A stretch of DNA of 64,000 bases, taken from an uncultured Bacteroidota bacterium. Its GTDB lineage: Bacteria > Bacteroidota > Bacteroidia > UKL13-3. How positions within the stretch are numbered: position 1 is the stretch's first letter; each line of letters begins with the position of its first letter. The position numbers and the translations under genes are program-made. The stretch spans positions 186,001-250,000 of the forward strand of contig CAINMV010000029.1 of the NCBI GenBank assembly GCA_903850915.1. Reading direction: 5' to 3'. Positions 1-64,000 of the stretch are shown here, in pieces. The notes below the pieces were generated by a model, which ran no database searches, had not been told where the DNA came from, and saw nothing but the letters and a program-made list of their open reading frames with translations.

Positions 1-459
1 CAACAACTCAAGCTGATGCCATAATAACTTTTGCTGCACAATACTACTGCGCGCTTCGGCATGAAATCGCACTTCATCATTAAAAATCGTCATACCAAAT
101 GCATCACGCTGTTTCTTTAATAAATGAACTAAAGCTGCGGCAGAATAAACCGAAAATTTCATTTTATTATTCAGTCCTTCTGGAAAATACATCGAAGAAG
201 AATTGTCAATGAGAATTTGGCATCGAAGATTCGTTTCTTCTTCAAAACGCTTTACAAAAAGCTTATCGGTACGACCATATAATTTCCAATCGATATAACG
301 CGTACTTTCACCCGTATTATAAAGTCGATGTTCAGCGAACTCAACACTAAAACCATGAAATGGACTCTTATGTAACCCTGTAATAAAGCCTTCTACCACT
401 TGCTTTGCAATGACTTCCAAATTACTATAGGCTTCTATTTCCTGTTGGTCGATGGGCAT
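1..459 (-). CDS. DUF58 domain protein, 3'-truncated by the window edge
   Basis: The reading frame starts with ATG at 459 (MPIDQQEIEAYSNLEV) and runs off the left edge, so only about 153 N-terminal residues are visible. They carry the DUF58 hallmarks: a stretch like GFITGLHKSPFHGFS, then the motif YIDWKLYGRTDKLFVKRF near residues 55-75, followed by a vWA-like beta strand with LIDNSSSMYFPEG (a MIDAS-type DxSxS). DUF58 proteins usually sit beside MoxR-type AAA+ ATPases and are thought to act in their chaperone-like systems; any partner lies outside the window. The frame stays open upstream for about 24 codons without ATG, so the ATG was chosen. Family assignment is firm, function is not. Confidence 0.85.
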   Translation of the reverse strand, partial: MPIDQQEIEAYSNLEVIAKQVVEGFITGLHKSPFHGFSVEFAEHRLYNTGESTRYIDWKLYGRTDKLFVKRFEEETNLRCQILIDNSSSMYFPEGLNNKMKFSVYSAAALVHLLKKQRDAFGMTIFNDEVRFHAEARSSIVQQKLLWHQLELL

Positions 460-646
460 GAAATTATAGGCTTTCGGAATATTTGAACCGATTACAATTA
501 TAACGAAAATAACGCATAAAATGGAATACTAGGGCTAGTTTACAATGCATAAATGTGAGTTGCCAATCAAGTATTATGGCTACCGCCATTTAATTATGCA
601 TCGAAATGGAAGCTATTAATTATAATAAAGACAACGGATATTGGTT

Positions 647-675
647 AAAAAAAGTGCAATATCTTGCGCTTTTTG
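647..675 (-). terminator. rho-independent terminator of apbC
   Basis: An 11-bp stem (AAAAAGTGCAA paired with TTGCGCTTTTT, loop TATC) is followed on the minus strand by a run of T. It lies 25 bases past the apbC stop codon. The flanking A and T runs also allow it to work in the other direction. Confidence 0.75.
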
Positions 676-699
676 ATTTTAATTACGTTTTACCACGTG

Positions 700-1776
700 T
701 TAAGCAGACACCTCAGTGTTGCTTTTAGAATTCATCATTGCCACTTGTTGTGCTACGCGTTGGGAAATTTGATGAAATGCATCTGATCCGGGGCCTTGGC
801 TAAGTGCTGCTGGAAGGCCAGAATCGCCACCTTCTTGAATACTTTGATAGATGGGAATCTCACCTAGGAAATTTAAATTAAACTCTTCGGCAATCTTTTT
901 ACCTCCATCTTTTCCAAACAAATAATATTTGTTATCTGGAAGTTCTGTTGGAGTAAAATAGGCCATATTTTCTACAACACCTAAAATTGGAATGTTTATT
1001 CCTTGCATGGCAAACATATTAACAGCCTTTCTACAGTCGTTTAAGCTCACCTCTTGTGGTGTTGTCACCATTACCACGCCGCTTACATTGGCCGTTTGCG
1101 CAATGGTGATATGAACATCCCCTGTTCCTGGAGGTAAATCAATAATCAAATAATCCAACTCACCCCATTTCACATCATTTACAAACTGGTTAATAGCACT
1201 TGAAACCATGGGCCCACGCCAAACGATAGCTTGTTTCTTCTCAACCAAAAATCCTATTGAAAGAATTTTTATTCCATATTTTTCAATTGGAACCATAAAA
1301 TTACGTCCATTGAAATCTTCTAGTAATGGCTTTTCATCTTCCAAGCCCAACATAAGTGGAATAGAAGGACCGTAAATATCGCCATCTAACAATCCGACCT
1401 TCGCGCCTAATTGCGCAAGACCAATCGCCAGGTTCACAGATACAGTAGATTTTCCAACACCACCTTTACCAGAAGCCACTGCAATAATATTTTTCACTCC
1501 GGGCAACACTTTGTTCTTATCGCGAAGAGATGTAACTTCACTGCTCATAGTAATATTCACAATCGCTTCCTTATCTACAAAAAACTTCACTGCATTTTCA
1601 CTAGCCCTTTGTATCATTTCCTTCATGGGACATGCTGGTGTTGTTAACACAATAGTGAAAGAGACATTTTTTCCTTCAACCACCACATTTCGAACCATTC
1701 CTAGCGTGACAATATCCTTTTTTAAATCAGGATCTTCAACATTCATTAGGGCCTTTAAAATCTCTTTTTCAGTCAT
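700..1776 (-). CDS. apbC: Mrp/ApbC-type Fe-S cluster carrier ATPase
   Basis: This 358-residue protein is an Mrp/NBP35-family P-loop ATPase that carries Fe-S clusters to apo-proteins in the cytoplasm. Residues 1-85 form a MIP18/DUF59 domain; the deviant Walker A motif GKGGVGKS is at 103-110, and DGDIYGPSIP and the IDLPPGTGD switch follow at 131-140 and 212-220. The CPxC motif that binds the bridging cluster in the classical proteins is not where expected: residues 269-288 read ENMAYFTPTELPDNKYYLFG, with no cysteine. This form is, to my recollection, common in Bacteroidota. The ATG at 1776 is the natural start. The gene is followed by its own terminator and stands alone between a DUF58 gene and ffh. 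Confidence 0.93.
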   Translation of the reverse strand: MTEKEILKALMNVEDPDLKKDIVTLGMVRNVVVEGKNVSFTIVLTTPACPMKEMIQRASENAVKFFVDKEAIVNITMSSEVTSLRDKNKVLPGVKNIIAVASGKGGVGKSTVSVNLAIGLAQLGAKVGLLDGDIYGPSIPLMLGLEDEKPLLEDFNGRNFMVPIEKYGIKILSIGFLVEKKQAIVWRGPMVSSAINQFVNDVKWGELDYLIIDLPPGTGDVHITIAQTANVSGVVMVTTPQEVSLNDCRKAVNMFAMQGINIPILGVVENMAYFTPTELPDNKYYLFGKDGGKKIAEEFNLNFLGEIPIYQSIQEGGDSGLPAALSQGPGSDAFHQISQRVAQQVAMMNSKSNTEVSA

Positions 1777-1843
1777 GACGATAGTTTTTTTAGTTATTCT
1801 AGACTATGCTTAATTCAATTAAAATGACAATAGTAACAAAAGT

Positions 1844-3178
1844 TTATTTGAACATAGGCATGTTTTTAAGACTTCTCCCCATACCTTGAAATTTGTTCAT
1901 GGTTTTCATCATTTTTCGCATCTCTTCAAATTGTTTTATTAAGTCGTTCACCTCTTGAATAGAAGTTCCACTTCCTTTGGCAACTCGGAGTCGTCGGGAT
2001 CCAGTAAAGGAATCCGGATTTTGACGCTCCTGCGGCGTCATGCTAGTTATAATAGCTTCAATGCCTTTAAATGAATTCTCATCGATGTCAATATCTTTAA
2101 TCGCCTTTCCTACACCTGGTATCATGCCCATTAAATCTTTGATATTTCCCATCTTTTTGATCTGTCCAAGTTGGGTAAGAAAGTCATCAAAATTGAATTC
2201 ATTTTTACTAATTTTCTTTGCCAAACGCGAGGCTTCGTCTTTGTCAAAGTTTTCCTGTGCTTTTTCTACCAAACTCACAATATCGCCCATGCCTAATATA
2301 CGGGAGGCCATACGATCGGGATAGAAAACATCAATAGCATCCAACTTTTCGCCGGTACCCACATATTTGATGGGCTTTTGCACCACACTCATAATTGAAA
2401 TAGCAGCACCACCGCGAGTGTCACCATCCAACTTTGTTAGAATCACCCCATCAAAATTCAAACGCTCATTAAAGGCTTTGGCTGTATTTACGGCATCCTG
2501 GCCGGTCATGGAGTCAACCACAAACAAAATTTCGTTGGGGTTAACAGCGGCTTTTATTTTGGCAATTTCATCCATCATCTGCTCATCCACGGCCAATCGG
2601 CCGGCGGTATCGATGATAACAACATCATGAACGCCATTTAATTTAGCTTCTTTTAAGGCATTTAAAGCAATTTTAACAGCATCTTTATTCTCTGGCTCCG
2701 CATAAACTTTAATACCAATTTGCTCACCTAAAATTTTAAGCTGGTCTATCGCTGCCGGACGGTATATATCGCAGGCAACCAAAAGAGGATTCTTGCCTCT
2801 TTTTTCCTTTAACAATTTGGCTAATTTTCCAGAAAACGTAGTTTTTCCGCTTCCTTGCAAACCACTCATTAATATCACGGTAGGGTTTCCCTTCAAGTTG
2901 ATATCTCTAGCTTGACCGCCCATTAAGGTCGTCAACTCGTCCTGTACAATTTTCACCATAAGTTGCCCTGGAGAAACTGAAGTAAGTACATTCTGACCTA
3001 ATGCCTCTATTTTTACCTTATCGGTGAATTCTTTTGCGATTTTATAGTTTACATCGGCATCCAACAAAGCGCGACGGATTTCTTTAACCGTTTCTGCTAC
3101 ATTTATTTCTGTAATTCTTCCTTGCCCTTTTAATACTTTAAAGGCCCGATCAAGCTTACTATTGAGATTATCAAACAT
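1844..3178 (-). CDS. ffh: signal recognition particle protein Ffh
   Basis: SRP54 GTPase, about 444 residues from ATG 3178, which binds signal sequences and 4.5S RNA and delivers nascent membrane proteins to FtsY. Visible in order: the N-terminal helical bundle (FDNLNSKLDRAFKVLKGQG), the G domain with G1 GLQGSGKTTFSGKLAK, DTAGRLAVDEQ and TKLDGDTRGGAA, then the methionine-rich M domain ending in GSRRLRVAKGSG and MRKMMKTMNKFQGMG. The frame is open for 24 more codons upstream, but MFDNLNSKLDRAF is the family's usual N terminus, so 3178 was chosen over 3250. It is probably monocistronic. A diverged intergenic repeat begins about 95 bases upstream of the start. Confidence 0.97.
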   Translation of the reverse strand: MFDNLNSKLDRAFKVLKGQGRITEINVAETVKEIRRALLDADVNYKIAKEFTDKVKIEALGQNVLTSVSPGQLMVKIVQDELTTLMGGQARDINLKGNPTVILMSGLQGSGKTTFSGKLAKLLKEKRGKNPLLVACDIYRPAAIDQLKILGEQIGIKVYAEPENKDAVKIALNALKEAKLNGVHDVVIIDTAGRLAVDEQMMDEIAKIKAAVNPNEILFVVDSMTGQDAVNTAKAFNERLNFDGVILTKLDGDTRGGAAISIMSVVQKPIKYVGTGEKLDAIDVFYPDRMASRILGMGDIVSLVEKAQENFDKDEASRLAKKISKNEFNFDDFLTQLGQIKKMGNIKDLMGMIPGVGKAIKDIDIDENSFKGIEAIITSMTPQERQNPDSFTGSRRLRVAKGSGTSIQEVNDLIKQFEEMRKMMKTMNKFQGMGRSLKNMPMFK

Positions 3179-3271
3179 AGAAATACAAATTTTATTTTGA
3201 AGTGCGAATTTAATGAAAATCAGCGGACCCGATTGAAAAGAATATAACAATTTATAGTAATTAGTGCATTT

Positions 3272-3750
3272 CGGGGTTATTCAGTATTTGATGTGCGGAA
3301 ATATAAAAAACTGACAATGCATCTTTATCTTTAAATTAATAAAGATGAAGCATGGTTTAAATTTATTTACCGCATAATATTACCAGGGCATTCAATCGTT
3401 TAATTATTTGGAATGAATATAATTTTTCACTACACTTGAAAATTTTATAGTAATAAGCCCCAAAATGTTTGTAGAATTTAGATATGATACTTTATTTAAC
3501 GCTATCGATAAGTACTTTCTGTAGCGCGTTTTTTAATGTAGAATTTCTTGATTTATTTGAAAAGTTTCAATTTTATTAAAATTAAAATATTTATTCAAAT
3601 TCTTCAATCGATAGCATAATTAATAACAATAGGGGTTTGAGCTCGCTCCGATAGAGCTTTATACAAAATAACGAGCATTAATACAAACAGGTCGATCCGA
3701 TGTAGCTATAGATAGAGGATGAGCTATCGTTTATTGCAGTATTAAACACA
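3272..3750. repeat. diverged dispersed repeat, copy 1
   Basis: The 800-base gap between ffh and the next gene holds no credible gene, but much of it aligns with 28772-29187. The best block, 3373-3416 against 28873-28916, has 7 mismatches in 44 bases by eye (shared CATAATATTACC, GGAATGA). Weaker collinear similarity covers GTATTTGA near 3285, AAAGTTTCAA, GATAGCAT and CAGGTCG, then AGCTA and TATTAAA near 3700-3750. Both copies lie in the same orientation upstream of a minus-strand gene (ffh, hisS). Copy 1 contains a 9-bp hairpin (CATCTTTAT/ATAAAGATG) at 3319-3346. Function unknown. Confidence 0.65.
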
Positions 3751-3977
3751 ATATTAATTTCTACTTGTTTTATTTAGAATATTAAATAGCCAACAAATCA
3801 ATTGCCTGAAAATTCAGATTTAGTCATTTGAAATCTAAAACATCATTTTGTGTTAGATTTAGGCAATAATCTCAATAAATACTTACCAATCTTATAAAAT
3901 AGAATGATAATAAACAGTTTTTCTTTTCTTGCCTGAACCAAAAATAAGAAGATATTTGCCTTTCAATTTTCAATAAA

Positions 3978-4712
3978 ATGAATAGACGATATTACTTTTT
4001 ACTTTTGTTTTTTTTGTTCTCATGCACGACCTATCATACTACAAAAGTTGAATGGAGTGCTTATCACTTTGAAGATAAAAAAAACCATATTGCAGCAGAT
4101 ACTTCCTTTGTAAACCTCATTGCGCCTTATAAGAACGCCCTCGACACTCAGATGAATGCGGTGGTTGGCAAAAATGAAAAAACACTTTTCAGTAAAAAGC
4201 CAGAAGGCAGCTTAGGTGATTTCTTTGCCGATGCCTTACGCGAGCAAACTGAGAAAGCCTATCAAAAGAAAATCGATATCTCTTTCTTTAATAGCGGAGG
4301 ATTAAGAATCCCCGAAATCCCAAAAGGAGATATTAAAGTTACCACCATTTATGAACTAATGCCTTTTGAAAATGAGATTGTAGTTATGACTATCGATGGG
4401 AACACCCTATTAAAGATATTACAATATAGCGCAAAACGCGGTGGAGATCCAATTTCAGGCGTTCGTTATACAATTAAAAACGATTTACCTATTGACATAA
4501 CTATTAATAATGAGGCTTTGCAGCCTAATGGAAGCTATACATATGCTACCAATGATTATCTTGCTGCTGGCGGCGATAATATGACATTTTTGAAAGACAT
4601 AAAGCAAGAGAAAATGAACTTAAAATTACGAGATATGCTCTTCGATTATTTCAAATCACATCCACAACCTTTAAATTTAAGCACCGATGGAAGAGTACAA
4701 ATACAAAAGTAG
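3978..4712 (+). CDS. 5'-nucleotidase C-terminal domain lipoprotein (substrate-binding half)
   Basis: This 244-residue protein has a lipoprotein signal (hydrophobic residues 5-15, then LFSC) and matches only the C-terminal domain of UshA-type 5'-nucleotidases: GSLGDFFADALREQT, FNSGGLRIPEIPKGDI, TIYELMPFENEIVVMTI, then GVRYTI and TYATNDYLAAGGDNM. In UshA this domain binds the nucleotide substrate, and the metal site is in the N-terminal domain. Here the N-terminal half is encoded by the next gene, which overlaps by 26 bases in another frame. The pair therefore probably forms one extracytoplasmic nucleotidase from two chains. The order is reversed compared with the fused enzyme. Split versions occur in other Bacteroidota, so this is unlikely to be a recent frameshift. 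Confidence 0.88.
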   Translation: MNRRYYFLLLFFLFSCTTYHTTKVEWSAYHFEDKKNHIAADTSFVNLIAPYKNALDTQMNAVVGKNEKTLFSKKPEGSLGDFFADALREQTEKAYQKKIDISFFNSGGLRIPEIPKGDIKVTTIYELMPFENEIVVMTIDGNTLLKILQYSAKRGGDPISGVRYTIKNDLPIDITINNEALQPNGSYTYATNDYLAAGGDNMTFLKDIKQEKMNLKLRDMLFDYFKSHPQPLNLSTDGRVQIQK

Positions 4713-5634
4713 AAGAAAGTTTTTACGCGACTTGGCTGGCACTTCAGCATTTCTGGCACTCTATAGTTTTCCAACAGAATTGTTGGCAAACAACGACGAT
4801 TATGTGAAGATTACCATACTTCATACCAACGATTGGCATAGTCGCATCGAGCCCTTCCCTGAGGATGGAGGCAAATTCGCTGGAATGGGTGGTGCCGTAT
4901 ATAGGGCTGCTATTATTAACGAAATAAGAAAAATAGAAAAAAACATTCTATTGTTGGATGATGGCGATGTGTTTCAAGGCACGCCGTATTTCAACTTTTA
5001 TGGCGGAGAACTCGAGTTTAAACTCATGAGTAAGATGGGTTACGATGCTGGAACCCTTGGAAACCATGATTTTGACGCTGGATTGGAGGGTTTAATAAAA
5101 CAACTTCCGAACGCCAACTTCCCACTTTTAAATGCAAATTACAACTTCAATAACACCTTACTAAAAGAGATAATTAAACCTTACCAAATCTTCATAAAAG
5201 ATGGAATTAGAATTGGCGTTTTTGGAATTGGAATTAAGCTGGAAGGACTTGTTCCTGCTAAAATGTATGGTGAAACTCAATATAACGACCCGATAGCCAC
5301 CGCTCGAGTGATTACAGATAAATTAAAACATGAAGAACATTGTGATCTTGTAATTTGTTTATCGCACTTAGGTTACAAGTATAAAGATGCTACTGTTAGC
5401 GATGAGGTATTGGCAGCGCAAACGCAAGATATAGATTTAATTATTGGAGGGCATACGCATACCTTTATGGAAGCACCTGCAAGCATTAAGAATGCATCTG
5501 GAAATGAAGTTTTGATTTTTCAGGTAGGATGGGCTGGTATAAACTTAGGGCGAGTTGACTTTTTTTTAGAGAAAAAATCGAAAAGAAAATGGTCAAAACA
5601 TCATACTGTAAGCGTTACTAAAAAAACAAATTAA
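4687..5634 (+). CDS. 5'-nucleotidase metallophosphatase half, Tat-exported
   Basis: The 315-residue protein starts at ATG 4687 inside the end of the preceding gene. A Tat-type signal (SRRKFLRDLAGTSAFLALYSF) is followed by the calcineurin-like phosphoesterase motifs of UshA: ILHTNDWHSRIEP, LLDDGDVFQGTPYF, TLGNHDFDAG, LVICLSHLGYK and IIGGHTHTFMEAP. These supply the His, Asp and Asn ligands of the two-metal centre. The substrate-binding C-terminal domain of UshA is missing here and is provided by the upstream gene. The likely role is periplasmic or surface removal of phosphate from nucleotides. Overlapping start and stop regions suggest translational coupling. The exact substrate cannot be read from the sequence. 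Confidence 0.9.
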   Translation: MEEYKYKSRRKFLRDLAGTSAFLALYSFPTELLANNDDYVKITILHTNDWHSRIEPFPEDGGKFAGMGGAVYRAAIINEIRKIEKNILLLDDGDVFQGTPYFNFYGGELEFKLMSKMGYDAGTLGNHDFDAGLEGLIKQLPNANFPLLNANYNFNNTLLKEIIKPYQIFIKDGIRIGVFGIGIKLEGLVPAKMYGETQYNDPIATARVITDKLKHEEHCDLVICLSHLGYKYKDATVSDEVLAAQTQDIDLIIGGHTHTFMEAPASIKNASGNEVLIFQVGWAGINLGRVDFFLEKKSKRKWSKHHTVSVTKKTN

Positions 5635-5863
5635 AAACACAAAAATAAATTTTTTTTTAAAGGAAAATTACTTCACTTTTACAACACGATTTAAGAAGAG
5701 TTCTCTAAAATATTTCTTATTAACACATTACTAACTGACACAATTTTAACATTAAAATTTTGTCATAAGGGGATTTTGACCGTTAATATTTTGAAGAATC
5801 GATTTTGAATTGGCAATCAAAGATTCGTACTAAATTCACATTGTTAGAAAATAAGCATCGTCT

Positions 5864-7306
5864 ATGACCACACAAATTACAGAGAAGAACCATTCAGCCG
5901 TTTGGATGAACTGCTTAAAATTAATTCAGGATAACTTACCTGCGCAGAGTTTTAAAACGTGGTTCGAACCTATCGTTTCTGTAAAATTAGAAAATAACAT
6001 TCTTACCATTCAAGTGCCAAGTCAGTTTTTTTATGAATGGCTAGAAGAACATTATGTTACTTTATTAAGAAAAACCATCAAACAAGAACTTGGTAAAGAT
6101 GGTAGATTAGAATATAGTATTATTGTTGAAAACAATAATTCAAAACCTTATACTATTAACCTTCCAACTGCTCAAGGACAAAAAAACGAAAATAACGAAG
6201 TAAACATCCCATTTAATGTTGGTACTACTATCAAGAATCCTTTTGTAATTCCTGGAATTAAAAAATACAATATCGAAAGCAATTTGAATCCCAAATATGT
6301 TTTCGAAAGTTTCATTGAGGGAGAAAGTAACCGATTGGCGCGCACCGCAGGAACTAATGTAGCTGCCAAACCAGCTGGAACGGCCTTTAATCCTTTAATG
6401 ATTTTTGGAGGCGTCGGCTTAGGTAAAACACATTTGGTGCATGCCATTGGAAATCAAATTAAACAGCTTCACAAAAACAAAATTGTACTTTACGTAAGCT
6501 CAGATAAATTTACTAGCCAATTTGTGGATAGTATGCGTAATGAGAAATTCAATGACTTCATGAATTTCTATCAATATATTGATGTTTTGATTTTAGATGA
6601 TGTACAGTTTTTGAGCGGAAAAGAAAAAACACAAGAAATATTCTTCCAAATTTTCAATGCATTACATCAATCTGGAAAGCAACTAATACTAACAAGCGAC
6701 CGAGCTCCTAAAGATCTTAAAGGAATGGATGAGCGTTTGTTAAGTCGTTTTAAGTGGGGATTGAGCGCAGAGCTTACGACTCCCGACTTCGAAACACGTA
6801 TTGAAATACTTCGCCAGAAAATGTACCAAGAAGGAGTTCAACTTCCGCAAGAGGTTGTTGAGTTCGTAGCGCACAATATAAATACCAATATTCGTGAACT
6901 TGAAGGTGCCATGATTTCATTATTGGCCCAAGCTTCTTTAAATCGCCGTCAAATCGACTTGGATTTAGCGAAACAAATGATTAAGAATTTTGTTAAAAAT
7001 TCAAGTCGCGAAATTAGCATAGATTATATCCAAAAGGTAGTTTGCGATTATTACAAAATCTCAGTAGAATTAGTAAAATCAAAGACAAGAAAAAGAGAAA
7101 TCGTACAAGCACGACAAATCTCTATGTTTTTTGCAAAAGATCTTACCAAGTCATCATTAAAAACCATCGGTATGTTTTTTGGTGGAAGAGACCATAGCAC
7201 TGTTATACATGCCTGCCAAACAGTAAATGACCTTATGGAAACCGACAAGCAATTTAAAAACGACGTGGTGGAAATAGGTAAAAAAATAAAAATCAATACC
7301 GTCTAA
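5864..7306 (+). CDS. dnaA: chromosomal replication initiator DnaA
   Basis: A full-length DnaA of 480 residues. Domain I (residues 1-85, helicase/DiaA contacts) is followed by a low-complexity linker. The AAA+ domain III has Walker A GGVGLGKTHL near 182-191 and Walker B VLILDDVQF near 241-249, with a sensor/arginine-finger stretch RLLSRFKWG. The C-terminal domain IV has the DnaA-box-binding signature GGRDHSTVIHA near 440. The 229-base upstream gap is AT-rich, but I found no cluster of TTATCCACA-like boxes there, so an origin is not called. The next gene reads the same way but is separated by a strong terminator. The ATG at 5864 gives the normal N terminus. Confidence 0.98.
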   Translation: MTTQITEKNHSAVWMNCLKLIQDNLPAQSFKTWFEPIVSVKLENNILTIQVPSQFFYEWLEEHYVTLLRKTIKQELGKDGRLEYSIIVENNNSKPYTINLPTAQGQKNENNEVNIPFNVGTTIKNPFVIPGIKKYNIESNLNPKYVFESFIEGESNRLARTAGTNVAAKPAGTAFNPLMIFGGVGLGKTHLVHAIGNQIKQLHKNKIVLYVSSDKFTSQFVDSMRNEKFNDFMNFYQYIDVLILDDVQFLSGKEKTQEIFFQIFNALHQSGKQLILTSDRAPKDLKGMDERLLSRFKWGLSAELTTPDFETRIEILRQKMYQEGVQLPQEVVEFVAHNINTNIRELEGAMISLLAQASLNRRQIDLDLAKQMIKNFVKNSSREISIDYIQKVVCDYYKISVELVKSKTRKREIVQARQISMFFAKDLTKSSLKTIGMFFGGRDHSTVIHACQTVNDLMETDKQFKNDVVEIGKKIKINTV

Positions 7307-7328
7307 TACTTGATTTTGAGTTCAATTT

Positions 7329-7365
7329 TAAAAATGTATGCCCAATAAGGTGTACATTTTTTTTA
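7329..7365 (+). terminator. rho-independent terminator after dnaA
   Basis: A 12-bp stem (AAAATGTATGCC paired with GGTGTACATTTT, with two G-T pairs, loop CAATAA) is followed by a T run. It starts 23 bases after the dnaA stop. Confidence 0.8.
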
Positions 7366-7417
7366 TAATACTGTGTTATCGGGACAACCAATTTAACTTT
7401 ATCACGACTGCTTGAAT

Positions 7418-7425
7418 TATATTTG
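7418..7425 (+). promoter_or_regulatory. -7 box TATATTTG, nearly leaderless
   Basis: The box matches the Bacteroidota consensus TAnnTTTG and ends only 6 bases before the ATG at 7432, so the mRNA should start at or next to the start codon. No TTG -33 box was seen at the usual spacing. Confidence 0.55.
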
Positions 7426-7431
7426 TATTTT

Positions 7432-9162
7432 ATGAAGAATAAACTCTCTCTTCTCATCCTACTTCTAATTTCGGTATTTGGTAGTGCTCAAATTTCGATG
7501 TTTTATGAAAACAGAAAGGCAAACTTCAGCTATTTTCAAACAACTAATATTAATTTAAAGCTGCCGGAAAGTATACAACAGTTTCTTGAAGAACAATTTC
7601 GATGCTCCCTCCACCTTGTAAAGAAATCTGGCAACCAATTCACCACAACCTATACATATAGCCAATATCAGAACAATATTGAAATTTACCAAGGCTTTGT
7701 CAAAGCCATCTTCGATAATAATGCCAATGAATTTCTGGTAATTTCAGACGTCTTTAAGGGAGTACCCGAATTAACAACAACCATACACAACGCTTGTTGG
7801 TATTTCCACAAAAACGAATGGGTTCTTACAACTAAAAGAGTCGAAATTAACAAGGAAGAAATTACACTAAACGAAATTATACGCGATCCAAACAATACTA
7901 TCATTGCCCAAAAGGACCTAGCACTGCGTGGCCAAGCCAAGGATTCAACAATACGAGTTCGCGTTTTTAATCCGGATCCACTCACTTCCGCGCACCGCAC
8001 TTATTTTGCTCCTTATCTAGATTATAACGATAGTGATGTAGCCGTGTTAAACACACAACGTGTTTGGAAAAACATTCAATGTAAATTCGATAACGACACT
8101 TTCTGGCTTTCCAACCAATATGTAACTCCTTTAAAATTTGATCCTGTAAAATCGTATAATCCGGTATTTCGCAAAGACACACTTTTTGACTATACACGCC
8201 ATCAGCATGAGTTTGAAGATGTTATGGTTTTTTATCATATCACTAAATTCCAAGAACATATTAACGCTATGGGTTACGACACATTGGGCTTTCGTCCAAT
8301 TCCTTGTGATGCTCATGCCTATACACAAGATCAATCGCAATATTTGCCTGGTCTAGGCTTAGTTTTTGGTACTGGAGGAATCGATGATGCTGAAGATGCT
8401 GAAATTATCACCCACGAATACACCCATTCACTAAGGGAATTTGCATCTCCACTCACCAATAATGGCTCCGAACGTCAAGCATTGGAAGAGGGATTATGTG
8501 ATTACCTTTCAACCTCCTATAAAATGGCCATTGATAGTTTCGGTTGGCGAAAATGGGCCTATTGGGATGGAAATAATCCTAGCCAAAACTGGACTGGCAG
8601 AAACATGGCGAGTTTAAAAATGTACCCGCAAGCACTCACGAGCGACCTATGGTTAAATGGAGAAATCTGGTCGAGTGCTTTAATGCGTATCTATCTGAAA
8701 TTAGGACGCACAACTACCGACAAATTGATGTTGCATACTCTTTATTATTTAAGCAACAACCTTTCCATGACTCAAACGGCACTATTATTTATTAAAGCTG
8801 ACACCGCCCTTTTTAATGGCATTCATACAGATACGATTTGGAATACCTTTGCTGAAACGCACATATTACCTTGGAAAACAGGAATTAATACACCACCAAT
8901 ATGCACAAAGCAAGACGAGCCTTTAAAATGTATTAATACATTAGCATTTGCAGAAGGTAAGGCAAGTTTGACGATAGTACTTCCCTTATTTGAAGATGGA
9001 ACCTATTATATAACCAATAGCTTGGGGCAAGAAATTACCGCATCTACATTTCAAGGTGATAACTTAATACTTGCGCCAGCTGTTATTAAATCGCCTGGTG
9101 TTTACTATTTAAGCATCAAAACACCCACATCAACGAAAATAATTAAACTGATACGTTATTAG
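7432..9162 (+). CDS. secreted HEYTH zinc metalloprotease with T9SS C-terminal domain
   Basis: This 576-residue protein begins with a clear Sec signal peptide (MKNKLSLLILLLISVFGSAQ). The ATG at 7432 is preferred to a TTG three codons upstream. A zinc motif ITHEYTHSLREF near residues 326-337 is followed about 20 residues later by ALEEGLCDYLSTSYK, whose glutamate is the likely third ligand. This layout resembles the M36 (fungalysin) and thermolysin-type gluzincins. The last 75 or so residues (SLTIVLPLFEDGTYYITNSLGQEI to YYLSIKTPTSTKIIKLIRY) look like a type A T9SS sorting domain. The protein is therefore probably exported through the outer membrane and degrades external protein. The M36 family is inferred from the motif only. 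Confidence 0.8.
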   Translation: MKNKLSLLILLLISVFGSAQISMFYENRKANFSYFQTTNINLKLPESIQQFLEEQFRCSLHLVKKSGNQFTTTYTYSQYQNNIEIYQGFVKAIFDNNANEFLVISDVFKGVPELTTTIHNACWYFHKNEWVLTTKRVEINKEEITLNEIIRDPNNTIIAQKDLALRGQAKDSTIRVRVFNPDPLTSAHRTYFAPYLDYNDSDVAVLNTQRVWKNIQCKFDNDTFWLSNQYVTPLKFDPVKSYNPVFRKDTLFDYTRHQHEFEDVMVFYHITKFQEHINAMGYDTLGFRPIPCDAHAYTQDQSQYLPGLGLVFGTGGIDDAEDAEIITHEYTHSLREFASPLTNNGSERQALEEGLCDYLSTSYKMAIDSFGWRKWAYWDGNNPSQNWTGRNMASLKMYPQALTSDLWLNGEIWSSALMRIYLKLGRTTTDKLMLHTLYYLSNNLSMTQTALLFIKADTALFNGIHTDTIWNTFAETHILPWKTGINTPPICTKQDEPLKCINTLAFAEGKASLTIVLPLFEDGTYYITNSLGQEITASTFQGDNLILAPAVIKSPGVYYLSIKTPTSTKIIKLIRY

Positions 9163-9187
9163 TGTGAATTTAATTAAGCCAAACTAC

Positions 9188-9601
9188 TTAAATTGTAGCT
9201 ATTACTTTCAATTCAATGGCTATTGGCGTTGGCAAGCAATTTATTTCACAGGTAGTACGGCATGGTAAATTATCTTTAAAATACGTTGCATATACTTTAT
9301 TGTAAGTGGCGAAGTCATCTTTCATGTTCGTCAAAAAAACGGTGACATCCACAATTTTATCCCAGCTGCTTCCTGCATCTTCGAGGATGTATTTTACATT
9401 TCGAAATACGCTGTGGCATTGCGTTTCAATGTCGTAGCCTACAATCTGACCGTTCTCATCCAAATCTACCCCTGGTATTTTCTTCATACCACGTTCTCTG
9501 GGTCCAACACCCGATAAAAAGAGCAAATTTCCAACGCGACGGGCATGAGGATATAAACCTACAGGTTCGGGAGCTTTCGATGAATTAATTTTATCTTCCA
9601 T
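9188..9601 (-). CDS. Rid-family (YjgF/RidA) deaminase-like protein
   Basis: The 137-residue protein has the Rid fold signature: YPHARRVGNLLFLSGVGPRE near residues 18-37, NVKYILEDAGSSWDKIVDVTVFLTNM in the middle and the end CEINCLPTPIAIELKVIA. Rid proteins hydrolyse reactive imines or enamines. The long insertion GVDLDENGQIVGYDIETQCHSVFRNV and the sequence RTTCEINCLPTPIAIE suggest the 2-aminomuconate deaminase-like branch rather than housekeeping RidA. No kynurenine or aromatic degradation genes lie nearby to support that activity. The gene starts 12 bases after the upstream gene's terminator and has its own -7 box ending 4 bases before ATG. Confidence 0.85.
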   Translation of the reverse strand: MEDKINSSKAPEPVGLYPHARRVGNLLFLSGVGPRERGMKKIPGVDLDENGQIVGYDIETQCHSVFRNVKYILEDAGSSWDKIVDVTVFLTNMKDDFATYNKVYATYFKDNLPCRTTCEINCLPTPIAIELKVIATI

Positions 9602-9605
9602 GGTG

Positions 9606-9613
9606 CAAAAATA
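9606..9613 (-). promoter_or_regulatory. -7 box TATTTTTG of the Rid gene, leaderless
   Basis: Read on the minus strand, TATTTTTG fits TAnnTTTG and is followed by CACC and the ATG at 9601. The box abuts the T run of the preceding terminator, so transcription must restart here. A transcript would begin at about the A of ATG. Confidence 0.6.
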
Positions 9614-9643
9614 AAAAAGGCTGCCTTATTCGGGCAGCCTTTT
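9613..9643 (-). terminator. rho-independent terminator of the CX3C lipoprotein gene
   Basis: The stem AAAGGCTGCC/GGCAGCCTTT with a 7-base loop is followed by T residues on the minus strand. It lies 20 bases after the stop codon of the gene at 9664-10197. Confidence 0.85.
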
Positions 9644-9663
9644 AATAAATAATTCTTATAATG

Positions 9664-10197
9664 TTATTTTTTTTCGCAGCACTCTTTTTTAGCACCACAT
9701 GAACTTTTGCATTCGCTCATTGTTAATTCAAATGCTTCGTTCAATGCCTTAACATCTTCTTTTTTCATTGCCATAGCAGTGTTATAGCCTTCTAAAGCTT
9801 TAGTTGCTTCTTCGCCTTTGATTTCACCCTTCATTACTTTTTCTTTCCAAGCATTGAAATCAGCTGTTGCTTTTACTAAGTCTTCTTTAATTGTGTTGAT
9901 GTTTACAACGGCTTGATTCATTCCTTCTTTTGATGCAGTGCACGCCATTTTACAAGAATCTAAAGCAGCTTGCATTTTTTTGTCTTTGCTTTCAGTACTG
10001 CACATTTCATCACACTCCTTTGTTGTTTCAGCAGCTGCAGTCGTCATTTTATCAGACATGCTATTTACATCAGTAACCATTGCCGTCCAATCGGTTTCAA
10101 ATTTTGTGATGTTATCCACTAGTCCTTTGTCAACGCCTCCGCAAGAAGCAATAAAAAAAGCAACGATTGTTGCAACTGATAAAAATTTAACTTTCAT
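9664..10197 (-). CDS. small lipoprotein with repeated CX3C motifs, function unknown
   Basis: A 177-residue predicted lipoprotein: hydrophobic residues 5-17, then IASC with Cys19 as the lipid-bearing residue. The mature part is almost entirely helical and charged. It carries three CX3C motifs (C62-C66, C82-C86, C163-C167) and a C173-C174 pair near the end. The first two motifs are 15 residues apart, as in a twin-CX3C helical hairpin. Such an arrangement could form disulfide-stapled helices or bind metal; neither is shown. It has a complete promoter and its own terminator, so it is a single-gene unit. I do not recognise a named family. Confidence 0.8.
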   Translation of the reverse strand: MKVKFLSVATIVAFFIASCGGVDKGLVDNITKFETDWTAMVTDVNSMSDKMTTAAAETTKECDEMCSTESKDKKMQAALDSCKMACTASKEGMNQAVVNINTIKEDLVKATADFNAWKEKVMKGEIKGEEATKALEGYNTAMAMKKEDVKALNEAFELTMSECKSSCGAKKECCEKK

Positions 10198-10238
10198 GAT
10201 AATGATTGATTTATAATTAATTTAATTGAAATTGGGCG

Positions 10239-10271
10239 CAAATGTACTTGATATAGTTTATTATTTCAAAA
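10239..10271 (-). promoter_or_regulatory. full Bacteroidota promoter (TTG-N20-TACATTTG)
   Basis: On the minus strand TTTTG is followed by 20 bases and TACATTTG, matching the -33/-7 consensus of Bacteroidota. The -7 box ends 41 bases before the ATG at 10197. Confidence 0.75.
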
Positions 10272-10283
10272 TAAATTTTATGC

Positions 10284-10291
10284 TACTTTTG
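10284..10291 (+). promoter_or_regulatory. -7 box TACTTTTG of the 76-residue lipoprotein gene
   Basis: Matches TAnnTTTG, 27 bases before the ATG at 10319. It is divergent from the promoter of the leftward lipoprotein gene. No clear TTG box upstream. Confidence 0.5.
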
Positions 10292-10318
10292 TAATTACAA
10301 CATTTATATTAATTCTTT

Positions 10319-10549
10319 ATGAAACGTTTTCTTATCATTTCGATTTTCGCCCTTGGTGTTTGTTTAGTATCCGCATCATGCAAATTTTATAGCTCTAAAA
10401 ACGATGCTGAGCAAAAAGCAGATTCGTTGGAAAAGCAAACACAACAAGCCATGGATTCAGCGTATGAAGAAAACTTGAAGAAAATGAATGCTGTTCCAGA
10501 TAGCATTATAATTAACGATGCTGAAGCACCAACAAGACAATCCAATTAA
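10319..10549 (+). CDS. small lipoprotein, function unknown
   Basis: A 76-residue predicted lipoprotein. Its signal (MKRFLIISIFALGVCLVSASC) ends in a lipobox-like SASC. The mature part is short, charged and helical (KNDAEQKADSLEKQTQQAMD) and ends in a disordered tail. No family is recognisable. Start ATG at 10319 follows a -7 box by 27 bases. It is convergent with the vWA-like gene, 20 bases away. The signal peptide and the promoter make it a credible gene despite its length. Confidence 0.65.
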   Translation: MKRFLIISIFALGVCLVSASCKFYSSKNDAEQKADSLEKQTQQAMDSAYEENLKKMNAVPDSIIINDAEAPTRQSN

Positions 10550-10569
10550 GTGAATTTTTAGGTAGCTTA

Positions 10570-11904
10570 TTATCGTGTAAGTACAAATTTTTCATCTTTG
10601 AGTAAAAACTTCTGAGCTCCCACACTAAACGTATCGCCATCATTTAGCCGTTGAAGGTTATTAAGGTCTTGATCGATGGTATGCACTGAACCTCCAGTTT
10701 TTCTAGCAATTTCGAGATACTGCGTGTTCACGCCATCTTGAGTGCCGCATAGCAAAACATGTACTGGCTTTTTTATCTTCCATAGCAAGGGAAAGTCTCT
10801 ACAATCGCTAAGGTTATCTGCAATTAATATTGCTTCATTACATTCTTTGCAGTTTTCGAAACCCCGAATAATAGCTTCCATGTTGTTTTCAGGTATGTCA
10901 CCGCCACCATTGCCCTTGTTCATGGTTTTTCGTATCTCTTTAAAGACAAACTCTGGCGACTGGGGTGGTATATAATAAATACCACCTGCACTTCCCATTT
11001 GTTTAGCTATATCAGGTTTATTATCTCCATCATTAAATGCAACAATGGTTTTCACCCGCTTTAAATTGCTATCAATAGAAGTCCATGCTAAAAGCTGCAA
11101 AATATATTGCGTCATACTACCTGTGGCATCGGTAACCATAAGCATTTTATTCCATTTGTTACGTTCAAGTATTTTAAAAATTGTACTATCTGTAAAAAAC
11201 TTTTTGTTGGTCATATAGTACTTAAAAGGATAATCATAAATCACTCTTTTATTATGTACTAGTAAGGTATCGTAAACATTTTTACGTTTGCGATGCCAAA
11301 TGCCTTCTTTTTTATAATGAATTCCTTTTCTACGTTTCCACTCTGCCTTAGGCAGATAATAATGATCCACCATCACCTTTTTCTTCTTTATTTCCTCAAC
11401 CGTATCAACGGGTTCCGGTTTAAAATTAGCATCTAAAAAATCGGCATCCTTTTTAGCGGTTTCTTTCGTTGTTGGTTGTTGAAACAAGATGACGAAGCCA
11501 TGAAATAACTTCTGACACTCTGCTGTATTATGACATCCTGTTTGTGCAATAAACTTCCATTTTACCGCAGTAGAATTAAAAATCTGAGGTGCTATTTTTT
11601 TTAGATTCTCGAGTCGTGTTCTATTTAGCTCTGGCTGATCAAAATTTGTTACTTGACGGAATTCTGAATACACCAAGTTAACCTCATAAACGGCCTTCCC
11701 CTTTAAAGCTTTCGCAACCTGAGGATTCAGAATAGAATCGTCGGCAAAACTCATTCGAAGGATAATATTAGGAATAGATTTGTCAGGTTTCGTGTACACA
11801 TCCACCGTGGACTGCCGCTCACCCATTAGGTAATCAACACTAACCAACTGTGCTTGCAAAAAGCACTGAATAAAGATGAATATTCCAGATATTATAAAAC
11901 GCAT
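10570..11904 (-). CDS. secreted protein with vWA-like MIDAS motif, function unknown
   Basis: The 444-residue protein starts at ATG 11904 (MRFIISGIFIFIQCFLQAQ), a Sec signal peptide; a GTG two codons upstream is less likely. Around residues 255-275 the sequence KMLMVTDATGSMTQYILQ contains D-x-T-G-S, the MIDAS pattern of von Willebrand A domains. Further on, FNDGDN and ENNMEAIIRGFENC followed by AILIADNLSDCRDFPLL agree with the later metal-binding loops of a vWA fold. The N-terminal 180 residues are unassigned. vWA domains bind ligands through a divalent metal; the target is unknown. A -7 box ends 8 bases before the ATG. Confidence 0.7.
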   Translation of the reverse strand: MRFIISGIFIFIQCFLQAQLVSVDYLMGERQSTVDVYTKPDKSIPNIILRMSFADDSILNPQVAKALKGKAVYEVNLVYSEFRQVTNFDQPELNRTRLENLKKIAPQIFNSTAVKWKFIAQTGCHNTAECQKLFHGFVILFQQPTTKETAKKDADFLDANFKPEPVDTVEEIKKKKVMVDHYYLPKAEWKRRKGIHYKKEGIWHRKRKNVYDTLLVHNKRVIYDYPFKYYMTNKKFFTDSTIFKILERNKWNKMLMVTDATGSMTQYILQLLAWTSIDSNLKRVKTIVAFNDGDNKPDIAKQMGSAGGIYYIPPQSPEFVFKEIRKTMNKGNGGGDIPENNMEAIIRGFENCKECNEAILIADNLSDCRDFPLLWKIKKPVHVLLCGTQDGVNTQYLEIARKTGGSVHTIDQDLNNLQRLNDGDTFSVGAQKFLLKDEKFVLTR

Positions 11905-11912
11905 GGACACAA

Positions 11913-11920
11913 CAAATTTA
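11913..11920 (-). promoter_or_regulatory. -7 box TAAATTTG of the vWA-like gene
   Basis: Minus-strand match to TAnnTTTG ending 8 bases before ATG 11904, so the predicted 5' leader is only a few bases. No -33 box was seen. Confidence 0.45.
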
Positions 11921-11948
11921 ATTTAAATGTAATTACCCTTAATTAATT

Positions 11949-13532
11949 CTAGGTTTGAATTACACCAACGTTAAACGGGCGTGCAATTGGTGCATGATTT
12001 GCGGCTTCAATTCCCATACTTATCCAGGTGCGTGTTTCTAATGGATTAATTATTTCATCTACCCACAAATTTGACGCTGCATAATAAGCTGTGGTTTGTT
12101 TTAAATAGCGATCAGAGATTTCGGCCAAAAGCTTATCCTCTTCCTCTTTTGTTGTATCTTTTTTATTGGCTAATTGAATTTGCAATAACGTTTTTGCAGC
12201 TTGAGCACCGCCCATAACGGCTATTTGTGCAGTAGGCCAAGCTACAATTAAACGAGGATCGTAGGCCTTGCCGCACATAGCATAATTGCCTGCTCCATAG
12301 GAATTGCCAACAATAATGGTAAACTTAGGAACCACGGAATTGCTGACGGCATTAACCATCTTTGCACCATCTTTAATGATACCTCCCATCTCACTTTTAC
12401 TTCCTACCATAAAGCCTGTTACATCTTGAATAAAAACTAAAGGTATCTTTTTTTGATTGCAATTTAATATGAAACGTGTTGCTTTATCAGCGCTATCGTT
12501 GTAGATAACACCACCTATTTGAAGTTCGCCTTTGCCATTTTTTACAACCTTGCGATTATTAGCCACAATGCCTACTGCCCAGCCCTCAATTCTTGCATAT
12601 CCGCATAAAATTGTTTTACCATAATCTTCTTTGTATTCATCAAATTCACTATTGTCAACCAAACGAAGAATCACTTCATGCATGTCAAATTGTTTCGATC
12701 TATCGGCAGTAACAATTTCAAAAAGATCAATTGGATTTTTTATTGGCGCCAATGCAGGCGCACGATTAAATCCGGCTTTATCGTAGTCACCTATTTTATC
12801 CATGATGCTTCTAATTCTATCCAACGCAGCAGCATCATTAGGCATTTTATAATCTGTAACGCCGCTAATTTCGCAGTGTGTTGTGGCTCCTCCTAAGGTT
12901 TCGTTATCTACATCTTCACCAATAGCCGCTTTTACTAGATAAGACCCAGCTAAAAAAATGCTGCCTGTTTTATCTACAATCATCGCCTCATCGCTCATAA
13001 TCGGTAAATATGCCCCACCAGCGACACAGCTTCCCATTACTGCAGCAATCTGGGTAATACCAAGGCTACTCATCTGAGCGTTATTGCGAAAGATACGTCC
13101 AAAGTGCTCTTTATCCGGAAATATTTCATCCTGCATTGGGAGATAAACACCGGCACTATCCACCAAATAAATAATAGGCAAACGGTTTTCAAGTGCGATC
13201 TCTTGAGCACGAAGGTTCTTCTTACATGCCATTGGAAACCAAGCCCCTGCTTTCACCGTAGCATCATTGGCTACAACGATGCACTGCTTGCCACTTACAT
13301 AACCAATTTTAACGATGACACCAGCAGCCGGACATCCGCCTTCCTTTTCATACATTTCATACGCAGCAAAAGAACCAATTTCAACACTTGGCTTGTCTTT
13401 ATCTAAAAGATAAGCTACTCTTTCGCGTGCCAACATTTTGCCCTTCTCTTTTTGTTTGGCAGCAGCTTTTGCCCCACCACCTTGATGAATTACTTCAAGT
13501 TTATTGTTAAGGTCTTCGATGAAATTTATCAT
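11949..13532 (-). CDS. acyl-CoA carboxylase beta subunit, methylcrotonyl-CoA type
   Basis: This 527-residue carboxyltransferase transfers CO2 from carboxybiotin to an acyl-CoA. The sequence follows the methylcrotonyl-CoA carboxylase beta subunit closely: GKMLARERVAYLLD, then DEIFPDKEHFGRIFRNNAQMSS and VMGSCVAGGAYLPIMSDEA near residues 165-185, GGATTHCEISGV, and the acyl-CoA site FIQDVTGFMVGSKSE and GNSYGAGNYAMCGKAYDPR. Leucine/isovalerate breakdown is the expected pathway, but a propionyl- or geranyl-CoA enzyme cannot be excluded. The biotin-carrying alpha subunit is not adjacent. ATG 13532 is preceded by a -7 box by only 4 bases. Confidence 0.88.
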   Translation of the reverse strand: MINFIEDLNNKLEVIHQGGGAKAAAKQKEKGKMLARERVAYLLDKDKPSVEIGSFAAYEMYEKEGGCPAAGVIVKIGYVSGKQCIVVANDATVKAGAWFPMACKKNLRAQEIALENRLPIIYLVDSAGVYLPMQDEIFPDKEHFGRIFRNNAQMSSLGITQIAAVMGSCVAGGAYLPIMSDEAMIVDKTGSIFLAGSYLVKAAIGEDVDNETLGGATTHCEISGVTDYKMPNDAAALDRIRSIMDKIGDYDKAGFNRAPALAPIKNPIDLFEIVTADRSKQFDMHEVILRLVDNSEFDEYKEDYGKTILCGYARIEGWAVGIVANNRKVVKNGKGELQIGGVIYNDSADKATRFILNCNQKKIPLVFIQDVTGFMVGSKSEMGGIIKDGAKMVNAVSNSVVPKFTIIVGNSYGAGNYAMCGKAYDPRLIVAWPTAQIAVMGGAQAAKTLLQIQLANKKDTTKEEEDKLLAEISDRYLKQTTAYYAASNLWVDEIINPLETRTWISMGIEAANHAPIARPFNVGVIQT

Positions 13533-13536
13533 GCGG

Positions 13537-13544
13537 CAAATATA
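13537..13544 (-). promoter_or_regulatory. -7 box TATATTTG of the carboxylase gene, leaderless
   Basis: On the minus strand TATATTTG is followed by CCGC and ATG. Transcription should begin at about the start codon. No TTG box at the usual distance. Confidence 0.55.
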
Positions 13545-13669
13545 ACGAGGATTTGCCTGATTTAAAGATGCTCAAAATCAGGTTTGTAAAAAATGATGTT
13601 CTGGATTTTATTTATCATATTTCATTGTATAATCAGCACGAAAAAAGTTTGGAGTTGAAATAAAAGAAG

Positions 13670-13701
13670 CAAAAAAAAAAGCACCTCTTTACCGAGATGC
13701 T
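13670..13701 (-). terminator. terminator of the actABCDEF operon
   Basis: On the minus strand an 8-bp stem (AGCATCTC/GAGGTGCT, one G-T pair, loop GGTAAA) is followed by ten T. It lies 21 bases past the actF stop and works only in the minus direction. Confidence 0.8.
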
Positions 13702-13722
13702 TTATATTTTGTTAAACTATTA

Positions 13723-15066
13723 TTATACTCCTACATCATGAAGGACACTTTCTTTTATGTATGGGTGATTCACTGGTGTTAAGTTTGCTTTTGTAAGCGA
13801 ACGGAAAACAACATGCAAGAAGATACCGAAAAATAAGAATATTGCTCCAAATTCCATGGCTCCAAAAATTGAACCATAATCACCTGTTACGCCTGGCATT
13901 ATCATAAGATATAGATCATTCCATTTTCCAATTAATATTGCAGCTGCAGCTAAAATAATAGTATTTGGATTACGTTTGTTGTTACGTGTCATTAATATTA
14001 AAAACGGTGCAACAAAATTTAATAACAAATTTGTAATGAAATATGGCATATAATGGCTTGTCCAACGAGCATTATAGTAGGTTACCTCTTCTGAAAAATT
14101 GGCATACCAGATTAATAAAAATTGGGCCAACCAGATATATGTCCAGAATACGGTGAAGGCAAACATAAATTTACCTAAATCATGCTTATGCTCATCATTA
14201 ACATGTTTATAATAACCCTGAGCTTTAAGGTAGATTAACAGCAAGTGAATGGATGACAATGTACTAACCCAAAGCACTGCAAAGTTGTAAATGGAGAATA
14301 TTGTTGAGAACCAATGAGCATCAATACTCATTATTACCAACCAAGCTGTGATAGAGAAGGTAAAGCCAAAAAAGAAAATCCAAAATGCAGAAATACCAAT
14401 ACTTTTATTGAACCATTTATCATTCATAATATCTCCCTTCGCATTTACATTCGGATTATCATTGTCTTCGGCAATACTGAAGGCACGCAACTTACGTTGC
14501 ACATAATACCAAATTGCAAAGAAGAACGGTAAACCAGCACAATAGAACAATGGATTTAAGAAAGCCTTTTTGCCATTCAAGATTTTGTCGGTATCCATAA
14601 TTCCAGGAGTACTCCAGTGGTAGTAATGGCTTCCAAGCACACCCCAAACACCTCCAATAAGAACTACGAATAATCCGCCTAATGGCAGATATGTTGCCAT
14701 CGCTTCAGGGATTCTTTTAAACCCAACATGCCAGCCAGCATTTGCAACATTTTTCACTGCTACGAAGAATAAACCTCCACTGCCTAAAAGGAAAGTAAAA
14801 TACGCTCCAAGTAACAAATTGGCCCAAAGACGTTTTGTTACCAAGTCGCCATGTTCCCCTTCTGCAGCTCCACCTTCGTGTGACGACAAGACCTGTTCGG
14901 TTATTTCTGAAGCATTCGATGCTGGCGCATTGCTTTTTTCCATGAAGTAACCAGCAGCTAAAAGAACGATACCTAAAACAATTAAAATGTAGGTGAACAT
15001 TTTTTGTTTCGAGGTAAACTCAAACTGCTGGTTTGTAATTTCAATATTGTGGTTTCCGTGTGCCAT
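13723..15066 (-). CDS. actF: alternative complex III subunit ActF
   Basis: A 447-residue polytopic membrane protein, last gene of the act operon. It has about ten hydrophobic segments, a histidine-rich start (MAHGNHNIEIT) and regions such as DAHWFSTIFSIYNFAVLW and HDLGKFMFAFTVFWTYIWLAQFLLIWYAN that are typical of ActF, a paralogue of the NrfD-like ActC. Alternative complex III oxidises menaquinol and reduces cytochrome c or a coupled oxidase; ActF belongs to its membrane part, and a contribution to proton translocation has been proposed from structures. No cytochrome oxidase gene follows; the operon ends at a terminator here. Confidence 0.93.
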   Translation of the reverse strand: MAHGNHNIEITNQQFEFTSKQKMFTYILIVLGIVLLAAGYFMEKSNAPASNASEITEQVLSSHEGGAAEGEHGDLVTKRLWANLLLGAYFTFLLGSGGLFFVAVKNVANAGWHVGFKRIPEAMATYLPLGGLFVVLIGGVWGVLGSHYYHWSTPGIMDTDKILNGKKAFLNPLFYCAGLPFFFAIWYYVQRKLRAFSIAEDNDNPNVNAKGDIMNDKWFNKSIGISAFWIFFFGFTFSITAWLVIMSIDAHWFSTIFSIYNFAVLWVSTLSSIHLLLIYLKAQGYYKHVNDEHKHDLGKFMFAFTVFWTYIWLAQFLLIWYANFSEEVTYYNARWTSHYMPYFITNLLLNFVAPFLILMTRNNKRNPNTIILAAAAILIGKWNDLYLMIMPGVTGDYGSIFGAMEFGAIFLFFGIFLHVVFRSLTKANLTPVNHPYIKESVLHDVGV

Positions 15067-15139
15067 GTATTGTATTTTGCTTTGAAATTAATTTACTAAA
15101 TATTTACTTTAACCTTAACTAGGTAAGTGAAATATTGTA

Positions 15140-15778
15140 TTATTTTTTATAAAAATCTAAATATCCTTCTTCTTTTAAATCTAACTTAGCGGCTGAGCTA
15201 TCCCCTTGGTGTGCAAGATAATTTACGTAGTGAATTACCTTCCAACGCTCGTCTGGTGATAAATTAGGGCCGTAAGGTCCCATATTATTCTTACCAAATG
15301 TGATCGAGAAATATTTACCACCGTCAGACAAATTTTTAATTTGGTCCGTTTGGTATGCCGGTGGAGGCGGAAATTTATCATCTTTTACTATTGTTCCATC
15401 TCCTTTTCCGGCAGGTCCATGGCAAACGATACAATTGATATCAAAAAGTCGTTTTCCTTCTTGTATATTCTCCAAAGTTGCTGGAATGTTATCAGGACAG
15501 ATTACATCTTTTTTTGCACGCTCGTAATCGGCAGTGGTGTTTTCGTAGGGGAAATAATAGTCGAGCTTACCACGAGCGATGGTATTCTTTACAGGATTCC
15601 ACATGTGTTTGTAGGCATTGGCTGTATCCTTAGCCAACATACGGTAGGCTTCAGGACCTTTTGCATAATACATATCAGGAGCATATTCCCAACCCGGAAA
15701 ATTACCCCCACTTTGAGTACACGCTGCAAAAGACGCAGCTGCTATAACCCCAAGAAATATTTTAATTTTACTATACAT
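15140..15778 (-). CDS. actE: alternative complex III monohaem cytochrome subunit ActE
   Basis: A 212-residue lipoprotein cytochrome. The signal MYSKIKIFLGVIAAASFAAC ends with a lipobox cysteine. The single haem motif CIVCH lies near residue 115 in the stretch LFDINCIVCHGPAGKGDG, and a methionine later in GKNNMGPYGPNLSPDERW is the likely sixth ligand. In the complex it takes electrons from ActA/ActB towards the acceptor. It sits in operon order between actD and actF, with 50 and 73 bases of spacing. Confidence 0.93.
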   Translation of the reverse strand: MYSKIKIFLGVIAAASFAACTQSGGNFPGWEYAPDMYYAKGPEAYRMLAKDTANAYKHMWNPVKNTIARGKLDYYFPYENTTADYERAKKDVICPDNIPATLENIQEGKRLFDINCIVCHGPAGKGDGTIVKDDKFPPPPAYQTDQIKNLSDGGKYFSITFGKNNMGPYGPNLSPDERWKVIHYVNYLAHQGDSSAAKLDLKEEGYLDFYKK

Positions 15779-15828
15779 CTAATTTGTTTATTAATGCTTG
15801 ATTGTATTCCTTTTTCCTCGTTGATTTG

Positions 15829-16371
15829 TTATTTGGCACCTGCAATCATTTCTACTTGCTTCACATCAAAAGCACCATGTTTTTTCATAAGTCCGGTTAC
15901 CTCTTCGATATTTAAACCTTTGCTTTCCATATCGAAACACATCACAAAATGATCATCTGATTGGCGCGCTTCGAAAACAGTTTCACGAACACCATGTAAA
16001 ATACGAGCACGTAAGAAAAAGGTAATTCCCATTCCGTAAGCTGTGCATAATACAGTTAACTCAAAACAAACAGGAACAAAGGTAGGAACAGCCAATTGCG
16101 CAGGCTTACCCCCAATATTCATGGGCCAATCAAAAACGTTGGTATAATATTGTAAAGACAATGCCAAGGTAAAACCGGTGAGTCCCATCAGAAATGCAAC
16201 CAAAGCCAAGCGTGAACGCTTTACCTTCATGGCCCTATCCAACCCGTGAACAGCAAATGGAGTAAAGCAATCTAGAATTTGATTTCTAGTAGCACTTACT
16301 GAATATGCTGCATTTAAAATGTCATCCGGATGATTGAATACTCCGTATAAAAACTTTCTATTTCTTCTCAT
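15829..16371 (-). CDS. actD: alternative complex III subunit ActD (DUF3341)
   Basis: The 180-residue protein matches ActD/DUF3341. It has a soluble N terminus (FLYGVFNHPDDILNAAYSV), then two transmembrane helices around residues 55-75 and 95-115 separated by a loop containing WPMNIGGKPAQ, then a soluble C-terminal domain. ActD packs against the membrane subunits and has no redox cofactor in known structures. Its position between actC and actE is standard. Confidence 0.93.
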   Translation of the reverse strand: MRRNRKFLYGVFNHPDDILNAAYSVSATRNQILDCFTPFAVHGLDRAMKVKRSRLALVAFLMGLTGFTLALSLQYYTNVFDWPMNIGGKPAQLAVPTFVPVCFELTVLCTAYGMGITFFLRARILHGVRETVFEARQSDDHFVMCFDMESKGLNIEEVTGLMKKHGAFDVKQVEMIAGAK

Positions 16372-16410
16372 ACTTTATGAGTTAAATGGTTAATTATTTT
16401 TTGAATTTTA

Positions 16411-17796
16411 TTAATGTGTTGCAACTGCTTCGTGTATTTCATGTTTTTCCGGACGCTCAGGATAAGGCATGATCGATTTCACCTCCGCTATAGCAATTAC
16501 TGGTAAGAATTTGCTAAACAAGAAATAGAATGTAAAGAAGATACCTATTGTTCCAGCAAAAATTCCAATTTCAGTAATTGTTGGAGAGTAATCAATCCAA
16601 CTAGATGGCAAGTAATCACGGTGTAATGAGGTAACGATAATCACAAAACGTTCGAACCACATACCTACGTTTACTACAGCGGATAACATAAATACAAACC
16701 ATGGTGTAGTGCGCGCCCATTTGCTCCAAAATACCTGAGGGGCAACTACATTACATGTCATCATACTCCAATATGCCCACCAATATGGACCCGTAGCACG
16801 ATTGATAAATGCATATTGCTCATATTCAACTCCTGAATACCAAGCTACAAAGAATTCTGTTATATAAGCTAAACCTACCATTGAACCTGTGAGCATCAAT
16901 ATCTTACACATTGCTTCAATATGACCTAAGGTTATGTAATTTTGATAGTTCATTACTTTACGAGCCACCAACAACAACGTTAAAACCATACCAAAACCAG
17001 AGAAGATTGCACCAGCAACAAAGTAAGGAGGGAAAATTGTAGTATGCCATCCTGGTACCACTGAAGTCGCAAAGTCGAAAGATACAATGGTATGCACTGA
17101 CAATACCAATGGTGTTGATATACCCGCTAAAATTAAACAAACCAATTCATAACGAGCCCAGTTGCGAACACTTCCATTCCAACCCATAGCAAAAATTCCA
17201 TATATCTTCTTAGCACGTCCTTTGGCTCTGTCACGCACGGTAGCGATATCTGGTATTAAACCAATATACCAAAACAACAATGAAACTGAAAAATATGTTG
17301 AAATCGCAAATACGTCCCATAATAATGGTGAGTTGAAGTTAACCCATAAGGATCCAAACGCATTTGGTAATGGCAATACGAAATAAGCCAACCAAACACG
17401 ACCCATGTGGAAAATTGGGAATAAACCAGCGCAAATTACCGCGAAAATGGTCATGGCCTCAGCCGAACGATTTACTCCAGTACGCCATTTTTGACGGAAC
17501 AACAATAAAATCGCAGAAATTAAAGTTCCAGCATGACCAATACCGATCCACCAAACGAAATTGGTGATATCCCAAGCCCAGCCAACCGTTTTGTTAATAC
17601 CCCATACTCCTATCCCTACAAATGAGGTATAGGCTATACTAAATACGCCAACACATGCTAAAATAGCGGAAAGGGTAAAGCCGATTTTCCAGGCACGGGT
17701 GGGTTTGTTTTCAATCGGACGACAAATATCTTCAGTGATATTATGATAGGTTCTGCCGCCGGTTACAAGGGGTTCTCTTATTGGTGATTCGTACAT
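16411..17796 (-). CDS. actC: alternative complex III quinol-binding subunit ActC (NrfD family)
   Basis: A 461-residue polytopic membrane protein of the NrfD/PsrC family with about ten helices. Recognisable parts are [27 protein letters not shown] near residues 70-96, [20 protein letters not shown] and YVLPLP-like loops. ActC carries the menaquinol oxidation site facing the ActB Fe-S domain. The start [14 protein letters not shown] and the 78-base spacing from actB fit the family. Confidence 0.95.
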
Positions 17797-17874
17797 GATT
17801 TATTACTATTCTAATTAATCTGAAATCTAATCTGTATAAACTTTATTTCTTAAATGCTTTATTTAAAATGCGAA

Positions 17875-20800
17875 CTATGCTTTTTGATCGAAGGTGTTCC
17901 GAACTTTACCCATATATTTCACACTTGGCTGTACTCCTATATCCTCTAAAACATGATACGCACGCTCGTTATTGAATAATTTGTGCACTTCACTGTTTTT
18001 GTCGTTGATATCGCCAAATACAATCGCGCCTGAAGGACAAGTTTGTTGGCACGCTGTTTTCATATCACCATCAACAATGGTACGATTTTCACGTTTTGCA
18101 GTTAACTTGGCGTCTTGTATACGTTGAATACAGAATGAACATTTTTCCATTACCCCTCTCGTACGAACGGTAACATCTGGGTTGATAACCATTTTACCCA
18201 AATCGTTATTAAATTGATAATCGAATTTATCGTTATCGTTAAAACGATACCAGTTGAAACGACGAACTTTATAAGGACAGTTGTTGGCGCAATATTTAGT
18301 TCCAATACAACGATTATACGTCATTTGATTTAATCCCTCGCCACTATGTGTAGTTGCTAAAACCGGACAAACCGATTCGCATGGTGCATGTCCACAATGC
18401 TGACACATCATTGGCTGAAATCCTACAGATACATTTTCGAATGCTTCGTCTGAAATTTTTTCGTTAGCAGCTCCATCATGATCTGTATCTACTTTTAAAT
18501 CTGAATAGAAATCGGAACGGTACCGATCTTTAGCTCCGTCTGTGTCAAACTCCTCAAAGGTGAAGTAACGGTCGATACGCATCCAATGCATTTCACGTCC
18601 ACGTCCCACCTGATCTCTACCTACTACAGGAACATTATTTTCGTTGTTACAAGCCACAACGCAACTTCCACAACCTGTACAGGCATTCAAGTCAACCGCC
18701 ATTACCCATTTGTGTCCACGATAATCACGCTCTTCCCACAATGAAATTACTTCAATTTGCTTTTGGAATGACTTCGGATTTGCGGTGTATTTACTTAATG
18801 AAGTGGAGCGATAATGATCTCTTCCTTCTAAGGTATGGTGTGTTTGTGTTTGTGCTAAAGTATATGAACCTGAAGCTTTCTCAATTGAAGATTCGTAAGA
18901 GATATAACTGTAGGCTCCATTAACGAAGGTAACCAAACCATAAACATTTTTCCCTATTACTTCTATTGGAACACCAGCTTTATCATAGCGTGGACGACCA
19001 TAACCTACAGCAATGGATAAGGTATTATTTGCTTGTCCGGGTTGGCGCAAGAATGGAATTTCGGTAGCTACCGAACCTCCTTTTAAGGTAACCAAATTGC
19101 CATCTGCTAAATTGTTTTTGCTTGCATAAACAATAGATGAGGCAACATAGTTATCCCAAGTAACTTTAGAAATTGGATCCGGCAATTCTTGCAACCAAGG
19201 GTTGTTGCTCATACGTCCTTGACGTAATCCTACTTTCTCATATAGTTTTACTTGAACTTTTCCTTTATTATCGGCATCCAACTTAACCAAACTGGTTGCA
19301 GCAGAATCTAAATTGGCGTTTGCAGTTGTTGTTGTTGCAATTACTGTTTTTGTTGCTTTAATTGATTTTGAAGGTTTCAAATCTTCTATTACTGCAGCTC
19401 CAGCTAGGTATCCTTTTTCAAGTACCGCATTAAAATCCACTCCACTATGGTTTGAAGCCCATGTTTGCTTGATGAATCCGTAAAAATCAGTATTCACACC
19501 AGACCAAGCTAGAAGTGTTTCTTGTGCTTGACGGGTGTTGAAGATTGGTGCAATAGTAGGTTGTGTTAAGCTATATTGTCCAGCTATTGCCTCATGATCA
19601 TTCCACGATTCGAAAGTATGATGACTCGGCATAACATACATGCAATTATCTGCAGTTTCGTCGTGCGTAGTGGCTAATGAAATGGATAGCTTTGCTTTCT
19701 TAAGTCCTTCGTTAAATTTAGTGGCATTATAATAGTTATACGATGGATTCGCACCATATACAATTACAGCTTTTACCTTACCTTCCGAAAGATCATTAAC
19801 AAATTGCTCCATGGCTGCATCATCACTCATTTTTTGTTTTGAGTAATTGGTCATATCCACGGTCGTACCAATATTTTCGAGTGCACTATTGATGGCGTTA
19901 ACCAACAACTGAACATTGATATCGTTGCTTCCACTCACTACAATTGATTTGCCTTTGTTGGCCAACAGCTCTTTTGCTGTATTTTCAATCATATTCACTG
20001 GACCTTCGATAGTGGTCGCGGCTAGTGCCGGAGCACCGGTAGAAGATGCAATTTTATTATATAGATTCAATAAATATATGCCCTCTTGTGAAGGAGTTAT
20101 TGGCACGCGTACATCAGCATTTGATCCTGTTAACGATAAATTAGTTTCAAATTGAATGTGACGGCTCATTCCATTGATGGCTTTTCTTCCAGCAGTATAT
20201 TGTTGTGTAAATTGAACTGGTGAAATCCAAGTTCCTAAGAAATCGGCACCGAAACTTACAATTACGTTGGCTTTATCGAAACGATAAGAAGGCAATACCA
20301 ATTTCCCAAAGGACTTCTCATTGGCTGCTTGAATAGCATACGATGAAAACTCTTCGTATTGAATATGTTTAGAAGTAGGGTATTTATTAATGAATTCCTT
20401 AATTGCTCCACGTGTACTAGGGCTATTAACAGTAGATGTCAAGATAACAATCTCTTCATTAGCTAAGCTAATCTCGTTTAATGAAGCCATTACCTCTTTA
20501 TCTAAAGCTCCGATTTCAATGTTAGCTTTGTCTTTTAAAGGTCCTTCGTAACGAGCTTTATCGTAGAGGCTCAATAGCTCAGCATGACCAACAGCGCATA
20601 AGGCACCATTGTTAATTTTATTGTCGGGATTACCCTCCACTTTAACTGGACGACCTTCACGCACCTTTACAATAGTTCCGCAACCTGCAGAACAAGCATT
20701 ACAGGTAGATGAATACCAGTTCGCCGTTCCTGGAACAACTTCGGCTGGTTTAAATGCATATGGAATAACATTTCTAACCGGTGCTTTGTTACAAGCGGCC

Positions 20801-20994
20801 AAGATGGCTGCGGAAGAAACGGTGAATCCGAAATATTTTAAAAAATCGCGACGCGTTGAAGACAACTCGTAAGTCTCTTCGTTAAAGGCCTCGTTCATTG
20901 GAATACCCTCCATAAATTCATTGCTTTGACGCTTCATGAATTCAGGTGATTTATTGAGTTCTTCTAAACCCTTCCAGTATTGATTGTTGCTCAT
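17875..20994 (-). CDS. actB: alternative complex III iron-sulfur subunit ActB
   Basis: A 1039-residue fusion of a molybdopterin-oxidoreductase-like domain (about 1-740) and a ferredoxin-like domain with four cluster-binding cysteine groups (about 745-1030). A twin-arginine-type segment STRRDFLKYFGF starts near residue 46. The second domain shows CTGCGSCVVACNNENN, CQHCGHAPCESVCPV, CIGTKYCANNCPY and CSFCIQRIQDAK. In characterised complexes the first domain has no molybdenum cofactor, and electrons pass from ActC through the clusters to the ActA/ActE haems. No frameshift is seen. It follows actA with 92 bases between. Confidence 0.96.
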   Translation of the reverse strand: MSNNQYWKGLEELNKSPEFMKRQSNEFMEGIPMNEAFNEETYELSSTRRDFLKYFGFTVSSAAILAACNKAPVRNVIPYAFKPAEVVPGTANWYSSTCNACSAGCGTIVKVREGRPVKVEGNPDNKINNGALCAVGHAELLSLYDKARYEGPLKDKANIEIGALDKEVMASLNEISLANEEIVILTSTVNSPSTRGAIKEFINKYPTSKHIQYEEFSSYAIQAANEKSFGKLVLPSYRFDKANVIVSFGADFLGTWISPVQFTQQYTAGRKAINGMSRHIQFETNLSLTGSNADVRVPITPSQEGIYLLNLYNKIASSTGAPALAATTIEGPVNMIENTAKELLANKGKSIVVSGSNDINVQLLVNAINSALENIGTTVDMTNYSKQKMSDDAAMEQFVNDLSEGKVKAVIVYGANPSYNYYNATKFNEGLKKAKLSISLATTHDETADNCMYVMPSHHTFESWNDHEAIAGQYSLTQPTIAPIFNTRQAQETLLAWSGVNTDFYGFIKQTWASNHSGVDFNAVLEKGYLAGAAVIEDLKPSKSIKATKTVIATTTTANANLDSAATSLVKLDADNKGKVQVKLYEKVGLRQGRMSNNPWLQELPDPISKVTWDNYVASSIVYASKNNLADGNLVTLKGGSVATEIPFLRQPGQANNTLSIAVGYGRPRYDKAGVPIEVIGKNVYGLVTFVNGAYSYISYESSIEKASGSYTLAQTQTHHTLEGRDHYRSTSLSKYTANPKSFQKQIEVISLWEERDYRGHKWVMAVDLNACTGCGSCVVACNNENNVPVVGRDQVGRGREMHWMRIDRYFTFEEFDTDGAKDRYRSDFYSDLKVDTDHDGAANEKISDEAFENVSVGFQPMMCQHCGHAPCESVCPVLATTHSGEGLNQMTYNRCIGTKYCANNCPYKVRRFNWYRFNDNDKFDYQFNNDLGKMVINPDVTVRTRGVMEKCSFCIQRIQDAKLTAKRENRTIVDGDMKTACQQTCPSGAIVFGDINDKNSEVHKLFNNERAYHVLEDIGVQPSVKYMGKVRNTFDQKA

Positions 20995-21086
20995 TGGTAA
21001 GTCGTAAGTGATAGGTTATATATCGAGTGACGTTTTTTGAAAGTCGTAAATGCTATATTTTTGGGGATGTTGAAGTTATTCCGATA

Positions 21087-21896
21087 TTAATAGTGACATT
21101 TTCCACATTCTGTTCCACCATTTTGTTCTTCGGTCCATTTATCGCCCTTTTTCAAGCGTTTGTGGATTTCTTCATAATATTTATTGCCTTCTACATTCAC
21201 ATTGCTTGTACGGTGGCAATCAATACACCATCCCATTTGTAAAGTACTAAATTGTTGAACCACCTTCATGGTTTGGATTTGTCCGTGGCAAGTTTGGCAT
21301 TGTACCTTACCCACTTTCACGTGCTGTGAGTGATTGAAATAGGCTAAATCAGGTAAGTTGTGAATACGCACCCATTTTAAATCTTTTGGTGCATACAAAT
21401 ATTTGTTTGAGTCTGGATCCCAACCTGTGGCTTCATAGATTTTTTTGATCTCTGGAGAAATGCTTCCATTATATTTTGCGGTAGCTTGCACATAACGGTG
21501 GCAATTCATGCACGTTCCTGGCGAAGGGATACTTGCATTTTTTGATTTTTCGGCAACGCTATGGCAGTATCTACAATCCATTTTGTAAAGACCCGCATGT
21601 TGCTGATGAGAGAACTTAATGGGTTGATCCGGCTGATACCCTTGTTGGTTTCCGATTTTGAATGAATACCAAAATCCATATCCACCTAGAAGGATCAAAC
21701 CTAATAAAGTTACCGAAATTAATCCAATAATTTTATTAAGGTGAAAATACCACGGCTGAAAGGTATCTACAATCCAATCCGGCTCAAGGTTGTCCGGGAA
21801 TTTCTCATTAATGGCTTTTGTAAGATGTCTCTTTATTCTAAGCAGAAAAATGATAATCAGCAGAAGAATTAAGGCTAAAATATTATAAATATTCAT
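21087..21896 (-). CDS. actA: alternative complex III pentahaem cytochrome ActA
   Basis: The 269-residue first gene of the act operon. An N-terminal membrane helix (residues 2-22) and a second helix near 57-77 anchor it. Five CxxCH haem motifs follow: CRYCH, CMNCH, CQTCH, CIDCH and CGKCH, the last at the very C terminus. This is the expected pentahaem count. The haems form a wire on the periplasmic side that accepts electrons from ActB. Confidence 0.95.
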   Translation of the reverse strand: MNIYNILALILLLIIIFLLRIKRHLTKAINEKFPDNLEPDWIVDTFQPWYFHLNKIIGLISVTLLGLILLGGYGFWYSFKIGNQQGYQPDQPIKFSHQQHAGLYKMDCRYCHSVAEKSKNASIPSPGTCMNCHRYVQATAKYNGSISPEIKKIYEATGWDPDSNKYLYAPKDLKWVRIHNLPDLAYFNHSQHVKVGKVQCQTCHGQIQTMKVVQQFSTLQMGWCIDCHRTSNVNVEGNKYYEEIHKRLKKGDKWTEEQNGGTECGKCHY

Positions 21897-22214
21897 ATAA
21901 AGTTATACTTTCTTGGCTCCCAAGCTATTGATTTACTAGATGTTAAAAGGTTTTGTAAAGAAATTTTTACAATCACTTTTGGGCACGAAAATAGCGTAAA
22001 AAGAAAGACTGTAAATAGCTGTTAATTGTTTTTTTATAATTTAGAATTAGTTTAAATAGTGGATTTAAAAATTAAATAAATTCAATTACTTTTTTTATCG
22101 AGAATCCAACTTTTGTTGCTACTTTATTCAATAATTGAAAGGAATTTACGGCAAAAGTTATAGAAAGAAATAAATATTTAATAGTAAGCTATGGCTGTAT
22201 CTCAAATACAACTT
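21897..22214. other. 318-base gap upstream of actA
   Basis: AT-rich spacer between actA and the end of the DUF1015 gene. Apart from the possible actA -7 box at 21986-21993 I see no gene, hairpin or repeat in it. Confidence 0.5.
21986..21993 (-). promoter_or_regulatory. possible -7 box of the act operon (TATTTTCG)
   Basis: One mismatch to TAnnTTTG, about 90 bases before the actA ATG, with TTT instead of TTG 19 bases upstream. The same TTCG variant occurs before hisS and ligA. Confidence 0.35.
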
Positions 22215-23441
22215 CTACTCATTTAAATCTTGCACAATAAAGCCTGTTCGCATCTTGGGTTCTATCCAGGTGCTTTTGGGAGGCATGGTGGCATGGATAT
22301 CGGCCACTGCCATTACCTGTTCAATATCCGTTGGATACATGGTAAATGCAATGTCGGCCTTCTTCTTATCAACTCTGTCCTGCAAAAAAACCAATCCCTT
22401 AGAGCCATCAACAAAACTAAGTCGCTCATCGGTTTTGCTATCCACTATTTTTAAAACTGGTTTTAAGATATAGTTTTCGAGTAATTTAACATCTAAACTT
22501 TCTAGCGGGTCTGCATCATTGATAACCTCTGCTTTGGCTTTTAATTTATACCATTGTCCTTGATAGTACATCCCAAAATTATGCATTTTTTTGGGTTGAT
22601 ATGCCTCTTTTCGTTTACGCTCCACCTCAAAATGATCACAGATGTGCTTTAATATTTTAAATGGTGTTTCGGTAATATTGGCTACCAAACGATTGTACTC
22701 ATATACATAAAGGTAAGTGGAAGGCACAAAATACGTTTGCAGGAAATTATATGCTTCCGTTCCGTTGTGTTTCGGATTGGCTTTTTTTTGTTTGTTGGCA
22801 TAGCGCACCAAACTAGCACTACGATGGTGACCATCGGCTATATAAACATCATCGAGGTTTGACAAGAGTTGACATAATTCACTATGTTCTCGAACTTTCC
22901 AAACGCTATGTCGAACGGCTTTTTGCACAAAGTCGAACATTGGTTTTTCTCCCATCTCCAATTTAGTAAGTTCCTCTATATTATGTGTCTGATGGTAGGT
23001 AACCAGAACGGCTGTTCCAATTGTATGAGTGATGCTCATTTGCCCTACCATTTCTTCTTCTTTATCGGTTCGTGTGAACTCATGCTTTTTAATTCGCTCT
23101 TCTGCATAATCGTTGGCATGCACACCGGCAATAACGCCTTGGTAAATTCTACCATCTTTAATTTGACGATAGATGTAAACACCCGCTGTTTCACGCTGCA
23201 TAATGCCTTGATCTAGAAATTCATTGAGTTTATTTAAGGCAATAGGAAAGTGCTTCGCTACATTTTTCTTTTCCTCGAGAAATCCAAGATGAGGTTTAGC
23301 CACATGTAAATAAGAAATTGGATTGCGTTTCATTTCCTCGATGCTGAGTATCTTGTTTTGCGAATCAAAATTTTCACTAGATACCGTTTCTACAATATCG
23401 GCACGAGGCACAATGGCCTTAAAAGGGACTACAGTCAGCAT
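22215..23441 (-). CDS. DUF1015 family protein next to serA
   Basis: The 408-residue protein matches DUF1015 (HTH-type conserved protein of unknown activity): VVPFKAIVPRADIVE at the start, SYLHVAKPHLGF, GVYIYRQIKDGRIYQGVIAGVHANDYAEERIKKHE split over two stretches, YIADGHHRSASLVRYANKQK near residue 205 and the end DIHATMPPKSTWIEPKMRTGF. It lies 30 bases downstream of serA in the same direction, a pairing seen repeatedly in Bacteroidota, and this suggests a role linked to serine metabolism. The catalytic function is not known to me. Confidence 0.88.
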   Translation of the reverse strand: MLTVVPFKAIVPRADIVETVSSENFDSQNKILSIEEMKRNPISYLHVAKPHLGFLEEKKNVAKHFPIALNKLNEFLDQGIMQRETAGVYIYRQIKDGRIYQGVIAGVHANDYAEERIKKHEFTRTDKEEEMVGQMSITHTIGTAVLVTYHQTHNIEELTKLEMGEKPMFDFVQKAVRHSVWKVREHSELCQLLSNLDDVYIADGHHRSASLVRYANKQKKANPKHNGTEAYNFLQTYFVPSTYLYVYEYNRLVANITETPFKILKHICDHFEVERKRKEAYQPKKMHNFGMYYQGQWYKLKAKAEVINDADPLESLDVKLLENYILKPVLKIVDSKTDERLSFVDGSKGLVFLQDRVDKKKADIAFTMYPTDIEQVMAVADIHATMPPKSTWIEPKMRTGFIVQDLNE

Positions 23442-23471
23442 GTATAGAAAAAATAAGTTGTTTTGAATATT

Positions 23472-24431
23472 TTATTTACAAAGGTCGATGATACGATCGG
23501 CCAACTCAATGCCGATTCGATTTTGTGCTTCCGCGGTACTTGCACCAATATGCGGAGTTAAACTAACGTGCATTTGATGCAATATAGCATCATTCACAGG
23601 TGGCTCTTTTTCGAAGACATCGAGCGCGGCATATCGAATATGTCCGGTGCTTAAAGCTACAATTAAGGCGTCCTCATCCACCACACCACCACGAGCACAA
23701 TTTACAATGTAAGATCCTTGTTTCATCATGGTCAACTCCTCGCTTCCAATGGCAGGATTATCCGTGCTAGGAACATGCACGGTAAGAAAGTCTGCTTTGC
23801 GAAGCACCTCTTCTTTACTTACTGTTTTGATTTCAAATTTTATACGTTGCTCTGAAATATTTTGATTGAAATAGAAATAAATTTCCGCCTTCTCCACAAA
23901 AGGATCAAAGGCAATCACATTCATGCCCAATCCAATGGCAATGCGTGCTGCCTCTTGTCCAATACGACCGAATCCAATTACGCCTAGTGTTTTATCGCGT
24001 AATTCAAATCCTTCACTAAATTTTTTCTTGAGGTCGTTAAACTTGGCAACTCCAACAACAGGCATCAAACGATTACTTTCAGGAAGGTTACGCACCATGC
24101 CAAATAAGTGGGCGAAAACCAATTCGGCCACCGAGATGCTCGAGGCTGCTGGGGTATTAATAACCCGAATGCCATTACGCTTTGCAGTTTCAACATCCAC
24201 ATTATCCAACCCCACTCCTGCTCTTGCTATTACTTTTAGATGAGTATTGGCTTCAATAATTTCTTTGGTAATTTTACTGGCACTGCGAACAATCACCACA
24301 TCGTAATTCTGTAACCCAAGCATTAAATCGGTTTGTGCAATTTTGTTGGTATCAACACTAAATCCGGCACGCTCCAACATTCCTTTGCCATTGGCATCAA
24401 TGCCATCGTTGGCTAATATTTTTATACCCAT
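23472..24431 (-). CDS. serA: D-3-phosphoglycerate dehydrogenase, short form
   Basis: A 319-residue NAD-dependent D-2-hydroxyacid dehydrogenase of the 3-phosphoglycerate dehydrogenase type, first step of serine synthesis. Motifs: ARAGVGLDNVDVETAKRNGI, the Rossmann loop VIGFGRIGQEAARIAIGLG near residues 150-168, FLTVHVP, NCARGGVVDEDAL (catalytic Arg) and LTPHIGASTAEAQNR (catalytic His). It ends right after the catalytic core, so it lacks the C-terminal ACT domain used for serine feedback in longer enzymes. It is the first gene of a pair with DUF1015. serC is not adjacent, so a different 2-hydroxyacid substrate remains possible. Confidence 0.88.
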   Translation of the reverse strand: MGIKILANDGIDANGKGMLERAGFSVDTNKIAQTDLMLGLQNYDVVIVRSASKITKEIIEANTHLKVIARAGVGLDNVDVETAKRNGIRVINTPAASSISVAELVFAHLFGMVRNLPESNRLMPVVGVAKFNDLKKKFSEGFELRDKTLGVIGFGRIGQEAARIAIGLGMNVIAFDPFVEKAEIYFYFNQNISEQRIKFEIKTVSKEEVLRKADFLTVHVPSTDNPAIGSEELTMMKQGSYIVNCARGGVVDEDALIVALSTGHIRYAALDVFEKEPPVNDAILHQMHVSLTPHIGASTAEAQNRIGIELADRIIDLCK

Positions 24432-24530
24432 AGTTTATACATTTTATTTGCGCAAGTACGCAAATCTTTTTTGTTTGCTAGAAAATTTTAATGCACCATA
24501 ATGCAAGAACTAACACTTTGGAATTTGAAG

Positions 24531-25985
24531 TTATACCGAAGGAATTTGTCTTACTATTTCTAATAAGTATTTCCAGAATTTTTGAACAGAAATAATATTC
24601 GCTCTCTCGTCTGGAGAATGTGCACCTAGTATCGTTGGACCAAAAGAAATCATGTCCATGCCAGGATAATTAGTTCCCAAAATTCCACATTCTAAACCAG
24701 CATGGCATGCCACCACTTTGGGCTTCTCAAAATGCAATTGTTCGTATACCTGAACCAAAAGTGCCAATATTGGTGACGTTACATTTGGTGCCCATCCAGG
24801 GTATGCGCCAGATAATGCCACTTCGCATCCTGCCAAGGAAAAGGTAGCGTGTAGCGCATTGGCTAAATCATATTTTGAGGTCTCTACCGATGAACGCGTT
24901 AAGCAACCAATCCAAATTTTACCTTCTTTGATGTTCACACGCGCCACATTATTGGATGTCTCTACCAAATCAGGAATTTCAGCACTCATGCGATACACAC
25001 CATTATGTGCTGCATACAACGAATTCAAAATTTTACCTGCTGTTTCCGGCTCCATCATAGTGGCCGAAACTTGCGTAGGCTCAACCACAATGGTAAGATT
25101 CGGCTCCATCGTTTTAAACTCAATTTTTATATCTTCAATATCCGCATTTATTGAATTTAAAAAAACATCCCATTGGCTTGCATCAACGGCAACAATTGCA
25201 GTGCTTTCGCGAGGAATGGCATTGCGTAAGCTTCCTCCATTCACCTCTATCAAACCAATATTAAATTTAACCAAACCGTTGTAAAGCATCCGATTCATAA
25301 TTTTGTTGGCATTCCCAAATCCTTTATGAATATCCATGCCGGAGTGGCCCCCATTTAAACCCTTCACGGTGATGCTTGCACCTTGTGCATTCGGAAACAG
25401 CGCAACTTGATTGTAATCGCGAGATGCTGTTACATCAATACCACCAGCACAACCGATATCAATTTCATCATCTTGTTCAGTATCTAAATTCAACAAAATA
25501 CGACCCTTTAATAAACCGCCTTTCAAACCCAAGGCGCCTGTCATACCGGTTTCTTCGTCAATGGTAAATAATGCCTCAATAGCTGGATGCTCTATGGTAG
25601 TACTTTCCAATATCGCCATAATGGCGGCCACTCCAATTCCATTGTCAGCACCTAATGTAGTGCCTTTGGCTTTTACCCATTCGCCATCAACATACATTTC
25701 AATACCTTGGGCATTAAAATCAAAGGATGTGTCACCATTTTTTTGGTGCACCATATCCAAATGTGATTGAAGGATTATTGTTGCGCGGGATTCCATGCCA
25801 GACGAAGCCGGCTTGCGGATGAGCACATTGCCAACTTCATCGTTTATCGTTTCTAGCCCTAGGCGCTCTCCAAAGTCCATTACGAAGGCAATAACGCGTT
25901 CTTCGTGCTTTGATGGACGTGGAACAGCATTGAGGTCTGCAAATTTATTCCAAAGTTGTTTTGGTTCTAGTTCTCTAATTTCCAT
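24531..25985 (-). CDS. pepD: cytosolic non-specific dipeptidase (M20C)
   Basis: A 484-residue aminoacyl-histidine dipeptidase/PepD-type enzyme that hydrolyses dipeptides in the cytoplasm. The two-zinc site of family M20 is complete: LQSHLDMVHQK, LGADNGIGVAA, the general base in TIDEETGMTGA, LNLDTEQDDEIDIG and the last histidine in GAHSPDERANI near residue 460. The lid domain contains GLNGGHSGMDIHKG. Length fits the family. A -7 box lies 28 bases upstream. It is convergent with nothing and probably monocistronic. Confidence 0.93.
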   Translation of the reverse strand: MEIRELEPKQLWNKFADLNAVPRPSKHEERVIAFVMDFGERLGLETINDEVGNVLIRKPASSGMESRATIILQSHLDMVHQKNGDTSFDFNAQGIEMYVDGEWVKAKGTTLGADNGIGVAAIMAILESTTIEHPAIEALFTIDEETGMTGALGLKGGLLKGRILLNLDTEQDDEIDIGCAGGIDVTASRDYNQVALFPNAQGASITVKGLNGGHSGMDIHKGFGNANKIMNRMLYNGLVKFNIGLIEVNGGSLRNAIPRESTAIVAVDASQWDVFLNSINADIEDIKIEFKTMEPNLTIVVEPTQVSATMMEPETAGKILNSLYAAHNGVYRMSAEIPDLVETSNNVARVNIKEGKIWIGCLTRSSVETSKYDLANALHATFSLAGCEVALSGAYPGWAPNVTSPILALLVQVYEQLHFEKPKVVACHAGLECGILGTNYPGMDMISFGPTILGAHSPDERANIISVQKFWKYLLEIVRQIPSV

Positions 25986-26013
25986 ATTATTTTGAGTGCT
26001 TAATATAATGCTA

Positions 26014-26021
26014 CAAAAGTA
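26014..26021 (-). promoter_or_regulatory. -7 box TACTTTTG of pepD
   Basis: Minus-strand match to TAnnTTTG, 28 bases before the ATG at 25985. The nearest TTG is 24 bases upstream, longer than usual. Confidence 0.5.
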
Positions 26022-26221
26022 GTTTTCTTTTTATGAATTTTGAATCAATACACCGCCAATTTCCAAATGTTAAATTTATGATGAATGTGTTTCAAATTCC
26101 AAGTGCCGTTATTTCGGCTTTAAATTCAAGAATCGAAACTTATTTTTTTACCTTTTTTTGCAATGAAATCCAATTCCAAAAAACTTTTTTTGAACAAATC
26201 ACGTTCTTTTAATTTTAATAC

Positions 26222-26229
26222 TACATTTG
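26222..26229 (+). promoter_or_regulatory. -7 box TACATTTG of the aminotransferase gene
   Basis: Matches TAnnTTTG, 24 bases before the ATG at 26254. It overlaps a TTG codon in the same frame, which rules out that TTG (26227) as the translation start. Confidence 0.55.
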
Positions 26230-26253
26230 CCCACCTTTATTTTAACGTCAGAC

Positions 26254-27330
26254 ATGCATATCAGTATACATAAAACCACCAACAGCAGCTTGAGTACTGT
26301 AGATTTCAGCGATCTGCCCTTTGGAAAGATAAAATCGGATCATATGTTTATTGTTGATTACTCCGACAAAAAATGGCATAGCCCGCGTATTGTACCCTAC
26401 GACAATATCCCGCTTTCGCCAGCAACAAGTGCCTTGCATTACGGACAAGCTATATTTGAAGGTATGAAAGCGCAGTTAAGTCCAAGTGGTGTTCCTTTAA
26501 TCTTCCGCGCCGATCAAAACTTTGCGCGTATGAATAAATCGGCAGAACGCATGTGTATGCCTACCCTTCCGAAATCACTTTTTATGGATGGCCTTACCCA
26601 ACTTATTGCGCTCGATAAAAACTGGATTCCCAAAGGTGACGGTCAAAGCCTTTATATTCGACCATTTATGTTTGCTACCGACGACTCAGTGGGAGTGCGC
26701 GTTTCAGAAACCTATTCGTTTATAATATTTACATCGCCTGTATCTCCCTATTACGCGCATCCGCTTAAAATAAAAGTTGCCGATAAATATGTGCGCGCTT
26801 TTAATGGAGGCGTTGGCGCTGCCAAAGCTGCAGGAAACTACGGAGCAAGCATGCTACCAACAAAAGAAGCTTACTCACAAGGCTACCATCAGGTGATGTG
26901 GATGGATGGCCATGAATTTCGATATATTGAAGAAACAGGAACAACCAATATCTTTTTTGTCGTAGGCGACAAAGTAATAACACCGGCCCTTGATGGTAAT
27001 ATATTGGATGGCGTAACGCGTAAATCGTGCATACAGCTTTTAGAGGATGCCGGTGTAACGGTAGAACAAAAAAGAGTAGATATAAACGAACTTATTGAGG
27101 CTCATAATCAAGGCCAACTATTAGATGCTTTTTGCACAGGCACAGCTGCAAGCGTAATGCATATTGAACTTTTTAATTACATAGGAGAAGACATTGTGCT
27201 ACCGCAAGTAGCAGAGCGCCAATGGAGCAACTATTTGCATAAAAAATTAGATGCTATTAAATGCGGTCTAGAACCCGATAACCATGGATGGATACTGGCA
27301 TTGAATGAAACAGCAACATCGTCGAGTTAG
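26254..27330 (+). CDS. ilvE: branched-chain amino acid aminotransferase
   Basis: A 358-residue class IV PLP aminotransferase that makes leucine, isoleucine and valine from their 2-oxo acids. The PLP lysine is K191 in GVGAAKAAGNYGASML; RYIEETGTTNIFFV and GVTRKSC are the other cofactor contacts, and FCTGTAASVMHI is near the C terminus. This is the larger, eukaryote-like BCAT form. ATG 26254 (MHISIHKTTNSS) was chosen because the upstream TTG at 26227 lies inside the -7 box. Its stop codon overlaps the end of convergent hisS by 4 bases. Confidence 0.93.
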   Translation: MHISIHKTTNSSLSTVDFSDLPFGKIKSDHMFIVDYSDKKWHSPRIVPYDNIPLSPATSALHYGQAIFEGMKAQLSPSGVPLIFRADQNFARMNKSAERMCMPTLPKSLFMDGLTQLIALDKNWIPKGDGQSLYIRPFMFATDDSVGVRVSETYSFIIFTSPVSPYYAHPLKIKVADKYVRAFNGGVGAAKAAGNYGASMLPTKEAYSQGYHQVMWMDGHEFRYIEETGTTNIFFVVGDKVITPALDGNILDGVTRKSCIQLLEDAGVTVEQKRVDINELIEAHNQGQLLDAFCTGTAASVMHIELFNYIGEDIVLPQVAERQWSNYLHKKLDAIKCGLEPDNHGWILALNETATSSS

Positions 27331-28703
27331 CTTCTGACTAGCAATTTTATTATCTCAGAAACTTCTATTTTTTGCTGTTCTCCGGAGGTTAAATCTTTAA
27401 AAGCGAGCAGTCCCGACTGCATCTCTTCTTGCCCGATAATTACCGCAAATCCAATTTTTTTGGAGTTGGCATAATCAAGCTGCTTCTTTAATTTAGTGGC
27501 CGCAGGATATAGTTCTGTTTTAATATTGTGTTGCCTACAGTGCTGTGCCAAAGGCAGTGCATAGCGCAGTGCTTCGTCATCCATACAGCAAAAAATAAGC
27601 TGCGTGAAGTTACCTTCCACCTTCGGAAAGAGCTGCAGCTCCTCTAATACTTCATAAATACGATCGAGACCAAAGCTAATACCAACGCCAGAAACACCAG
27701 GGAGCCCGAAGATGCCCGTTAGGTCATCATAACGGCCTCCTCCTCCAATACTGCCTATTTGAATATTGTTGGCTACCACCTCAAAAATAGCGCCAGTATA
27801 ATAGTTTAAGCCACGTGCCAATGTAACATCAAAGGCAATTCGGATATTTAGATTCAGCCGCGTTAATAATGAAAAAATTGATTCCATTTCAGCGATACCC
27901 GTCCTCCCCAACTCCGAATTCACGAGTAACTCCTTCAGGTTTTCTAATGAAATTTCCGCATTTAAAACACTTTCAGTTTTTGCTAAAGCAGCGGCATTAA
28001 ATCCCTTCTCAGATAGTTCGCGTAACACCCCCTCCTTCCCAATTTTATCTAGCTTATCGATAGCCACTGTAAGTTCCACTTGTTTGTCCAAGACACCAAT
28101 ATATTCGCTTAAGCCATGCAATATTTTTCGGTTATTCATTTTTATAGTGATATCAAGATGCAACGCCTGAAAGACTTCGGCATAAATACAAATCAAATCC
28201 ACCTCATTTAAGAGACTATCGCTGCCGACCACATCTGCGTCACACTGCCAAAACTCCCTAAATCGACCTTTTTGTGGGCGGTCGGCACGCCATACTGGTT
28301 GCATTTGATAGCGTTTAAAAGGGAATGAAATATCGTTTCGATGCATCACAACATAACGAGCAAATGGCACGGTAAGGTCATATCGAAGTGCTTTTTCGAC
28401 GAGGTTTTTACTATTAGAGTTGGCTTCGAGCATCAATTCAAAATCGTTGCGCATCAGTGTTTTCTTATCCTCTTTAGCTTCATGAATGCGTGAGTTCAGC
28501 ACTTTATAAATGAGCTGATCACCTTCATCGCCATATTTTCCCGTAAGTGTATCAATATTTTCCATCGATGGCGTTTGCAGCGGCATAAAGCCATACTTTT
28601 GAAACACCTGTTCGATGGTATTAAAGATATAGTTACGTTTAAGCACCTGTTCAGGCGAGAAATCGCGCATGCCTGAGGGTACCGAAGGTTTGTTTACTGC
28701 CAT
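27327..28703 (-). CDS. hisS: histidyl-tRNA synthetase
   Basis: A 458-residue class II aminoacyl-tRNA synthetase. Motif 2 region RFREFWQCDADVVG, the histidine-specific ARGLNYYTGAIFEV and motif 3 GVGISFGLDRIYEVL are present, and the C-terminal anticodon-binding domain follows (about 365-458). The start MAVNKPSVPSGMRDFSPEQ is typical. It is convergent with the aminotransferase, with a 4-base overlap of the 3' ends. Upstream lies a TATTTTCG element and, from about 70 bases away, copy 2 of the dispersed repeat. Confidence 0.97.
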   Translation of the reverse strand: MAVNKPSVPSGMRDFSPEQVLKRNYIFNTIEQVFQKYGFMPLQTPSMENIDTLTGKYGDEGDQLIYKVLNSRIHEAKEDKKTLMRNDFELMLEANSNSKNLVEKALRYDLTVPFARYVVMHRNDISFPFKRYQMQPVWRADRPQKGRFREFWQCDADVVGSDSLLNEVDLICIYAEVFQALHLDITIKMNNRKILHGLSEYIGVLDKQVELTVAIDKLDKIGKEGVLRELSEKGFNAAALAKTESVLNAEISLENLKELLVNSELGRTGIAEMESIFSLLTRLNLNIRIAFDVTLARGLNYYTGAIFEVVANNIQIGSIGGGGRYDDLTGIFGLPGVSGVGISFGLDRIYEVLEELQLFPKVEGNFTQLIFCCMDDEALRYALPLAQHCRQHNIKTELYPAATKLKKQLDYANSKKIGFAVIIGQEEMQSGLLAFKDLTSGEQQKIEVSEIIKLLVRS

Positions 28704-28717
28704 AAAAATTGATGATG

Positions 28718-28725
28718 CGAAAATA
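28718..28725 (-). promoter_or_regulatory. possible -7 box of hisS (TATTTTCG)
   Basis: One mismatch to TAnnTTTG, 14 bases before the hisS ATG. Identical octamer to that before actA. Confidence 0.35.
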
Positions 28726-28771
28726 CGGATTTGAGTTGGATGTTAATAACCTTCTATTTGTAAACTAGAAT

Positions 28772-29187
28772 AGGGGGAATTCGGTATTTGAGGTGTTGAA
28801 ATTTAAAAATAATTTACAATATACCTATTATTAAGATCATAAAAGATAAGCATAGGGTATATTCAATTGTTCCATAATATTACCCGGGTATTCAATAATT
28901 TAATTCATCGGAATGATTTTAGTAATTCAATACGATTCAAAATTTCACAATGTTAATCCATTTGAGATGTCAGTAAATCGAATTATTATACGATTATGTA
29001 TTTAACGTAATAGGTGCGACCCGCTTGTTGCATTGTGATGTAATTGCAAAAGTTTCAAATAAATTATACTGAAAAACATGTATTGAATTTACCTATGATA
29101 GCATTTTCAAATTGCTAGAAGCCTTTCAGGTCGGTCTGAGGGAGCTAAAGATAAAGCTGACCTATAGTATTTTGCACTATTAAATCC
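28772..29187. repeat. diverged dispersed repeat, copy 2
   Basis: Collinear with 3272-3750; the conserved core is 28873-28916. No open reading frame is shared between the copies, and indels break any frame, so coding is unlikely. It fills most of the 615-base gap between hisS and the tRNA gene. No terminal inverted repeats or target duplications are evident. Confidence 0.65.
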
Positions 29188-29275
29188 CAGAATTGTTTCT
29201 AAGAGAATCATCTCAGCATATCAAGTATTGAATAACAATAGAATTGGCTAATGATGTTGGGCAATGTAATTTATT

Positions 29276-29305
29276 TTGCATCTCCATATCATTTTCATAC
29301 CTTTG
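29276..29305 (+). promoter_or_regulatory. tRNA promoter (TTG-N19-TACCTTTG)
   Basis: A complete consensus: TTG at 29276-29278, 19-base spacer, TACCTTTG at 29298-29305. Transcription would begin about 8 bases before the tRNA. Confidence 0.8.
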
Positions 29306-29318
29306 CACCTCAAAAAAT

Positions 29319-29395
29319 GGACTTGTAGCTCAGACGGTTAGAGCATCTGACTCATAATCAGGGGGTCCTTGGTTCGATCCCAAGCTGGTCCACCA
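29319..29395 (+). tRNA. tRNA-Met (anticodon CAT)
   Basis: Full cloverleaf: acceptor GGACTTG/CTGGTCC, D-stem GCTC/GAGC with a normal GG in the loop, anticodon loop CTCATAA, T-stem CTTGG/CCAAG with TTCGATC, discriminator A and an encoded CCA. Pair 6-67 is a T-T mismatch. The CAT anticodon also occurs in the lysidine-modified tRNA-Ile; the elongator Met reading is favoured, not proved. It is not an initiator tRNA because base 1 pairs normally. Confidence 0.9.
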
Positions 29396-29402
29396 ATAGC
29401 AG

Positions 29403-29438
29403 AAAAGGTTTCAGGCAACTGGAGCCTTTTTTGTTTTT
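29403..29438 (+). terminator. rho-independent terminator of the tRNA gene
   Basis: A 12-bp stem (AAAAGGTTTCAG/CTGGAGCCTTTT, two G-T pairs, tetraloop GCAA) followed by TTGTTTTT, 8 bases after the tRNA. Confidence 0.85.
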
Positions 29439-29466
29439 AGGAATTGCATACAATTTGCATACATTT
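29434..29466 (+). repeat. att-like block after the tRNA-Met terminator
   Basis: TTTTTAGG followed by TTGCATACAATTTGCATACA, which contains TTGCATACA and TTTGCATACA as adjacent direct repeats. The same block (TTTTTAGG, TTTGCATACAATTTG) follows the terminator of tRNA-Arg at 57846-57875 on the minus strand. This could be an attachment or arm-type site of a tyrosine recombinase; no integrase gene is present. Confidence 0.45.
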
Positions 29467-29778
29467 ACCTTTTAAATGGCCAATGATCTAGAGCTTGAAG
29501 CTCGTTCAAAACAATACAAAATCACCGGGTTTGGTGGGTATTTTTGCTTTTAGTTATTTTATTAGTAAGTAATTCTGATTTTCTCTGGATATTTGATTTA
29601 AAATTAACAGAGGTCTTAACTTTCTAATTTAAGAAAAGGATTCATAAGGATTACAGATGGTTATTTACATGCCATACAGAATTACAAATAAATCCCGTGA
29701 AATGGGACAGAGCCTTTGATTATTATAAGACGGATTCATCGGCATTGGCAACAACACGATGTTGAAATTTGATTGGCA

Positions 29779-29802
29779 TAAAAAAACCCGGTTGCCCGGG
29801 TT
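29779..29802 (-). terminator. minus-strand terminator with no known gene
   Basis: AACCCGG/CCGGGTT stem, GCAA-type loop, followed on the minus strand by seven T. It would end a transcript arriving from the right, where no protein gene is encoded on the minus strand. Confidence 0.75.
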
Positions 29803-30110
29803 AGTTTGTGAGATATAGGAATTCTATATCCTTCTTATAGAACCATTCTCCATACTAGTGAGAAACGCAAGGATACATGCATATGCAGGCACTGTTTCAT
29901 AAAGCAGGTGCATTCTCTAATTGAGAGGGCAGATAATGCCTTGTATCGAGGGTATAACCTGTAATACATAATTGCAATCTTGAAAAACACCATGAAAAAT
30001 ACAATTATCGCCTAAATTATAGAGCACGCATTAATTACAAATAAGTGGAATCTTCAAATGGTGCGGTCACTTAAACTGCTACGCAAGGCTTAAATATAAC
30101 AATAACGAAT
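29803..30110 (-). ncRNA. candidate small RNA ending at the 29779 terminator
   Basis: The sequence preceding the orphan terminator can form nested helices: GATAC 29872-29876 with GTATC 29943-29947, GGCA 29888-29891 with TGCC 29937-29940, a CTCT/AGAG hairpin inside at 29915-29927, and a GATATAG/CTATATC hairpin next to the terminator. It is not recognisable as 6S, tmRNA, RNase P or SRP RNA. The 5' end is a guess; no good -7 box was found. Confidence 0.3.
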
Positions 30111-30168
30111 ATTAACCTATTGCAATTATTAATGGACATTATTTACATAAAATGATTAAAATTGCCGG

Positions 30169-31623
30169 GTGATTTTTAATTCAATTGAATTTATACTTTT
30201 TCTACCCATTGTTTTTTTGCTATACTGGCTTGTTTTTAATAAGAAATTAAGCCATCAAAATGGATTACTATTAATCGCAAGTTATTTTTTTTATGGCTGG
30301 TGGAGTTGGATGTTCTTGGGCTTATTGTTTATTAGCACCGCCATGGATTATGCCTATGGTTATGGAGTGGCCTCAACCAACCGAAAAAAAGCGAGATTGT
30401 TTCTCTGGCTGAGTGCTTTAAATAACTTCGGAGTATTAGGAGTGTTTAAATACTTCAATTTTTTTGCTACAGAATTACAACACGGTTTCTTGTTATTAGG
30501 CATAAAAACAAATCCTATTTTATTACAAGTCGCGCTTCCCATTGGAATTTCATTCTATACCTTTCATGGTATGTCATATGTTTTCGATATTTATAACGGC
30601 AAGCAACGTCCTATTAAAAACTTTATTGACTATGCATTATTTGTCAGTTTTTTTCCACTGCTTGTAGCAGGTCCTATCGAACGTGCTCATCATTTACTAC
30701 CTCAATTACAAAAACGTCGTTTTTTTAACTACCAACAAGCCGTCGAAGGATGTCGTTTAATATTATGGGGATTATTTAAGAAGGTAGTTATTGCTGATGC
30801 ATTGGCAGTAACCGTCGATTCTATTTTCAGCAACTATCTCGACTTAAATGGCTTTACGCTTATTATTGGAGCCATCGCATTTAGTTTTCAAATTTATGGC
30901 GACTTTTCGGGATATTCAGATATTGCCATTGGAACGGCTAAACTATTGGGATTTGAATTGCTTAGTAATTTCAAATTTCCGTACTTTTCCAGAGATATCG
31001 CGGAGTTTTGGAGACGTTGGCATATTTCATTATCATCGTGGTTTAGAGACTACTTGTATATTCCAATGGGTGGATCTAAAAAAGGAAAACTCATCTCGAT
31101 TCGAAATACATTTGTTGTTTTTTTAATAAGTGGATTCTGGCATGGGGCTAATTGGAATTTTATTGCATGGGGCTTTATCCATGCCTGTGGATTCTTGACT
31201 TTACTATTGCTTAATAAAAACAGGAAACATGTTAATACTGTGGTGGCCCAATTCGCAAAAACACCTAGTCTAATTGAGTTATTTCAGATTATATCCACTT
31301 TTGCCTTTGTATCTTTTGCTTGGATATTTTTTAGGGCTAAAAGCCTAACCATGGCACTGGACTATATAAGACATATTGGAATTAGTATTTGGCAAGAGCC
31401 CGGGCAATTTTTCACACTACCAGGAGGTAAATTAACGATAATATATATACTTCCCCTTATTCTTATCGATTGGTATTTACGCTTCGATGAACGGAAATTA
31501 AGATTACCTAAAACGGAATTTTTAAGAATAGCTATCTACATTATACTTTCATTATTTATAGCATTTCAAATCCTAACTTATTTTTACTCAAAACCATCCT
31601 CGTTTATTTACTTCCAATTTTAA
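30169..31623 (+). CDS. MBOAT family O-acyltransferase
   Basis: A 484-residue membrane-bound O-acyltransferase of the AlgI/DltB type. It starts with GTG at 30169 (IFNSIEFILFLPIVFLLYW is the family's usual start). Signature stretches are QVALPIGISFYTFHGMSYVFDIY near 120-142, FPLLVAGPIERAHHLLPQL, YGDFSGYSDIAIGTAKLLGF, RRWHISLSSWFRDYLYIPMGG and the catalytic histidine in SGFWHGANWNFIAWG near 320. These proteins pass acyl groups across the membrane to extracellular polymers. The next gene overlaps by one base (TAATG) and encodes an SGNH-like partner, as in alginate and wall acetylation systems. The polymer is unknown. Confidence 0.92.
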   Translation: MIFNSIEFILFLPIVFLLYWLVFNKKLSHQNGLLLIASYFFYGWWSWMFLGLLFISTAMDYAYGYGVASTNRKKARLFLWLSALNNFGVLGVFKYFNFFATELQHGFLLLGIKTNPILLQVALPIGISFYTFHGMSYVFDIYNGKQRPIKNFIDYALFVSFFPLLVAGPIERAHHLLPQLQKRRFFNYQQAVEGCRLILWGLFKKVVIADALAVTVDSIFSNYLDLNGFTLIIGAIAFSFQIYGDFSGYSDIAIGTAKLLGFELLSNFKFPYFSRDIAEFWRRWHISLSSWFRDYLYIPMGGSKKGKLISIRNTFVVFLISGFWHGANWNFIAWGFIHACGFLTLLLLNKNRKHVNTVVAQFAKTPSLIELFQIISTFAFVSFAWIFFRAKSLTMALDYIRHIGISIWQEPGQFFTLPGGKLTIIYILPLILIDWYLRFDERKLRLPKTEFLRIAIYIILSLFIAFQILTYFYSKPSSFIYFQF

Positions 31624-32507
31624 TGAAATTATTTATATCAAAAACACTATTTGTTGGAATCATCGCTTTTGCTTTTTTGGTGGCCTTCAAATTAATATTA
31701 CCCGAAAACAAAAATTACAATTCAGCATTTGTAAACAAACTAGATATTTTAATTTCTCACACGCAGGAAAGAAAAATAGTGTTAATTGGTGGATCTTCTG
31801 TAGGACATGGTATTTCAGCCGAGCAGATCCAAAATGCAACGCATTTAACAACTATAAATCTTGGACACCATGCAGGATTTGGATTAGTCGACTTTCGCGA
31901 TCTTGTTTTATCAACTATAAACAAAGATGACATTATTGTTTTTGCACCTGAATGGGAATTTTATGCAAATCCGATTTACTTTGACACGGCAACCTTAGAA
32001 GACCTTTACAACAACTCACATTATTTAGAACTCACTAAGAACCCCAACTATAAAAGCTTTAAAAGTCTAATTCTAAAAAAAACGGGTATAATTAATTCAC
32101 TAATTCCAAACCACTCCCCTTGCAGATACGATTGCTACAATAACAATGGAGATATAATTAGCACTTGTGGTGCAAAACCACTCAGTATCACTGATTATTC
32201 AGTATGCTTTGATTACTTCAATTATGAGTTGTTTTCCAATACCTTCCCCTTTATCAATCGACCAAATACACTAATTGTATTTCCACCAACGCAAAAGCGC
32301 GTTTATTCACGATGTCGAAAGCAGTTTGATTTTATAGAGACTCAACTTTTTAAAACCAAGCTACTCATCTTAGATTCTGCAAGTGCAAATGTGTATGACG
32401 AATCTTGCTTTTTTGACGCTGAATATCACCTATCCTGTGAAAACAGAATATTAAGAACCAATAAAATCATACCAAAACTAATTGAATTAATGAAGATTTC
32501 GAATTAA
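31623..32507 (+). CDS. membrane-anchored SGNH-like protein, partner of the MBOAT
   Basis: A 294-residue protein with an N-terminal signal anchor (residues 8-24) and a single extracytoplasmic domain. VLIGGSSVGHGIS near residues 53-65 is the nucleophile block of SGNH hydrolases, NLGHHAGFG is block II, and FFDAEYHLSCENRILRT near 265-281 supplies the D-x-x-H pair as in DltD and AlgX/DUF1574 relatives. It is translationally coupled to the MBOAT gene. The pair probably O-acetylates a surface polysaccharide, the MBOAT exporting the acyl group and this protein transferring it. Family placement rests on motifs. Confidence 0.7.
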   Translation: MKLFISKTLFVGIIAFAFLVAFKLILPENKNYNSAFVNKLDILISHTQERKIVLIGGSSVGHGISAEQIQNATHLTTINLGHHAGFGLVDFRDLVLSTINKDDIIVFAPEWEFYANPIYFDTATLEDLYNNSHYLELTKNPNYKSFKSLILKKTGIINSLIPNHSPCRYDCYNNNGDIISTCGAKPLSITDYSVCFDYFNYELFSNTFPFINRPNTLIVFPPTQKRVYSRCRKQFDFIETQLFKTKLLILDSASANVYDESCFFDAEYHLSCENRILRTNKIIPKLIELMKISN

Positions 32508-32543
32508 ACGATTTGAAAAAAGCATAATAATTATAAACTTAAA

Positions 32544-33167
32544 CTATTTGCATTTCATTAAACCTCCTGTGGCAGAGGCATCACCAGGACGGCTAAGCAG
32601 TGCTTTCTCAAAAAGAAGTTTAGCCTGGTCCGTCCGGCCTAAATTGAGGTAAGTCCAAGCCAACATATGGTTGGAATCATAATCAAAAGGATACATATTG
32701 ACAACCAATTCAAAATACTTGGCAGCAACATCATACTTTTTAATCGTATAGTAGTTCATTCCAACCCAATAATTGGCAACGCTATTGTACGGATCAATTT
32801 TTAAAATCTCCTCGTATTTTTGATATGATTTATCATATTGCTTGGCCTCGTTTGCGGGTTTTATGTAACCAAAACGAGCCTCCACACTGTACTTCTTTTG
32901 GTCGATAGCTTTTTGATAATACTCCATGGAGCTATTGTATTTTTTAGAATAATAATAGAGCCAACCTAATCGCAAATTACATTCATAACAATCGGTCTGA
33001 TAAACTTTTTGTATAGCCGATATTGCTGCATTATAGTCGCCTGTAAGCTCAGCAGTATAGCTATCTTTAAAAGCTTTCTGACTTTGCGTTTCTTGCGCAG
33101 TCAATATTGTAATTGATAGCAATAAAATGGCAAAAAATGCCAAAATTCTCTTAGTTAAAAATTCCAT
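32544..33167 (-). CDS. secreted TPR protein, last gene of the seven-gene operon
   Basis: A 207-residue protein with a Sec signal (KRILAFFAILLLSITILTAQ) and about five tetratricopeptide repeats from residue 35 to 200; ANYWVGMNYYTIKKYDVAAKYF and LAWTYLNLGRTDQAKLLFEKAL parts are typical. TPRs mediate protein-protein contacts, here in the periplasm. The start overlaps the end of the preceding TPR/barrel gene by 13 bases, so the two are co-expressed and probably work together. Confidence 0.82.
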   Translation of the reverse strand: MEFLTKRILAFFAILLLSITILTAQETQSQKAFKDSYTAELTGDYNAAISAIQKVYQTDCYECNLRLGWLYYYSKKYNSSMEYYQKAIDQKKYSVEARFGYIKPANEAKQYDKSYQKYEEILKIDPYNSVANYWVGMNYYTIKKYDVAAKYFELVVNMYPFDYDSNHMLAWTYLNLGRTDQAKLLFEKALLSRPGDASATGGLMKCK

Positions 33168-34327
33168 TGGATTCCGATTGTTGTTGAATGTTGATAAAAA
33201 TTGGTGCCTACAGTACCTCCATACTGCTGTTTGTTTTCAAAAATATAGTTGATCGATACTAACGCTTTTTTAGCCACTAAATAATATATCGTTCCTCCTA
33301 CTTTAAAGGTCTTCGTATCTATGTCGTTAAAAAGATATAAGTCTTCATTATCAAGTAATACCTTGTATTTCCCAAGCGTAACATTTCCTTCGATCCAAGT
33401 ATACTTCATAAGCTTTATACCAGCTATTTGTGTTAATGTAAATTGATTTCCATAGGCCGCACGACTTATCGAATACAAATCCGTATTGCCCTTTGGATAA
33501 ACTGTAATTGACAAGTCTGCTTGCCGATAAGCCGTATCACTGAGTGTTCCTAAATGAATCATACCTTGTATTTGAACATAAGGAAGCACATATTTAACAC
33601 CTCCAAAACCCAGCTGATTTCTATAACTGTAATTATTAAAAGGCGTTTTTATATAATGATAACCTCCTATAAAGGTAATAGCTCCGCTAGCCGCAAAATT
33701 TAATTTCGCATAATATTCTTTTTGCTTAATTACAATATTCTGATTGTCGGTTACATATAAAAACTGCGGTTCACTAATAGTTTGATTAAAGTACCCAATC
33801 ACCTGTTGCAATGAAAATCGATATCCCAAGTTCACCAAAAGTGAAACACTTCCATAATGCGCATTGTGTCGGATATCTAATGTAGGATATTTAAAACTAT
33901 ATAATAAAGCGGCCGACGAAATACTGTATTTCTTAAGTTTAAGCATTTTTTTATAACTCGCCGACATTTTACTACCATAGTATCTCGATGCAAAGGTATT
34001 TTCAAGATAACGCTGATTTAAATACGTGTAATATAACGCTGTAGCATCTTTTTTATCTGTATGAAGAGCATGGGTATAGTGTTTCAAACTCTCGCTATAA
34101 TTCCCTTGCATTAAAGCCGCATAACCTACTCGCATTCGCAAAAAGGGATAGTCGACACCCGAACGAATGACGGCTTTCCCATAATGTAACAACTCAGGCC
34201 ATTGCTCTGCATAATACAGTTTTAAAGACTCCTGCTCAACAACCTCTTTTTTTGTTGCATTTTGCGCTGGGAGAACAAAGTAGCACCAACATAAAATAAA
34301 AAGTATTATTATCCTTTGGGTTGGCAT
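33155..34327 (-). CDS. YaiO-type outer membrane beta-barrel with N-terminal TPR
   Basis: The 390-residue protein has a signal peptide (IIILFILCWCYFVLPAQ), TPR-like helices (residues 25-125, including RVGYAALMQGNYSESLKHY) and then about 230 residues of alternating hydrophobic beta strands ending in an aromatic residue (YQHSTTIGIQWNF), as expected of an outer membrane barrel. The arrangement resembles the YaiO family. It overlaps both neighbours (18 bases with the urea transporter-M23 gene, 13 bases with the TPR gene). It may form the outer membrane part of the system encoded by this operon; this is inferred. Confidence 0.72.
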   Translation of the reverse strand: MPTQRIIILFILCWCYFVLPAQNATKKEVVEQESLKLYYAEQWPELLHYGKAVIRSGVDYPFLRMRVGYAALMQGNYSESLKHYTHALHTDKKDATALYYTYLNQRYLENTFASRYYGSKMSASYKKMLKLKKYSISSAALLYSFKYPTLDIRHNAHYGSVSLLVNLGYRFSLQQVIGYFNQTISEPQFLYVTDNQNIVIKQKEYYAKLNFAASGAITFIGGYHYIKTPFNNYSYRNQLGFGGVKYVLPYVQIQGMIHLGTLSDTAYRQADLSITVYPKGNTDLYSISRAAYGNQFTLTQIAGIKLMKYTWIEGNVTLGKYKVLLDNEDLYLFNDIDTKTFKVGGTIYYLVAKKALVSINYIFENKQQYGGTVGTNFYQHSTTIGIQWNF

Positions 34328-36501
34328 TGCACAGTAATCGATTGATGGGCTTGAGTAAATGTAAATGAGTTTAGTTGTTTGTCTTTTACAACTATAGTTG
34401 AAAAAGATTTCGGAATTTTAGTTTTAAAATAATGTAAATCTTGCCGACTGTGAATGGTGATTTCATCAGATAATGTATCGCTTATATTAGACTTATTCTC
34501 TGATTGATAGTGCAATGATCTAAAAATATAAAACGGAGCCACCACATCTTGCAACCATTTTCCTAAATTACTTTTACTTATTTGCAATGGAAATAAGTCA
34601 TGTGTCACCAAAGGCATGGCCGTGCTAAGGCAAATTTTGTAACAACTTAAATAAAAACGATACAATAAACTTTGCTGATCACCTTCGAAAGAGATAAAAT
34701 AAAATAAGGTATTCAAACGCTTAAAATAGGCAATGGAGCCAGTTTGATAACAATATAGATAATTGAAATTATACGCATCGGTAAACACTTCCCAAGTGGT
34801 AGTTGCGAAACCTTTAGCGGCTATATCAATTCGGAAACCGGGCGCAAACTCGAAAGCTTTAGATAGACTTTCATTAACTTCAACATTACGAACCATTTCA
34901 GTTTCTTGTGGCACCTTAAAATATAAGAAGTTAAGCACCTTATGGCGACCAGCAAGAAAGGTTGCAAAAGGATATGCTAGTGTTTTACTTCCGATGTATG
35001 GCGTGGACTGCATCTGAAAATGAAGATGAGGCTCCGGAGAACGCCCTGAATTGCCACAGGCCGCTACCACATCGCCCTGCATCACAAAATCGCCTACACG
35101 CACCTTAAATGAGTTTTTACGCAGATGGGACAACTTGGAATACAAGCCTTCGGCATGTTTAATTATTATGGTGTTACCCCAGTTCTGCTGCTGGTTAATT
35201 TTACCGATCTCATTGTCTTCCACAGCATCAACAATTTCCATGACATAGCCACTTCCGGGTGCCAAAACGGGCTTGTTAAAACAATAAAAATTCTCAGGCT
35301 TTAGCGCGTAATGTGTGTATGTTTTCATCTCTGAATCCACAATTACAAAATCAAGAGCCTTACTCCATTCCCCTTTATGCGTAATACCTCCATCATAACC
35401 CTGCGATACAATCCATTCTCCTAAAAAAGGCAATTGCAATGGAAAATAATTTTCATGATAACGACGTTCTTGTGTGCTATTGAAACTGTATAAATTTTTC
35501 TCCGGCGAATACAATTGCAAGGGAGTGAGTACCACTCTTCCCGCTTGATATTTTATGGAGAAAAAGAAAACCAACGTGATGGTGACAAAGCAAAATGGCA
35601 ACGTGTAAATGGGTAACTGAAAAACTCCGATAATCTTACTTAATGCAATAGCAATAACAAAGGTTACAAGCACACTAAGCAACGCCCATAAATAAGAATG
35701 GCCTGACGGGACAACAAAGAAAGAACCAACAGCCAATGCAACCATAATAAAATTGGCGCCCATTAAATATGCATTCATACCCGAATCGTACGCATGTACA
35801 ACACCATTAAAAAGCATAGAAACCATAAATCCTAAAATTACAAGCGTAGCACTAATGCGACTATGCAAAAGCAATCCCAAGAAAATAATTAAGCCTGCAA
35901 GCACATTATCTTGAAAGAAGATAGAACTTAAAGATTTAAAAAACATTATTACCATATTCGGTAGCTTCAGGTTCTCGAAGAACATCATAAAATCAACCAT
36001 GGGTTTATCGCCAATATTATATATTTCATTTATCCAATAAATATTGCGAGAGGTGAGATCGATTGATTCAAAATCACGGGTAACTAAAACTACCAACCAA
36101 AAGCAAAGAATAAACGGAATCGCTAAAAAAGGCAATCCTTGTTTACTAAATATAGCCCAAAGTGAGCTCGAAAAAACAACGGTAAGAATCACTAAGATTA
36201 TAAGCAAAGTCCAGAACGCTGCTCCGGGATTGTAAAAGGTGCCCATGCCAATTCCCATCATCAATCCATTAAAGGTAAATAATCCACGTTGTTCAACGGT
36301 CTTCGTGATTCCGGTATACGATGAGAATGCGATGGCGACCATTAATGCAACCAATCCGGCAAAGCCTGCGAAGGGCTTGAAAAACGTAACTAAAAGCAAT
36401 AAGGCACCAAAGAATTTATTATTCGAAAAAAAAAGTATCGAATAACTTTGCAGCACCTCGGAGGCGAGCGATAGTAAATATTTTTTCAGTTTTATTTTCA
36501 A
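34309..36501 (-). CDS. urea transporter-like membrane domain fused to an M23 peptidase domain
   Basis: A 730-residue two-part protein. Residues 10-320 form about ten membrane helices with the internal duplication of bacterial urea transporters; RGLFTFNGLMMGIGMG near 72-87 and its counterpart VVHAYDSGMNAYLMGANF near 234-251 match the selectivity-filter loops. Residues 355-500 form an M23 domain: H375 and D384 (HKGEWSKALDF), PVLAPGSGYV, H459 and EPHLHFQ with H492/H494 are the expected zinc and catalytic residues. The last 230 residues are unassigned. The start is TTG 36501; no in-frame ATG fits, and the N terminus from here matches the family. It lies 11 bases behind the decarboxylase gene. Confidence 0.82.
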   Translation of the reverse strand: MKIKLKKYLLSLASEVLQSYSILFFSNNKFFGALLLLVTFFKPFAGFAGLVALMVAIAFSSYTGITKTVEQRGLFTFNGLMMGIGMGTFYNPGAAFWTLLIILVILTVVFSSSLWAIFSKQGLPFLAIPFILCFWLVVLVTRDFESIDLTSRNIYWINEIYNIGDKPMVDFMMFFENLKLPNMVIMFFKSLSSIFFQDNVLAGLIIFLGLLLHSRISATLVILGFMVSMLFNGVVHAYDSGMNAYLMGANFIMVALAVGSFFVVPSGHSYLWALLSVLVTFVIAIALSKIIGVFQLPIYTLPFCFVTITLVFFFSIKYQAGRVVLTPLQLYSPEKNLYSFNSTQERRYHENYFPLQLPFLGEWIVSQGYDGGITHKGEWSKALDFVIVDSEMKTYTHYALKPENFYCFNKPVLAPGSGYVMEIVDAVEDNEIGKINQQQNWGNTIIIKHAEGLYSKLSHLRKNSFKVRVGDFVMQGDVVAACGNSGRSPEPHLHFQMQSTPYIGSKTLAYPFATFLAGRHKVLNFLYFKVPQETEMVRNVEVNESLSKAFEFAPGFRIDIAAKGFATTTWEVFTDAYNFNYLYCYQTGSIAYFKRLNTLFYFISFEGDQQSLLYRFYLSCYKICLSTAMPLVTHDLFPLQISKSNLGKWLQDVVAPFYIFRSLHYQSENKSNISDTLSDEITIHSRQDLHYFKTKIPKSFSTIVVKDKQLNSFTFTQAHQSITVQCQPKG

Positions 36502-36512
36502 CGTAGCATTGG

Positions 36513-37853
36513 CTATTTTAAATGTTCTGGCACCACTTCAAGTTGCTCCAAATATTCTAAATTTTCAGCTTTACGGATGATATGATTGTTTCCTTGCATA
36601 TCAATTAAAACTATATTCGGACGCATGGCAATAAATTGCATCCATTGCGTCATATTATAGGCGCCAACTTTATGAACCACAACATGGTCGCCACGATTTA
36701 ACAGCGGCAAACTTACCCATTCTCTAACAATATCAATATTCATACATAAGGGGCCGTATAACACCGTTTCCTCGGTATATTGTGAAGCCTCTTGTGCCGG
36801 ACTTATTTTATGATCATACCAAAAAGAGGTGAACATAATATTAACGCCAAAATCCATAATCGTCGCTTTTCTTCCATCGCTAAGTTTTTTATTAGCAAGC
36901 ACGGTTCCTAATAAATAACCGGCATCATCTATTAACACCCTTCCACTTTCAAGTATAAGCAATGGCAGCTCAGCCGATTTAAAACCAAAATTTAATATCG
37001 TATTGGTAATCACCTCCGCAAATTCATCCACGGTTGGAGTAGGCACAAAACCAATGGCACCTTTTAATGTATTTGCACTTGGAAATCCACCCCCCAAATC
37101 AAGGTATTTAATTGCGATATTGTATTGTTTTTTACATTCGGAAGCTAACTCACAAAGTTTAGTTGCAGCCACTCCATAGGCTTGTGTGCTTAACATATAC
37201 GTGCCAATATGCGCATGTAAACCTGTTAACGAAAGATGCTCGGATTTAGCAATTTTATTGATTGCAGCCAGCGCTTGTCCACTTTCAAAGTTGAAACCAA
37301 AACGATCCCACATCGGATAAATGCCGGTATCCATATTAACGCGTATAGCAACACGCGCCTTTTTCTTTAGCGAACTACAAATCTCAATTAATATATACAG
37401 CTCTTCAAAATGATCGATGTGAAGAAGAGAATCATTCTCCACAGCAAGCTGTATTTCGGCAGGATGCTTGTCGGGACCATTAAAAATAATATGATTGCCT
37501 GGCACGCCATTTTGTAGGGCTTTACGATATTCAAAACCACTCACCACTTCAGCCCAACTCCCTTCTTGATGAAAGATTTTACAAATGGCATTATTATAAT
37601 GTGTTTTATAACTCCACGCAAACTGAACTTTTGGATAACGAGTGTTAAAGGCACGAATAGCTGCCTGATAATTATGCCTGATCTGCTTTTCGCTCAACAC
37701 AAAAACTGGGCTACCATACTTAGTAATGATCGATTTAACCGAAACCTCATCTATATGAGTTACTGGGATTAAATCGCTCGGCATACCTGATTTGTCCATC
37801 ATACCCGCGCTCATCTTCCTTAGAAAAGGTCTTTCGTATTTTAACTTTTCCAT
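36513..37853 (-). CDS. group IV PLP-dependent decarboxylase (DAP/ornithine decarboxylase fold)
   Basis: A 446-residue alanine-racemase-fold decarboxylase. The PLP lysine is K83 in FAWSYKTHYN; H215 in GLHAHIGTYM, the glycine loop LDLGGGFPSA (254-258), LESGR (302-305), C370 in YGPLCMNID and the GAY motif (397-399) complete the active site. In DAP and ornithine decarboxylases an acidic residue follows the cysteine; here the sequence reads CMNID, so the substrate is open. A normal lysA in this place is unlikely: the neighbours are PqqD-like, ATP-grasp and M23 genes. It may decarboxylate an amino acid or a ligated product made by the ATP-grasp enzyme. That is inference. Confidence 0.85.
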   Translation of the reverse strand: MEKLKYERPFLRKMSAGMMDKSGMPSDLIPVTHIDEVSVKSIITKYGSPVFVLSEKQIRHNYQAAIRAFNTRYPKVQFAWSYKTHYNNAICKIFHQEGSWAEVVSGFEYRKALQNGVPGNHIIFNGPDKHPAEIQLAVENDSLLHIDHFEELYILIEICSSLKKKARVAIRVNMDTGIYPMWDRFGFNFESGQALAAINKIAKSEHLSLTGLHAHIGTYMLSTQAYGVAATKLCELASECKKQYNIAIKYLDLGGGFPSANTLKGAIGFVPTPTVDEFAEVITNTILNFGFKSAELPLLILESGRVLIDDAGYLLGTVLANKKLSDGRKATIMDFGVNIMFTSFWYDHKISPAQEASQYTEETVLYGPLCMNIDIVREWVSLPLLNRGDHVVVHKVGAYNMTQWMQFIAMRPNIVLIDMQGNNHIIRKAENLEYLEQLEVVPEHLK

Positions 37854-37905
37854 ATTTTAAAATCTCTTTTAATTTTTATGTTATAATAAATGGTTATTGA
37901 TTGAT

Positions 37906-38958
37906 TTACAAACTTCCGAAGGCGGTGAACTGTTGAAATTCGGAAACATCCACAATCAAATCCCAAGCATATCGAATAAACAATTTCCCCACCTCATAAT
38001 CGGTGAATGGTTCCACTTTTTCGCCCATGGCCATCTTAACCAAAGAAGCTGGTTGATTTTGTCCAGCGCCTGCGCTTAAATAAATCCATGCAGGAAAACG
38101 AGGGTTAATCTCCATGATATATAGCTCATTATTAGCCGTCATCATTATTTCAAGTTCAAAGCCACCACGCCATTTTGTGGCTGCTATAAACTTACGTGCT
38201 AATTCTAAAAATGTCTCGTTTTCGAGCGTAATTCCGGCCCAAGCTTTGCCTTTATCTGTGATGTACATTTTGCGCATGGGAATGATGCTTATTGCATTGC
38301 CTTCGCCATCGCCCAGCGCTGCAATATTAATTTCGGTACCCTGTATATATTGTTGTACAATAATGGGCAAGCCCCACTTAGCACTAATTTTATAAAAAGC
38401 TTTTTGCGCTTGTTCTAAAGTATATGCCACCGCCGCTTCGTAATATTTCCCTTTTACTACTAAAGGGTAACTAAACTCTTCGCCAATAGCAGCCAAAGTA
38501 TCAATGTTATAAATAATTTTATCTTTCGGAACATACATTCCATGCTTCTGACCAAAAGCATAGAGATTTAATTTATCTCTAGCTTCAAACATCTCAAAAT
38601 CGGGCATAAAAGTTTGGATGCCGAGTATTTTTAAGCGAGGTGCGATGGTTATAAAATTCTGCAGTTCAGCATCAAAATTGGGGATAATAACATCAATTTT
38701 CTCTTTAATATGAATAGAATTAATTACGTTGTACAATACCTCCGCACCTGACGCTGGGTAAGAAATAAGATATGTTTTATCGCAGATGCCATCCATATAA
38801 ATGCCTGGCTCTAAATTTTCATAAGCTAAACCAATGATGCGAACAGGTCGGTTTAACCCATCGCGAATGGCACGAATTACAGCTACTCCTGGTCCAGGAC
38901 TATCAATTGCATTGAGGCCAGTAACGGCAATAACAAGAGGTGGTAATAAATTTGACAT
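37906..38958 (-). CDS. ATP-grasp ligase
   Basis: A 350-residue ATP-grasp enzyme of the CarB/PylC-like type. An N-terminal Rossmann-like part (PLVIAVTGLNAIDSPGPG) is followed by the ATP-binding domain: DKLNLYAFGQKHGM, YPLVVKGKYYEAAVAY with the ATP lysine, IVQQYIQGTEINIAALGD, GGFELEIMMTANNELYIMEINPRFPAW near residues 270-296 with the Mg-binding Glu and Asn. The family joins a carboxylate to an amine through an acyl-phosphate. It lies 5 bases after the PqqD-like gene and 52 before the decarboxylase. The substrate is unknown; peptide or amino acid ligation is the usual activity. Confidence 0.87.
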   Translation of the reverse strand: MSNLLPPLVIAVTGLNAIDSPGPGVAVIRAIRDGLNRPVRIIGLAYENLEPGIYMDGICDKTYLISYPASGAEVLYNVINSIHIKEKIDVIIPNFDAELQNFITIAPRLKILGIQTFMPDFEMFEARDKLNLYAFGQKHGMYVPKDKIIYNIDTLAAIGEEFSYPLVVKGKYYEAAVAYTLEQAQKAFYKISAKWGLPIIVQQYIQGTEINIAALGDGEGNAISIIPMRKMYITDKGKAWAGITLENETFLELARKFIAATKWRGGFELEIMMTANNELYIMEINPRFPAWIYLSAGAGQNQPASLVKMAMGEKVEPFTDYEVGKLFIRYAWDLIVDVSEFQQFTAFGSL

Positions 38959-38963
38959 GGTGA

Positions 38964-39209
38964 CTATAAATTAGAAGCGAGCAAATTATTTTCTTTTAAC
39001 GTATTCATAAATTCATCAACATCTTTTTCAATGGTTGGCTTTTCGATATCATAAATATCAAGCAGCCCTCGCTTTATATTAGCGATATCCTTTCCTTCTT
39101 TTAGCATTTTAATTATTTCAGCAGCAATAGGATTTGTACTGTATGAATCTCCAGTAGCAGGGTTAAAAACAAACCCGAGTTCGTTGGTGGCGATGTTCTT
39201 TTTAAGCAT
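38964..39209 (-). CDS. PqqD-like (RiPP recognition element) protein
   Basis: An 81-residue protein from ATG 39209 that fits PqqD: a small beta hairpin with FVFNPATGDSYSTNPIAAEIIK, then IKRGLLDIYDIEKPTIEKDVDEFM split over a helix-turn-helix and the end LKENNLLA. PqqD domains bind leader peptides and hand them to modifying enzymes. A longer frame from ATG 39260 would overlap the GNAT gene; the shorter start gives the family's normal length and sits 13 bases behind the GNAT stop. No obvious precursor peptide gene is visible beside it. Confidence 0.72.
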   Translation of the reverse strand: MLKKNIATNELGFVFNPATGDSYSTNPIAAEIIKMLKEGKDIANIKRGLLDIYDIEKPTIEKDVDEFMNTLKENNLLASNL

Positions 39210-39222
39210 AATAATCTCTTTG

Positions 39223-39729
39223 TTAAAATATTTTCTGGCATACCCAGATGTAATTGTCATATAAAAATTCGTTTTTCAAAATCCCTTTTCGTGATACTGT
39301 CTCTAAAAAATATCCGTTTTTTTCTAAAACACGCATACTTGGTTTGTTATATTCAAATACTTCCGCAACCACCCTATTGACGACAAACGATTGAAAAACA
39401 TACGCTGTCATCTGACGAACTGCTTCAGTGGCAATTCCCTTGCCTTGAAATGGTTCTCCAATCCAATACGCAACTTCTACATTCATACGATAAACATCTG
39501 ATTTAAGAACAATACCGATGCCACCTACGAGTAAATCGCCGTCTATTATTGCAAAGTTTATGGCAGGGTTAATATCCAACTGCGCGTTGATAAAAACTTC
39601 TGCATCCACTGTAGTATATGGATGCGGAACATAATCGCGCATGTTGTTCCAAATCGTAATATTGTTAAACAAGGACACCAGTGTTTCTGTATCTTCTAGT
39701 GACCATGGTCTTAAAATAATATTTTCCAT
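39223..39729 (-). CDS. GNAT N-acetyltransferase (RimJ/RimL type)
   Basis: A 168-residue GNAT from ATG 39729 (MENIILRPWSLEDTETL, the family's normal start; a start at 39756 adds nine residues). VEVAYWIGEPFQGKGIATEAVRQ near residues 90-112 is the acetyl-CoA pyrophosphate loop region, and EVFEYNKPSMRVLEKNGYF is the usual C-terminal motif. It acetylates an amine, often a protein N terminus or small molecule. It is the first gene of the seven-gene leftward unit, 13 bases before the PqqD-like gene. It could also be unrelated. Confidence 0.82.
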   Translation of the reverse strand: MENIILRPWSLEDTETLVSLFNNITIWNNMRDYVPHPYTTVDAEVFINAQLDINPAINFAIIDGDLLVGGIGIVLKSDVYRMNVEVAYWIGEPFQGKGIATEAVRQMTAYVFQSFVVNRVVAEVFEYNKPSMRVLEKNGYFLETVSRKGILKNEFLYDNYIWVCQKIF

Positions 39730-39882
39730 ATCGTATCTTTGTCGTGTATTTTTCATTACGGATGCATTTATACTTTTCCGGTACTAAAAAAAAGAAAATT
39801 ATTGGTTCCGAAATTAGTTGAAATGTAAACGCAAAATTTATGATTTATATCCTTAGTAAATTAACAAAAAAATAATACAGAA

Positions 39883-40731
39883 ATGGAACCCATTATTAGA
39901 AATATTACAGACACTGCTCGATGGGTAGCTGTTTATAGGGCCGACGAAAGTGAGCGTACAGATGCTATTTTTCATGATCCTTTTGCACGAATGCTAGCAG
40001 GCACACACGGTGAAAATATTGTTCAAGCCATGGAACATGGGCGTAAAAATAGTTGGTCTTTTGTAGCACGTACATATTTGTTCGATAAACTAATTTTAAA
40101 TCATATAAAAAATAATTTTACGCTAATTCTGAATTTAGCAAGTGGCCTCGATGCGCGCCCATTTCGCCTCGATTTGCCAAAAGAACTTTGTTGGATTGAT
40201 GTTGACTTGCCTGAAATGAATACCTACATAAACGAGAAGATGACAGCACAAAAACCAAGGTGCAACCAAGAGCGAATTTCCATTGATCTTTCCAATCGGG
40301 AGGAACGATTGGTATTATTTGATAACATAAACCAGCGTAATAAAAAAACATTAATTCTAGCAGAAGGATTGGTAGGATATTTAAAAGATGATGAAGTAGG
40401 CGCGCTTGCTTTCGACCTTTCTCATTTTAAAAATTTTCGACATTGGGCACTCGATTTAATGTCGCCAGGCATACTGCCACTGATTAATGAGGAGATGGGT
40501 ACGCTCCTAGAAGATGCCAGAACTCCATTAATTTTCGCACCGTCTGAGGGGGAAGATTTTTTTCAACTCTTCGGCTGGAATGCAATAGCTTCTTATTCAA
40601 AACTTAAAACAGCAGGGTATTTAAATCGACTCCCCAAAGAGATGCATCAGTTTGCTTCGCAGCCAGAACCCGAAGGGCCAAAAGGTGATTTCCCTTGGTC
40701 GGGTGTTTGCTTGTTTGAAAATCGATTATAA
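39883..40731 (+). CDS. SAM-dependent O-methyltransferase-like protein
   Basis: A 282-residue class I methyltransferase of the LCMT/TIGR00027-like group. ITDTARWVAVYRADESERTDAIFHD split over the first 30 residues, DPFARMLAG near 31-39, FTLILNLASGLDARPFRLDL near 78-97 (the SAM-binding loop) and LILAEGLVGYLKDDEV near 157-172 are the conserved parts. These enzymes methylate hydroxyl or carboxyl groups in small molecules. It is divergent from the GNAT-led operon, so a shared role is possible but unproved. Confidence 0.82.
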   Translation: MEPIIRNITDTARWVAVYRADESERTDAIFHDPFARMLAGTHGENIVQAMEHGRKNSWSFVARTYLFDKLILNHIKNNFTLILNLASGLDARPFRLDLPKELCWIDVDLPEMNTYINEKMTAQKPRCNQERISIDLSNREERLVLFDNINQRNKKTLILAEGLVGYLKDDEVGALAFDLSHFKNFRHWALDLMSPGILPLINEEMGTLLEDARTPLIFAPSEGEDFFQLFGWNAIASYSKLKTAGYLNRLPKEMHQFASQPEPEGPKGDFPWSGVCLFENRL

Positions 40732-40830
40732 CGATGTAAGAAAAAACGAATCTATAAATAGCACACACATTTTATTACAACCATCTTCTTTAATTTTATT
40801 TACTTTGACGACAAATCAGAACCATTAGAA

Positions 40831-41313
40831 ATGATCGAGACAATTTATACACGCCCGAGTTGGGATGAATACTTTATAGAAGTGATGGATTCCATTAGCA
40901 AACGCGCCACCTGCAATAGAGGCAGAAGTGGCTGCGTAATAGCTAGAAACAATCAGATGCTTGTATCGGGCTATGTAGGCTCACCGGTAGGCTTGTCGCA
41001 TTGTGATGATGTAGGTCACCTCTTTAAAAAAGTTATTCATGATGACGACTCTATTACAGAACATTGTATGCGAACGGTTCATGCCGAACAAAATGCAATA
41101 TGCCAGGCAGCAAAACTTGGTGTATCCTTAGATGGCTCTACGTTATATTGCCGGATGACGCCCTGCCGCACGTGTTGTATGCTAATCATTAATTGCGGTA
41201 TAAAACGTGTGGTTTGCCAACGAAAATACCATGCAGGTGCAGAGAGCGAACAAATGTTTAAAGATGCTAAAGTTACGTTAGAATTTATTGAAGATGAAGT
41301 ACAGCGTTACTAG
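40831..41313 (+). CDS. dCMP deaminase family protein
   Basis: A 160-residue zinc deaminase. The HAE motif is in TVHAEQNAICQAAKLG near residue 88, the second ligand pair in MTPCRTCCMLIINCGIKRVV near 110-129. ATRNRGRSG-like region near 28-38 (CNRGRSGCVIARNNQ) fits the ComEB/dCMP deaminase subgroup, which makes dUMP for thymidylate synthesis. It stands alone, convergent with nuoF. Confidence 0.9.
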   Translation: MIETIYTRPSWDEYFIEVMDSISKRATCNRGRSGCVIARNNQMLVSGYVGSPVGLSHCDDVGHLFKKVIHDDDSITEHCMRTVHAEQNAICQAAKLGVSLDGSTLYCRMTPCRTCCMLIINCGIKRVVCQRKYHAGAESEQMFKDAKVTLEFIEDEVQRY

Positions 41314-41393
41314 TACTTTTACTGAAACTTATGATACTAGCATGATCACATCGCAGATATCAAAATACTCAAAATACTTGCCTATGCTCCAAA

Positions 41394-42680
41394 TTAATTT
41401 ACTAGCGCTTCGAAATCGGCACGAAAATGACGAATGGCACTTGCCACAGGCCAAGAGGCAGCCTCTCCTAAAGGACAAATAGTTTTGCCGTCAATTTTTG
41501 TTTGCAAATCCCACAACAAGTCAATGTCACTTTTCTTTCCATGTCCATTGATTATTTTATGAGATACTTTTTCCATCCAACCGGTACCTTCGCGGCACGG
41601 GCTGCATTGACCGCAGCTTTCGTGGTGATAAAACCGATTAAACGTATATAAATTCTCGGCAATATTTACGGTATCGTCCATAACAATAAATCCACCTGAG
41701 CCAAGCATGGTGCCTGTGATAAAGCCTCCATCCCCAAGGCTTTCATAGCTCATCATACGCGGTTCGCCATTGGCATTGCGTAAAATTAATTCTGTTGGAA
41801 GCACCGGCACGGAGGAACCTCCGGCAACAACGGCCTTTAGCTTCCTTCCCTTCCAAATTCCACCACAATATTCGTCACTAAAAATAAAATCCTCAACCGA
41901 CACCTTGCCCATTTCTATTTCATAAACACCCGGCTTATTAATATGACCTGAGGCTGAGATTAATTTTGTTCCTGTTGATTTACCAACACCTAAGGCTGCA
42001 TAGGCAGCTCCTCCATCGTTCATAATTGGAACCACGGAGGCGATAGTTTCCACGTTATTAACTACTGTTGGGCAACCATAAAGTCCGGCAACAGCTGGAA
42101 ATGGTGGTTTCATACGAGGGTTACCCCGTTTGCCTTCTAAAGATTCTAGCAATGCAGTTTCTTCGCCACATATATAGGCACCAGCGCCCACTTGGACGTG
42201 TAATTCTAAATTATAACCAGTACCTAAAATATTATTCCCAAGGTATCCTGCTGCCTTGGCTTCTGCAATGGCCTTTTCTAAAATAGGAACAATATAAAAA
42301 TACTCACCACGGATATAAATAAAACCGGTATTAGCTCCCAAAGCAAAACTAGAATACAACATACCTTCAACTAATAAATGAGGATTGCGTTGCATTAAAT
42401 ATCTATCTTTAAAAGTACCAGGCTCGCTCTCGTCCGCATTACATACCAAATAACGAGGCACCCCAGGAGGTTTCGCTAAAAAGCTCCATTTCATACCCGT
42501 TGGAAATCCGGCTCCACCCCTTCCTCGCAAACCCGATGTCTTCACTTCTTCGACAATCTGTTCAGAGGTCATTTGTTTTAACACCTTTTCAGCAGAAGCA
42601 TAGCCTCCACATTGTTTGTAAACGTCTAAACGATTTAAGTTTGGCGTTGCATCGTGTTTAAGTAATAATTTCTTGCTCAC
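41394..42680 (-). CDS. nuoF: NADH-quinone oxidoreductase subunit F
   Basis: A 428-residue complex I subunit that binds NADH and FMN. Start is GTG 42680. GLRGRGGAGFPTGMKWSFL near residues 48-66 is the FMN/NADH glycine-rich loop, and CGQCSPCREGTGWMEK near 350-365 supplies the cysteines of the [4Fe-4S] cluster N3. It is the last gene of the operon; nuoG-N do not follow. Its 3' end faces the dCMP deaminase gene. Confidence 0.96.
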   Translation of the reverse strand: MSKKLLLKHDATPNLNRLDVYKQCGGYASAEKVLKQMTSEQIVEEVKTSGLRGRGGAGFPTGMKWSFLAKPPGVPRYLVCNADESEPGTFKDRYLMQRNPHLLVEGMLYSSFALGANTGFIYIRGEYFYIVPILEKAIAEAKAAGYLGNNILGTGYNLELHVQVGAGAYICGEETALLESLEGKRGNPRMKPPFPAVAGLYGCPTVVNNVETIASVVPIMNDGGAAYAALGVGKSTGTKLISASGHINKPGVYEIEMGKVSVEDFIFSDEYCGGIWKGRKLKAVVAGGSSVPVLPTELILRNANGEPRMMSYESLGDGGFITGTMLGSGGFIVMDDTVNIAENLYTFNRFYHHESCGQCSPCREGTGWMEKVSHKIINGHGKKSDIDLLWDLQTKIDGKTICPLGEAASWPVASAIRHFRADFEALVN

Positions 42681-42715
42681 AGCTTTGGGTTGTTGTTATC
42701 TATTCTTAAAGAAAT

Positions 42716-43252
42716 TTATTGGTAATTAACTAAATCTGCTGCGTCAAAATAGGTTGGTCTATTGTCAGATGCTGCTAATCCATCGATAATTTTATCTACC
42801 TTTTCATTGGTTAAATTCTCATAAAACTGAGCACCAACCTGAAACATCGGTGCAGTTCCACAACTTCCTAAACATTCCACTCGCTTAAGTGTGAATTTAC
42901 CATCAGCGGTGGTCTCACCCATTTTTATGTTTAGTTTGCCTTCCAAATGCTTGATGATATCTTCAGCACCACGGAGCCAGCAGCTACTTGTATGACAAAC
43001 CTCAATCAAACATTTCCCCGTAGGTTTTAAGTTAAACATCGAATAAAACGATGCCACTTCATATACCTCAATTGGTTTGATGCTTAGCAATGAGGCAACA
43101 TAATCCATCACTGGAACACTAAGCCAACCTTCGAATTCAGCTTGTGCCAAGTGCAGAATTGGAATTAATGCCGACTTATGTTTGCCTTCCGGATAACGCG
43201 CTATTATTGCATTTGCTAACGTTAAAGCAGCTTCGTTAAATTTTGGTTCCAT
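42716..43252 (-). CDS. nuoE: NADH-quinone oxidoreductase subunit E
   Basis: A 178-residue thioredoxin-like ferredoxin subunit. The [2Fe-2S] cysteines are in EVCHTSSCWLRG and ECLGSCGTAPMFQV. YEVASFYSMFNLKPTGK precedes the cluster, as in the family. It takes electrons near FMN and belongs to the NADH-oxidising module with NuoF. Confidence 0.95.
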   Translation of the reverse strand: MEPKFNEAALTLANAIIARYPEGKHKSALIPILHLAQAEFEGWLSVPVMDYVASLLSIKPIEVYEVASFYSMFNLKPTGKCLIEVCHTSSCWLRGAEDIIKHLEGKLNIKMGETTADGKFTLKRVECLGSCGTAPMFQVGAQFYENLTNEKVDKIIDGLAASDNRPTYFDAADLVNYQ

Positions 43253-43337
43253 CTTGAAAGAGACACAGCAAATTGATTTTCTTCGATTACGCTGTGGTAT
43301 TTATTGGTTCTAAATAATTAAATAATTCATTCTAATA

Positions 43338-44537
43338 CTAAGCATCGAGCTCTCCTGCGATTACGTTCAAACTACTTAACGTAAGAATTGCATCGCTTAA
43401 CATTCTTCCTTTAATCATCTCAGTATAGGCTTGATAAAAAATAAAACAAGGACGGCGCATATGCAAGCGGAAAGGAGTTCTTCCACCATCACTTACCAAA
43501 TAAAATCCAAGTTCACCATTTCCTCCTTCTACACAATGATAAACCTCGCCTTTAGGAACATCTGTTTCTCCCATCACAATTTTAAAATGATAAATTAGGG
43601 CTTCCATCTTACTATATACATCCTCTTTAGGAGGTAAAAAGAAATCGGGAACATCGGCGTGTACATCCCCTGAAGGCATCTTTTCAATGGCTTGTTTTAT
43701 GATGCGAAGTGATTGCCACATTTCGTCATTACGCACCATATATCGATCGTAGGTATCACCTTTTTTACCAACTGGTATCTCGAAATCAAAATCTTGATAT
43801 GAAGAATATGGATTCATAACGCGAACATCATAATCCACACCACAAGCACGCAGATTAGGACCTGAGAAGCTATAGCTAAGTGCACGATCTGCACTGATTG
43901 GACCACAATCGATAGTGCGATCCATAAAGATACGATTACGATTTACCAAGTTCCCAAACTCCGTTAATGCGGCTGGAAAATCTTTGATAAAAGCCTCTAT
44001 CTTTTTCCAAGCCGACTCAGGAAATTCACGCTCCATTCCTCCAATACGTCCAATGTTAGTCGTTAAGCGCGAACCACAGATGTCTTCAAAGATTTCATAA
44101 ATGCGCTCACGCGATTGAAATAAATAAAGAAAACCTGTCATGGCACCGGTATCTACAGCAACTACAGTATTGCAAACAATATGATCGGCAATTCGCGAAA
44201 GTTCCATTATTATCACACGCATGTATTCGGCACGCTTAGGCACTTTGCAGCCAATCAACTTCTCCATAGTCATGTGCCATCCCATATTATTAATTGGGGA
44301 AGAGCAGTAATTAAGCCTATCGGTGATGGGTGTAATTTGATTGTATGGACGTCGTTCGGCTAGCTTTTCAAAAGCACGATGAATATAACCAATGGTTGGC
44401 ACAGCATCCACGATAATCTCACCATCCATGGTAAGGATATTTTGAAAAATACCGTGGGTGGCAGGATGCGTAGGACCAAGGTTGAGTGTTGTATATTGTC
44501 TCTTTTCTTCAGCTACAAAATCATCTGTTAGTATCAT
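43338..44537 (-). CDS. nuoD: NADH-quinone oxidoreductase subunit D
   Basis: A 399-residue, hydrogenase-large-subunit-like protein that forms the quinone pocket with NuoB. LNLGPTHPATHG, PTIGYIHRAFEKLAERR, the histidine and tyrosine of the quinone head-group region, and GGNGELGFYLVSDGG near the C terminus are present. NuoC is a separate gene here, not fused as in Escherichia coli. Confidence 0.96.
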   Translation of the reverse strand: MILTDDFVAEEKRQYTTLNLGPTHPATHGIFQNILTMDGEIIVDAVPTIGYIHRAFEKLAERRPYNQITPITDRLNYCSSPINNMGWHMTMEKLIGCKVPKRAEYMRVIIMELSRIADHIVCNTVVAVDTGAMTGFLYLFQSRERIYEIFEDICGSRLTTNIGRIGGMEREFPESAWKKIEAFIKDFPAALTEFGNLVNRNRIFMDRTIDCGPISADRALSYSFSGPNLRACGVDYDVRVMNPYSSYQDFDFEIPVGKKGDTYDRYMVRNDEMWQSLRIIKQAIEKMPSGDVHADVPDFFLPPKEDVYSKMEALIYHFKIVMGETDVPKGEVYHCVEGGNGELGFYLVSDGGRTPFRLHMRRPCFIFYQAYTEMIKGRMLSDAILTLSSLNVIAGELDA

Positions 44538-44573
44538 TGCAAATTGTTAACTTTAATTGTCAATACTTATTTT

Positions 44574-45071
44574 TTATCGTCCGAAAAATTTATCGTCTTT
44601 ATCCTCTCTTTGTAAATCTTCCAATGGATACTCTTTGCGCATGGGATGATAATTCATCTCCTCCATGTTTAAAATACGAACCATTTTGGGGTGGCCTTCA
44701 AAAGTAAATCCGAAAAAATCGAAAGCCTCGCGTTCCATCCAGTTGGCAGCATCATAAATATCAATGATGGTTGGTAATTGCATGTCCTCACGCGACATGA
44801 ATGTTTTAAAACGCACACGCTGGTTGGCAACCAAATTGTGAAGTTGATACATCATGGCAAATTCACGTGATTTTTCATTGTCGGGGAAATGCAAGCCACA
44901 TAAGGTGGTGAGGTAAATGAATCCTTGCTCTTGCTTCATCCAAGCTATGGCATTTTTTATTTCTGGCTTGGTAAATTCGTATACAGGGAAATCGAAATCC
45001 TGACCAACGGTCAGCAATGATGCACCGAACTTTTCCTGAATTTTATTATCCAATATCTCTTTATTTTCCAT
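44574..45071 (-). CDS. nuoC: NADH-quinone oxidoreductase subunit C
   Basis: A 165-residue 30-kDa subunit. NWMEREAFDFFGFTFEGHP and MRKEYPLEDLQREDKDDK are the family signature at residues 125-165. It shapes the peripheral arm next to NuoD. Spacing to nuoD is 36 bases. Confidence 0.95.
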   Translation of the reverse strand: MENKEILDNKIQEKFGASLLTVGQDFDFPVYEFTKPEIKNAIAWMKQEQGFIYLTTLCGLHFPDNEKSREFAMMYQLHNLVANQRVRFKTFMSREDMQLPTIIDIYDAANWMEREAFDFFGFTFEGHPKMVRILNMEEMNYHPMRKEYPLEDLQREDKDDKFFGR

Positions 45072-45121
45072 AAAACGAGGTCTTTATACTAACGTTTAAA
45101 TTAAACCGCGGTAATAAATTA

Positions 45122-45667
45122 TTAAATTCCGTAACTCTCCAATAAAGCTTTGTATTCTGGTGTATCTCGTCTGCGAAAACTTTCGTTCTGAACAAGCTCC
45201 TGAATTTTCAGGATACCATCCAATACTTGCTCCGGGCGAGGTGGACATCCTGGGATATATACGTCAACAGGGATGATACGATCGATACCTTGAAGTACAC
45301 TATAGGTATCAAAAATACCACCCGAAGAAGCACACGCACCCATGCACAATACCCATTTGGGTTCGGCCATCTGTTCGTATACTTGACGAAGAACGGGCGC
45401 CAACTTTTTACTTATCGTGCCCATCACCATTAGCATATCGGCCTGACGCGGGCTAAAACTCATTCGCTCACTTCCAAACCTTGCCAAATCGTAGGTGGAA
45501 GCCATGGTGGCCATAAATTCAATTCCACAACAACTGGTGGCAAAAGGCAATGGCCATAAACTATTTTTACGGGCTAAACCCACCACATCACTAAGTTTAG
45601 TTGCAAAAAAACCTTCCCCTTTTAATCCGGGTGGTTCGTGCTTTGGATCAACAATTATTGTGTTCAT
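45122..45667 (-). CDS. nuoB: NADH-quinone oxidoreductase subunit B
   Basis: A 181-residue subunit that carries the terminal [4Fe-4S] cluster N2. [29 protein letters not shown] and [16 protein letters not shown] hold the four cysteines. It passes electrons to quinone together with NuoD. Confidence 0.97.
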
Positions 45668-45698
45668 TTATTCTTTAAAATCCGTTTGAAAAATAAAA

Positions 45699-46067
45699 TT
45701 AATCTTCCCAAGTTAGTGCTCCTTTTTTTAAGATGTAATAAAATCCGATTAAGAACACGCCGATAAAGGAAAACATCTCAAGCAATCCTTTTAGGGCCAA
45801 CCCCTTGAAATTAACCGCCCATGGATACATAAAAATAACCTCCACATCAAACAAAACGAAAAGAATGGCGACTAAAAAATACTTGATTGAAAAAGGAACT
45901 CTAGCATTTCCTTGAGGTTCGATTCCACATTCGAAGGGTTCGAGTTTGGTTTTAGAGATATTTTTTGGACCGACCAAATGGCTAACCACCATAACAAGGA
46001 CAACGAAACCTAAGGCAACCATAAAAGTGATGGCGATAGGGAGATAATCGGAAGCAGTACTTTGCAT
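45699..46067 (-). CDS. nuoA: NADH-quinone oxidoreductase subunit A
   Basis: A 122-residue membrane subunit with three helices. ATG 46067 (MQSTASDYLPIAI) was chosen because a longer frame to 46127 would start upstream of the -7 box at 46085-46092 and adds an unusual N terminus. KTKLEPFECGIEPQGNARVPFSI-type sequence near residues 42-64 and ILFVLFDVEVIFMYPWAV are the family signature. First gene of nuoABCDEF. Confidence 0.93.
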   Translation of the reverse strand: MQSTASDYLPIAITFMVALGFVVLVMVVSHLVGPKNISKTKLEPFECGIEPQGNARVPFSIKYFLVAILFVLFDVEVIFMYPWAVNFKGLALKGLLEMFSFIGVFLIGFYYILKKGALTWED

Positions 46068-46084
46068 AGTATTGAGATAAAGCG

Positions 46085-46092
46085 CAAAAATA
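46085..46092 (-). promoter_or_regulatory. -7 box TATTTTTG of the nuo operon
   Basis: Minus-strand match to TAnnTTTG ending 17 bases before the nuoA ATG at 46067. No TTG at the usual spacing. Confidence 0.55.
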
Positions 46093-46410
46093 ATACAATA
46101 GTTTATAGAACGGCGGTTCAAGGACATTTTTTTTACACATATTCGTATTTATCTCTACACATTCAAAAAACAAAAAACAACGCATTCGATTTAAATGTTA
46201 TTCGCTAAATCTTATGCCAATATTGGATGACTCGGGATTGCAGTATGCACTACCGCGCTCTATTTCTTTCTTTTAAATAGCATAAAACTACATCTGGTTT
46301 TTCAACATGACAAAAATCATGTAAAAAAGCAGTAAAAGAATGCCCCTTTTAAGTTGAACCTACCATTAAATCGCACTAAATTTCAAGATGATAAAGTGGT
46401 ATTTTTACGT
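46093..46410. other. spacer between the nuo and OmpA-protein promoters
   Basis: About 320 bases separate the two divergent -7 boxes. I see no gene, repeat or clear hairpin in it. Confidence 0.5.
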
Positions 46411-46418
46411 TAATTTTG
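46411..46418 (+). promoter_or_regulatory. -7 box TAATTTTG of the OmpA-family gene
   Basis: Matches TAnnTTTG and ends 10 bases before the ATG at 46429. Confidence 0.5.
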
Positions 46419-46428
46419 TAAAAGCTAT

Positions 46429-48324
46429 ATGTATAAATACCTTAACTTTTTATTGTTTGCCTTTTTCTTCACTCCGTTCGCCTGTATCTCGCAAAAAACT
46501 ACCGTTAATAAAAACGCGAAAGAGCATTATATGAAGGCCGAACGCCTGATGGCAGAGCAACATTTTCAAGAGGCGATAAACGAATACAAAAAAACACTCG
46601 ATTCCGACCCCAATTACTCATATGCTATCTTAGCTTTGGGCGAATGTTATGCGGAATTGAAAAATATTGAAAGTGCAAAAACGTATTATGAGAAATACCT
46701 AGGCAGCAATCCTAAAAAAACAGAGGTTTATTATGCTTTAGGGAAATTATACCGCGACAACATGCGATATAAGGAAGCACTACCCTATTTTGAAACTTTT
46801 ATTGCCAAAGAAAAACTGAACGAAGAACTTAAATCGAAGGCAGCAAAAAGCATCTTAGATTGCAACTTTGCTAAAGATGCAATGCAGCACCCCGTGCCCT
46901 TTGCTCCTGAAAAGGTAGGCATTCAAATTAACACCGATTATCCTGAATATTTCCCTAGCATCAGCGCCGACGAACAGTACTTTATTTTTTCACGACTCGT
47001 AGATTATCGACAAGAAGATATTTATATCACACACAAAGAAAATGGAACTTGGGCGCCTAGTAAACCCATCAGCGAACTAATTAACCACCCCGACTTTAAC
47101 GAAGGGGCACTTTGCATCTCGAGTAATGGGCAATACATCTTTTTTAGCAGCAACAAACAAATGGAAAATTATGGTAGTCATGATATTTATTTTTCGATGC
47201 TGAAAGGAAATACATGGAGCAAACCGTTTAATGCTGGGCCTAAGATAAATACACGTTATTGGGATTCACATCCTAGCTTAACTGCTGATGGAAGAACACT
47301 ATACTTTTTAAGCACAAGGCCCGGTGGCTATGGCGCAGAAGACATTTGGTATACTACCTTAGATAGCACCGACCATTGGATGGAAGCAAAAAACTTAGGT
47401 CCAACCATAAACACCCCGCTTCAAGAATTCACCCCCTTTATCTATGCCGATGGAAATACCTTATTCTTCTCCTCCGACGGGCATGCGGGCATGGGTGGCC
47501 TAGATATTCTTTATAGCATAAAAGATAGCAGCGGCAACTGGAGTGAACCAAAAAACCTTGGATATCCATTAAACACACCCGGAAGAGAATCAGGTTTTGT
47601 ACTTTCGGCCAATGGAAAAACCGCCTTTTATGCCTCAGAGGAAAAAGGAAAACCTTCCAATATCGACATCTACACCTTTGAACTTTACAAAGAAGCACAA
47701 CCTAAACCGGTGGCGTACCTTAAGGGCATTATTACTGACAGTAAAACCGGTAAAATTGTGAAGGCTCGTGTGGAATTAATCGACTTAGAAACTGGTACAA
47801 GTGCAGGTACTGTTCAGAATAACAGTATAAGTGGAGAGTATCTTATTTGCTTGCCACCCAACAAAAACTACGCTTTGAATATTTCCTCTGACGGTTATCT
47901 TTTTTATTCTGAAAACTTTGAGTTCCGATTAAAATCAGGAATCGAGCCAATGCAAAAAGACATTCAGCTTAAGCCCATTGTGGGCGGTGAAATTATTGTG
48001 TTGAATAATGTATTTTTTGAAGTTAACAAAGCTGAATTAAAACCAGAATCGAAGATTGAATTAGATAAAATCTTCAATTTTATGACCTTCAACACCGCTG
48101 TGAAAATGGAAATTAGCGGACATACCGACAATACTGGAGACAAAACCTCCAATCAAAAACTCTCTGAAAACCGCGCTAAAAGCGTGGTGAATTATTTAAT
48201 TAAAAAGGGAATCGACGCTTCACGACTTGTAGCAAAAGGATATGGAGACACCAAGCCCGTATTACCAAATACAAGCAATGAGAATAAAGCAAAAAATAGA
48301 AGAACAGAAATGAAAGTTCTGTAG
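46429..48324 (+). CDS. PorE-like protein: TPR, beta-propeller, carboxypeptidase-regulatory and OmpA domains
   Basis: A 631-residue exported protein (signal in residues 1-21). Domains in order: TPR (about 30-130, KEHYMKAERLMAEQHFQEAI), a PD40/WD40-like propeller (about 165-420, repeated YFPSISADEQYFIFSR, HPSLTADGRTLYFLSTR and FTPFIYADGNTLFFSSD), a carboxypeptidase-regulatory-like beta domain (about 430-510) and an OmpA peptidoglycan-binding domain (about 525-631, ISGHTDNTGD and NRAKSVVNYLIKKG). The same order is known from PorE of the type IX secretion machinery, which ties it to peptidoglycan. Bacteroidota have several such proteins, so exact orthology is not claimed. Confidence 0.87.
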   Translation: MYKYLNFLLFAFFFTPFACISQKTTVNKNAKEHYMKAERLMAEQHFQEAINEYKKTLDSDPNYSYAILALGECYAELKNIESAKTYYEKYLGSNPKKTEVYYALGKLYRDNMRYKEALPYFETFIAKEKLNEELKSKAAKSILDCNFAKDAMQHPVPFAPEKVGIQINTDYPEYFPSISADEQYFIFSRLVDYRQEDIYITHKENGTWAPSKPISELINHPDFNEGALCISSNGQYIFFSSNKQMENYGSHDIYFSMLKGNTWSKPFNAGPKINTRYWDSHPSLTADGRTLYFLSTRPGGYGAEDIWYTTLDSTDHWMEAKNLGPTINTPLQEFTPFIYADGNTLFFSSDGHAGMGGLDILYSIKDSSGNWSEPKNLGYPLNTPGRESGFVLSANGKTAFYASEEKGKPSNIDIYTFELYKEAQPKPVAYLKGIITDSKTGKIVKARVELIDLETGTSAGTVQNNSISGEYLICLPPNKNYALNISSDGYLFYSENFEFRLKSGIEPMQKDIQLKPIVGGEIIVLNNVFFEVNKAELKPESKIELDKIFNFMTFNTAVKMEISGHTDNTGDKTSNQKLSENRAKSVVNYLIKKGIDASRLVAKGYGDTKPVLPNTSNENKAKNRRTEMKVL

Positions 48325-48383
48325 TCTTGAACTTAAGAAGTGTTTTAAATTAAAATTATTAGATAGAGACAAACGCCTTAATG

Positions 48384-49598
48384 CTATTCATAGCGCAGCG
48401 ATTCAATTGGATTTAAGTTGGCTGCTTTTCGTGCAGGAAAGAAACCGGCAAGCACTCCTACTAATAGACAAATAAAGTAAGAGCCGATTACCCAAATCCA
48501 AGGCACTGCAAAATGAGATTTGAAAATCACAGAGATAATATTCCCTACAAGTACGCCTAAAATAATCCCAAACAAACCACCAAACTGGCAGATAACAATA
48601 GCCTCAATAAGAAATTGCTGGCGAATGGAATCGGATTTTGCGCCTAGAGCCTTTCGAATGCCAATTTCATGCGTGCGTTCGGTGACACTAACAAGCATAA
48701 TGTTCATAAGCCCTACCGAGGCTCCCAATAGCGTAATAATACCTACAAGTATGGCAAAAATACGGGCATATCCGGCCAAATCGTCGAGCTTCGTAGCGAA
48801 GCTATCACTGCGACTAATTTGAAAATTATTTTCTTCTGACAATCTTAAATTACGCACGTTACGCATTACTCCTGTTGCTTCATCAACAGCAGCATCCAAT
48901 CGCTCCACATCATTAACAGCAACATTAACGGCATACGAACTATTTTCAGAAACAAACTCAGACCGAGCATTGGTGAGTGGAATAACACACCAACGATCTG
49001 GATTGAAGCCCATACTACTTCCGGCCTTCGCTAGTACTCCAACTACTCTATATTTCTTATCTTGAATACTGATGGTATTTTGTGTGGGATCCATTTTGCT
49101 TTTTCCAAAAAGGGTAGTTGCTACCTCACTGCCTATGATACAAACAGCGTTGCCCGAATTCAATTCGGTAGAAGAAAAGTTACGACCGTTATCCACCTTA
49201 AGTCCGGAATTGGCAAGATAATTTTCATTGCCACCAATCACCATCACATTGGGATTTGTCTTTTCATCTTCAAACTTTAATATGGCATTCCCTGAACAGT
49301 TAGTGGTAATAGAAATGCGAGATGGAAAAGAATAGCTTTGTTCGAACTGCCGTGCTTCAGAATAGGTAATTGTTCGATACACCACCGACTTATTACGCGA
49401 CCGACCAAAACCCATTGAAGATGCTCTGTTTCTAATATTAAAAGTATTTGCGCCCAACGAACTAAAGCTTTCTGTAAGCGATACCTTCAAGGCCTCAACG
49501 GCGGTAAGCGTGCCTACAATAGCCATAATACCAAATGCTATAATTAGCATGGTAAGAACACTCCGAAGCATATTGCCTCGGATGCTACTCATGGCCAT
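48384..49598 (-). CDS. MacB-type ABC transporter permease
   Basis: A 404-residue permease with the MacB/FtsX layout: one N-terminal helix (residues 10-33), a periplasmic domain of about 230 residues and three C-terminal helices around VGIITLLGASVGLMNIMLVSV. The cytoplasmic coupling region RTHEIGIRKALGAKSDSIRQQFLIEAIVI is present in parts. The family usually starts with a longer amphipathic helix. That helix is encoded upstream in frame (TINLLETFK) but without ATG, GTG or TTG, so the ATG at 49598 is used with doubt. Neither the ATPase nor an adaptor gene is adjacent. Confidence 0.85.
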   Translation of the reverse strand: MAMSSIRGNMLRSVLTMLIIAFGIMAIVGTLTAVEALKVSLTESFSSLGANTFNIRNRASSMGFGRSRNKSVVYRTITYSEARQFEQSYSFPSRISITTNCSGNAILKFEDEKTNPNVMVIGGNENYLANSGLKVDNGRNFSSTELNSGNAVCIIGSEVATTLFGKSKMDPTQNTISIQDKKYRVVGVLAKAGSSMGFNPDRWCVIPLTNARSEFVSENSSYAVNVAVNDVERLDAAVDEATGVMRNVRNLRLSEENNFQISRSDSFATKLDDLAGYARIFAILVGIITLLGASVGLMNIMLVSVTERTHEIGIRKALGAKSDSIRQQFLIEAIVICQFGGLFGIILGVLVGNIISVIFKSHFAVPWIWVIGSYFICLLVGVLAGFFPARKAANLNPIESLRYE

Positions 49599-49658
49599 TT
49601 TAAAAGTTTCTAGAAGATTGATAGTATTATTTGTTATGAGATGATATTTGGTGGGAAA

Positions 49659-50018
49659 TTAAATGCTGAAAGATGTACCGCAACCACACGTGCTCTTGGC
49701 GTTCGGATTTATAAAAACAAACCCTCTTGAATTTAGGCCATCTTGATAGTCAACACTCATACCAATAAGGTACATACCATGTGCCTTATTCATTATCATC
49801 GGGATGCCTTGATGAATATAATGATTATCGTTTTCCTCTGCTTTTTCAAATGCTAGCACATATGTCATTCCAGCACATCCACCTCCTTTAACGCCAACAC
49901 GCAAAAGAGTTTCAGGCACAAATTCATCAGAGTTAAAAAGTCGTTTAATTTCTACAATAGCACTTTCAGTAAATGCAACGGGTATTGTAGCTTGAAGGGT
50001 ATCGGTAGTTTCAATCAT
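49659..50018 (-). CDS. A-type Fe-S carrier protein (IscA/ErpA/SufA)
   Basis: A 119-residue HesB-fold protein. The three conserved cysteines are C48 (GVKGGGCAGMTYVL), C111 and C113 (STCGCGTSFSI). It carries an Fe-S cluster or iron to target proteins. It is monocistronic here; sufBCDS are not adjacent. Which of the A-type proteins it is cannot be decided. Confidence 0.93.
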   Translation of the reverse strand: MIETTDTLQATIPVAFTESAIVEIKRLFNSDEFVPETLLRVGVKGGGCAGMTYVLAFEKAEENDNHYIHQGIPMIMNKAHGMYLIGMSVDYQDGLNSRGFVFINPNAKSTCGCGTSFSI

Positions 50019-50179
50019 TTGGTTGTAAAACAGGAAATGTAAAAGCCTGAATCATTGCAAAATTAACGAAAAAAGCATGAAAAACATCGAAACATTTATC
50101 ACCCCCCATCTCTGCTAAGCAACCTTGTAAAACCATTTTACAAACCCCAAAATTACACGAAACAATCTGAAATAAAATT

Positions 50180-50187
50180 TATATTTG
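50180..50187 (+). promoter_or_regulatory. -7 box TATATTTG of the DUF4290 gene, leaderless
   Basis: Matches TAnnTTTG and ends 5 bases before the ATG at 50193, so transcription should begin at about the start codon. Confidence 0.55.
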
Positions 50188-50192
50188 CATTT

Positions 50193-50957
50193 ATGAATCT
50201 AAAACAAGTTCCGGGAGGTGAGTTGGAATATAACACCCAGCGTGAAGATTTGATTATTGCAGAATACGGAAGGAATATTCAAAATATGGTTGAGTTTGTT
50301 AAAGCAACTCAGGATAGGACAGAGCGCAACAGACTTGCGATGGCGGTAGTGCAAGTAATGGGACAATTAAGTCCTCAACTACGTGATGTTCCAGATTTCA
50401 AACAAAAACTTTGGGATCATCTTTTTGTGATGGCCAAGTTCGATCTCGATATCGACTCTCCCTTCCCAATGCCTGATCCGGTGGTACTTGCAGCCCGACC
50501 AACGCCTGTGCCTTATAATACTGCCGTTCCAAAAGTTCGTTTCTATGGCAAAGGAATAGAAATGTTATTAAAAAAATGCGGTGAGCTCGAAGAAGGGGAA
50601 GAACGTAAAGCTTTTGCACAAGCCATGGGTAACTTAATGAAAACGTATCATAAAGCGTGGAATGATGAAAATGTTAGTGATGAAGCGATTGCGCAACAAA
50701 TGGTAGAATTATCGAAAGGCTCCCTTACACCTTATGAAGGTATGAGCTTCCGTTATGAGAAATTACAAGGGAAAAACATTCCGAATAATAACCCATTTCG
50801 TGCGACCAACAACAATCCAAACAGAAATAAAAATTTCAAAAACAACCGAAACAACAACCAAAATCGCAACAACAACAATAACAACAACAACCAAAATCGG
50901 AATAACAACCCCAATAGCAACAATCCGAACAACCCAAATTACAAATTCAAGAAATAA
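50193..50957 (+). CDS. DUF4290 protein with asparagine-rich tail
   Basis: A 254-residue protein. Residues 1-200 match DUF4290, a family restricted, as far as I know, to Bacteroidota: LEYNTQREDLIIAEYGRNIQ, LAMAVVQVMGQLSPQLRD, FKQKLWDHLFVMAKFDLDID. Residues 205-254 are a low-complexity tail rich in Asn with scattered Arg, Lys and Phe. The tail is disordered and may bind nucleic acid, but that is a guess. It lies 97 bases before murA in the same direction, which suggests an operon. Confidence 0.85.
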   Translation: MNLKQVPGGELEYNTQREDLIIAEYGRNIQNMVEFVKATQDRTERNRLAMAVVQVMGQLSPQLRDVPDFKQKLWDHLFVMAKFDLDIDSPFPMPDPVVLAARPTPVPYNTAVPKVRFYGKGIEMLLKKCGELEEGEERKAFAQAMGNLMKTYHKAWNDENVSDEAIAQQMVELSKGSLTPYEGMSFRYEKLQGKNIPNNNPFRATNNNPNRNKNFKNNRNNNQNRNNNNNNNNQNRNNNPNSNNPNNPNYKFKK

Positions 50958-51054
50958 TTTTGAATGTCACGTTTGCTTTTCAAGATTCCTCACCGCCAAA
51001 TAGCATTATAAATCAAATAAAAAACGCTGCGGCATAAATTAAACCATTCATTCT

Positions 51055-52362
51055 ATGTCTTCTTTCCATATTCAAGGTAACGCCCAATTAAAAGGTGAAA
51101 TCACACCTCAAGGCGCAAAAAACGAGGCGTTGCAAATTATATCTGCTGTTCTATTAACACCTAAAAAAGTAACGATTTCCAACATCCCGAACATTCGCGA
51201 TGTAATGAAGCTAATCGAACTACTTCAAGATTTGGGCGTTACTGTGAATAAAATTAACGACGACACCTATGAATTTGAATCAAGAAACATCAATTTAGAA
51301 TATCTAAACACTCAAGAGTTTAAAGTTAAAGGCGCAGCCTTGCGTGGATCTATTATGATATTAGGACCACTTTTGGCTCGATTTGGTAAAGGATATATCC
51401 CTGCTCCGGGAGGCGATAAAATTGGCCGTCGTCGTTTAGATACACACTTCACTGGTTTTATGGCGTTAGGTGCGAAATTTGAATATGATGCTGCTACACA
51501 ATTTTACAAAGTAGACGCCACCGACCTTAAGGGAACCTACATGCTTTTAGATGAACCTTCGGTAACAGGTACAGCAAATATTGTAATGGCTGCATCGCTA
51601 TCCAAAGGTACCACCACCATTTACAATGCAGCTTGCGAACCCTATTTGCAACAATTATGCAAAATGCTTAACAGCATGGGTGCGAAAATATCAGGAATCG
51701 GCAGCAACCTACTTACAATCGATGGCGTAGATTCCTTGAATGGCACCAGCCATCGTATGTTAAGTGATATGATTGAGGTAGGCAGTTTTATTGGCTTAGC
51801 TGCGATGACACGTAGCGAACTTACTATTAAAAATGCAGGGATTAAAGACTTAGGCATCATTCCAACTATTTTCCGAAGACTAGGAATTGATGTGCAAGAA
51901 AGAGGAGATGATCTATTTATCCCGCAGCAAGATTCCTATAAAATAGAAACCTTCATCGATGGCAGTATACTCACCATTGCCGATGGGCCATGGCCTATGT
52001 TTACTCCTGATTTGATAAGCATCGTTTTAGTAACTGCCATTCAAGCTCAAGGAAATGTATTGATACATCAAAAGATGTTCGAAAGCCGCCTGTTTTTTGT
52101 AGATAACCTCATCGACATGGGTGCTCAAATTATATTATGCGACCCTCATCGTGCCACCGTAATGGGCTTGGCGCGCAAACAGCAGCTTCGCGGAATTACA
52201 ATGAGCAGTCCAGACATTAGAGCTGGGGTATCTTTGCTTATTGCAGCCTTAAGCGCGAGAACACCAAGTACAATTCACAACGTGGAACAAATAGATAGAG
52301 GTTACCAATATATCGACACGCGATTAAATGCGTTAGGCGCGGGTATTGAAAGAATTGGGTAG
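51055..52362 (+). CDS. murA: UDP-N-acetylglucosamine enolpyruvyl transferase MurA (Asp-type)
   Basis: A 435-residue MurA that starts peptidoglycan precursor synthesis by adding phosphoenolpyruvate to UDP-GlcNAc. The uridine-binding GAKNEALQIISA and the repeated inside-out alpha/beta domains are intact. The catalytic loop reads IPAPGGDKIGRRRLD: the usual Cys115 (E. coli numbering) is Asp121 here. The Cys-to-Asp form is active and insensitive to fosfomycin in other bacteria. It follows the DUF4290 gene. Confidence 0.96.
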   Translation: MSSFHIQGNAQLKGEITPQGAKNEALQIISAVLLTPKKVTISNIPNIRDVMKLIELLQDLGVTVNKINDDTYEFESRNINLEYLNTQEFKVKGAALRGSIMILGPLLARFGKGYIPAPGGDKIGRRRLDTHFTGFMALGAKFEYDAATQFYKVDATDLKGTYMLLDEPSVTGTANIVMAASLSKGTTTIYNAACEPYLQQLCKMLNSMGAKISGIGSNLLTIDGVDSLNGTSHRMLSDMIEVGSFIGLAAMTRSELTIKNAGIKDLGIIPTIFRRLGIDVQERGDDLFIPQQDSYKIETFIDGSILTIADGPWPMFTPDLISIVLVTAIQAQGNVLIHQKMFESRLFFVDNLIDMGAQIILCDPHRATVMGLARKQQLRGITMSSPDIRAGVSLLIAALSARTPSTIHNVEQIDRGYQYIDTRLNALGAGIERIG

Positions 52363-52435
52363 TTTTTTAGTTTCTGGCAGATCTTATTTAGTCTCCATCA
52401 GACCGTATTCATTAGATTTTAATGATTCTAATTTA

Positions 52436-52894
52436 TTATAAAATTCGGAATACAGGACCACTCATTAATTCCCGCACTTTACTTTTCCCATCTTGGGATA
52501 TTTTAAAATCATAAATAATTATTAAGGACCCTTTAGGAGAGTGCATGGCTGCATTTTTAAAATCACTTTTCAACAGCGATCCTGTGTAATAAAAAGCCAT
52601 TGCCCCTTTTGGATTTTGTACGATACAGCGATACGAAATTATATGCAGTGCTGCTTGAGGTTCCGAATGCGGGTATTTATAATCAACTGAAATTGAATCC
52701 CATAAGGATATATCTAATGAATCAATTCCTCCGCCTTCGGCTCCTAAAATTGTAATTTTAAGATCATTTAAAGAATCAACCATTTGTTTTTGAATTGTAT
52801 TCTCCTTAACCGTTCCACCAGAAATGCCCGTTTGTGCAAATAATGGGGCACTAAACGTTAAAATAATAAACAGAACAAAACTACATGCTTTCAT
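52436..52894 (-). CDS. secreted protein resembling the GldM C-terminal domain
   Basis: A 152-residue protein with a signal peptide (SFVLFIILTFSAPLFAQ). The mature part has the strand pattern of a GldM-type Ig-like domain: YRCIVQNPKGAMAFYYTGS, then GSLIIIYDFKISQDGKSKVRELMSGPVFRIL in pieces. GldM is a core subunit of the T9SS/gliding machinery; this gene encodes only one such domain with no membrane anchor. Assignment rests on pattern only. Confidence 0.55.
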   Translation of the reverse strand: MKACSFVLFIILTFSAPLFAQTGISGGTVKENTIQKQMVDSLNDLKITILGAEGGGIDSLDISLWDSISVDYKYPHSEPQAALHIISYRCIVQNPKGAMAFYYTGSLLKSDFKNAAMHSPKGSLIIIYDFKISQDGKSKVRELMSGPVFRIL

Positions 52895-52999
52895 ACTTCG
52901 TTGAATGATTTAACGTATTTGAGCGAATTTAGTGATTAAAGTTGAGTATTCAGTCGTGATTAGTGAGTACTAATTACTGAATACTAGCGACTAAAAACG

Positions 53000-55018
<2,019 letters not shown>

Positions 55019-55028
55019 TTAAGAACAG

Positions 55029-55036
55029 CGAAGATA
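55029..55036 (-). promoter_or_regulatory. possible -7 box of ligA (TATCTTCG)
   Basis: One mismatch to TAnnTTTG, 22 bases before the ATG; same TTCG variant as before actA and hisS. Confidence 0.3.
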
Positions 55037-55232
55037 AGGGAACACCATCAAATCTTTTAAAAACCATCCTGCTTAAATAAATCTTATATTGGAATGAAAA
55101 ATATAATTTCGTTTTCGCAAAATGAAAGTTTCAGTCACCACAAAACACTTCGGAATAGTCAATATTTTTTTGAAATTTTCGTTATATCAATTAATTTGGT
55201 AGATTTTAATAAATAATTAATTATTTAATATC

Positions 55233-55877
55233 ATGAAGTCAAAAATTTTACTCGCATTGCTATTCGCTTTTAGCTTGAAACTTAGTGCACAAACCGGCGT
55301 AGGGTTTCATTTAGGTGGATCTTATTACTTTGGTCTAAAGCCAATGGTTAACCTCGGGGGTAATTTCATTGTTCCCATCAAAGAAAATCCTATTGAATTT
55401 GGGCTCAGTTACCATTTGCCTTTTTCCATTACCTCAACCGATTATGCAAATCCATTTAGCAGTGCCAATAGCCAGATTACCGTTGATGTTAAAGAACGAT
55501 TTGCTATTTGGGATATTAGGGCTTCTTACCGGTATTACTTTAATGATAACGAATTTGAAGATGGTGGATGGTATGCCCAAGGTGGTGTTGCATTGGGGAT
55601 AGGTACAGATAATGTTTCGGTATTAACCAACTACGACAAATCTCAATATTACATGAGTGACTTTTATAGTAATTCCAAGCATGTTTTCATACAACCATAT
55701 CTTCATGTTGTATTAGGATATGACAAAGTCCTAGATAATGATCAAATGATGGGAGGACAGTTATACGTTAATATCACCAATAGCACCTATAATTCCAGAA
55801 CAGGATCCAGTGAAGATGTCACCATTCCGGGTTGCATTGGTTTGAGATTAACCTATACCCTACCCTTAGGAAATTAA
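55233..55877 (+). CDS. outer membrane beta-barrel protein, function unknown
   Basis: A 214-residue protein with a signal peptide (KILLALLFAFSLKLSAQ) and the alternating strands of a small barrel: GVGFHLGGSYYFGLKPMV, IRASYRYYFNDNEFEDGGW and a C-terminal GLRLTYTLPLGN. It resembles the PorT-family-like/OprW-fold barrels that are common in the phylum. No function can be read. It stands alone between ligA (divergent) and the radical SAM gene. Confidence 0.75.
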   Translation: MKSKILLALLFAFSLKLSAQTGVGFHLGGSYYFGLKPMVNLGGNFIVPIKENPIEFGLSYHLPFSITSTDYANPFSSANSQITVDVKERFAIWDIRASYRYYFNDNEFEDGGWYAQGGVALGIGTDNVSVLTNYDKSQYYMSDFYSNSKHVFIQPYLHVVLGYDKVLDNDQMMGGQLYVNITNSTYNSRTGSSEDVTIPGCIGLRLTYTLPLGN

Positions 55878-55985
55878 GGTCTTAAATGTTCGAAATTCAG
55901 ATTATCACAGAAACAATCTTGGCGCACGCTTAATGGAAATTACCTTATCGAAGAAATACTCAATTGGAGTATCTTTGAGCGCTAT

Positions 55986-57641
55986 ATGCGACTACTACTC
56001 ACCACATTAAATGCCAAGTATATCCATATGAATTTGGCCATACGATTGTTGTATGACCTAAATTCCTCCTACGAAGGACTTGATTGGAAAGAATTCACGA
56101 TAAAGGAAGATATTGAGGTGGTGGCCGCAGCTTGTGCCGGATACGATGTAGTAGCATTCAGTTGCTATATTTGGAACATCACACCTACGAAGGCCGTAGC
56201 AAAACGGATAAAAGAATTATATCCGGGAGTGAAAATTTTGCTTGGAGGTCCTGAAGTTAGTTATGACTATGAAACCGTAATTGCCGATCCTGCCATTGAT
56301 TACATTATTACGGGAGAAGGGGAAAATCCATTTCAAAAGTTTCTTCATTCGTTTCCCAATGTGGAAACTACGCCATCCCTCGTTTACAAGAAGGACGGAA
56401 TCGTACACGCAAATCTTCAAGCTCCCAACTTCGATCTTACCACCTATACTATATTTAACCCTTACCGTTACGATGCTGCCGATATATTGAAAATAAAAGT
56501 ATGTTATATTGAAACTTCACGCGGCTGTCCTTACAAATGTGAGTTTTGCCTGGCCAGTTTGGATAATAAAGTGCGCTATATTCCGATGGAAGCCACTCGA
56601 AGAAATCTTCTCTACCTCATGGAACACGGGCGAGTGATTAAATTTCTCGACCGTACCTTCAACATGAAGAAGGATTTTACGATTGATGTATTCACCTTCA
56701 TTCTGGCAAATTACAAACCTGGGAATGTATTTCAGTTTGAAATTACCGCCGATATCATACATCCCGATATCGTAAAGTTTATTATTGAAAATGTACCAAT
56801 AGGGTTGTTTCGTTTTGAAATTGGGATACAAACGGTGAACCAGAAGGCCAATCTGGAAGTAGGAAGGAAGCAGAATTTCGAGACCACGAAACGGATAATA
56901 CAATCGTTGCAGAACCATGTAGAAATGCATCTCGACCTTATCATCGGGCTTCCACTGGACTATATGGCCGATGTCAAACATAGTTTTGAAGAAGTATTTA
57001 GGCTCTTTGCGCCGGAGTTGCAACTAGGCTTCTTAAAGTTTCTGAGGGGTACGCCAGTGCGAGAAAAATATGAGATGTATGATTTTGAGTTTGACCCCAA
57101 TCCTCCATACCAGATCCTTAGGAGCCGGTATCTCTCCCCTGAAGAACTTCATACACTCACATTGCTAGAAAACGCACTAGAGATTTATTGGAATGGCAAG
57201 CGAGCCTTAAATACACTGAAATACATTACCCAGCAATATGCCATTTTCGACTTCCTGATTTCTTTGGGCTCGGCTTTCGATACCCAGGTTGGCAAGAACC
57301 AATATTCTCTGGATACGATTTATACCGTACTTCGCGATGTGGTAGAGCAAATGTATCCCAACGATTCCTGTGTGCTTCAGTTGGTTTGGATTGATTATTT
57401 CCTTCAGCATAAAATGAAACCACCGCATTTGTTCCGAGAACTTGAGGGCATGCATTTAACCCGCATTGAAGCTGGCAAGTCAATCACAAAGTGGAAACTC
57501 GATATTCCTATTGACTTTGATTTTTACCACTTCAATGAAACGCTGGAAGTGAAATTAGCGAAGCAGGTAGTTTCCATTTTATATAACATGCACAACAAAG
57601 CAGCTATTTTACAGCCGGATGCCGAAGTGGTTGGATCCTGA
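55986..57641 (+). CDS. B12-binding-domain radical SAM protein (DUF4080 type)
   Basis: A 551-residue protein. Residues 1-140 form a cobalamin-binding-like Rossmann domain (GYDVVAFSCYIWNITPTKAV, KILLGGPEVSYDYE, YIITGEGENPF). The radical SAM core has the cluster motif CPYKCEFC near residues 179-186, then FLDRTFNMKKDF and FRFEIGIQTVNQKANLEVGRKQ in pieces. The C-terminal 170 residues fit DUF4080. No His of the lower cobalamin ligand motif is evident. Members include methyltransferases, but the substrate is unknown. The gene is monocistronic. Confidence 0.87.
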   Translation: MRLLLTTLNAKYIHMNLAIRLLYDLNSSYEGLDWKEFTIKEDIEVVAAACAGYDVVAFSCYIWNITPTKAVAKRIKELYPGVKILLGGPEVSYDYETVIADPAIDYIITGEGENPFQKFLHSFPNVETTPSLVYKKDGIVHANLQAPNFDLTTYTIFNPYRYDAADILKIKVCYIETSRGCPYKCEFCLASLDNKVRYIPMEATRRNLLYLMEHGRVIKFLDRTFNMKKDFTIDVFTFILANYKPGNVFQFEITADIIHPDIVKFIIENVPIGLFRFEIGIQTVNQKANLEVGRKQNFETTKRIIQSLQNHVEMHLDLIIGLPLDYMADVKHSFEEVFRLFAPELQLGFLKFLRGTPVREKYEMYDFEFDPNPPYQILRSRYLSPEELHTLTLLENALEIYWNGKRALNTLKYITQQYAIFDFLISLGSAFDTQVGKNQYSLDTIYTVLRDVVEQMYPNDSCVLQLVWIDYFLQHKMKPPHLFRELEGMHLTRIEAGKSITKWKLDIPIDFDFYHFNETLEVKLAKQVVSILYNMHNKAAILQPDAEVVGS

Positions 57642-57676
57642 GTGGAAAATTTGGTGGCATTGATCACCAAGAAAAA

Positions 57677-57781
57677 AGATTGTTTTACAACCTAAAAGCC
57701 TCTATTTATAATGTTAATCAAATTCAGATTCAGGTGGTCAATCTTCTCGGAATTTCCAAATTGGCAAATATTTATGCCTAA
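57677..57781 (+). pseudogene. possible remnant of a T9SS C-terminal sorting domain
   Basis: One frame without a start codon encodes about 34 residues ending in a stop. The stretch IQIQVVNLLGISKLANIYA resembles the conserved middle of type A sorting domains (V.I.V.NLLGQ). No gene precedes it in frame and no start codon fits. It may be debris of a lost cargo gene, or chance. Confidence 0.3.
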
Positions 57782-57845
57782 AAAGTCTACTTTTATTTTT
57801 TACTCCACAACTTTTATACCAGATCTCTTTTGCACTTGAACCTAT

Positions 57846-57875
57846 TTCGCATTCAAATTGTATGCAAATACCCTA
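57846..57875 (-). repeat. att-like block after the tRNA-Arg terminator
   Basis: Read on the minus strand, TTTTTAGGGTA is followed by TTTGCATACAATTTG, the counterpart of 29434-29466. In both cases the block lies directly past the T run of a tRNA terminator. Confidence 0.45.
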
Positions 57876-57908
57876 AAAAGAAAAAGGGTTCCAAAACCTT
57901 GGAACCCT
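57876..57908 (-). terminator. rho-independent terminator of tRNA-Arg
   Basis: A perfect 9-bp stem (GGGTTCCAA/TTGGAACCC, 4-base loop) followed on the minus strand by TTTTTCTTTTT, 14 bases after the tRNA. Confidence 0.88.
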
Positions 57909-57921
57909 TACTTTATCTGTG

Positions 57922-57995
57922 TGGTCGCGCAGGGATTCAAACCCCGAGTCTTCTGATCCGTAGTCAGATGCTTTATTCAATTAAGCTACGCAACC
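57922..57995 (-). tRNA. tRNA-Arg (anticodon ACG) with altered tertiary core
   Basis: A 74-base cloverleaf: acceptor GGTTGCG/CGCGACC, D-stem GCTT/AAGC, anticodon stem TCTGA/TCAGA with loop CTACGGA, T-stem CGGGG/CCCTG, discriminator A, CCA not encoded. The D-loop AATTGAATA has A15 and A19, and the T-loop TTTGAAT has T56 with T48 before the T-stem. A19-T56 thus replaces the near-universal G19-C56 pair, and A15-T48 replaces G15-C48. Confidence 0.92.
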
Positions 57996-58004
57996 TTAAG
58001 GATG

Positions 58005-58012
58005 CAAAGATA
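58005..58012 (-). promoter_or_regulatory. -7 box TATCTTTG of tRNA-Arg
   Basis: Minus-strand match to TAnnTTTG ending 9 bases before the 5' end of the tRNA. No TTG at standard spacing. Confidence 0.6.
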
Positions 58013-58093
58013 AAAAAAATATTGAAAGGAAAAGTATTCTATTTAAGTTTGTTTTAAAAACAAAGAAAAAACCATTCGGGATTGAGTCATAAT

Positions 58094-58121
58094 TTGAATT
58101 GTTTTAAATCTAATAATTTTG
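58094..58121 (+). promoter_or_regulatory. promoter (TTG-N17-TAATTTTG) of the adhesin gene
   Basis: TTG at 58094-58096 and TAATTTTG at 58114-58121, 14 bases before the ATG at 58136. The 17-base spacer is at the short end of the usual range. Confidence 0.6.
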
Positions 58122-58135
58122 ATTAAAATTGTGAG

Positions 58136-60901
58136 ATGAATCGTAAGCGCTTTTTTTTCTCTTTTGCCTTTGCAGTATGCAGTATTTTAGTGCATGCCCA
58201 AAACTTTCGCACGGTTAATAACGCTCGGCAAATTGGTTATGGATGCTACCAGCTGAATTCGGATTCTGTGAATACTTACGGCTGCGCCTGGAGCTTCAAT
58301 AAAATAGATTTAACCCAGGCTTTCGACAAAACAATTATTATAAATCTCGGCTCAAAAGATAACGGAGCTGATGGCATATCGTTTACCTTGCATAACTCTA
58401 TCGGTGGACTTAATACCTATGGATATGTGCCGAGCTTTATGGCTTACGATGGCATCTCCCCTTCGCTAAATATCGAAGTAGACACCTACGATAATACAGG
58501 GAATGGCTATCCAGATATTGCAGCAGACCATGTTGGAATTAATAAAAATGGCTCCGTTTTTAATGTACTCTCACCCGCAATAGCAGCAAGTGGTAGTGGC
58601 AAAAATATTGAGGATGGTAAATGCCACCGGTTTCGAATTAAATGGGCGCCTTCTACCTACAACATCACTGTGTATTTCGACGACACGTTGCGAATTAACA
58701 AGACTTACAACCTCGTCGATAGCATCTTTGGGGGTGTTACACAGGTATATTGGGGGCTCACTGGAGCCAGCGGTGCTGTTAGCAACCAACAATCTTTTTG
58801 TGATATTTTTGCTGATGCAGGCAGCGATACTTGGATCTGCCCTTATGATAGTGTAACGCTCTCCGCAGCATTGGCTTATAGCTATCAATGGACGCCAACC
58901 GCAGGCTTAAGTTGCCCGACATGCCGAACTACCAAAGCATCTCCTACAGCAACGACTAATTATGTCCTCAAAGCTACTTCGTTTTTTGGTTGTGTAGCTT
59001 ATGATACGGTGAAGGTAAATATATATCCTGGCCCTACCACCAATGCCGGCCCAGACATTACACTTTGCGCCGGCGACAGTATTCAACTGAATATTTTGGG
59101 AGCGGCTCAAGTCACATTTAACTCTAAGAAATTCCTTAGTGATAGTGCTATCGCTAATCCATGGTGTAAACCTACATCAACTATTACCTATATTATTAGT
59201 GGTACCAATAGTACCAATTGTTTTCGCGACGATACCTTACGGGTGATTGTAGCTCCTGCACCAGTCGCCGATGCCGGTCGAGATACATTCGTTTGTAATG
59301 GCGGTAATGTTCAAATGCGTGCAAGTGGCGGCGCCTATTTCCAATGGACTCCTGGCTATGGCTTGAGTGCTACCAATATTGCTAATCCACTAGCATTTCC
59401 AACCGTAACTACTACATATAAAGTGGTGGTTTCGAATGGCACCTGTAAAGATAGTGACACTGTTGTGGTTTCAGTAAAGCCAACACCCACAACCTTTGCG
59501 GGCAACGACTTCTCGCTTTGCCAAGGGGATAGTGTGAAACTTAATGCCACCGGAGCCGACACCTACGCATGGAATGATAAACTTTATTTGAGCGACACCT
59601 CTATCGCCAATCCTTGGGTTCGCCCTTTGTTTTCGCATACTTTTATTGTAACGGGGAGAACAACGTTTGGCTGCACTAAAAACGACACGTTGACCATCAA
59701 TGTTGTACCTAAGGTGCGCGTAACTTTAGGTCCAGATACTGGGTTCTGTAAAGGAGGTAGCGTGCAGCTAAAGGCAACACTAGTTGGCACAAATAAAGTA
59801 ACATGGTTCCCTAATTATAAAATCAATGATACCGCTTCTAGTACTATCATCGTATCTCCGGATACAGATACCACCTACTTTGCTATAGTTAATAATGGAT
59901 ATTGTTCGGACACTGCAAAAGTGCATGTCGCAGTTTGGGAATACCCAATCACCAAAGCGGGCACCGATGTCAATATCTGCGAAGGAGACAGTATTCAACT
60001 CAATGGCTCCGGAAGTGGGAACGTAATTTGGATTCCTTCAACCAGTCTTAGCAATCCAAATCAATTAAACCCTTACGCCAAACCATTAACTACTACTTCC
60101 TATATCTTAAATATTTCTAGCATTCATGGCTGCACTTCCTACGATACCGTAAATGTGAATGTAACAAAACGATATACTATTGACGCTGGTCTCGACGATA
60201 CCATTTGTGTTGGATTTTCTAAGTTGTTGGTTTCAACAACAGGAGCACCGCAACGCTTGTGGAATACTGGAGATACGGCAGCTGCCATTACCGTGAAGCC
60301 AAGTTATACGACTACCTATATTGTTCAAGCGTTAAATTCGGGATGCTATGGCAAAGCCGATAGTGTTACTGTATTTGTTGATACCACTTTACATGCCTTA
60401 TTTATTCCTACACCCGATAATGGTGAAATACCTTTAGATGTTACGTTTCAAAACCAAAGTCGTGGCGCTTTATCTACCCATTGGGATTTCGGAGATGGAA
60501 CCTCATCTTCCGATTTAAACCCAATACATACATATCAAAATGAAGGCAATTACCGTGCATTACTAACTGTTACCAACCAACGGGGTTGCATCGATACTTT
60601 CGGCTATTTAATTGTAGTTCGATACCAGTTTAAAATGATAATCCCCAATGTGTTTTCTCCAAATGAGGATGGCCTAAACGACTTCTTCGAAATATTTGGA
60701 ACCGGTCTCAGAGAATTCCACCTGGCTTTATATAATCGTTGGGGACAGATGGTTTTTAAAAGCGATGATATTTTAAAATCATGGAATGGCAAATTAACCG
60801 CAGAGGATGCCCCTGCAGGCGCTTACTACTATGATATAATTGTGGTAAATAGAAAAGGAGAAAATCATCAATACAAAGGACTATTTACACTTGTTCGTTA
60901 G
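58136..60901 (+). CDS. large T9SS-secreted adhesin with lectin-like, Ig-like and PKD domains
   Basis: A 921-residue protein. Signal peptide MNRKRFFFSFAFAVCSILVHAQ, then an L-type lectin-like domain (about 25-225: GADGISFTLHN, LNIEVDTYDNTGNGYPDIAADH in parts). About six Ig-like repeats of 80 residues follow, each with a Cys pair and the pattern CxGDSVQLxAxG...TTTYxV. A PKD domain (STHWDFGDGTSSSDLNPIHTY, about 775-830) and a gliding-motility-type C-terminal domain (IPNVFSPNEDGLNDFFEIFG to the end, about 840-921) close the protein. The last is the type B T9SS sorting signal. It probably binds surface or environmental carbohydrates. Confidence 0.88.
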   Translation: MNRKRFFFSFAFAVCSILVHAQNFRTVNNARQIGYGCYQLNSDSVNTYGCAWSFNKIDLTQAFDKTIIINLGSKDNGADGISFTLHNSIGGLNTYGYVPSFMAYDGISPSLNIEVDTYDNTGNGYPDIAADHVGINKNGSVFNVLSPAIAASGSGKNIEDGKCHRFRIKWAPSTYNITVYFDDTLRINKTYNLVDSIFGGVTQVYWGLTGASGAVSNQQSFCDIFADAGSDTWICPYDSVTLSAALAYSYQWTPTAGLSCPTCRTTKASPTATTNYVLKATSFFGCVAYDTVKVNIYPGPTTNAGPDITLCAGDSIQLNILGAAQVTFNSKKFLSDSAIANPWCKPTSTITYIISGTNSTNCFRDDTLRVIVAPAPVADAGRDTFVCNGGNVQMRASGGAYFQWTPGYGLSATNIANPLAFPTVTTTYKVVVSNGTCKDSDTVVVSVKPTPTTFAGNDFSLCQGDSVKLNATGADTYAWNDKLYLSDTSIANPWVRPLFSHTFIVTGRTTFGCTKNDTLTINVVPKVRVTLGPDTGFCKGGSVQLKATLVGTNKVTWFPNYKINDTASSTIIVSPDTDTTYFAIVNNGYCSDTAKVHVAVWEYPITKAGTDVNICEGDSIQLNGSGSGNVIWIPSTSLSNPNQLNPYAKPLTTTSYILNISSIHGCTSYDTVNVNVTKRYTIDAGLDDTICVGFSKLLVSTTGAPQRLWNTGDTAAAITVKPSYTTTYIVQALNSGCYGKADSVTVFVDTTLHALFIPTPDNGEIPLDVTFQNQSRGALSTHWDFGDGTSSSDLNPIHTYQNEGNYRALLTVTNQRGCIDTFGYLIVVRYQFKMIIPNVFSPNEDGLNDFFEIFGTGLREFHLALYNRWGQMVFKSDDILKSWNGKLTAEDAPAGAYYYDIIVVNRKGENHQYKGLFTLVR

Positions 60902-60914
60902 TCAAGTCTTTAAC

Positions 60915-61790
60915 TTAAAGCTTGAAAATAATTTGTTTATGTGCAACTGAATATCCACTTAGTGCACCAATCACACGTGGACCTTTAACACTGCTGCGCA
61001 GTTGAATTGGTGTTGCAAAAGGACCACCATTTTGTCGAGCATTTTGATAACTCTCCCAAAAATTATAGGTTGTGCGGTCCATATTTGCAAGGTAATATTG
61101 CAAGGTATCGCCTATTTGAAATGTTCTAGGGTAGGTGAAATGGCGATAAACACCATTTGAATTGTCATCATTAAAAAATGTTTGTGTACTATCCGGTACA
61201 TCGCCCCAAGCCAAGAAAAATGGATCTTTAGCCATACGATACATCACCCTATAATTCTGACCTTGCGATTGCGGCTCATCGAAATGAACTGTCAAAAAAG
61301 CACGAGGGGTAACTCCATTATATACAATTTGCTGGGTGAGGCTATCAATAGGCACTGTTTTTGGCAAGGTGGTATAGGATGAGTAATAAACATTATCGAG
61401 CCAAATTTCCAACTTATATACTAACCCAACTTTACCAAGTAAAGAGTCGTTATTGTAGAAACCGGGAATAAGTGCGTTTGTTTTAAGAGAATAAGACTTC
61501 CAAGTGGTGTCTCCTGGTGCGATTATCTTTCCTTCCTTTATTTTAACATCCGCGGTACTAACACCGTTTAGTGAAAAATCAGGATGGAAATAACTGATGG
61601 TTTTCGAAAGTAAAACATAATTAAGATTGGGCGCTAGATTCGTAACATAGGCCTCTACCACCAACTTCTCATCGTCTTGCGGCACAGCAATATCAATATC
61701 TTTGGTGCACGAGTAAGTTAGTTGAACAAGTACTATACCAAGCAAAAAGATGCGAAATTTTTGAACGATTGACAAGGTTACTTTCTGCAT
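60915..61790 (-). CDS. DUF4249 lipoprotein, partner of the TonB-dependent receptor
   Basis: A 291-residue lipoprotein (VQLTYSC lipobox near residue 28) that matches DUF4249: DDEKLVVEAYVTNLAPNLNYVLLSKT in parts, and YRVMYRMAKDPFF plus NFWESYQNARQNGGPFATP towards the end. DUF4249 genes regularly follow TonB-dependent receptor genes in Bacteroidota. Here the start codon overlaps the receptor's stop (TAATG), so the two are translationally coupled. The ligand is unknown. Confidence 0.88.
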   Translation of the reverse strand: MQKVTLSIVQKFRIFLLGIVLVQLTYSCTKDIDIAVPQDDEKLVVEAYVTNLAPNLNYVLLSKTISYFHPDFSLNGVSTADVKIKEGKIIAPGDTTWKSYSLKTNALIPGFYNNDSLLGKVGLVYKLEIWLDNVYYSSYTTLPKTVPIDSLTQQIVYNGVTPRAFLTVHFDEPQSQGQNYRVMYRMAKDPFFLAWGDVPDSTQTFFNDDNSNGVYRHFTYPRTFQIGDTLQYYLANMDRTTYNFWESYQNARQNGGPFATPIQLRSSVKGPRVIGALSGYSVAHKQIIFKL

Positions 61791-64000
61791 TAGAATTTAA
61801 AGTTATAGGTTACGCTTGGAAGAATTGGGAAGAGATAAACCATCTTATATTTAACCGAATTAGTTTGAAGATTTGTTTCAGCGTATACAAAATATGGATT
61901 AGCTCTATTGTAAATGTTATAGACTGAGAAATTCCAAAACGATTCAAATTTCTTTCCCGCTTTAGCCTTATAGTTGAAAGAGATATCTGCACGATGATAG
62001 GCAGGCAAACGGGTGCTATTTACCTTCTCGTAGTTATAATTATCAATTATGTTAAAGGTGGGCTGAAGTTGGGTAAGATCAATTCCGAAATTATAGATTA
62101 TACCGCTGAAAGGCAACGTAATCGCATTTCCTGTACCATAAACGAAAACAAAGTTAGCATTCCATTTTTTACTCAGCTGATACGTAAGAACCACGCTTGC
62201 ATCATGTAACCGATCATAGCGATATGGATAAGTTATCGGGCCTGTTCCGAAATCAAACGTACGGGTAGTTCTACTTAAAGTATAACCTATCCATCCCGTG
62301 AGCTTGCCTTTATTCTTTTTAATAAAGAATTCTGCACCATAGCTTTTCCCACTTCCCGATATCACTTCTTTTTCGAGATTGGCATTAAAAAATAATTGTG
62401 CTCCTGGTCTAAACTCAATTTGATTTTGCATTTCTTTATAATATAGTTCAACGCTAGTTTCAAACATGTTATTATTGAAGTTTCTAAAATAGCCTGTAGC
62501 ATATTGCCAAGCTATTTGAGGCTTCACCAAACGGCTACTTGGAATCCATAGGTCGCTGGGCAACGTGGCACCACTAGTGGTTGCCAAATGTAGAAACTGA
62601 TTTACTTTATTCGCCGATAGTTTAATGGAAGACTTCGGTGATAATGTATAACGGATATTTAAGCGGGGTTCAACACCTCGATATACCTTAATACTTTCAT
62701 TCTTCTTGTAGGTGATAAAAGTATTAGTAGGGGCACCTAAGTCGTTAAATATTTCTTGGCTATAAGGGCCAACCTGGTTAAAATAAGCAAAGCGCAAGCC
62801 TCCTTGAACACTTAACTTATCGGTAATATCCCATTCATCGCTAATATACAAAGCGGCCTCATGCGCGTACTGATTGTTGATTTTTGTAGTGGTACTATTT
62901 GTGGAGCCATTAAATTTAAAGCTGGCAACACCTGGTGTAAACGTATGGTAAATATAACCCAATCCATATACAATTTTATGGCGGGGATTTGCATTGAAGT
63001 TGAAATCCATTTTCGCATTCCAATCATGAAGCCCACTAAATAAATCAAAGCGAGCCTGCTGAAAAGAAGCATTCGTTGTAAGTTCGTATTGATTGTATAT
63101 CACCGAGGTATTTAAAAATAACTTATTATTAAAAACATGATTCCAACGCAATCCGGCAAATCGATTTCCCCAGGCTGTACTAAATTTAATAGATGACAAA
63201 TCCGGACTTTTAAAAGAGAAGATGTCATCACCCCAATAGCTACTCAAAAAAATTCGATTCTTATCATTTAAAATATAGTTCGCTTTAAAGTTTAAATCAT
63301 AAAAGTAGTAGCGGTTTCCTTTTACATTGGCCTTCAAAAATGGCTGCACTAGCACATCAATGTAGGTGCGACGAGCCGTAAGTATGAATGAGCTTTTATT
63401 CTTCTTTATTGGGCCTTCTATCATTAACCTTGATGATATGATACCAATGCCACCTTCCACATGAAACTTTTGGTTGTTGCCTTCCTTCATAGTCACATTA
63501 ACAATACTTGATAATCGACCTCCGTATTGCGCCGGCATACCACCTTTAATCACTTCAATATTTTTAACTGCATCGGCATTAAATACCGAGAAAAAACCAA
63601 GTAAATGCGATGGATTGTAGATCACGGCTTCATCAAGCAAAACTAAATTTTGATCTGGCCCACCTCCACGAACGTAAAACCCTGTACTTCCTTCACCGCC
63701 GCTTTTTATGCCTGGTAATAATGTAATCGTTTTTAAGATATCAACCTCACCAAAAAGTGCCGGTAACTCCTTTACCTTTTCAGCACTAAGCTGCACCTTA
63801 CTCATTTCATTCTTTGTTACATTTTTATCCTGCTTCTCAGCAGTAATTTCAACATCCGATACATCCACTGTTAACGATTTTAAGCTAACATTAAATGTAG
63901 TGTTACCAATAATTTCCTTAACCAGTTCGCGTGTTTGATAGCCGAGATAAGAAATAATAAGCGTGTAAGTTCCCTTCTCAACTTGCAATGTATAAAAGCC
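61790..64000 (-). CDS. TonB-dependent receptor, 5'-truncated by the window edge
   Basis: At least 736 residues, open to the right edge; the N terminus is missing. The visible start (GFYTLQVEKGTYTLIISYLGYQT in parts) belongs to a carboxypeptidase-regulatory-like domain, followed by the plug (VQLSAEKVKELPALFGEVDILKTI in parts, GFYVRGGGPDQNLVLLDEAVIYNPSHLLG in parts) and a 22-strand-type barrel ending in an aromatic residue (VTYNFKF). It is an outer membrane importer. The plug type and the coupled DUF4249 lipoprotein set it apart from SusC/SusD pairs. Substrate unknown. Confidence 0.92.
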   Translation of the reverse strand, partial: GFYTLQVEKGTYTLIISYLGYQTRELVKEIIGNTTFNVSLKSLTVDVSDVEITAEKQDKNVTKNEMSKVQLSAEKVKELPALFGEVDILKTITLLPGIKSGGEGSTGFYVRGGGPDQNLVLLDEAVIYNPSHLLGFFSVFNADAVKNIEVIKGGMPAQYGGRLSSIVNVTMKEGNNQKFHVEGGIGIISSRLMIEGPIKKNKSSFILTARRTYIDVLVQPFLKANVKGNRYYFYDLNFKANYILNDKNRIFLSSYWGDDIFSFKSPDLSSIKFSTAWGNRFAGLRWNHVFNNKLFLNTSVIYNQYELTTNASFQQARFDLFSGLHDWNAKMDFNFNANPRHKIVYGLGYIYHTFTPGVASFKFNGSTNSTTTKINNQYAHEAALYISDEWDITDKLSVQGGLRFAYFNQVGPYSQEIFNDLGAPTNTFITYKKNESIKVYRGVEPRLNIRYTLSPKSSIKLSANKVNQFLHLATTSGATLPSDLWIPSSRLVKPQIAWQYATGYFRNFNNNMFETSVELYYKEMQNQIEFRPGAQLFFNANLEKEVISGSGKSYGAEFFIKKNKGKLTGWIGYTLSRTTRTFDFGTGPITYPYRYDRLHDASVVLTYQLSKKWNANFVFVYGTGNAITLPFSGIIYNFGIDLTQLQPTFNIIDNYNYEKVNSTRLPAYHRADISFNYKAKAGKKFESFWNFSVYNIYNRANPYFVYAETNLQTNSVKYKMVYLFPILPSVTYNFKF

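Follow-up and report, generated by a model that had tools for sequence, protein, structure and literature searches.

Organisation of the locus

In the window, by which we mean the whole stretch of 64,000 nucleotides that was analysed, seven minus-strand genes lie between positions 32544 and 39729 and make up one tight operon. From the highest coordinate downwards they are:

39223-39729, minus strand: GNAT acetyltransferase of the RimJ/RimL type, accessory (PF13302, Acetyltransf_3, 92 bits)
38964-39209, minus strand: predicted PqqD-family peptide- or protein-binding protein, 81 aa (PF05402, 51 bits, cut-off 23.4)
37906-38958, minus strand: ATP-grasp ligase (PF02655/PF15632; ATP-grasp_3, 41 bits)
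36513-37853, minus strand: PLP decarboxylase of the alanine-racemase fold with a FigC/FslC-like pocket (Orn_Arg_deC_N, 108 bits)
34309-36501, minus strand: UT-M23 fusion with a TTG start (PF03253, 184 bits; PF01551, 60 bits), comprising a urea-transporter (UT) domain at about 35548-36501, an M23 domain at about 34897-35439 and a C-terminal beta domain at about 34309-34896
33155-34327, minus strand: outer-membrane TPR/barrel protein with N-terminal TPR-like helices and a 14-stranded beta-barrel (AlphaFold, Foldseek)
32544-33167, minus strand: exported TPR protein, 207 aa (TPR families; N-terminal hydrophobic signal-like segment)

The gaps measure 13 bp (GNAT to PqqD), 5 bp (PqqD to ATP-grasp), 52 bp (ATP-grasp to decarboxylase) and 11 bp (decarboxylase to UT-M23), after which the genes overlap, UT-M23 with the TPR/barrel gene by 19 bp and the latter with the TPR gene by 13 bp. 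The GNAT and PqqD starts, 39729 and 39209, are internal ATGs within the longest open reading frames. Strands, spacings and domain calls, as the first-pass annotation of this DNA had given them, all held when the reading frames were checked and Pfam calls were accepted above the curated cut-offs; the barrel protein has no Pfam match and is the sole gene of the operon without a family hit.

Recurrence of the gene set

A scan of genome contigs based on the decarboxylase gave 80 loci, of which 71 keep the order PqqD, ATP-grasp, decarboxylase, UT-M23, and 53 hold all six core genes, the barrel and TPR genes included. In the 295 class genomes, the 60 that have PqqD are also the 60 that have ATP-grasp, two weaker PqqD-like hits being left out of this count: a second copy in an operon-bearing genome (G045 C1:7273-7500, E 3e-9) and a gene in a genome without the ATP-grasp (G200 C19:487963-488166, E 1.5e-7). 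UT-M23 is present in 64 of the 295, and 57 of the 60 PqqD/ATP-grasp genomes carry it (Fisher p=4e-49). Two genomes have the decarboxylase, ATP-grasp and UT-M23 genes on separate contigs, and neither lacks any of the three. Among 296 genomes sampled from the phylum, 27 carry UT-M23. Beyond the class the protein extends to other families of the phylum, and the loci read there keep the operon order at about 30-60% identity.

The six-gene core recurs far beyond chance. Recurrence in other genomes was what the first-pass annotation had staked its idea of a single functional system on, and the conserved order in and outside the class, together with the strict co-occurrence, bears this idea out. That the genes are chance neighbours without a joint function has practically no likelihood: the association is too strong, the order is kept in distant relatives, the co-occurrence survives dispersal of the genes, and we found no point in favour of such a reading. 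An apparent RR-PqqD-ATP-grasp fusion in one locus (L102) is an artefact produced by a run of masked bases.

A decarboxylase probably acting on conjugated amino acids

The best solved match of the operon decarboxylase is the N-citrylornithine decarboxylase 7kh2 (183 bits), followed by DAP decarboxylases and by BtrK of butirosin biosynthesis. PMC7857480 describes FigC as having M355 in place of the acidic residue beside the catalytic Cys, a specificity helix that projects T327, T330 and Y331, and H357 and R387 near citrate; FigC, SbnH, AcsE, MccE and BtrK are grouped there as enzymes that share an ancestor with DAPDC and have no role in polyamine synthesis. Among 123 operon decarboxylases the counterparts of FigC K63, R290, C354, M355 and Y383 are invariant, that of T327 is T in 122, and that of Y331 is Y or F. 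FigC has lost the acidic residue beside the catalytic Cys and, on the specificity helix, the residue that binds a basic substrate or DAP; by the invariant CM pair and the nearly invariant T at these positions the operon enzyme would belong with this group of decarboxylases of conjugated amino acids.

The counterparts of T330, H357 and R387 are W, I and Q in the 123 sequences, and the citrate ligands H357/R387 are thus I/Q in 123/123; as the curated FslC score is also only 218 against 500, we rejected identity with the N-citrylornithine decarboxylase FigC/FslC. LysA was rejected as well (217.7 against a cut-off of 297.9, with the DAP-binding Arg replaced by T and Glu by M); a true lysA lies elsewhere in the genome (392 bits) and has CE and R at the DAP positions. 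From these residues we infer that the decarboxylase would act on an amino acid that already bears a partner other than citrate on its side chain. The earlier call of an amino-acid decarboxylase stands, and is sharpened by the likeness to the FigC/FslC-BtrK group, whose substrates are conjugated rather than free amino acids.

The PqqD-like protein, the ligase and the search for a precursor

The 81-residue protein is indeed PqqD-like, another point on which the first reading had made its proposal depend: besides the PF05402 score, the solved structures nearest to it are those of TfuB1 and TbiB1, PqqD-like proteins of lasso-peptide systems. The family match allies it with the leader-binding PqqD/RRE proteins of RiPP clusters, and peptide binding is predicted accordingly from family membership. 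It is not a phosphopantetheine carrier of the BtrI-like acyl or peptidyl kind, because such a carrier needs an invariant Ser, and 10 of 93 members have Thr for the Ser of the conserved GDS motif. The ATP-grasp call is likewise upheld by the family match and a conserved metal-binding motif, ELEIM...IMEINPR, with the E and N residues expected of a ligase, and ligase activity is predicted.

No conserved short open reading frame of 25-140 aa was found in the gaps or in the 1.2-1.5 kb flanks of the 80 loci. Short frames that do recur there mostly resemble frame shadows of the GNAT or response-regulator genes, and a conserved precursor peptide near the operon was rejected. This agrees with the first-pass annotation, which had seen no precursor gene. 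The RiPP-type recognition domain that it had named is upheld as a PqqD family member; a RiPP pathway is not supported, since an adjoining precursor peptide gene is absent from these gaps and flanks and a second variant of the system, described below, has no adjacent PqqD.

The envelope module

The AlphaFold model of UT-M23 (pLDDT 87) matches the urea transporter dvUT, with a target-normalised TM of 0.83-0.89, and LytM domains; together with PF03253 this establishes a urea-transporter fold. We aligned 113 sequences (90 from the class, 5 of variant 2 and 18 from outside the class) and looked at Q24 and E187, the urea filter positions of dvUT according to PMC4357013. The 90 class and 5 variant-2 sequences have A, S, G or C at the counterpart of E187; the 18 outside ones mostly have L or A, with one residue unlisted and neither E nor Q among those listed. 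At the counterpart of Q24, Q is found in 28 of the 90 class sequences, in none of the 5 of variant 2 and in 15 of the 18 from outside. Measured by these two positions, the UT domain does not retain the polar urea filter, and since the listed residues at E187 include neither E nor Q we consider plain urea transport unlikely.

In the M23 domain, H375, D384, H459, H492 and H494 are present in 113/113 sequences, which gives the H, D and HxH pattern of zinc and catalytic residues, as predicted from sequence and fold homology. Positive charge is found at the N-terminus and just past the last helix, and the central loop is acidic; this pattern and the topology of the urea channel, again by homology, suggest that the M23 domain lies on the cytoplasmic side, less clearly so in the outside group. 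The first reading had M23 cutting peptide bridges. The domain is real, but peptidoglycan as its target is doubtful, because topology and charges would put it on the cytoplasmic side.

The barrel protein (AlphaFold pLDDT 94) has eight N-terminal helices followed by 14 strands, and its best Foldseek folds are FadL and OmpG. A TPR-barrel exporter of the alginate/PNAG type was rejected, with 14 strands against 16-18, with FadL/OmpG folds and with no glycosyltransferase or polysaccharide synthase in the operon. The TPR protein is conserved in the operon in and outside the class. The envelope partners that the first-pass annotation had named are therefore supported by the UT fold, the barrel model and the exported TPR protein.

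Two split forms of the fusion were noted. In L142 (7944-10198) UT and M23 are two open reading frames with a 4-base overlap, either a natural split or a frameshift, and the M23 frame as read has no evident signal peptide at its start; in L124 the split falls in the C-terminal part.

Accessory genes upstream and inside the operon

Where 3.3 kb or more of sequence lies upstream of PqqD, which holds for 56 loci, GNAT is found in 24, and a His_kinase with a LytTR response regulator stands directly upstream instead of it in 20; both together are found in none. GNAT, which the first reading had listed among the seven genes, is a clade accessory outside the conserved core.

In seven loci from outside the class (L147, L148, L150, L153, L154, L155, L160) a T9SS-type cargo gene, with a signal peptide and a C-terminal sorting-like end, precedes PqqD on its strand at a distance of 9-110 bp, and a relative of it is 166 bp upstream in L156. 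This protein of about 280 aa is possibly the first gene of the operon in these bacteria. Within the operon of L085 there are proteins with T9SS tails, one of them a CotH-kinase protein (6067-8331, domains scanned) between the decarboxylase and UT-M23 genes; a similar 754-aa frame occupies the same place in L090 (2305-4569).

A replacement enzyme set

Seven genomes with UT-M23 have neither PqqD nor the ATP-grasp described so far (variant 1). Six of them carry another ATP-grasp, NF005096/PRK06524, and the seventh, G209, is 68% complete. The arrangement of this variant 2 in the six genomes is as follows:

L115 (G041), L116 (G115), L117 (G100): UT-M23 divergent beside a VOC-like gene, a 913-941 aa gene and the ATP-grasp gene
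L119 (G220): VOC gene and a frame of the decarboxylase N-terminal type beside UT-M23 at the contig end, with ATP-grasp and decarboxylase on another contig (L137)
L139 (G168): UT-M23 fragment, VOC, decarboxylase and ATP-grasp on one contig, with UT-M23, TPR and barrel on L120
L118 (G164): TPR, barrel, TPR, UT-M23, with the three enzyme genes together on a separate contig (L138), so that adjacency cannot be judged in this genome

The 913-941 aa gene, scanned in L117, encodes a PF01276 Orn/Lys/Arg decarboxylase (OKR_DC), which we take to be of fold type I. The two ATP-grasps share no genome among the 295, and in genomes without the variant-1 ATP-grasp UT-M23 associates with the NF005096 one (p=3e-6). 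Two ligase-decarboxylase pairs with unrelated decarboxylase folds thus appear to serve one envelope module, and from the six genomes we therefore take the chemistry to be ligation plus amino-acid decarboxylation. No PqqD adjoins the variant-2 enzymes or envelope module in the loci read, and the module therefore does not need peptide presentation.

Of 23 genomes with the NF005096 ATP-grasp, 17 lack UT-M23, and loci in these, where read, often hold genes for GABA transaminase, nitrilase, C45 hydrolase and semialdehyde dehydrogenase. This catabolic-looking company hints at amine metabolism. Clusters of GABA transaminase-like, nitrilase-like, OKR_DC and NF005096 genes without UT-M23 were seen in L125-L127, L129, L134 and L135 (families scanned in L125), several of them with an added C45 hydrolase or semialdehyde dehydrogenase; they look like an amine pathway, one that we could match to none by name.

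Relation to known systems

A close parallel to the enzyme trio may be BtrI-BtrJ-BtrK of butirosin, in which BtrJ is an ATP-grasp ligase. A small carrier, an ATP-grasp enzyme and an alanine-racemase-fold decarboxylase that works on a carrier-bound amino acid recur in both, BtrK acting on BtrI-bound glutamate according to PMC7857480. Unlike BtrI, an acyl carrier protein, the small protein of the operon is PqqD-like, with the Ser to Thr replacements given above, and unlike the butirosin segment the operon has no aminoglycoside genes and has an envelope module attached.

The rhizoferrin enzymes FigA/FigC (FslA/FslC), whose decarboxylase is the nearest solved one, resemble our proposal in that an amide is made on ornithine and the conjugate is then decarboxylated; unlike that pathway, the operon has an ATP-grasp and no NIS synthetase, and the citrate-binding residues are replaced. 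In microcin C, MccE carries GNAT as a domain, and the operon of the window has a GNAT gene too. MccE falls into the same decarboxylase group and acts on a ribosomal-peptide conjugate (PMC7857480); unlike microcin C, the operon has no precursor peptide that we found and no adenylating enzyme, and has ATP-grasp and PqqD instead.

The UT domain has its fold in common with dvUT and UT-B and differs from them in the loss of the urea-site Glu (among the listed residues of the 113 sequences) and, in most class members, of the Gln, and in being fused to M23 and a further beta domain. The 81-aa protein belongs to the sequence family of TbiB1 and TfuB1; unlike lasso-peptide systems the operon has no lasso cyclase or leader peptidase gene, and has the ATP-grasp and decarboxylase in their place. 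By analogy, the operon may work like BtrI-J-K and FigA-FigC, and we do not assign it to RiPP, siderophore or urea-transport systems. A search of the open literature for the gene set, for the UT-M23 fusion or for PqqD with ATP-grasp and decarboxylase gave no description, and priority is not certain; a 2009 paper on ATP-grasp amidoligases by Iyer et al. may mention such operons.

Proposed function and alternative readings

We propose, as a tentative account that may well prove wrong and that we give somewhat less than an even chance, a system of two modules, in which PqqD, ATP-grasp and decarboxylase make an amine conjugate and UT-M23, TPR and barrel proteins handle it at the envelope. The PqqD-like protein would hold a peptide or protein carrier in the cytoplasm, and the ATP-grasp enzyme, at the cost of ATP, would link a carboxylate to an amino acid by an amide bond, most probably at the side-chain amine of a residue like ornithine or lysine. 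The FigC-like PLP decarboxylase would then strip the alpha-carboxylate from the attached amino acid and leave a terminal amine, and UT-M23 in the inner membrane, the exported TPR protein and, in the outer membrane, the 14-stranded barrel would pass the product, or a released part of it, outward. Ligation would precede decarboxylation in variant 1, and in variant 2 decarboxylation probably comes first; we liken this to rhizoferrin, a single product type for which PMC7857480 gives two alternative orders of these steps. The substrate class, the step order, the direction of transport and the role of M23 are our inferences, drawn around a conserved operon, strict co-occurrence, catalytic motifs, folds, an altered urea filter and the replacement of ligase and decarboxylase. 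We count against this two-module reading the lack of a conserved small reading frame near the loci, the absence of PqqD from variant 2, and the frequent occurrence of the variant-2 ATP-grasp apart from UT-M23 in catabolic-looking company. The first-pass annotation had suggested that the operon builds a conjugate that acts on, or is exported through, the envelope; one system with enzymes and envelope partners is upheld, and the outward direction stays conjectural.

In a bolder form, which we think unlikely to hold in all its parts, this would be an undescribed envelope system found across the Bacteroidota, in which the amine-tipped conjugate made by the trio crosses by way of a repurposed urea-channel fold carrying a non-urea solute, with M23 gating or processing on the cytoplasmic side, and by the TPR-barrel, while a second lineage would have arrived there with a different ligase and a decarboxylase unrelated to the first. 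The operon is found widely in a large phylum, and, if true, the proposal would mean a new route by which amine conjugates are made and transported, a role for the urea-transporter fold that does not involve urea, a new setting for PqqD proteins beyond obvious RiPP clusters, and a clear case of a ligase-decarboxylase pair swapped for one with an unrelated decarboxylase. Through this swap, the chemistry becomes directly testable.

Other functions were weighed. A true RiPP pathway with its precursor gene elsewhere, in which PqqD binds the leader, ATP-grasp and decarboxylase tailor the core, M23 cuts off the leader and the mature peptide leaves through the envelope proteins, would fit the lasso-peptide leader binders among the solved relatives of PqqD, the grouping with MccE (PMC7857480) and the suggested cytoplasmic M23; it is rather improbable, as the 80 loci hold no conserved short reading frame in gaps or flanks and variant 2 lacks PqqD while its UT-M23 keeps all metal ligands. 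We see a small likelihood for a scavenging or catabolic system, in which an amine or amide enters through barrel and UT domain and is processed by the enzymes. UT proteins work as passive channels, the uptake channel FadL is similar in fold to the barrel, and the variant-2 ligase and decarboxylase keep company elsewhere with the transaminase, nitrilase, hydrolase and dehydrogenase genes; none of these genes, however, was recognised beside variant 1 or beside the variant-2 UT-M23, and PqqD with an ATP-consuming ligase and then a conjugate-type decarboxylase better matches synthesis.

The upstream cargo genes and the T9SS-tail proteins inside the L085 operon would speak for modification of the envelope, with the amine conjugate as a building block or acceptor at the surface, for instance for T9SS cargo, and with M23 acting on peptidoglycan. 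The chances of this are similarly small: such a neighbour is missing from most loci, cargo genes of the T9SS are frequent throughout this phylum, and the topology suggests an M23 that faces the cytoplasm. It is quite improbable that the product is a secreted signal, a diffusible autoinducer that the LytTR two-component pair directly upstream would detect, since neither the window nor the GNAT-bearing group has this pair, frequent as it is among the evaluable loci, and its kinase could equally sense the envelope.

Other genes beside the operon

Two further features flank the operon in the window:

30169-32507, plus strand: a pair of genes, by sequence MBOAT/AlgI-like and AlgX/SGNH-like, convergent with the operon; the second of the two has no Pfam or NCBIfam hit
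39883-40731, plus strand: a protein of the leucine carboxyl methyltransferase family (PF04072), adjoining the operon

A gene of the PF04072 family stands beside the operon in 6 of the 80 related loci, upstream in 4 and downstream in 2.
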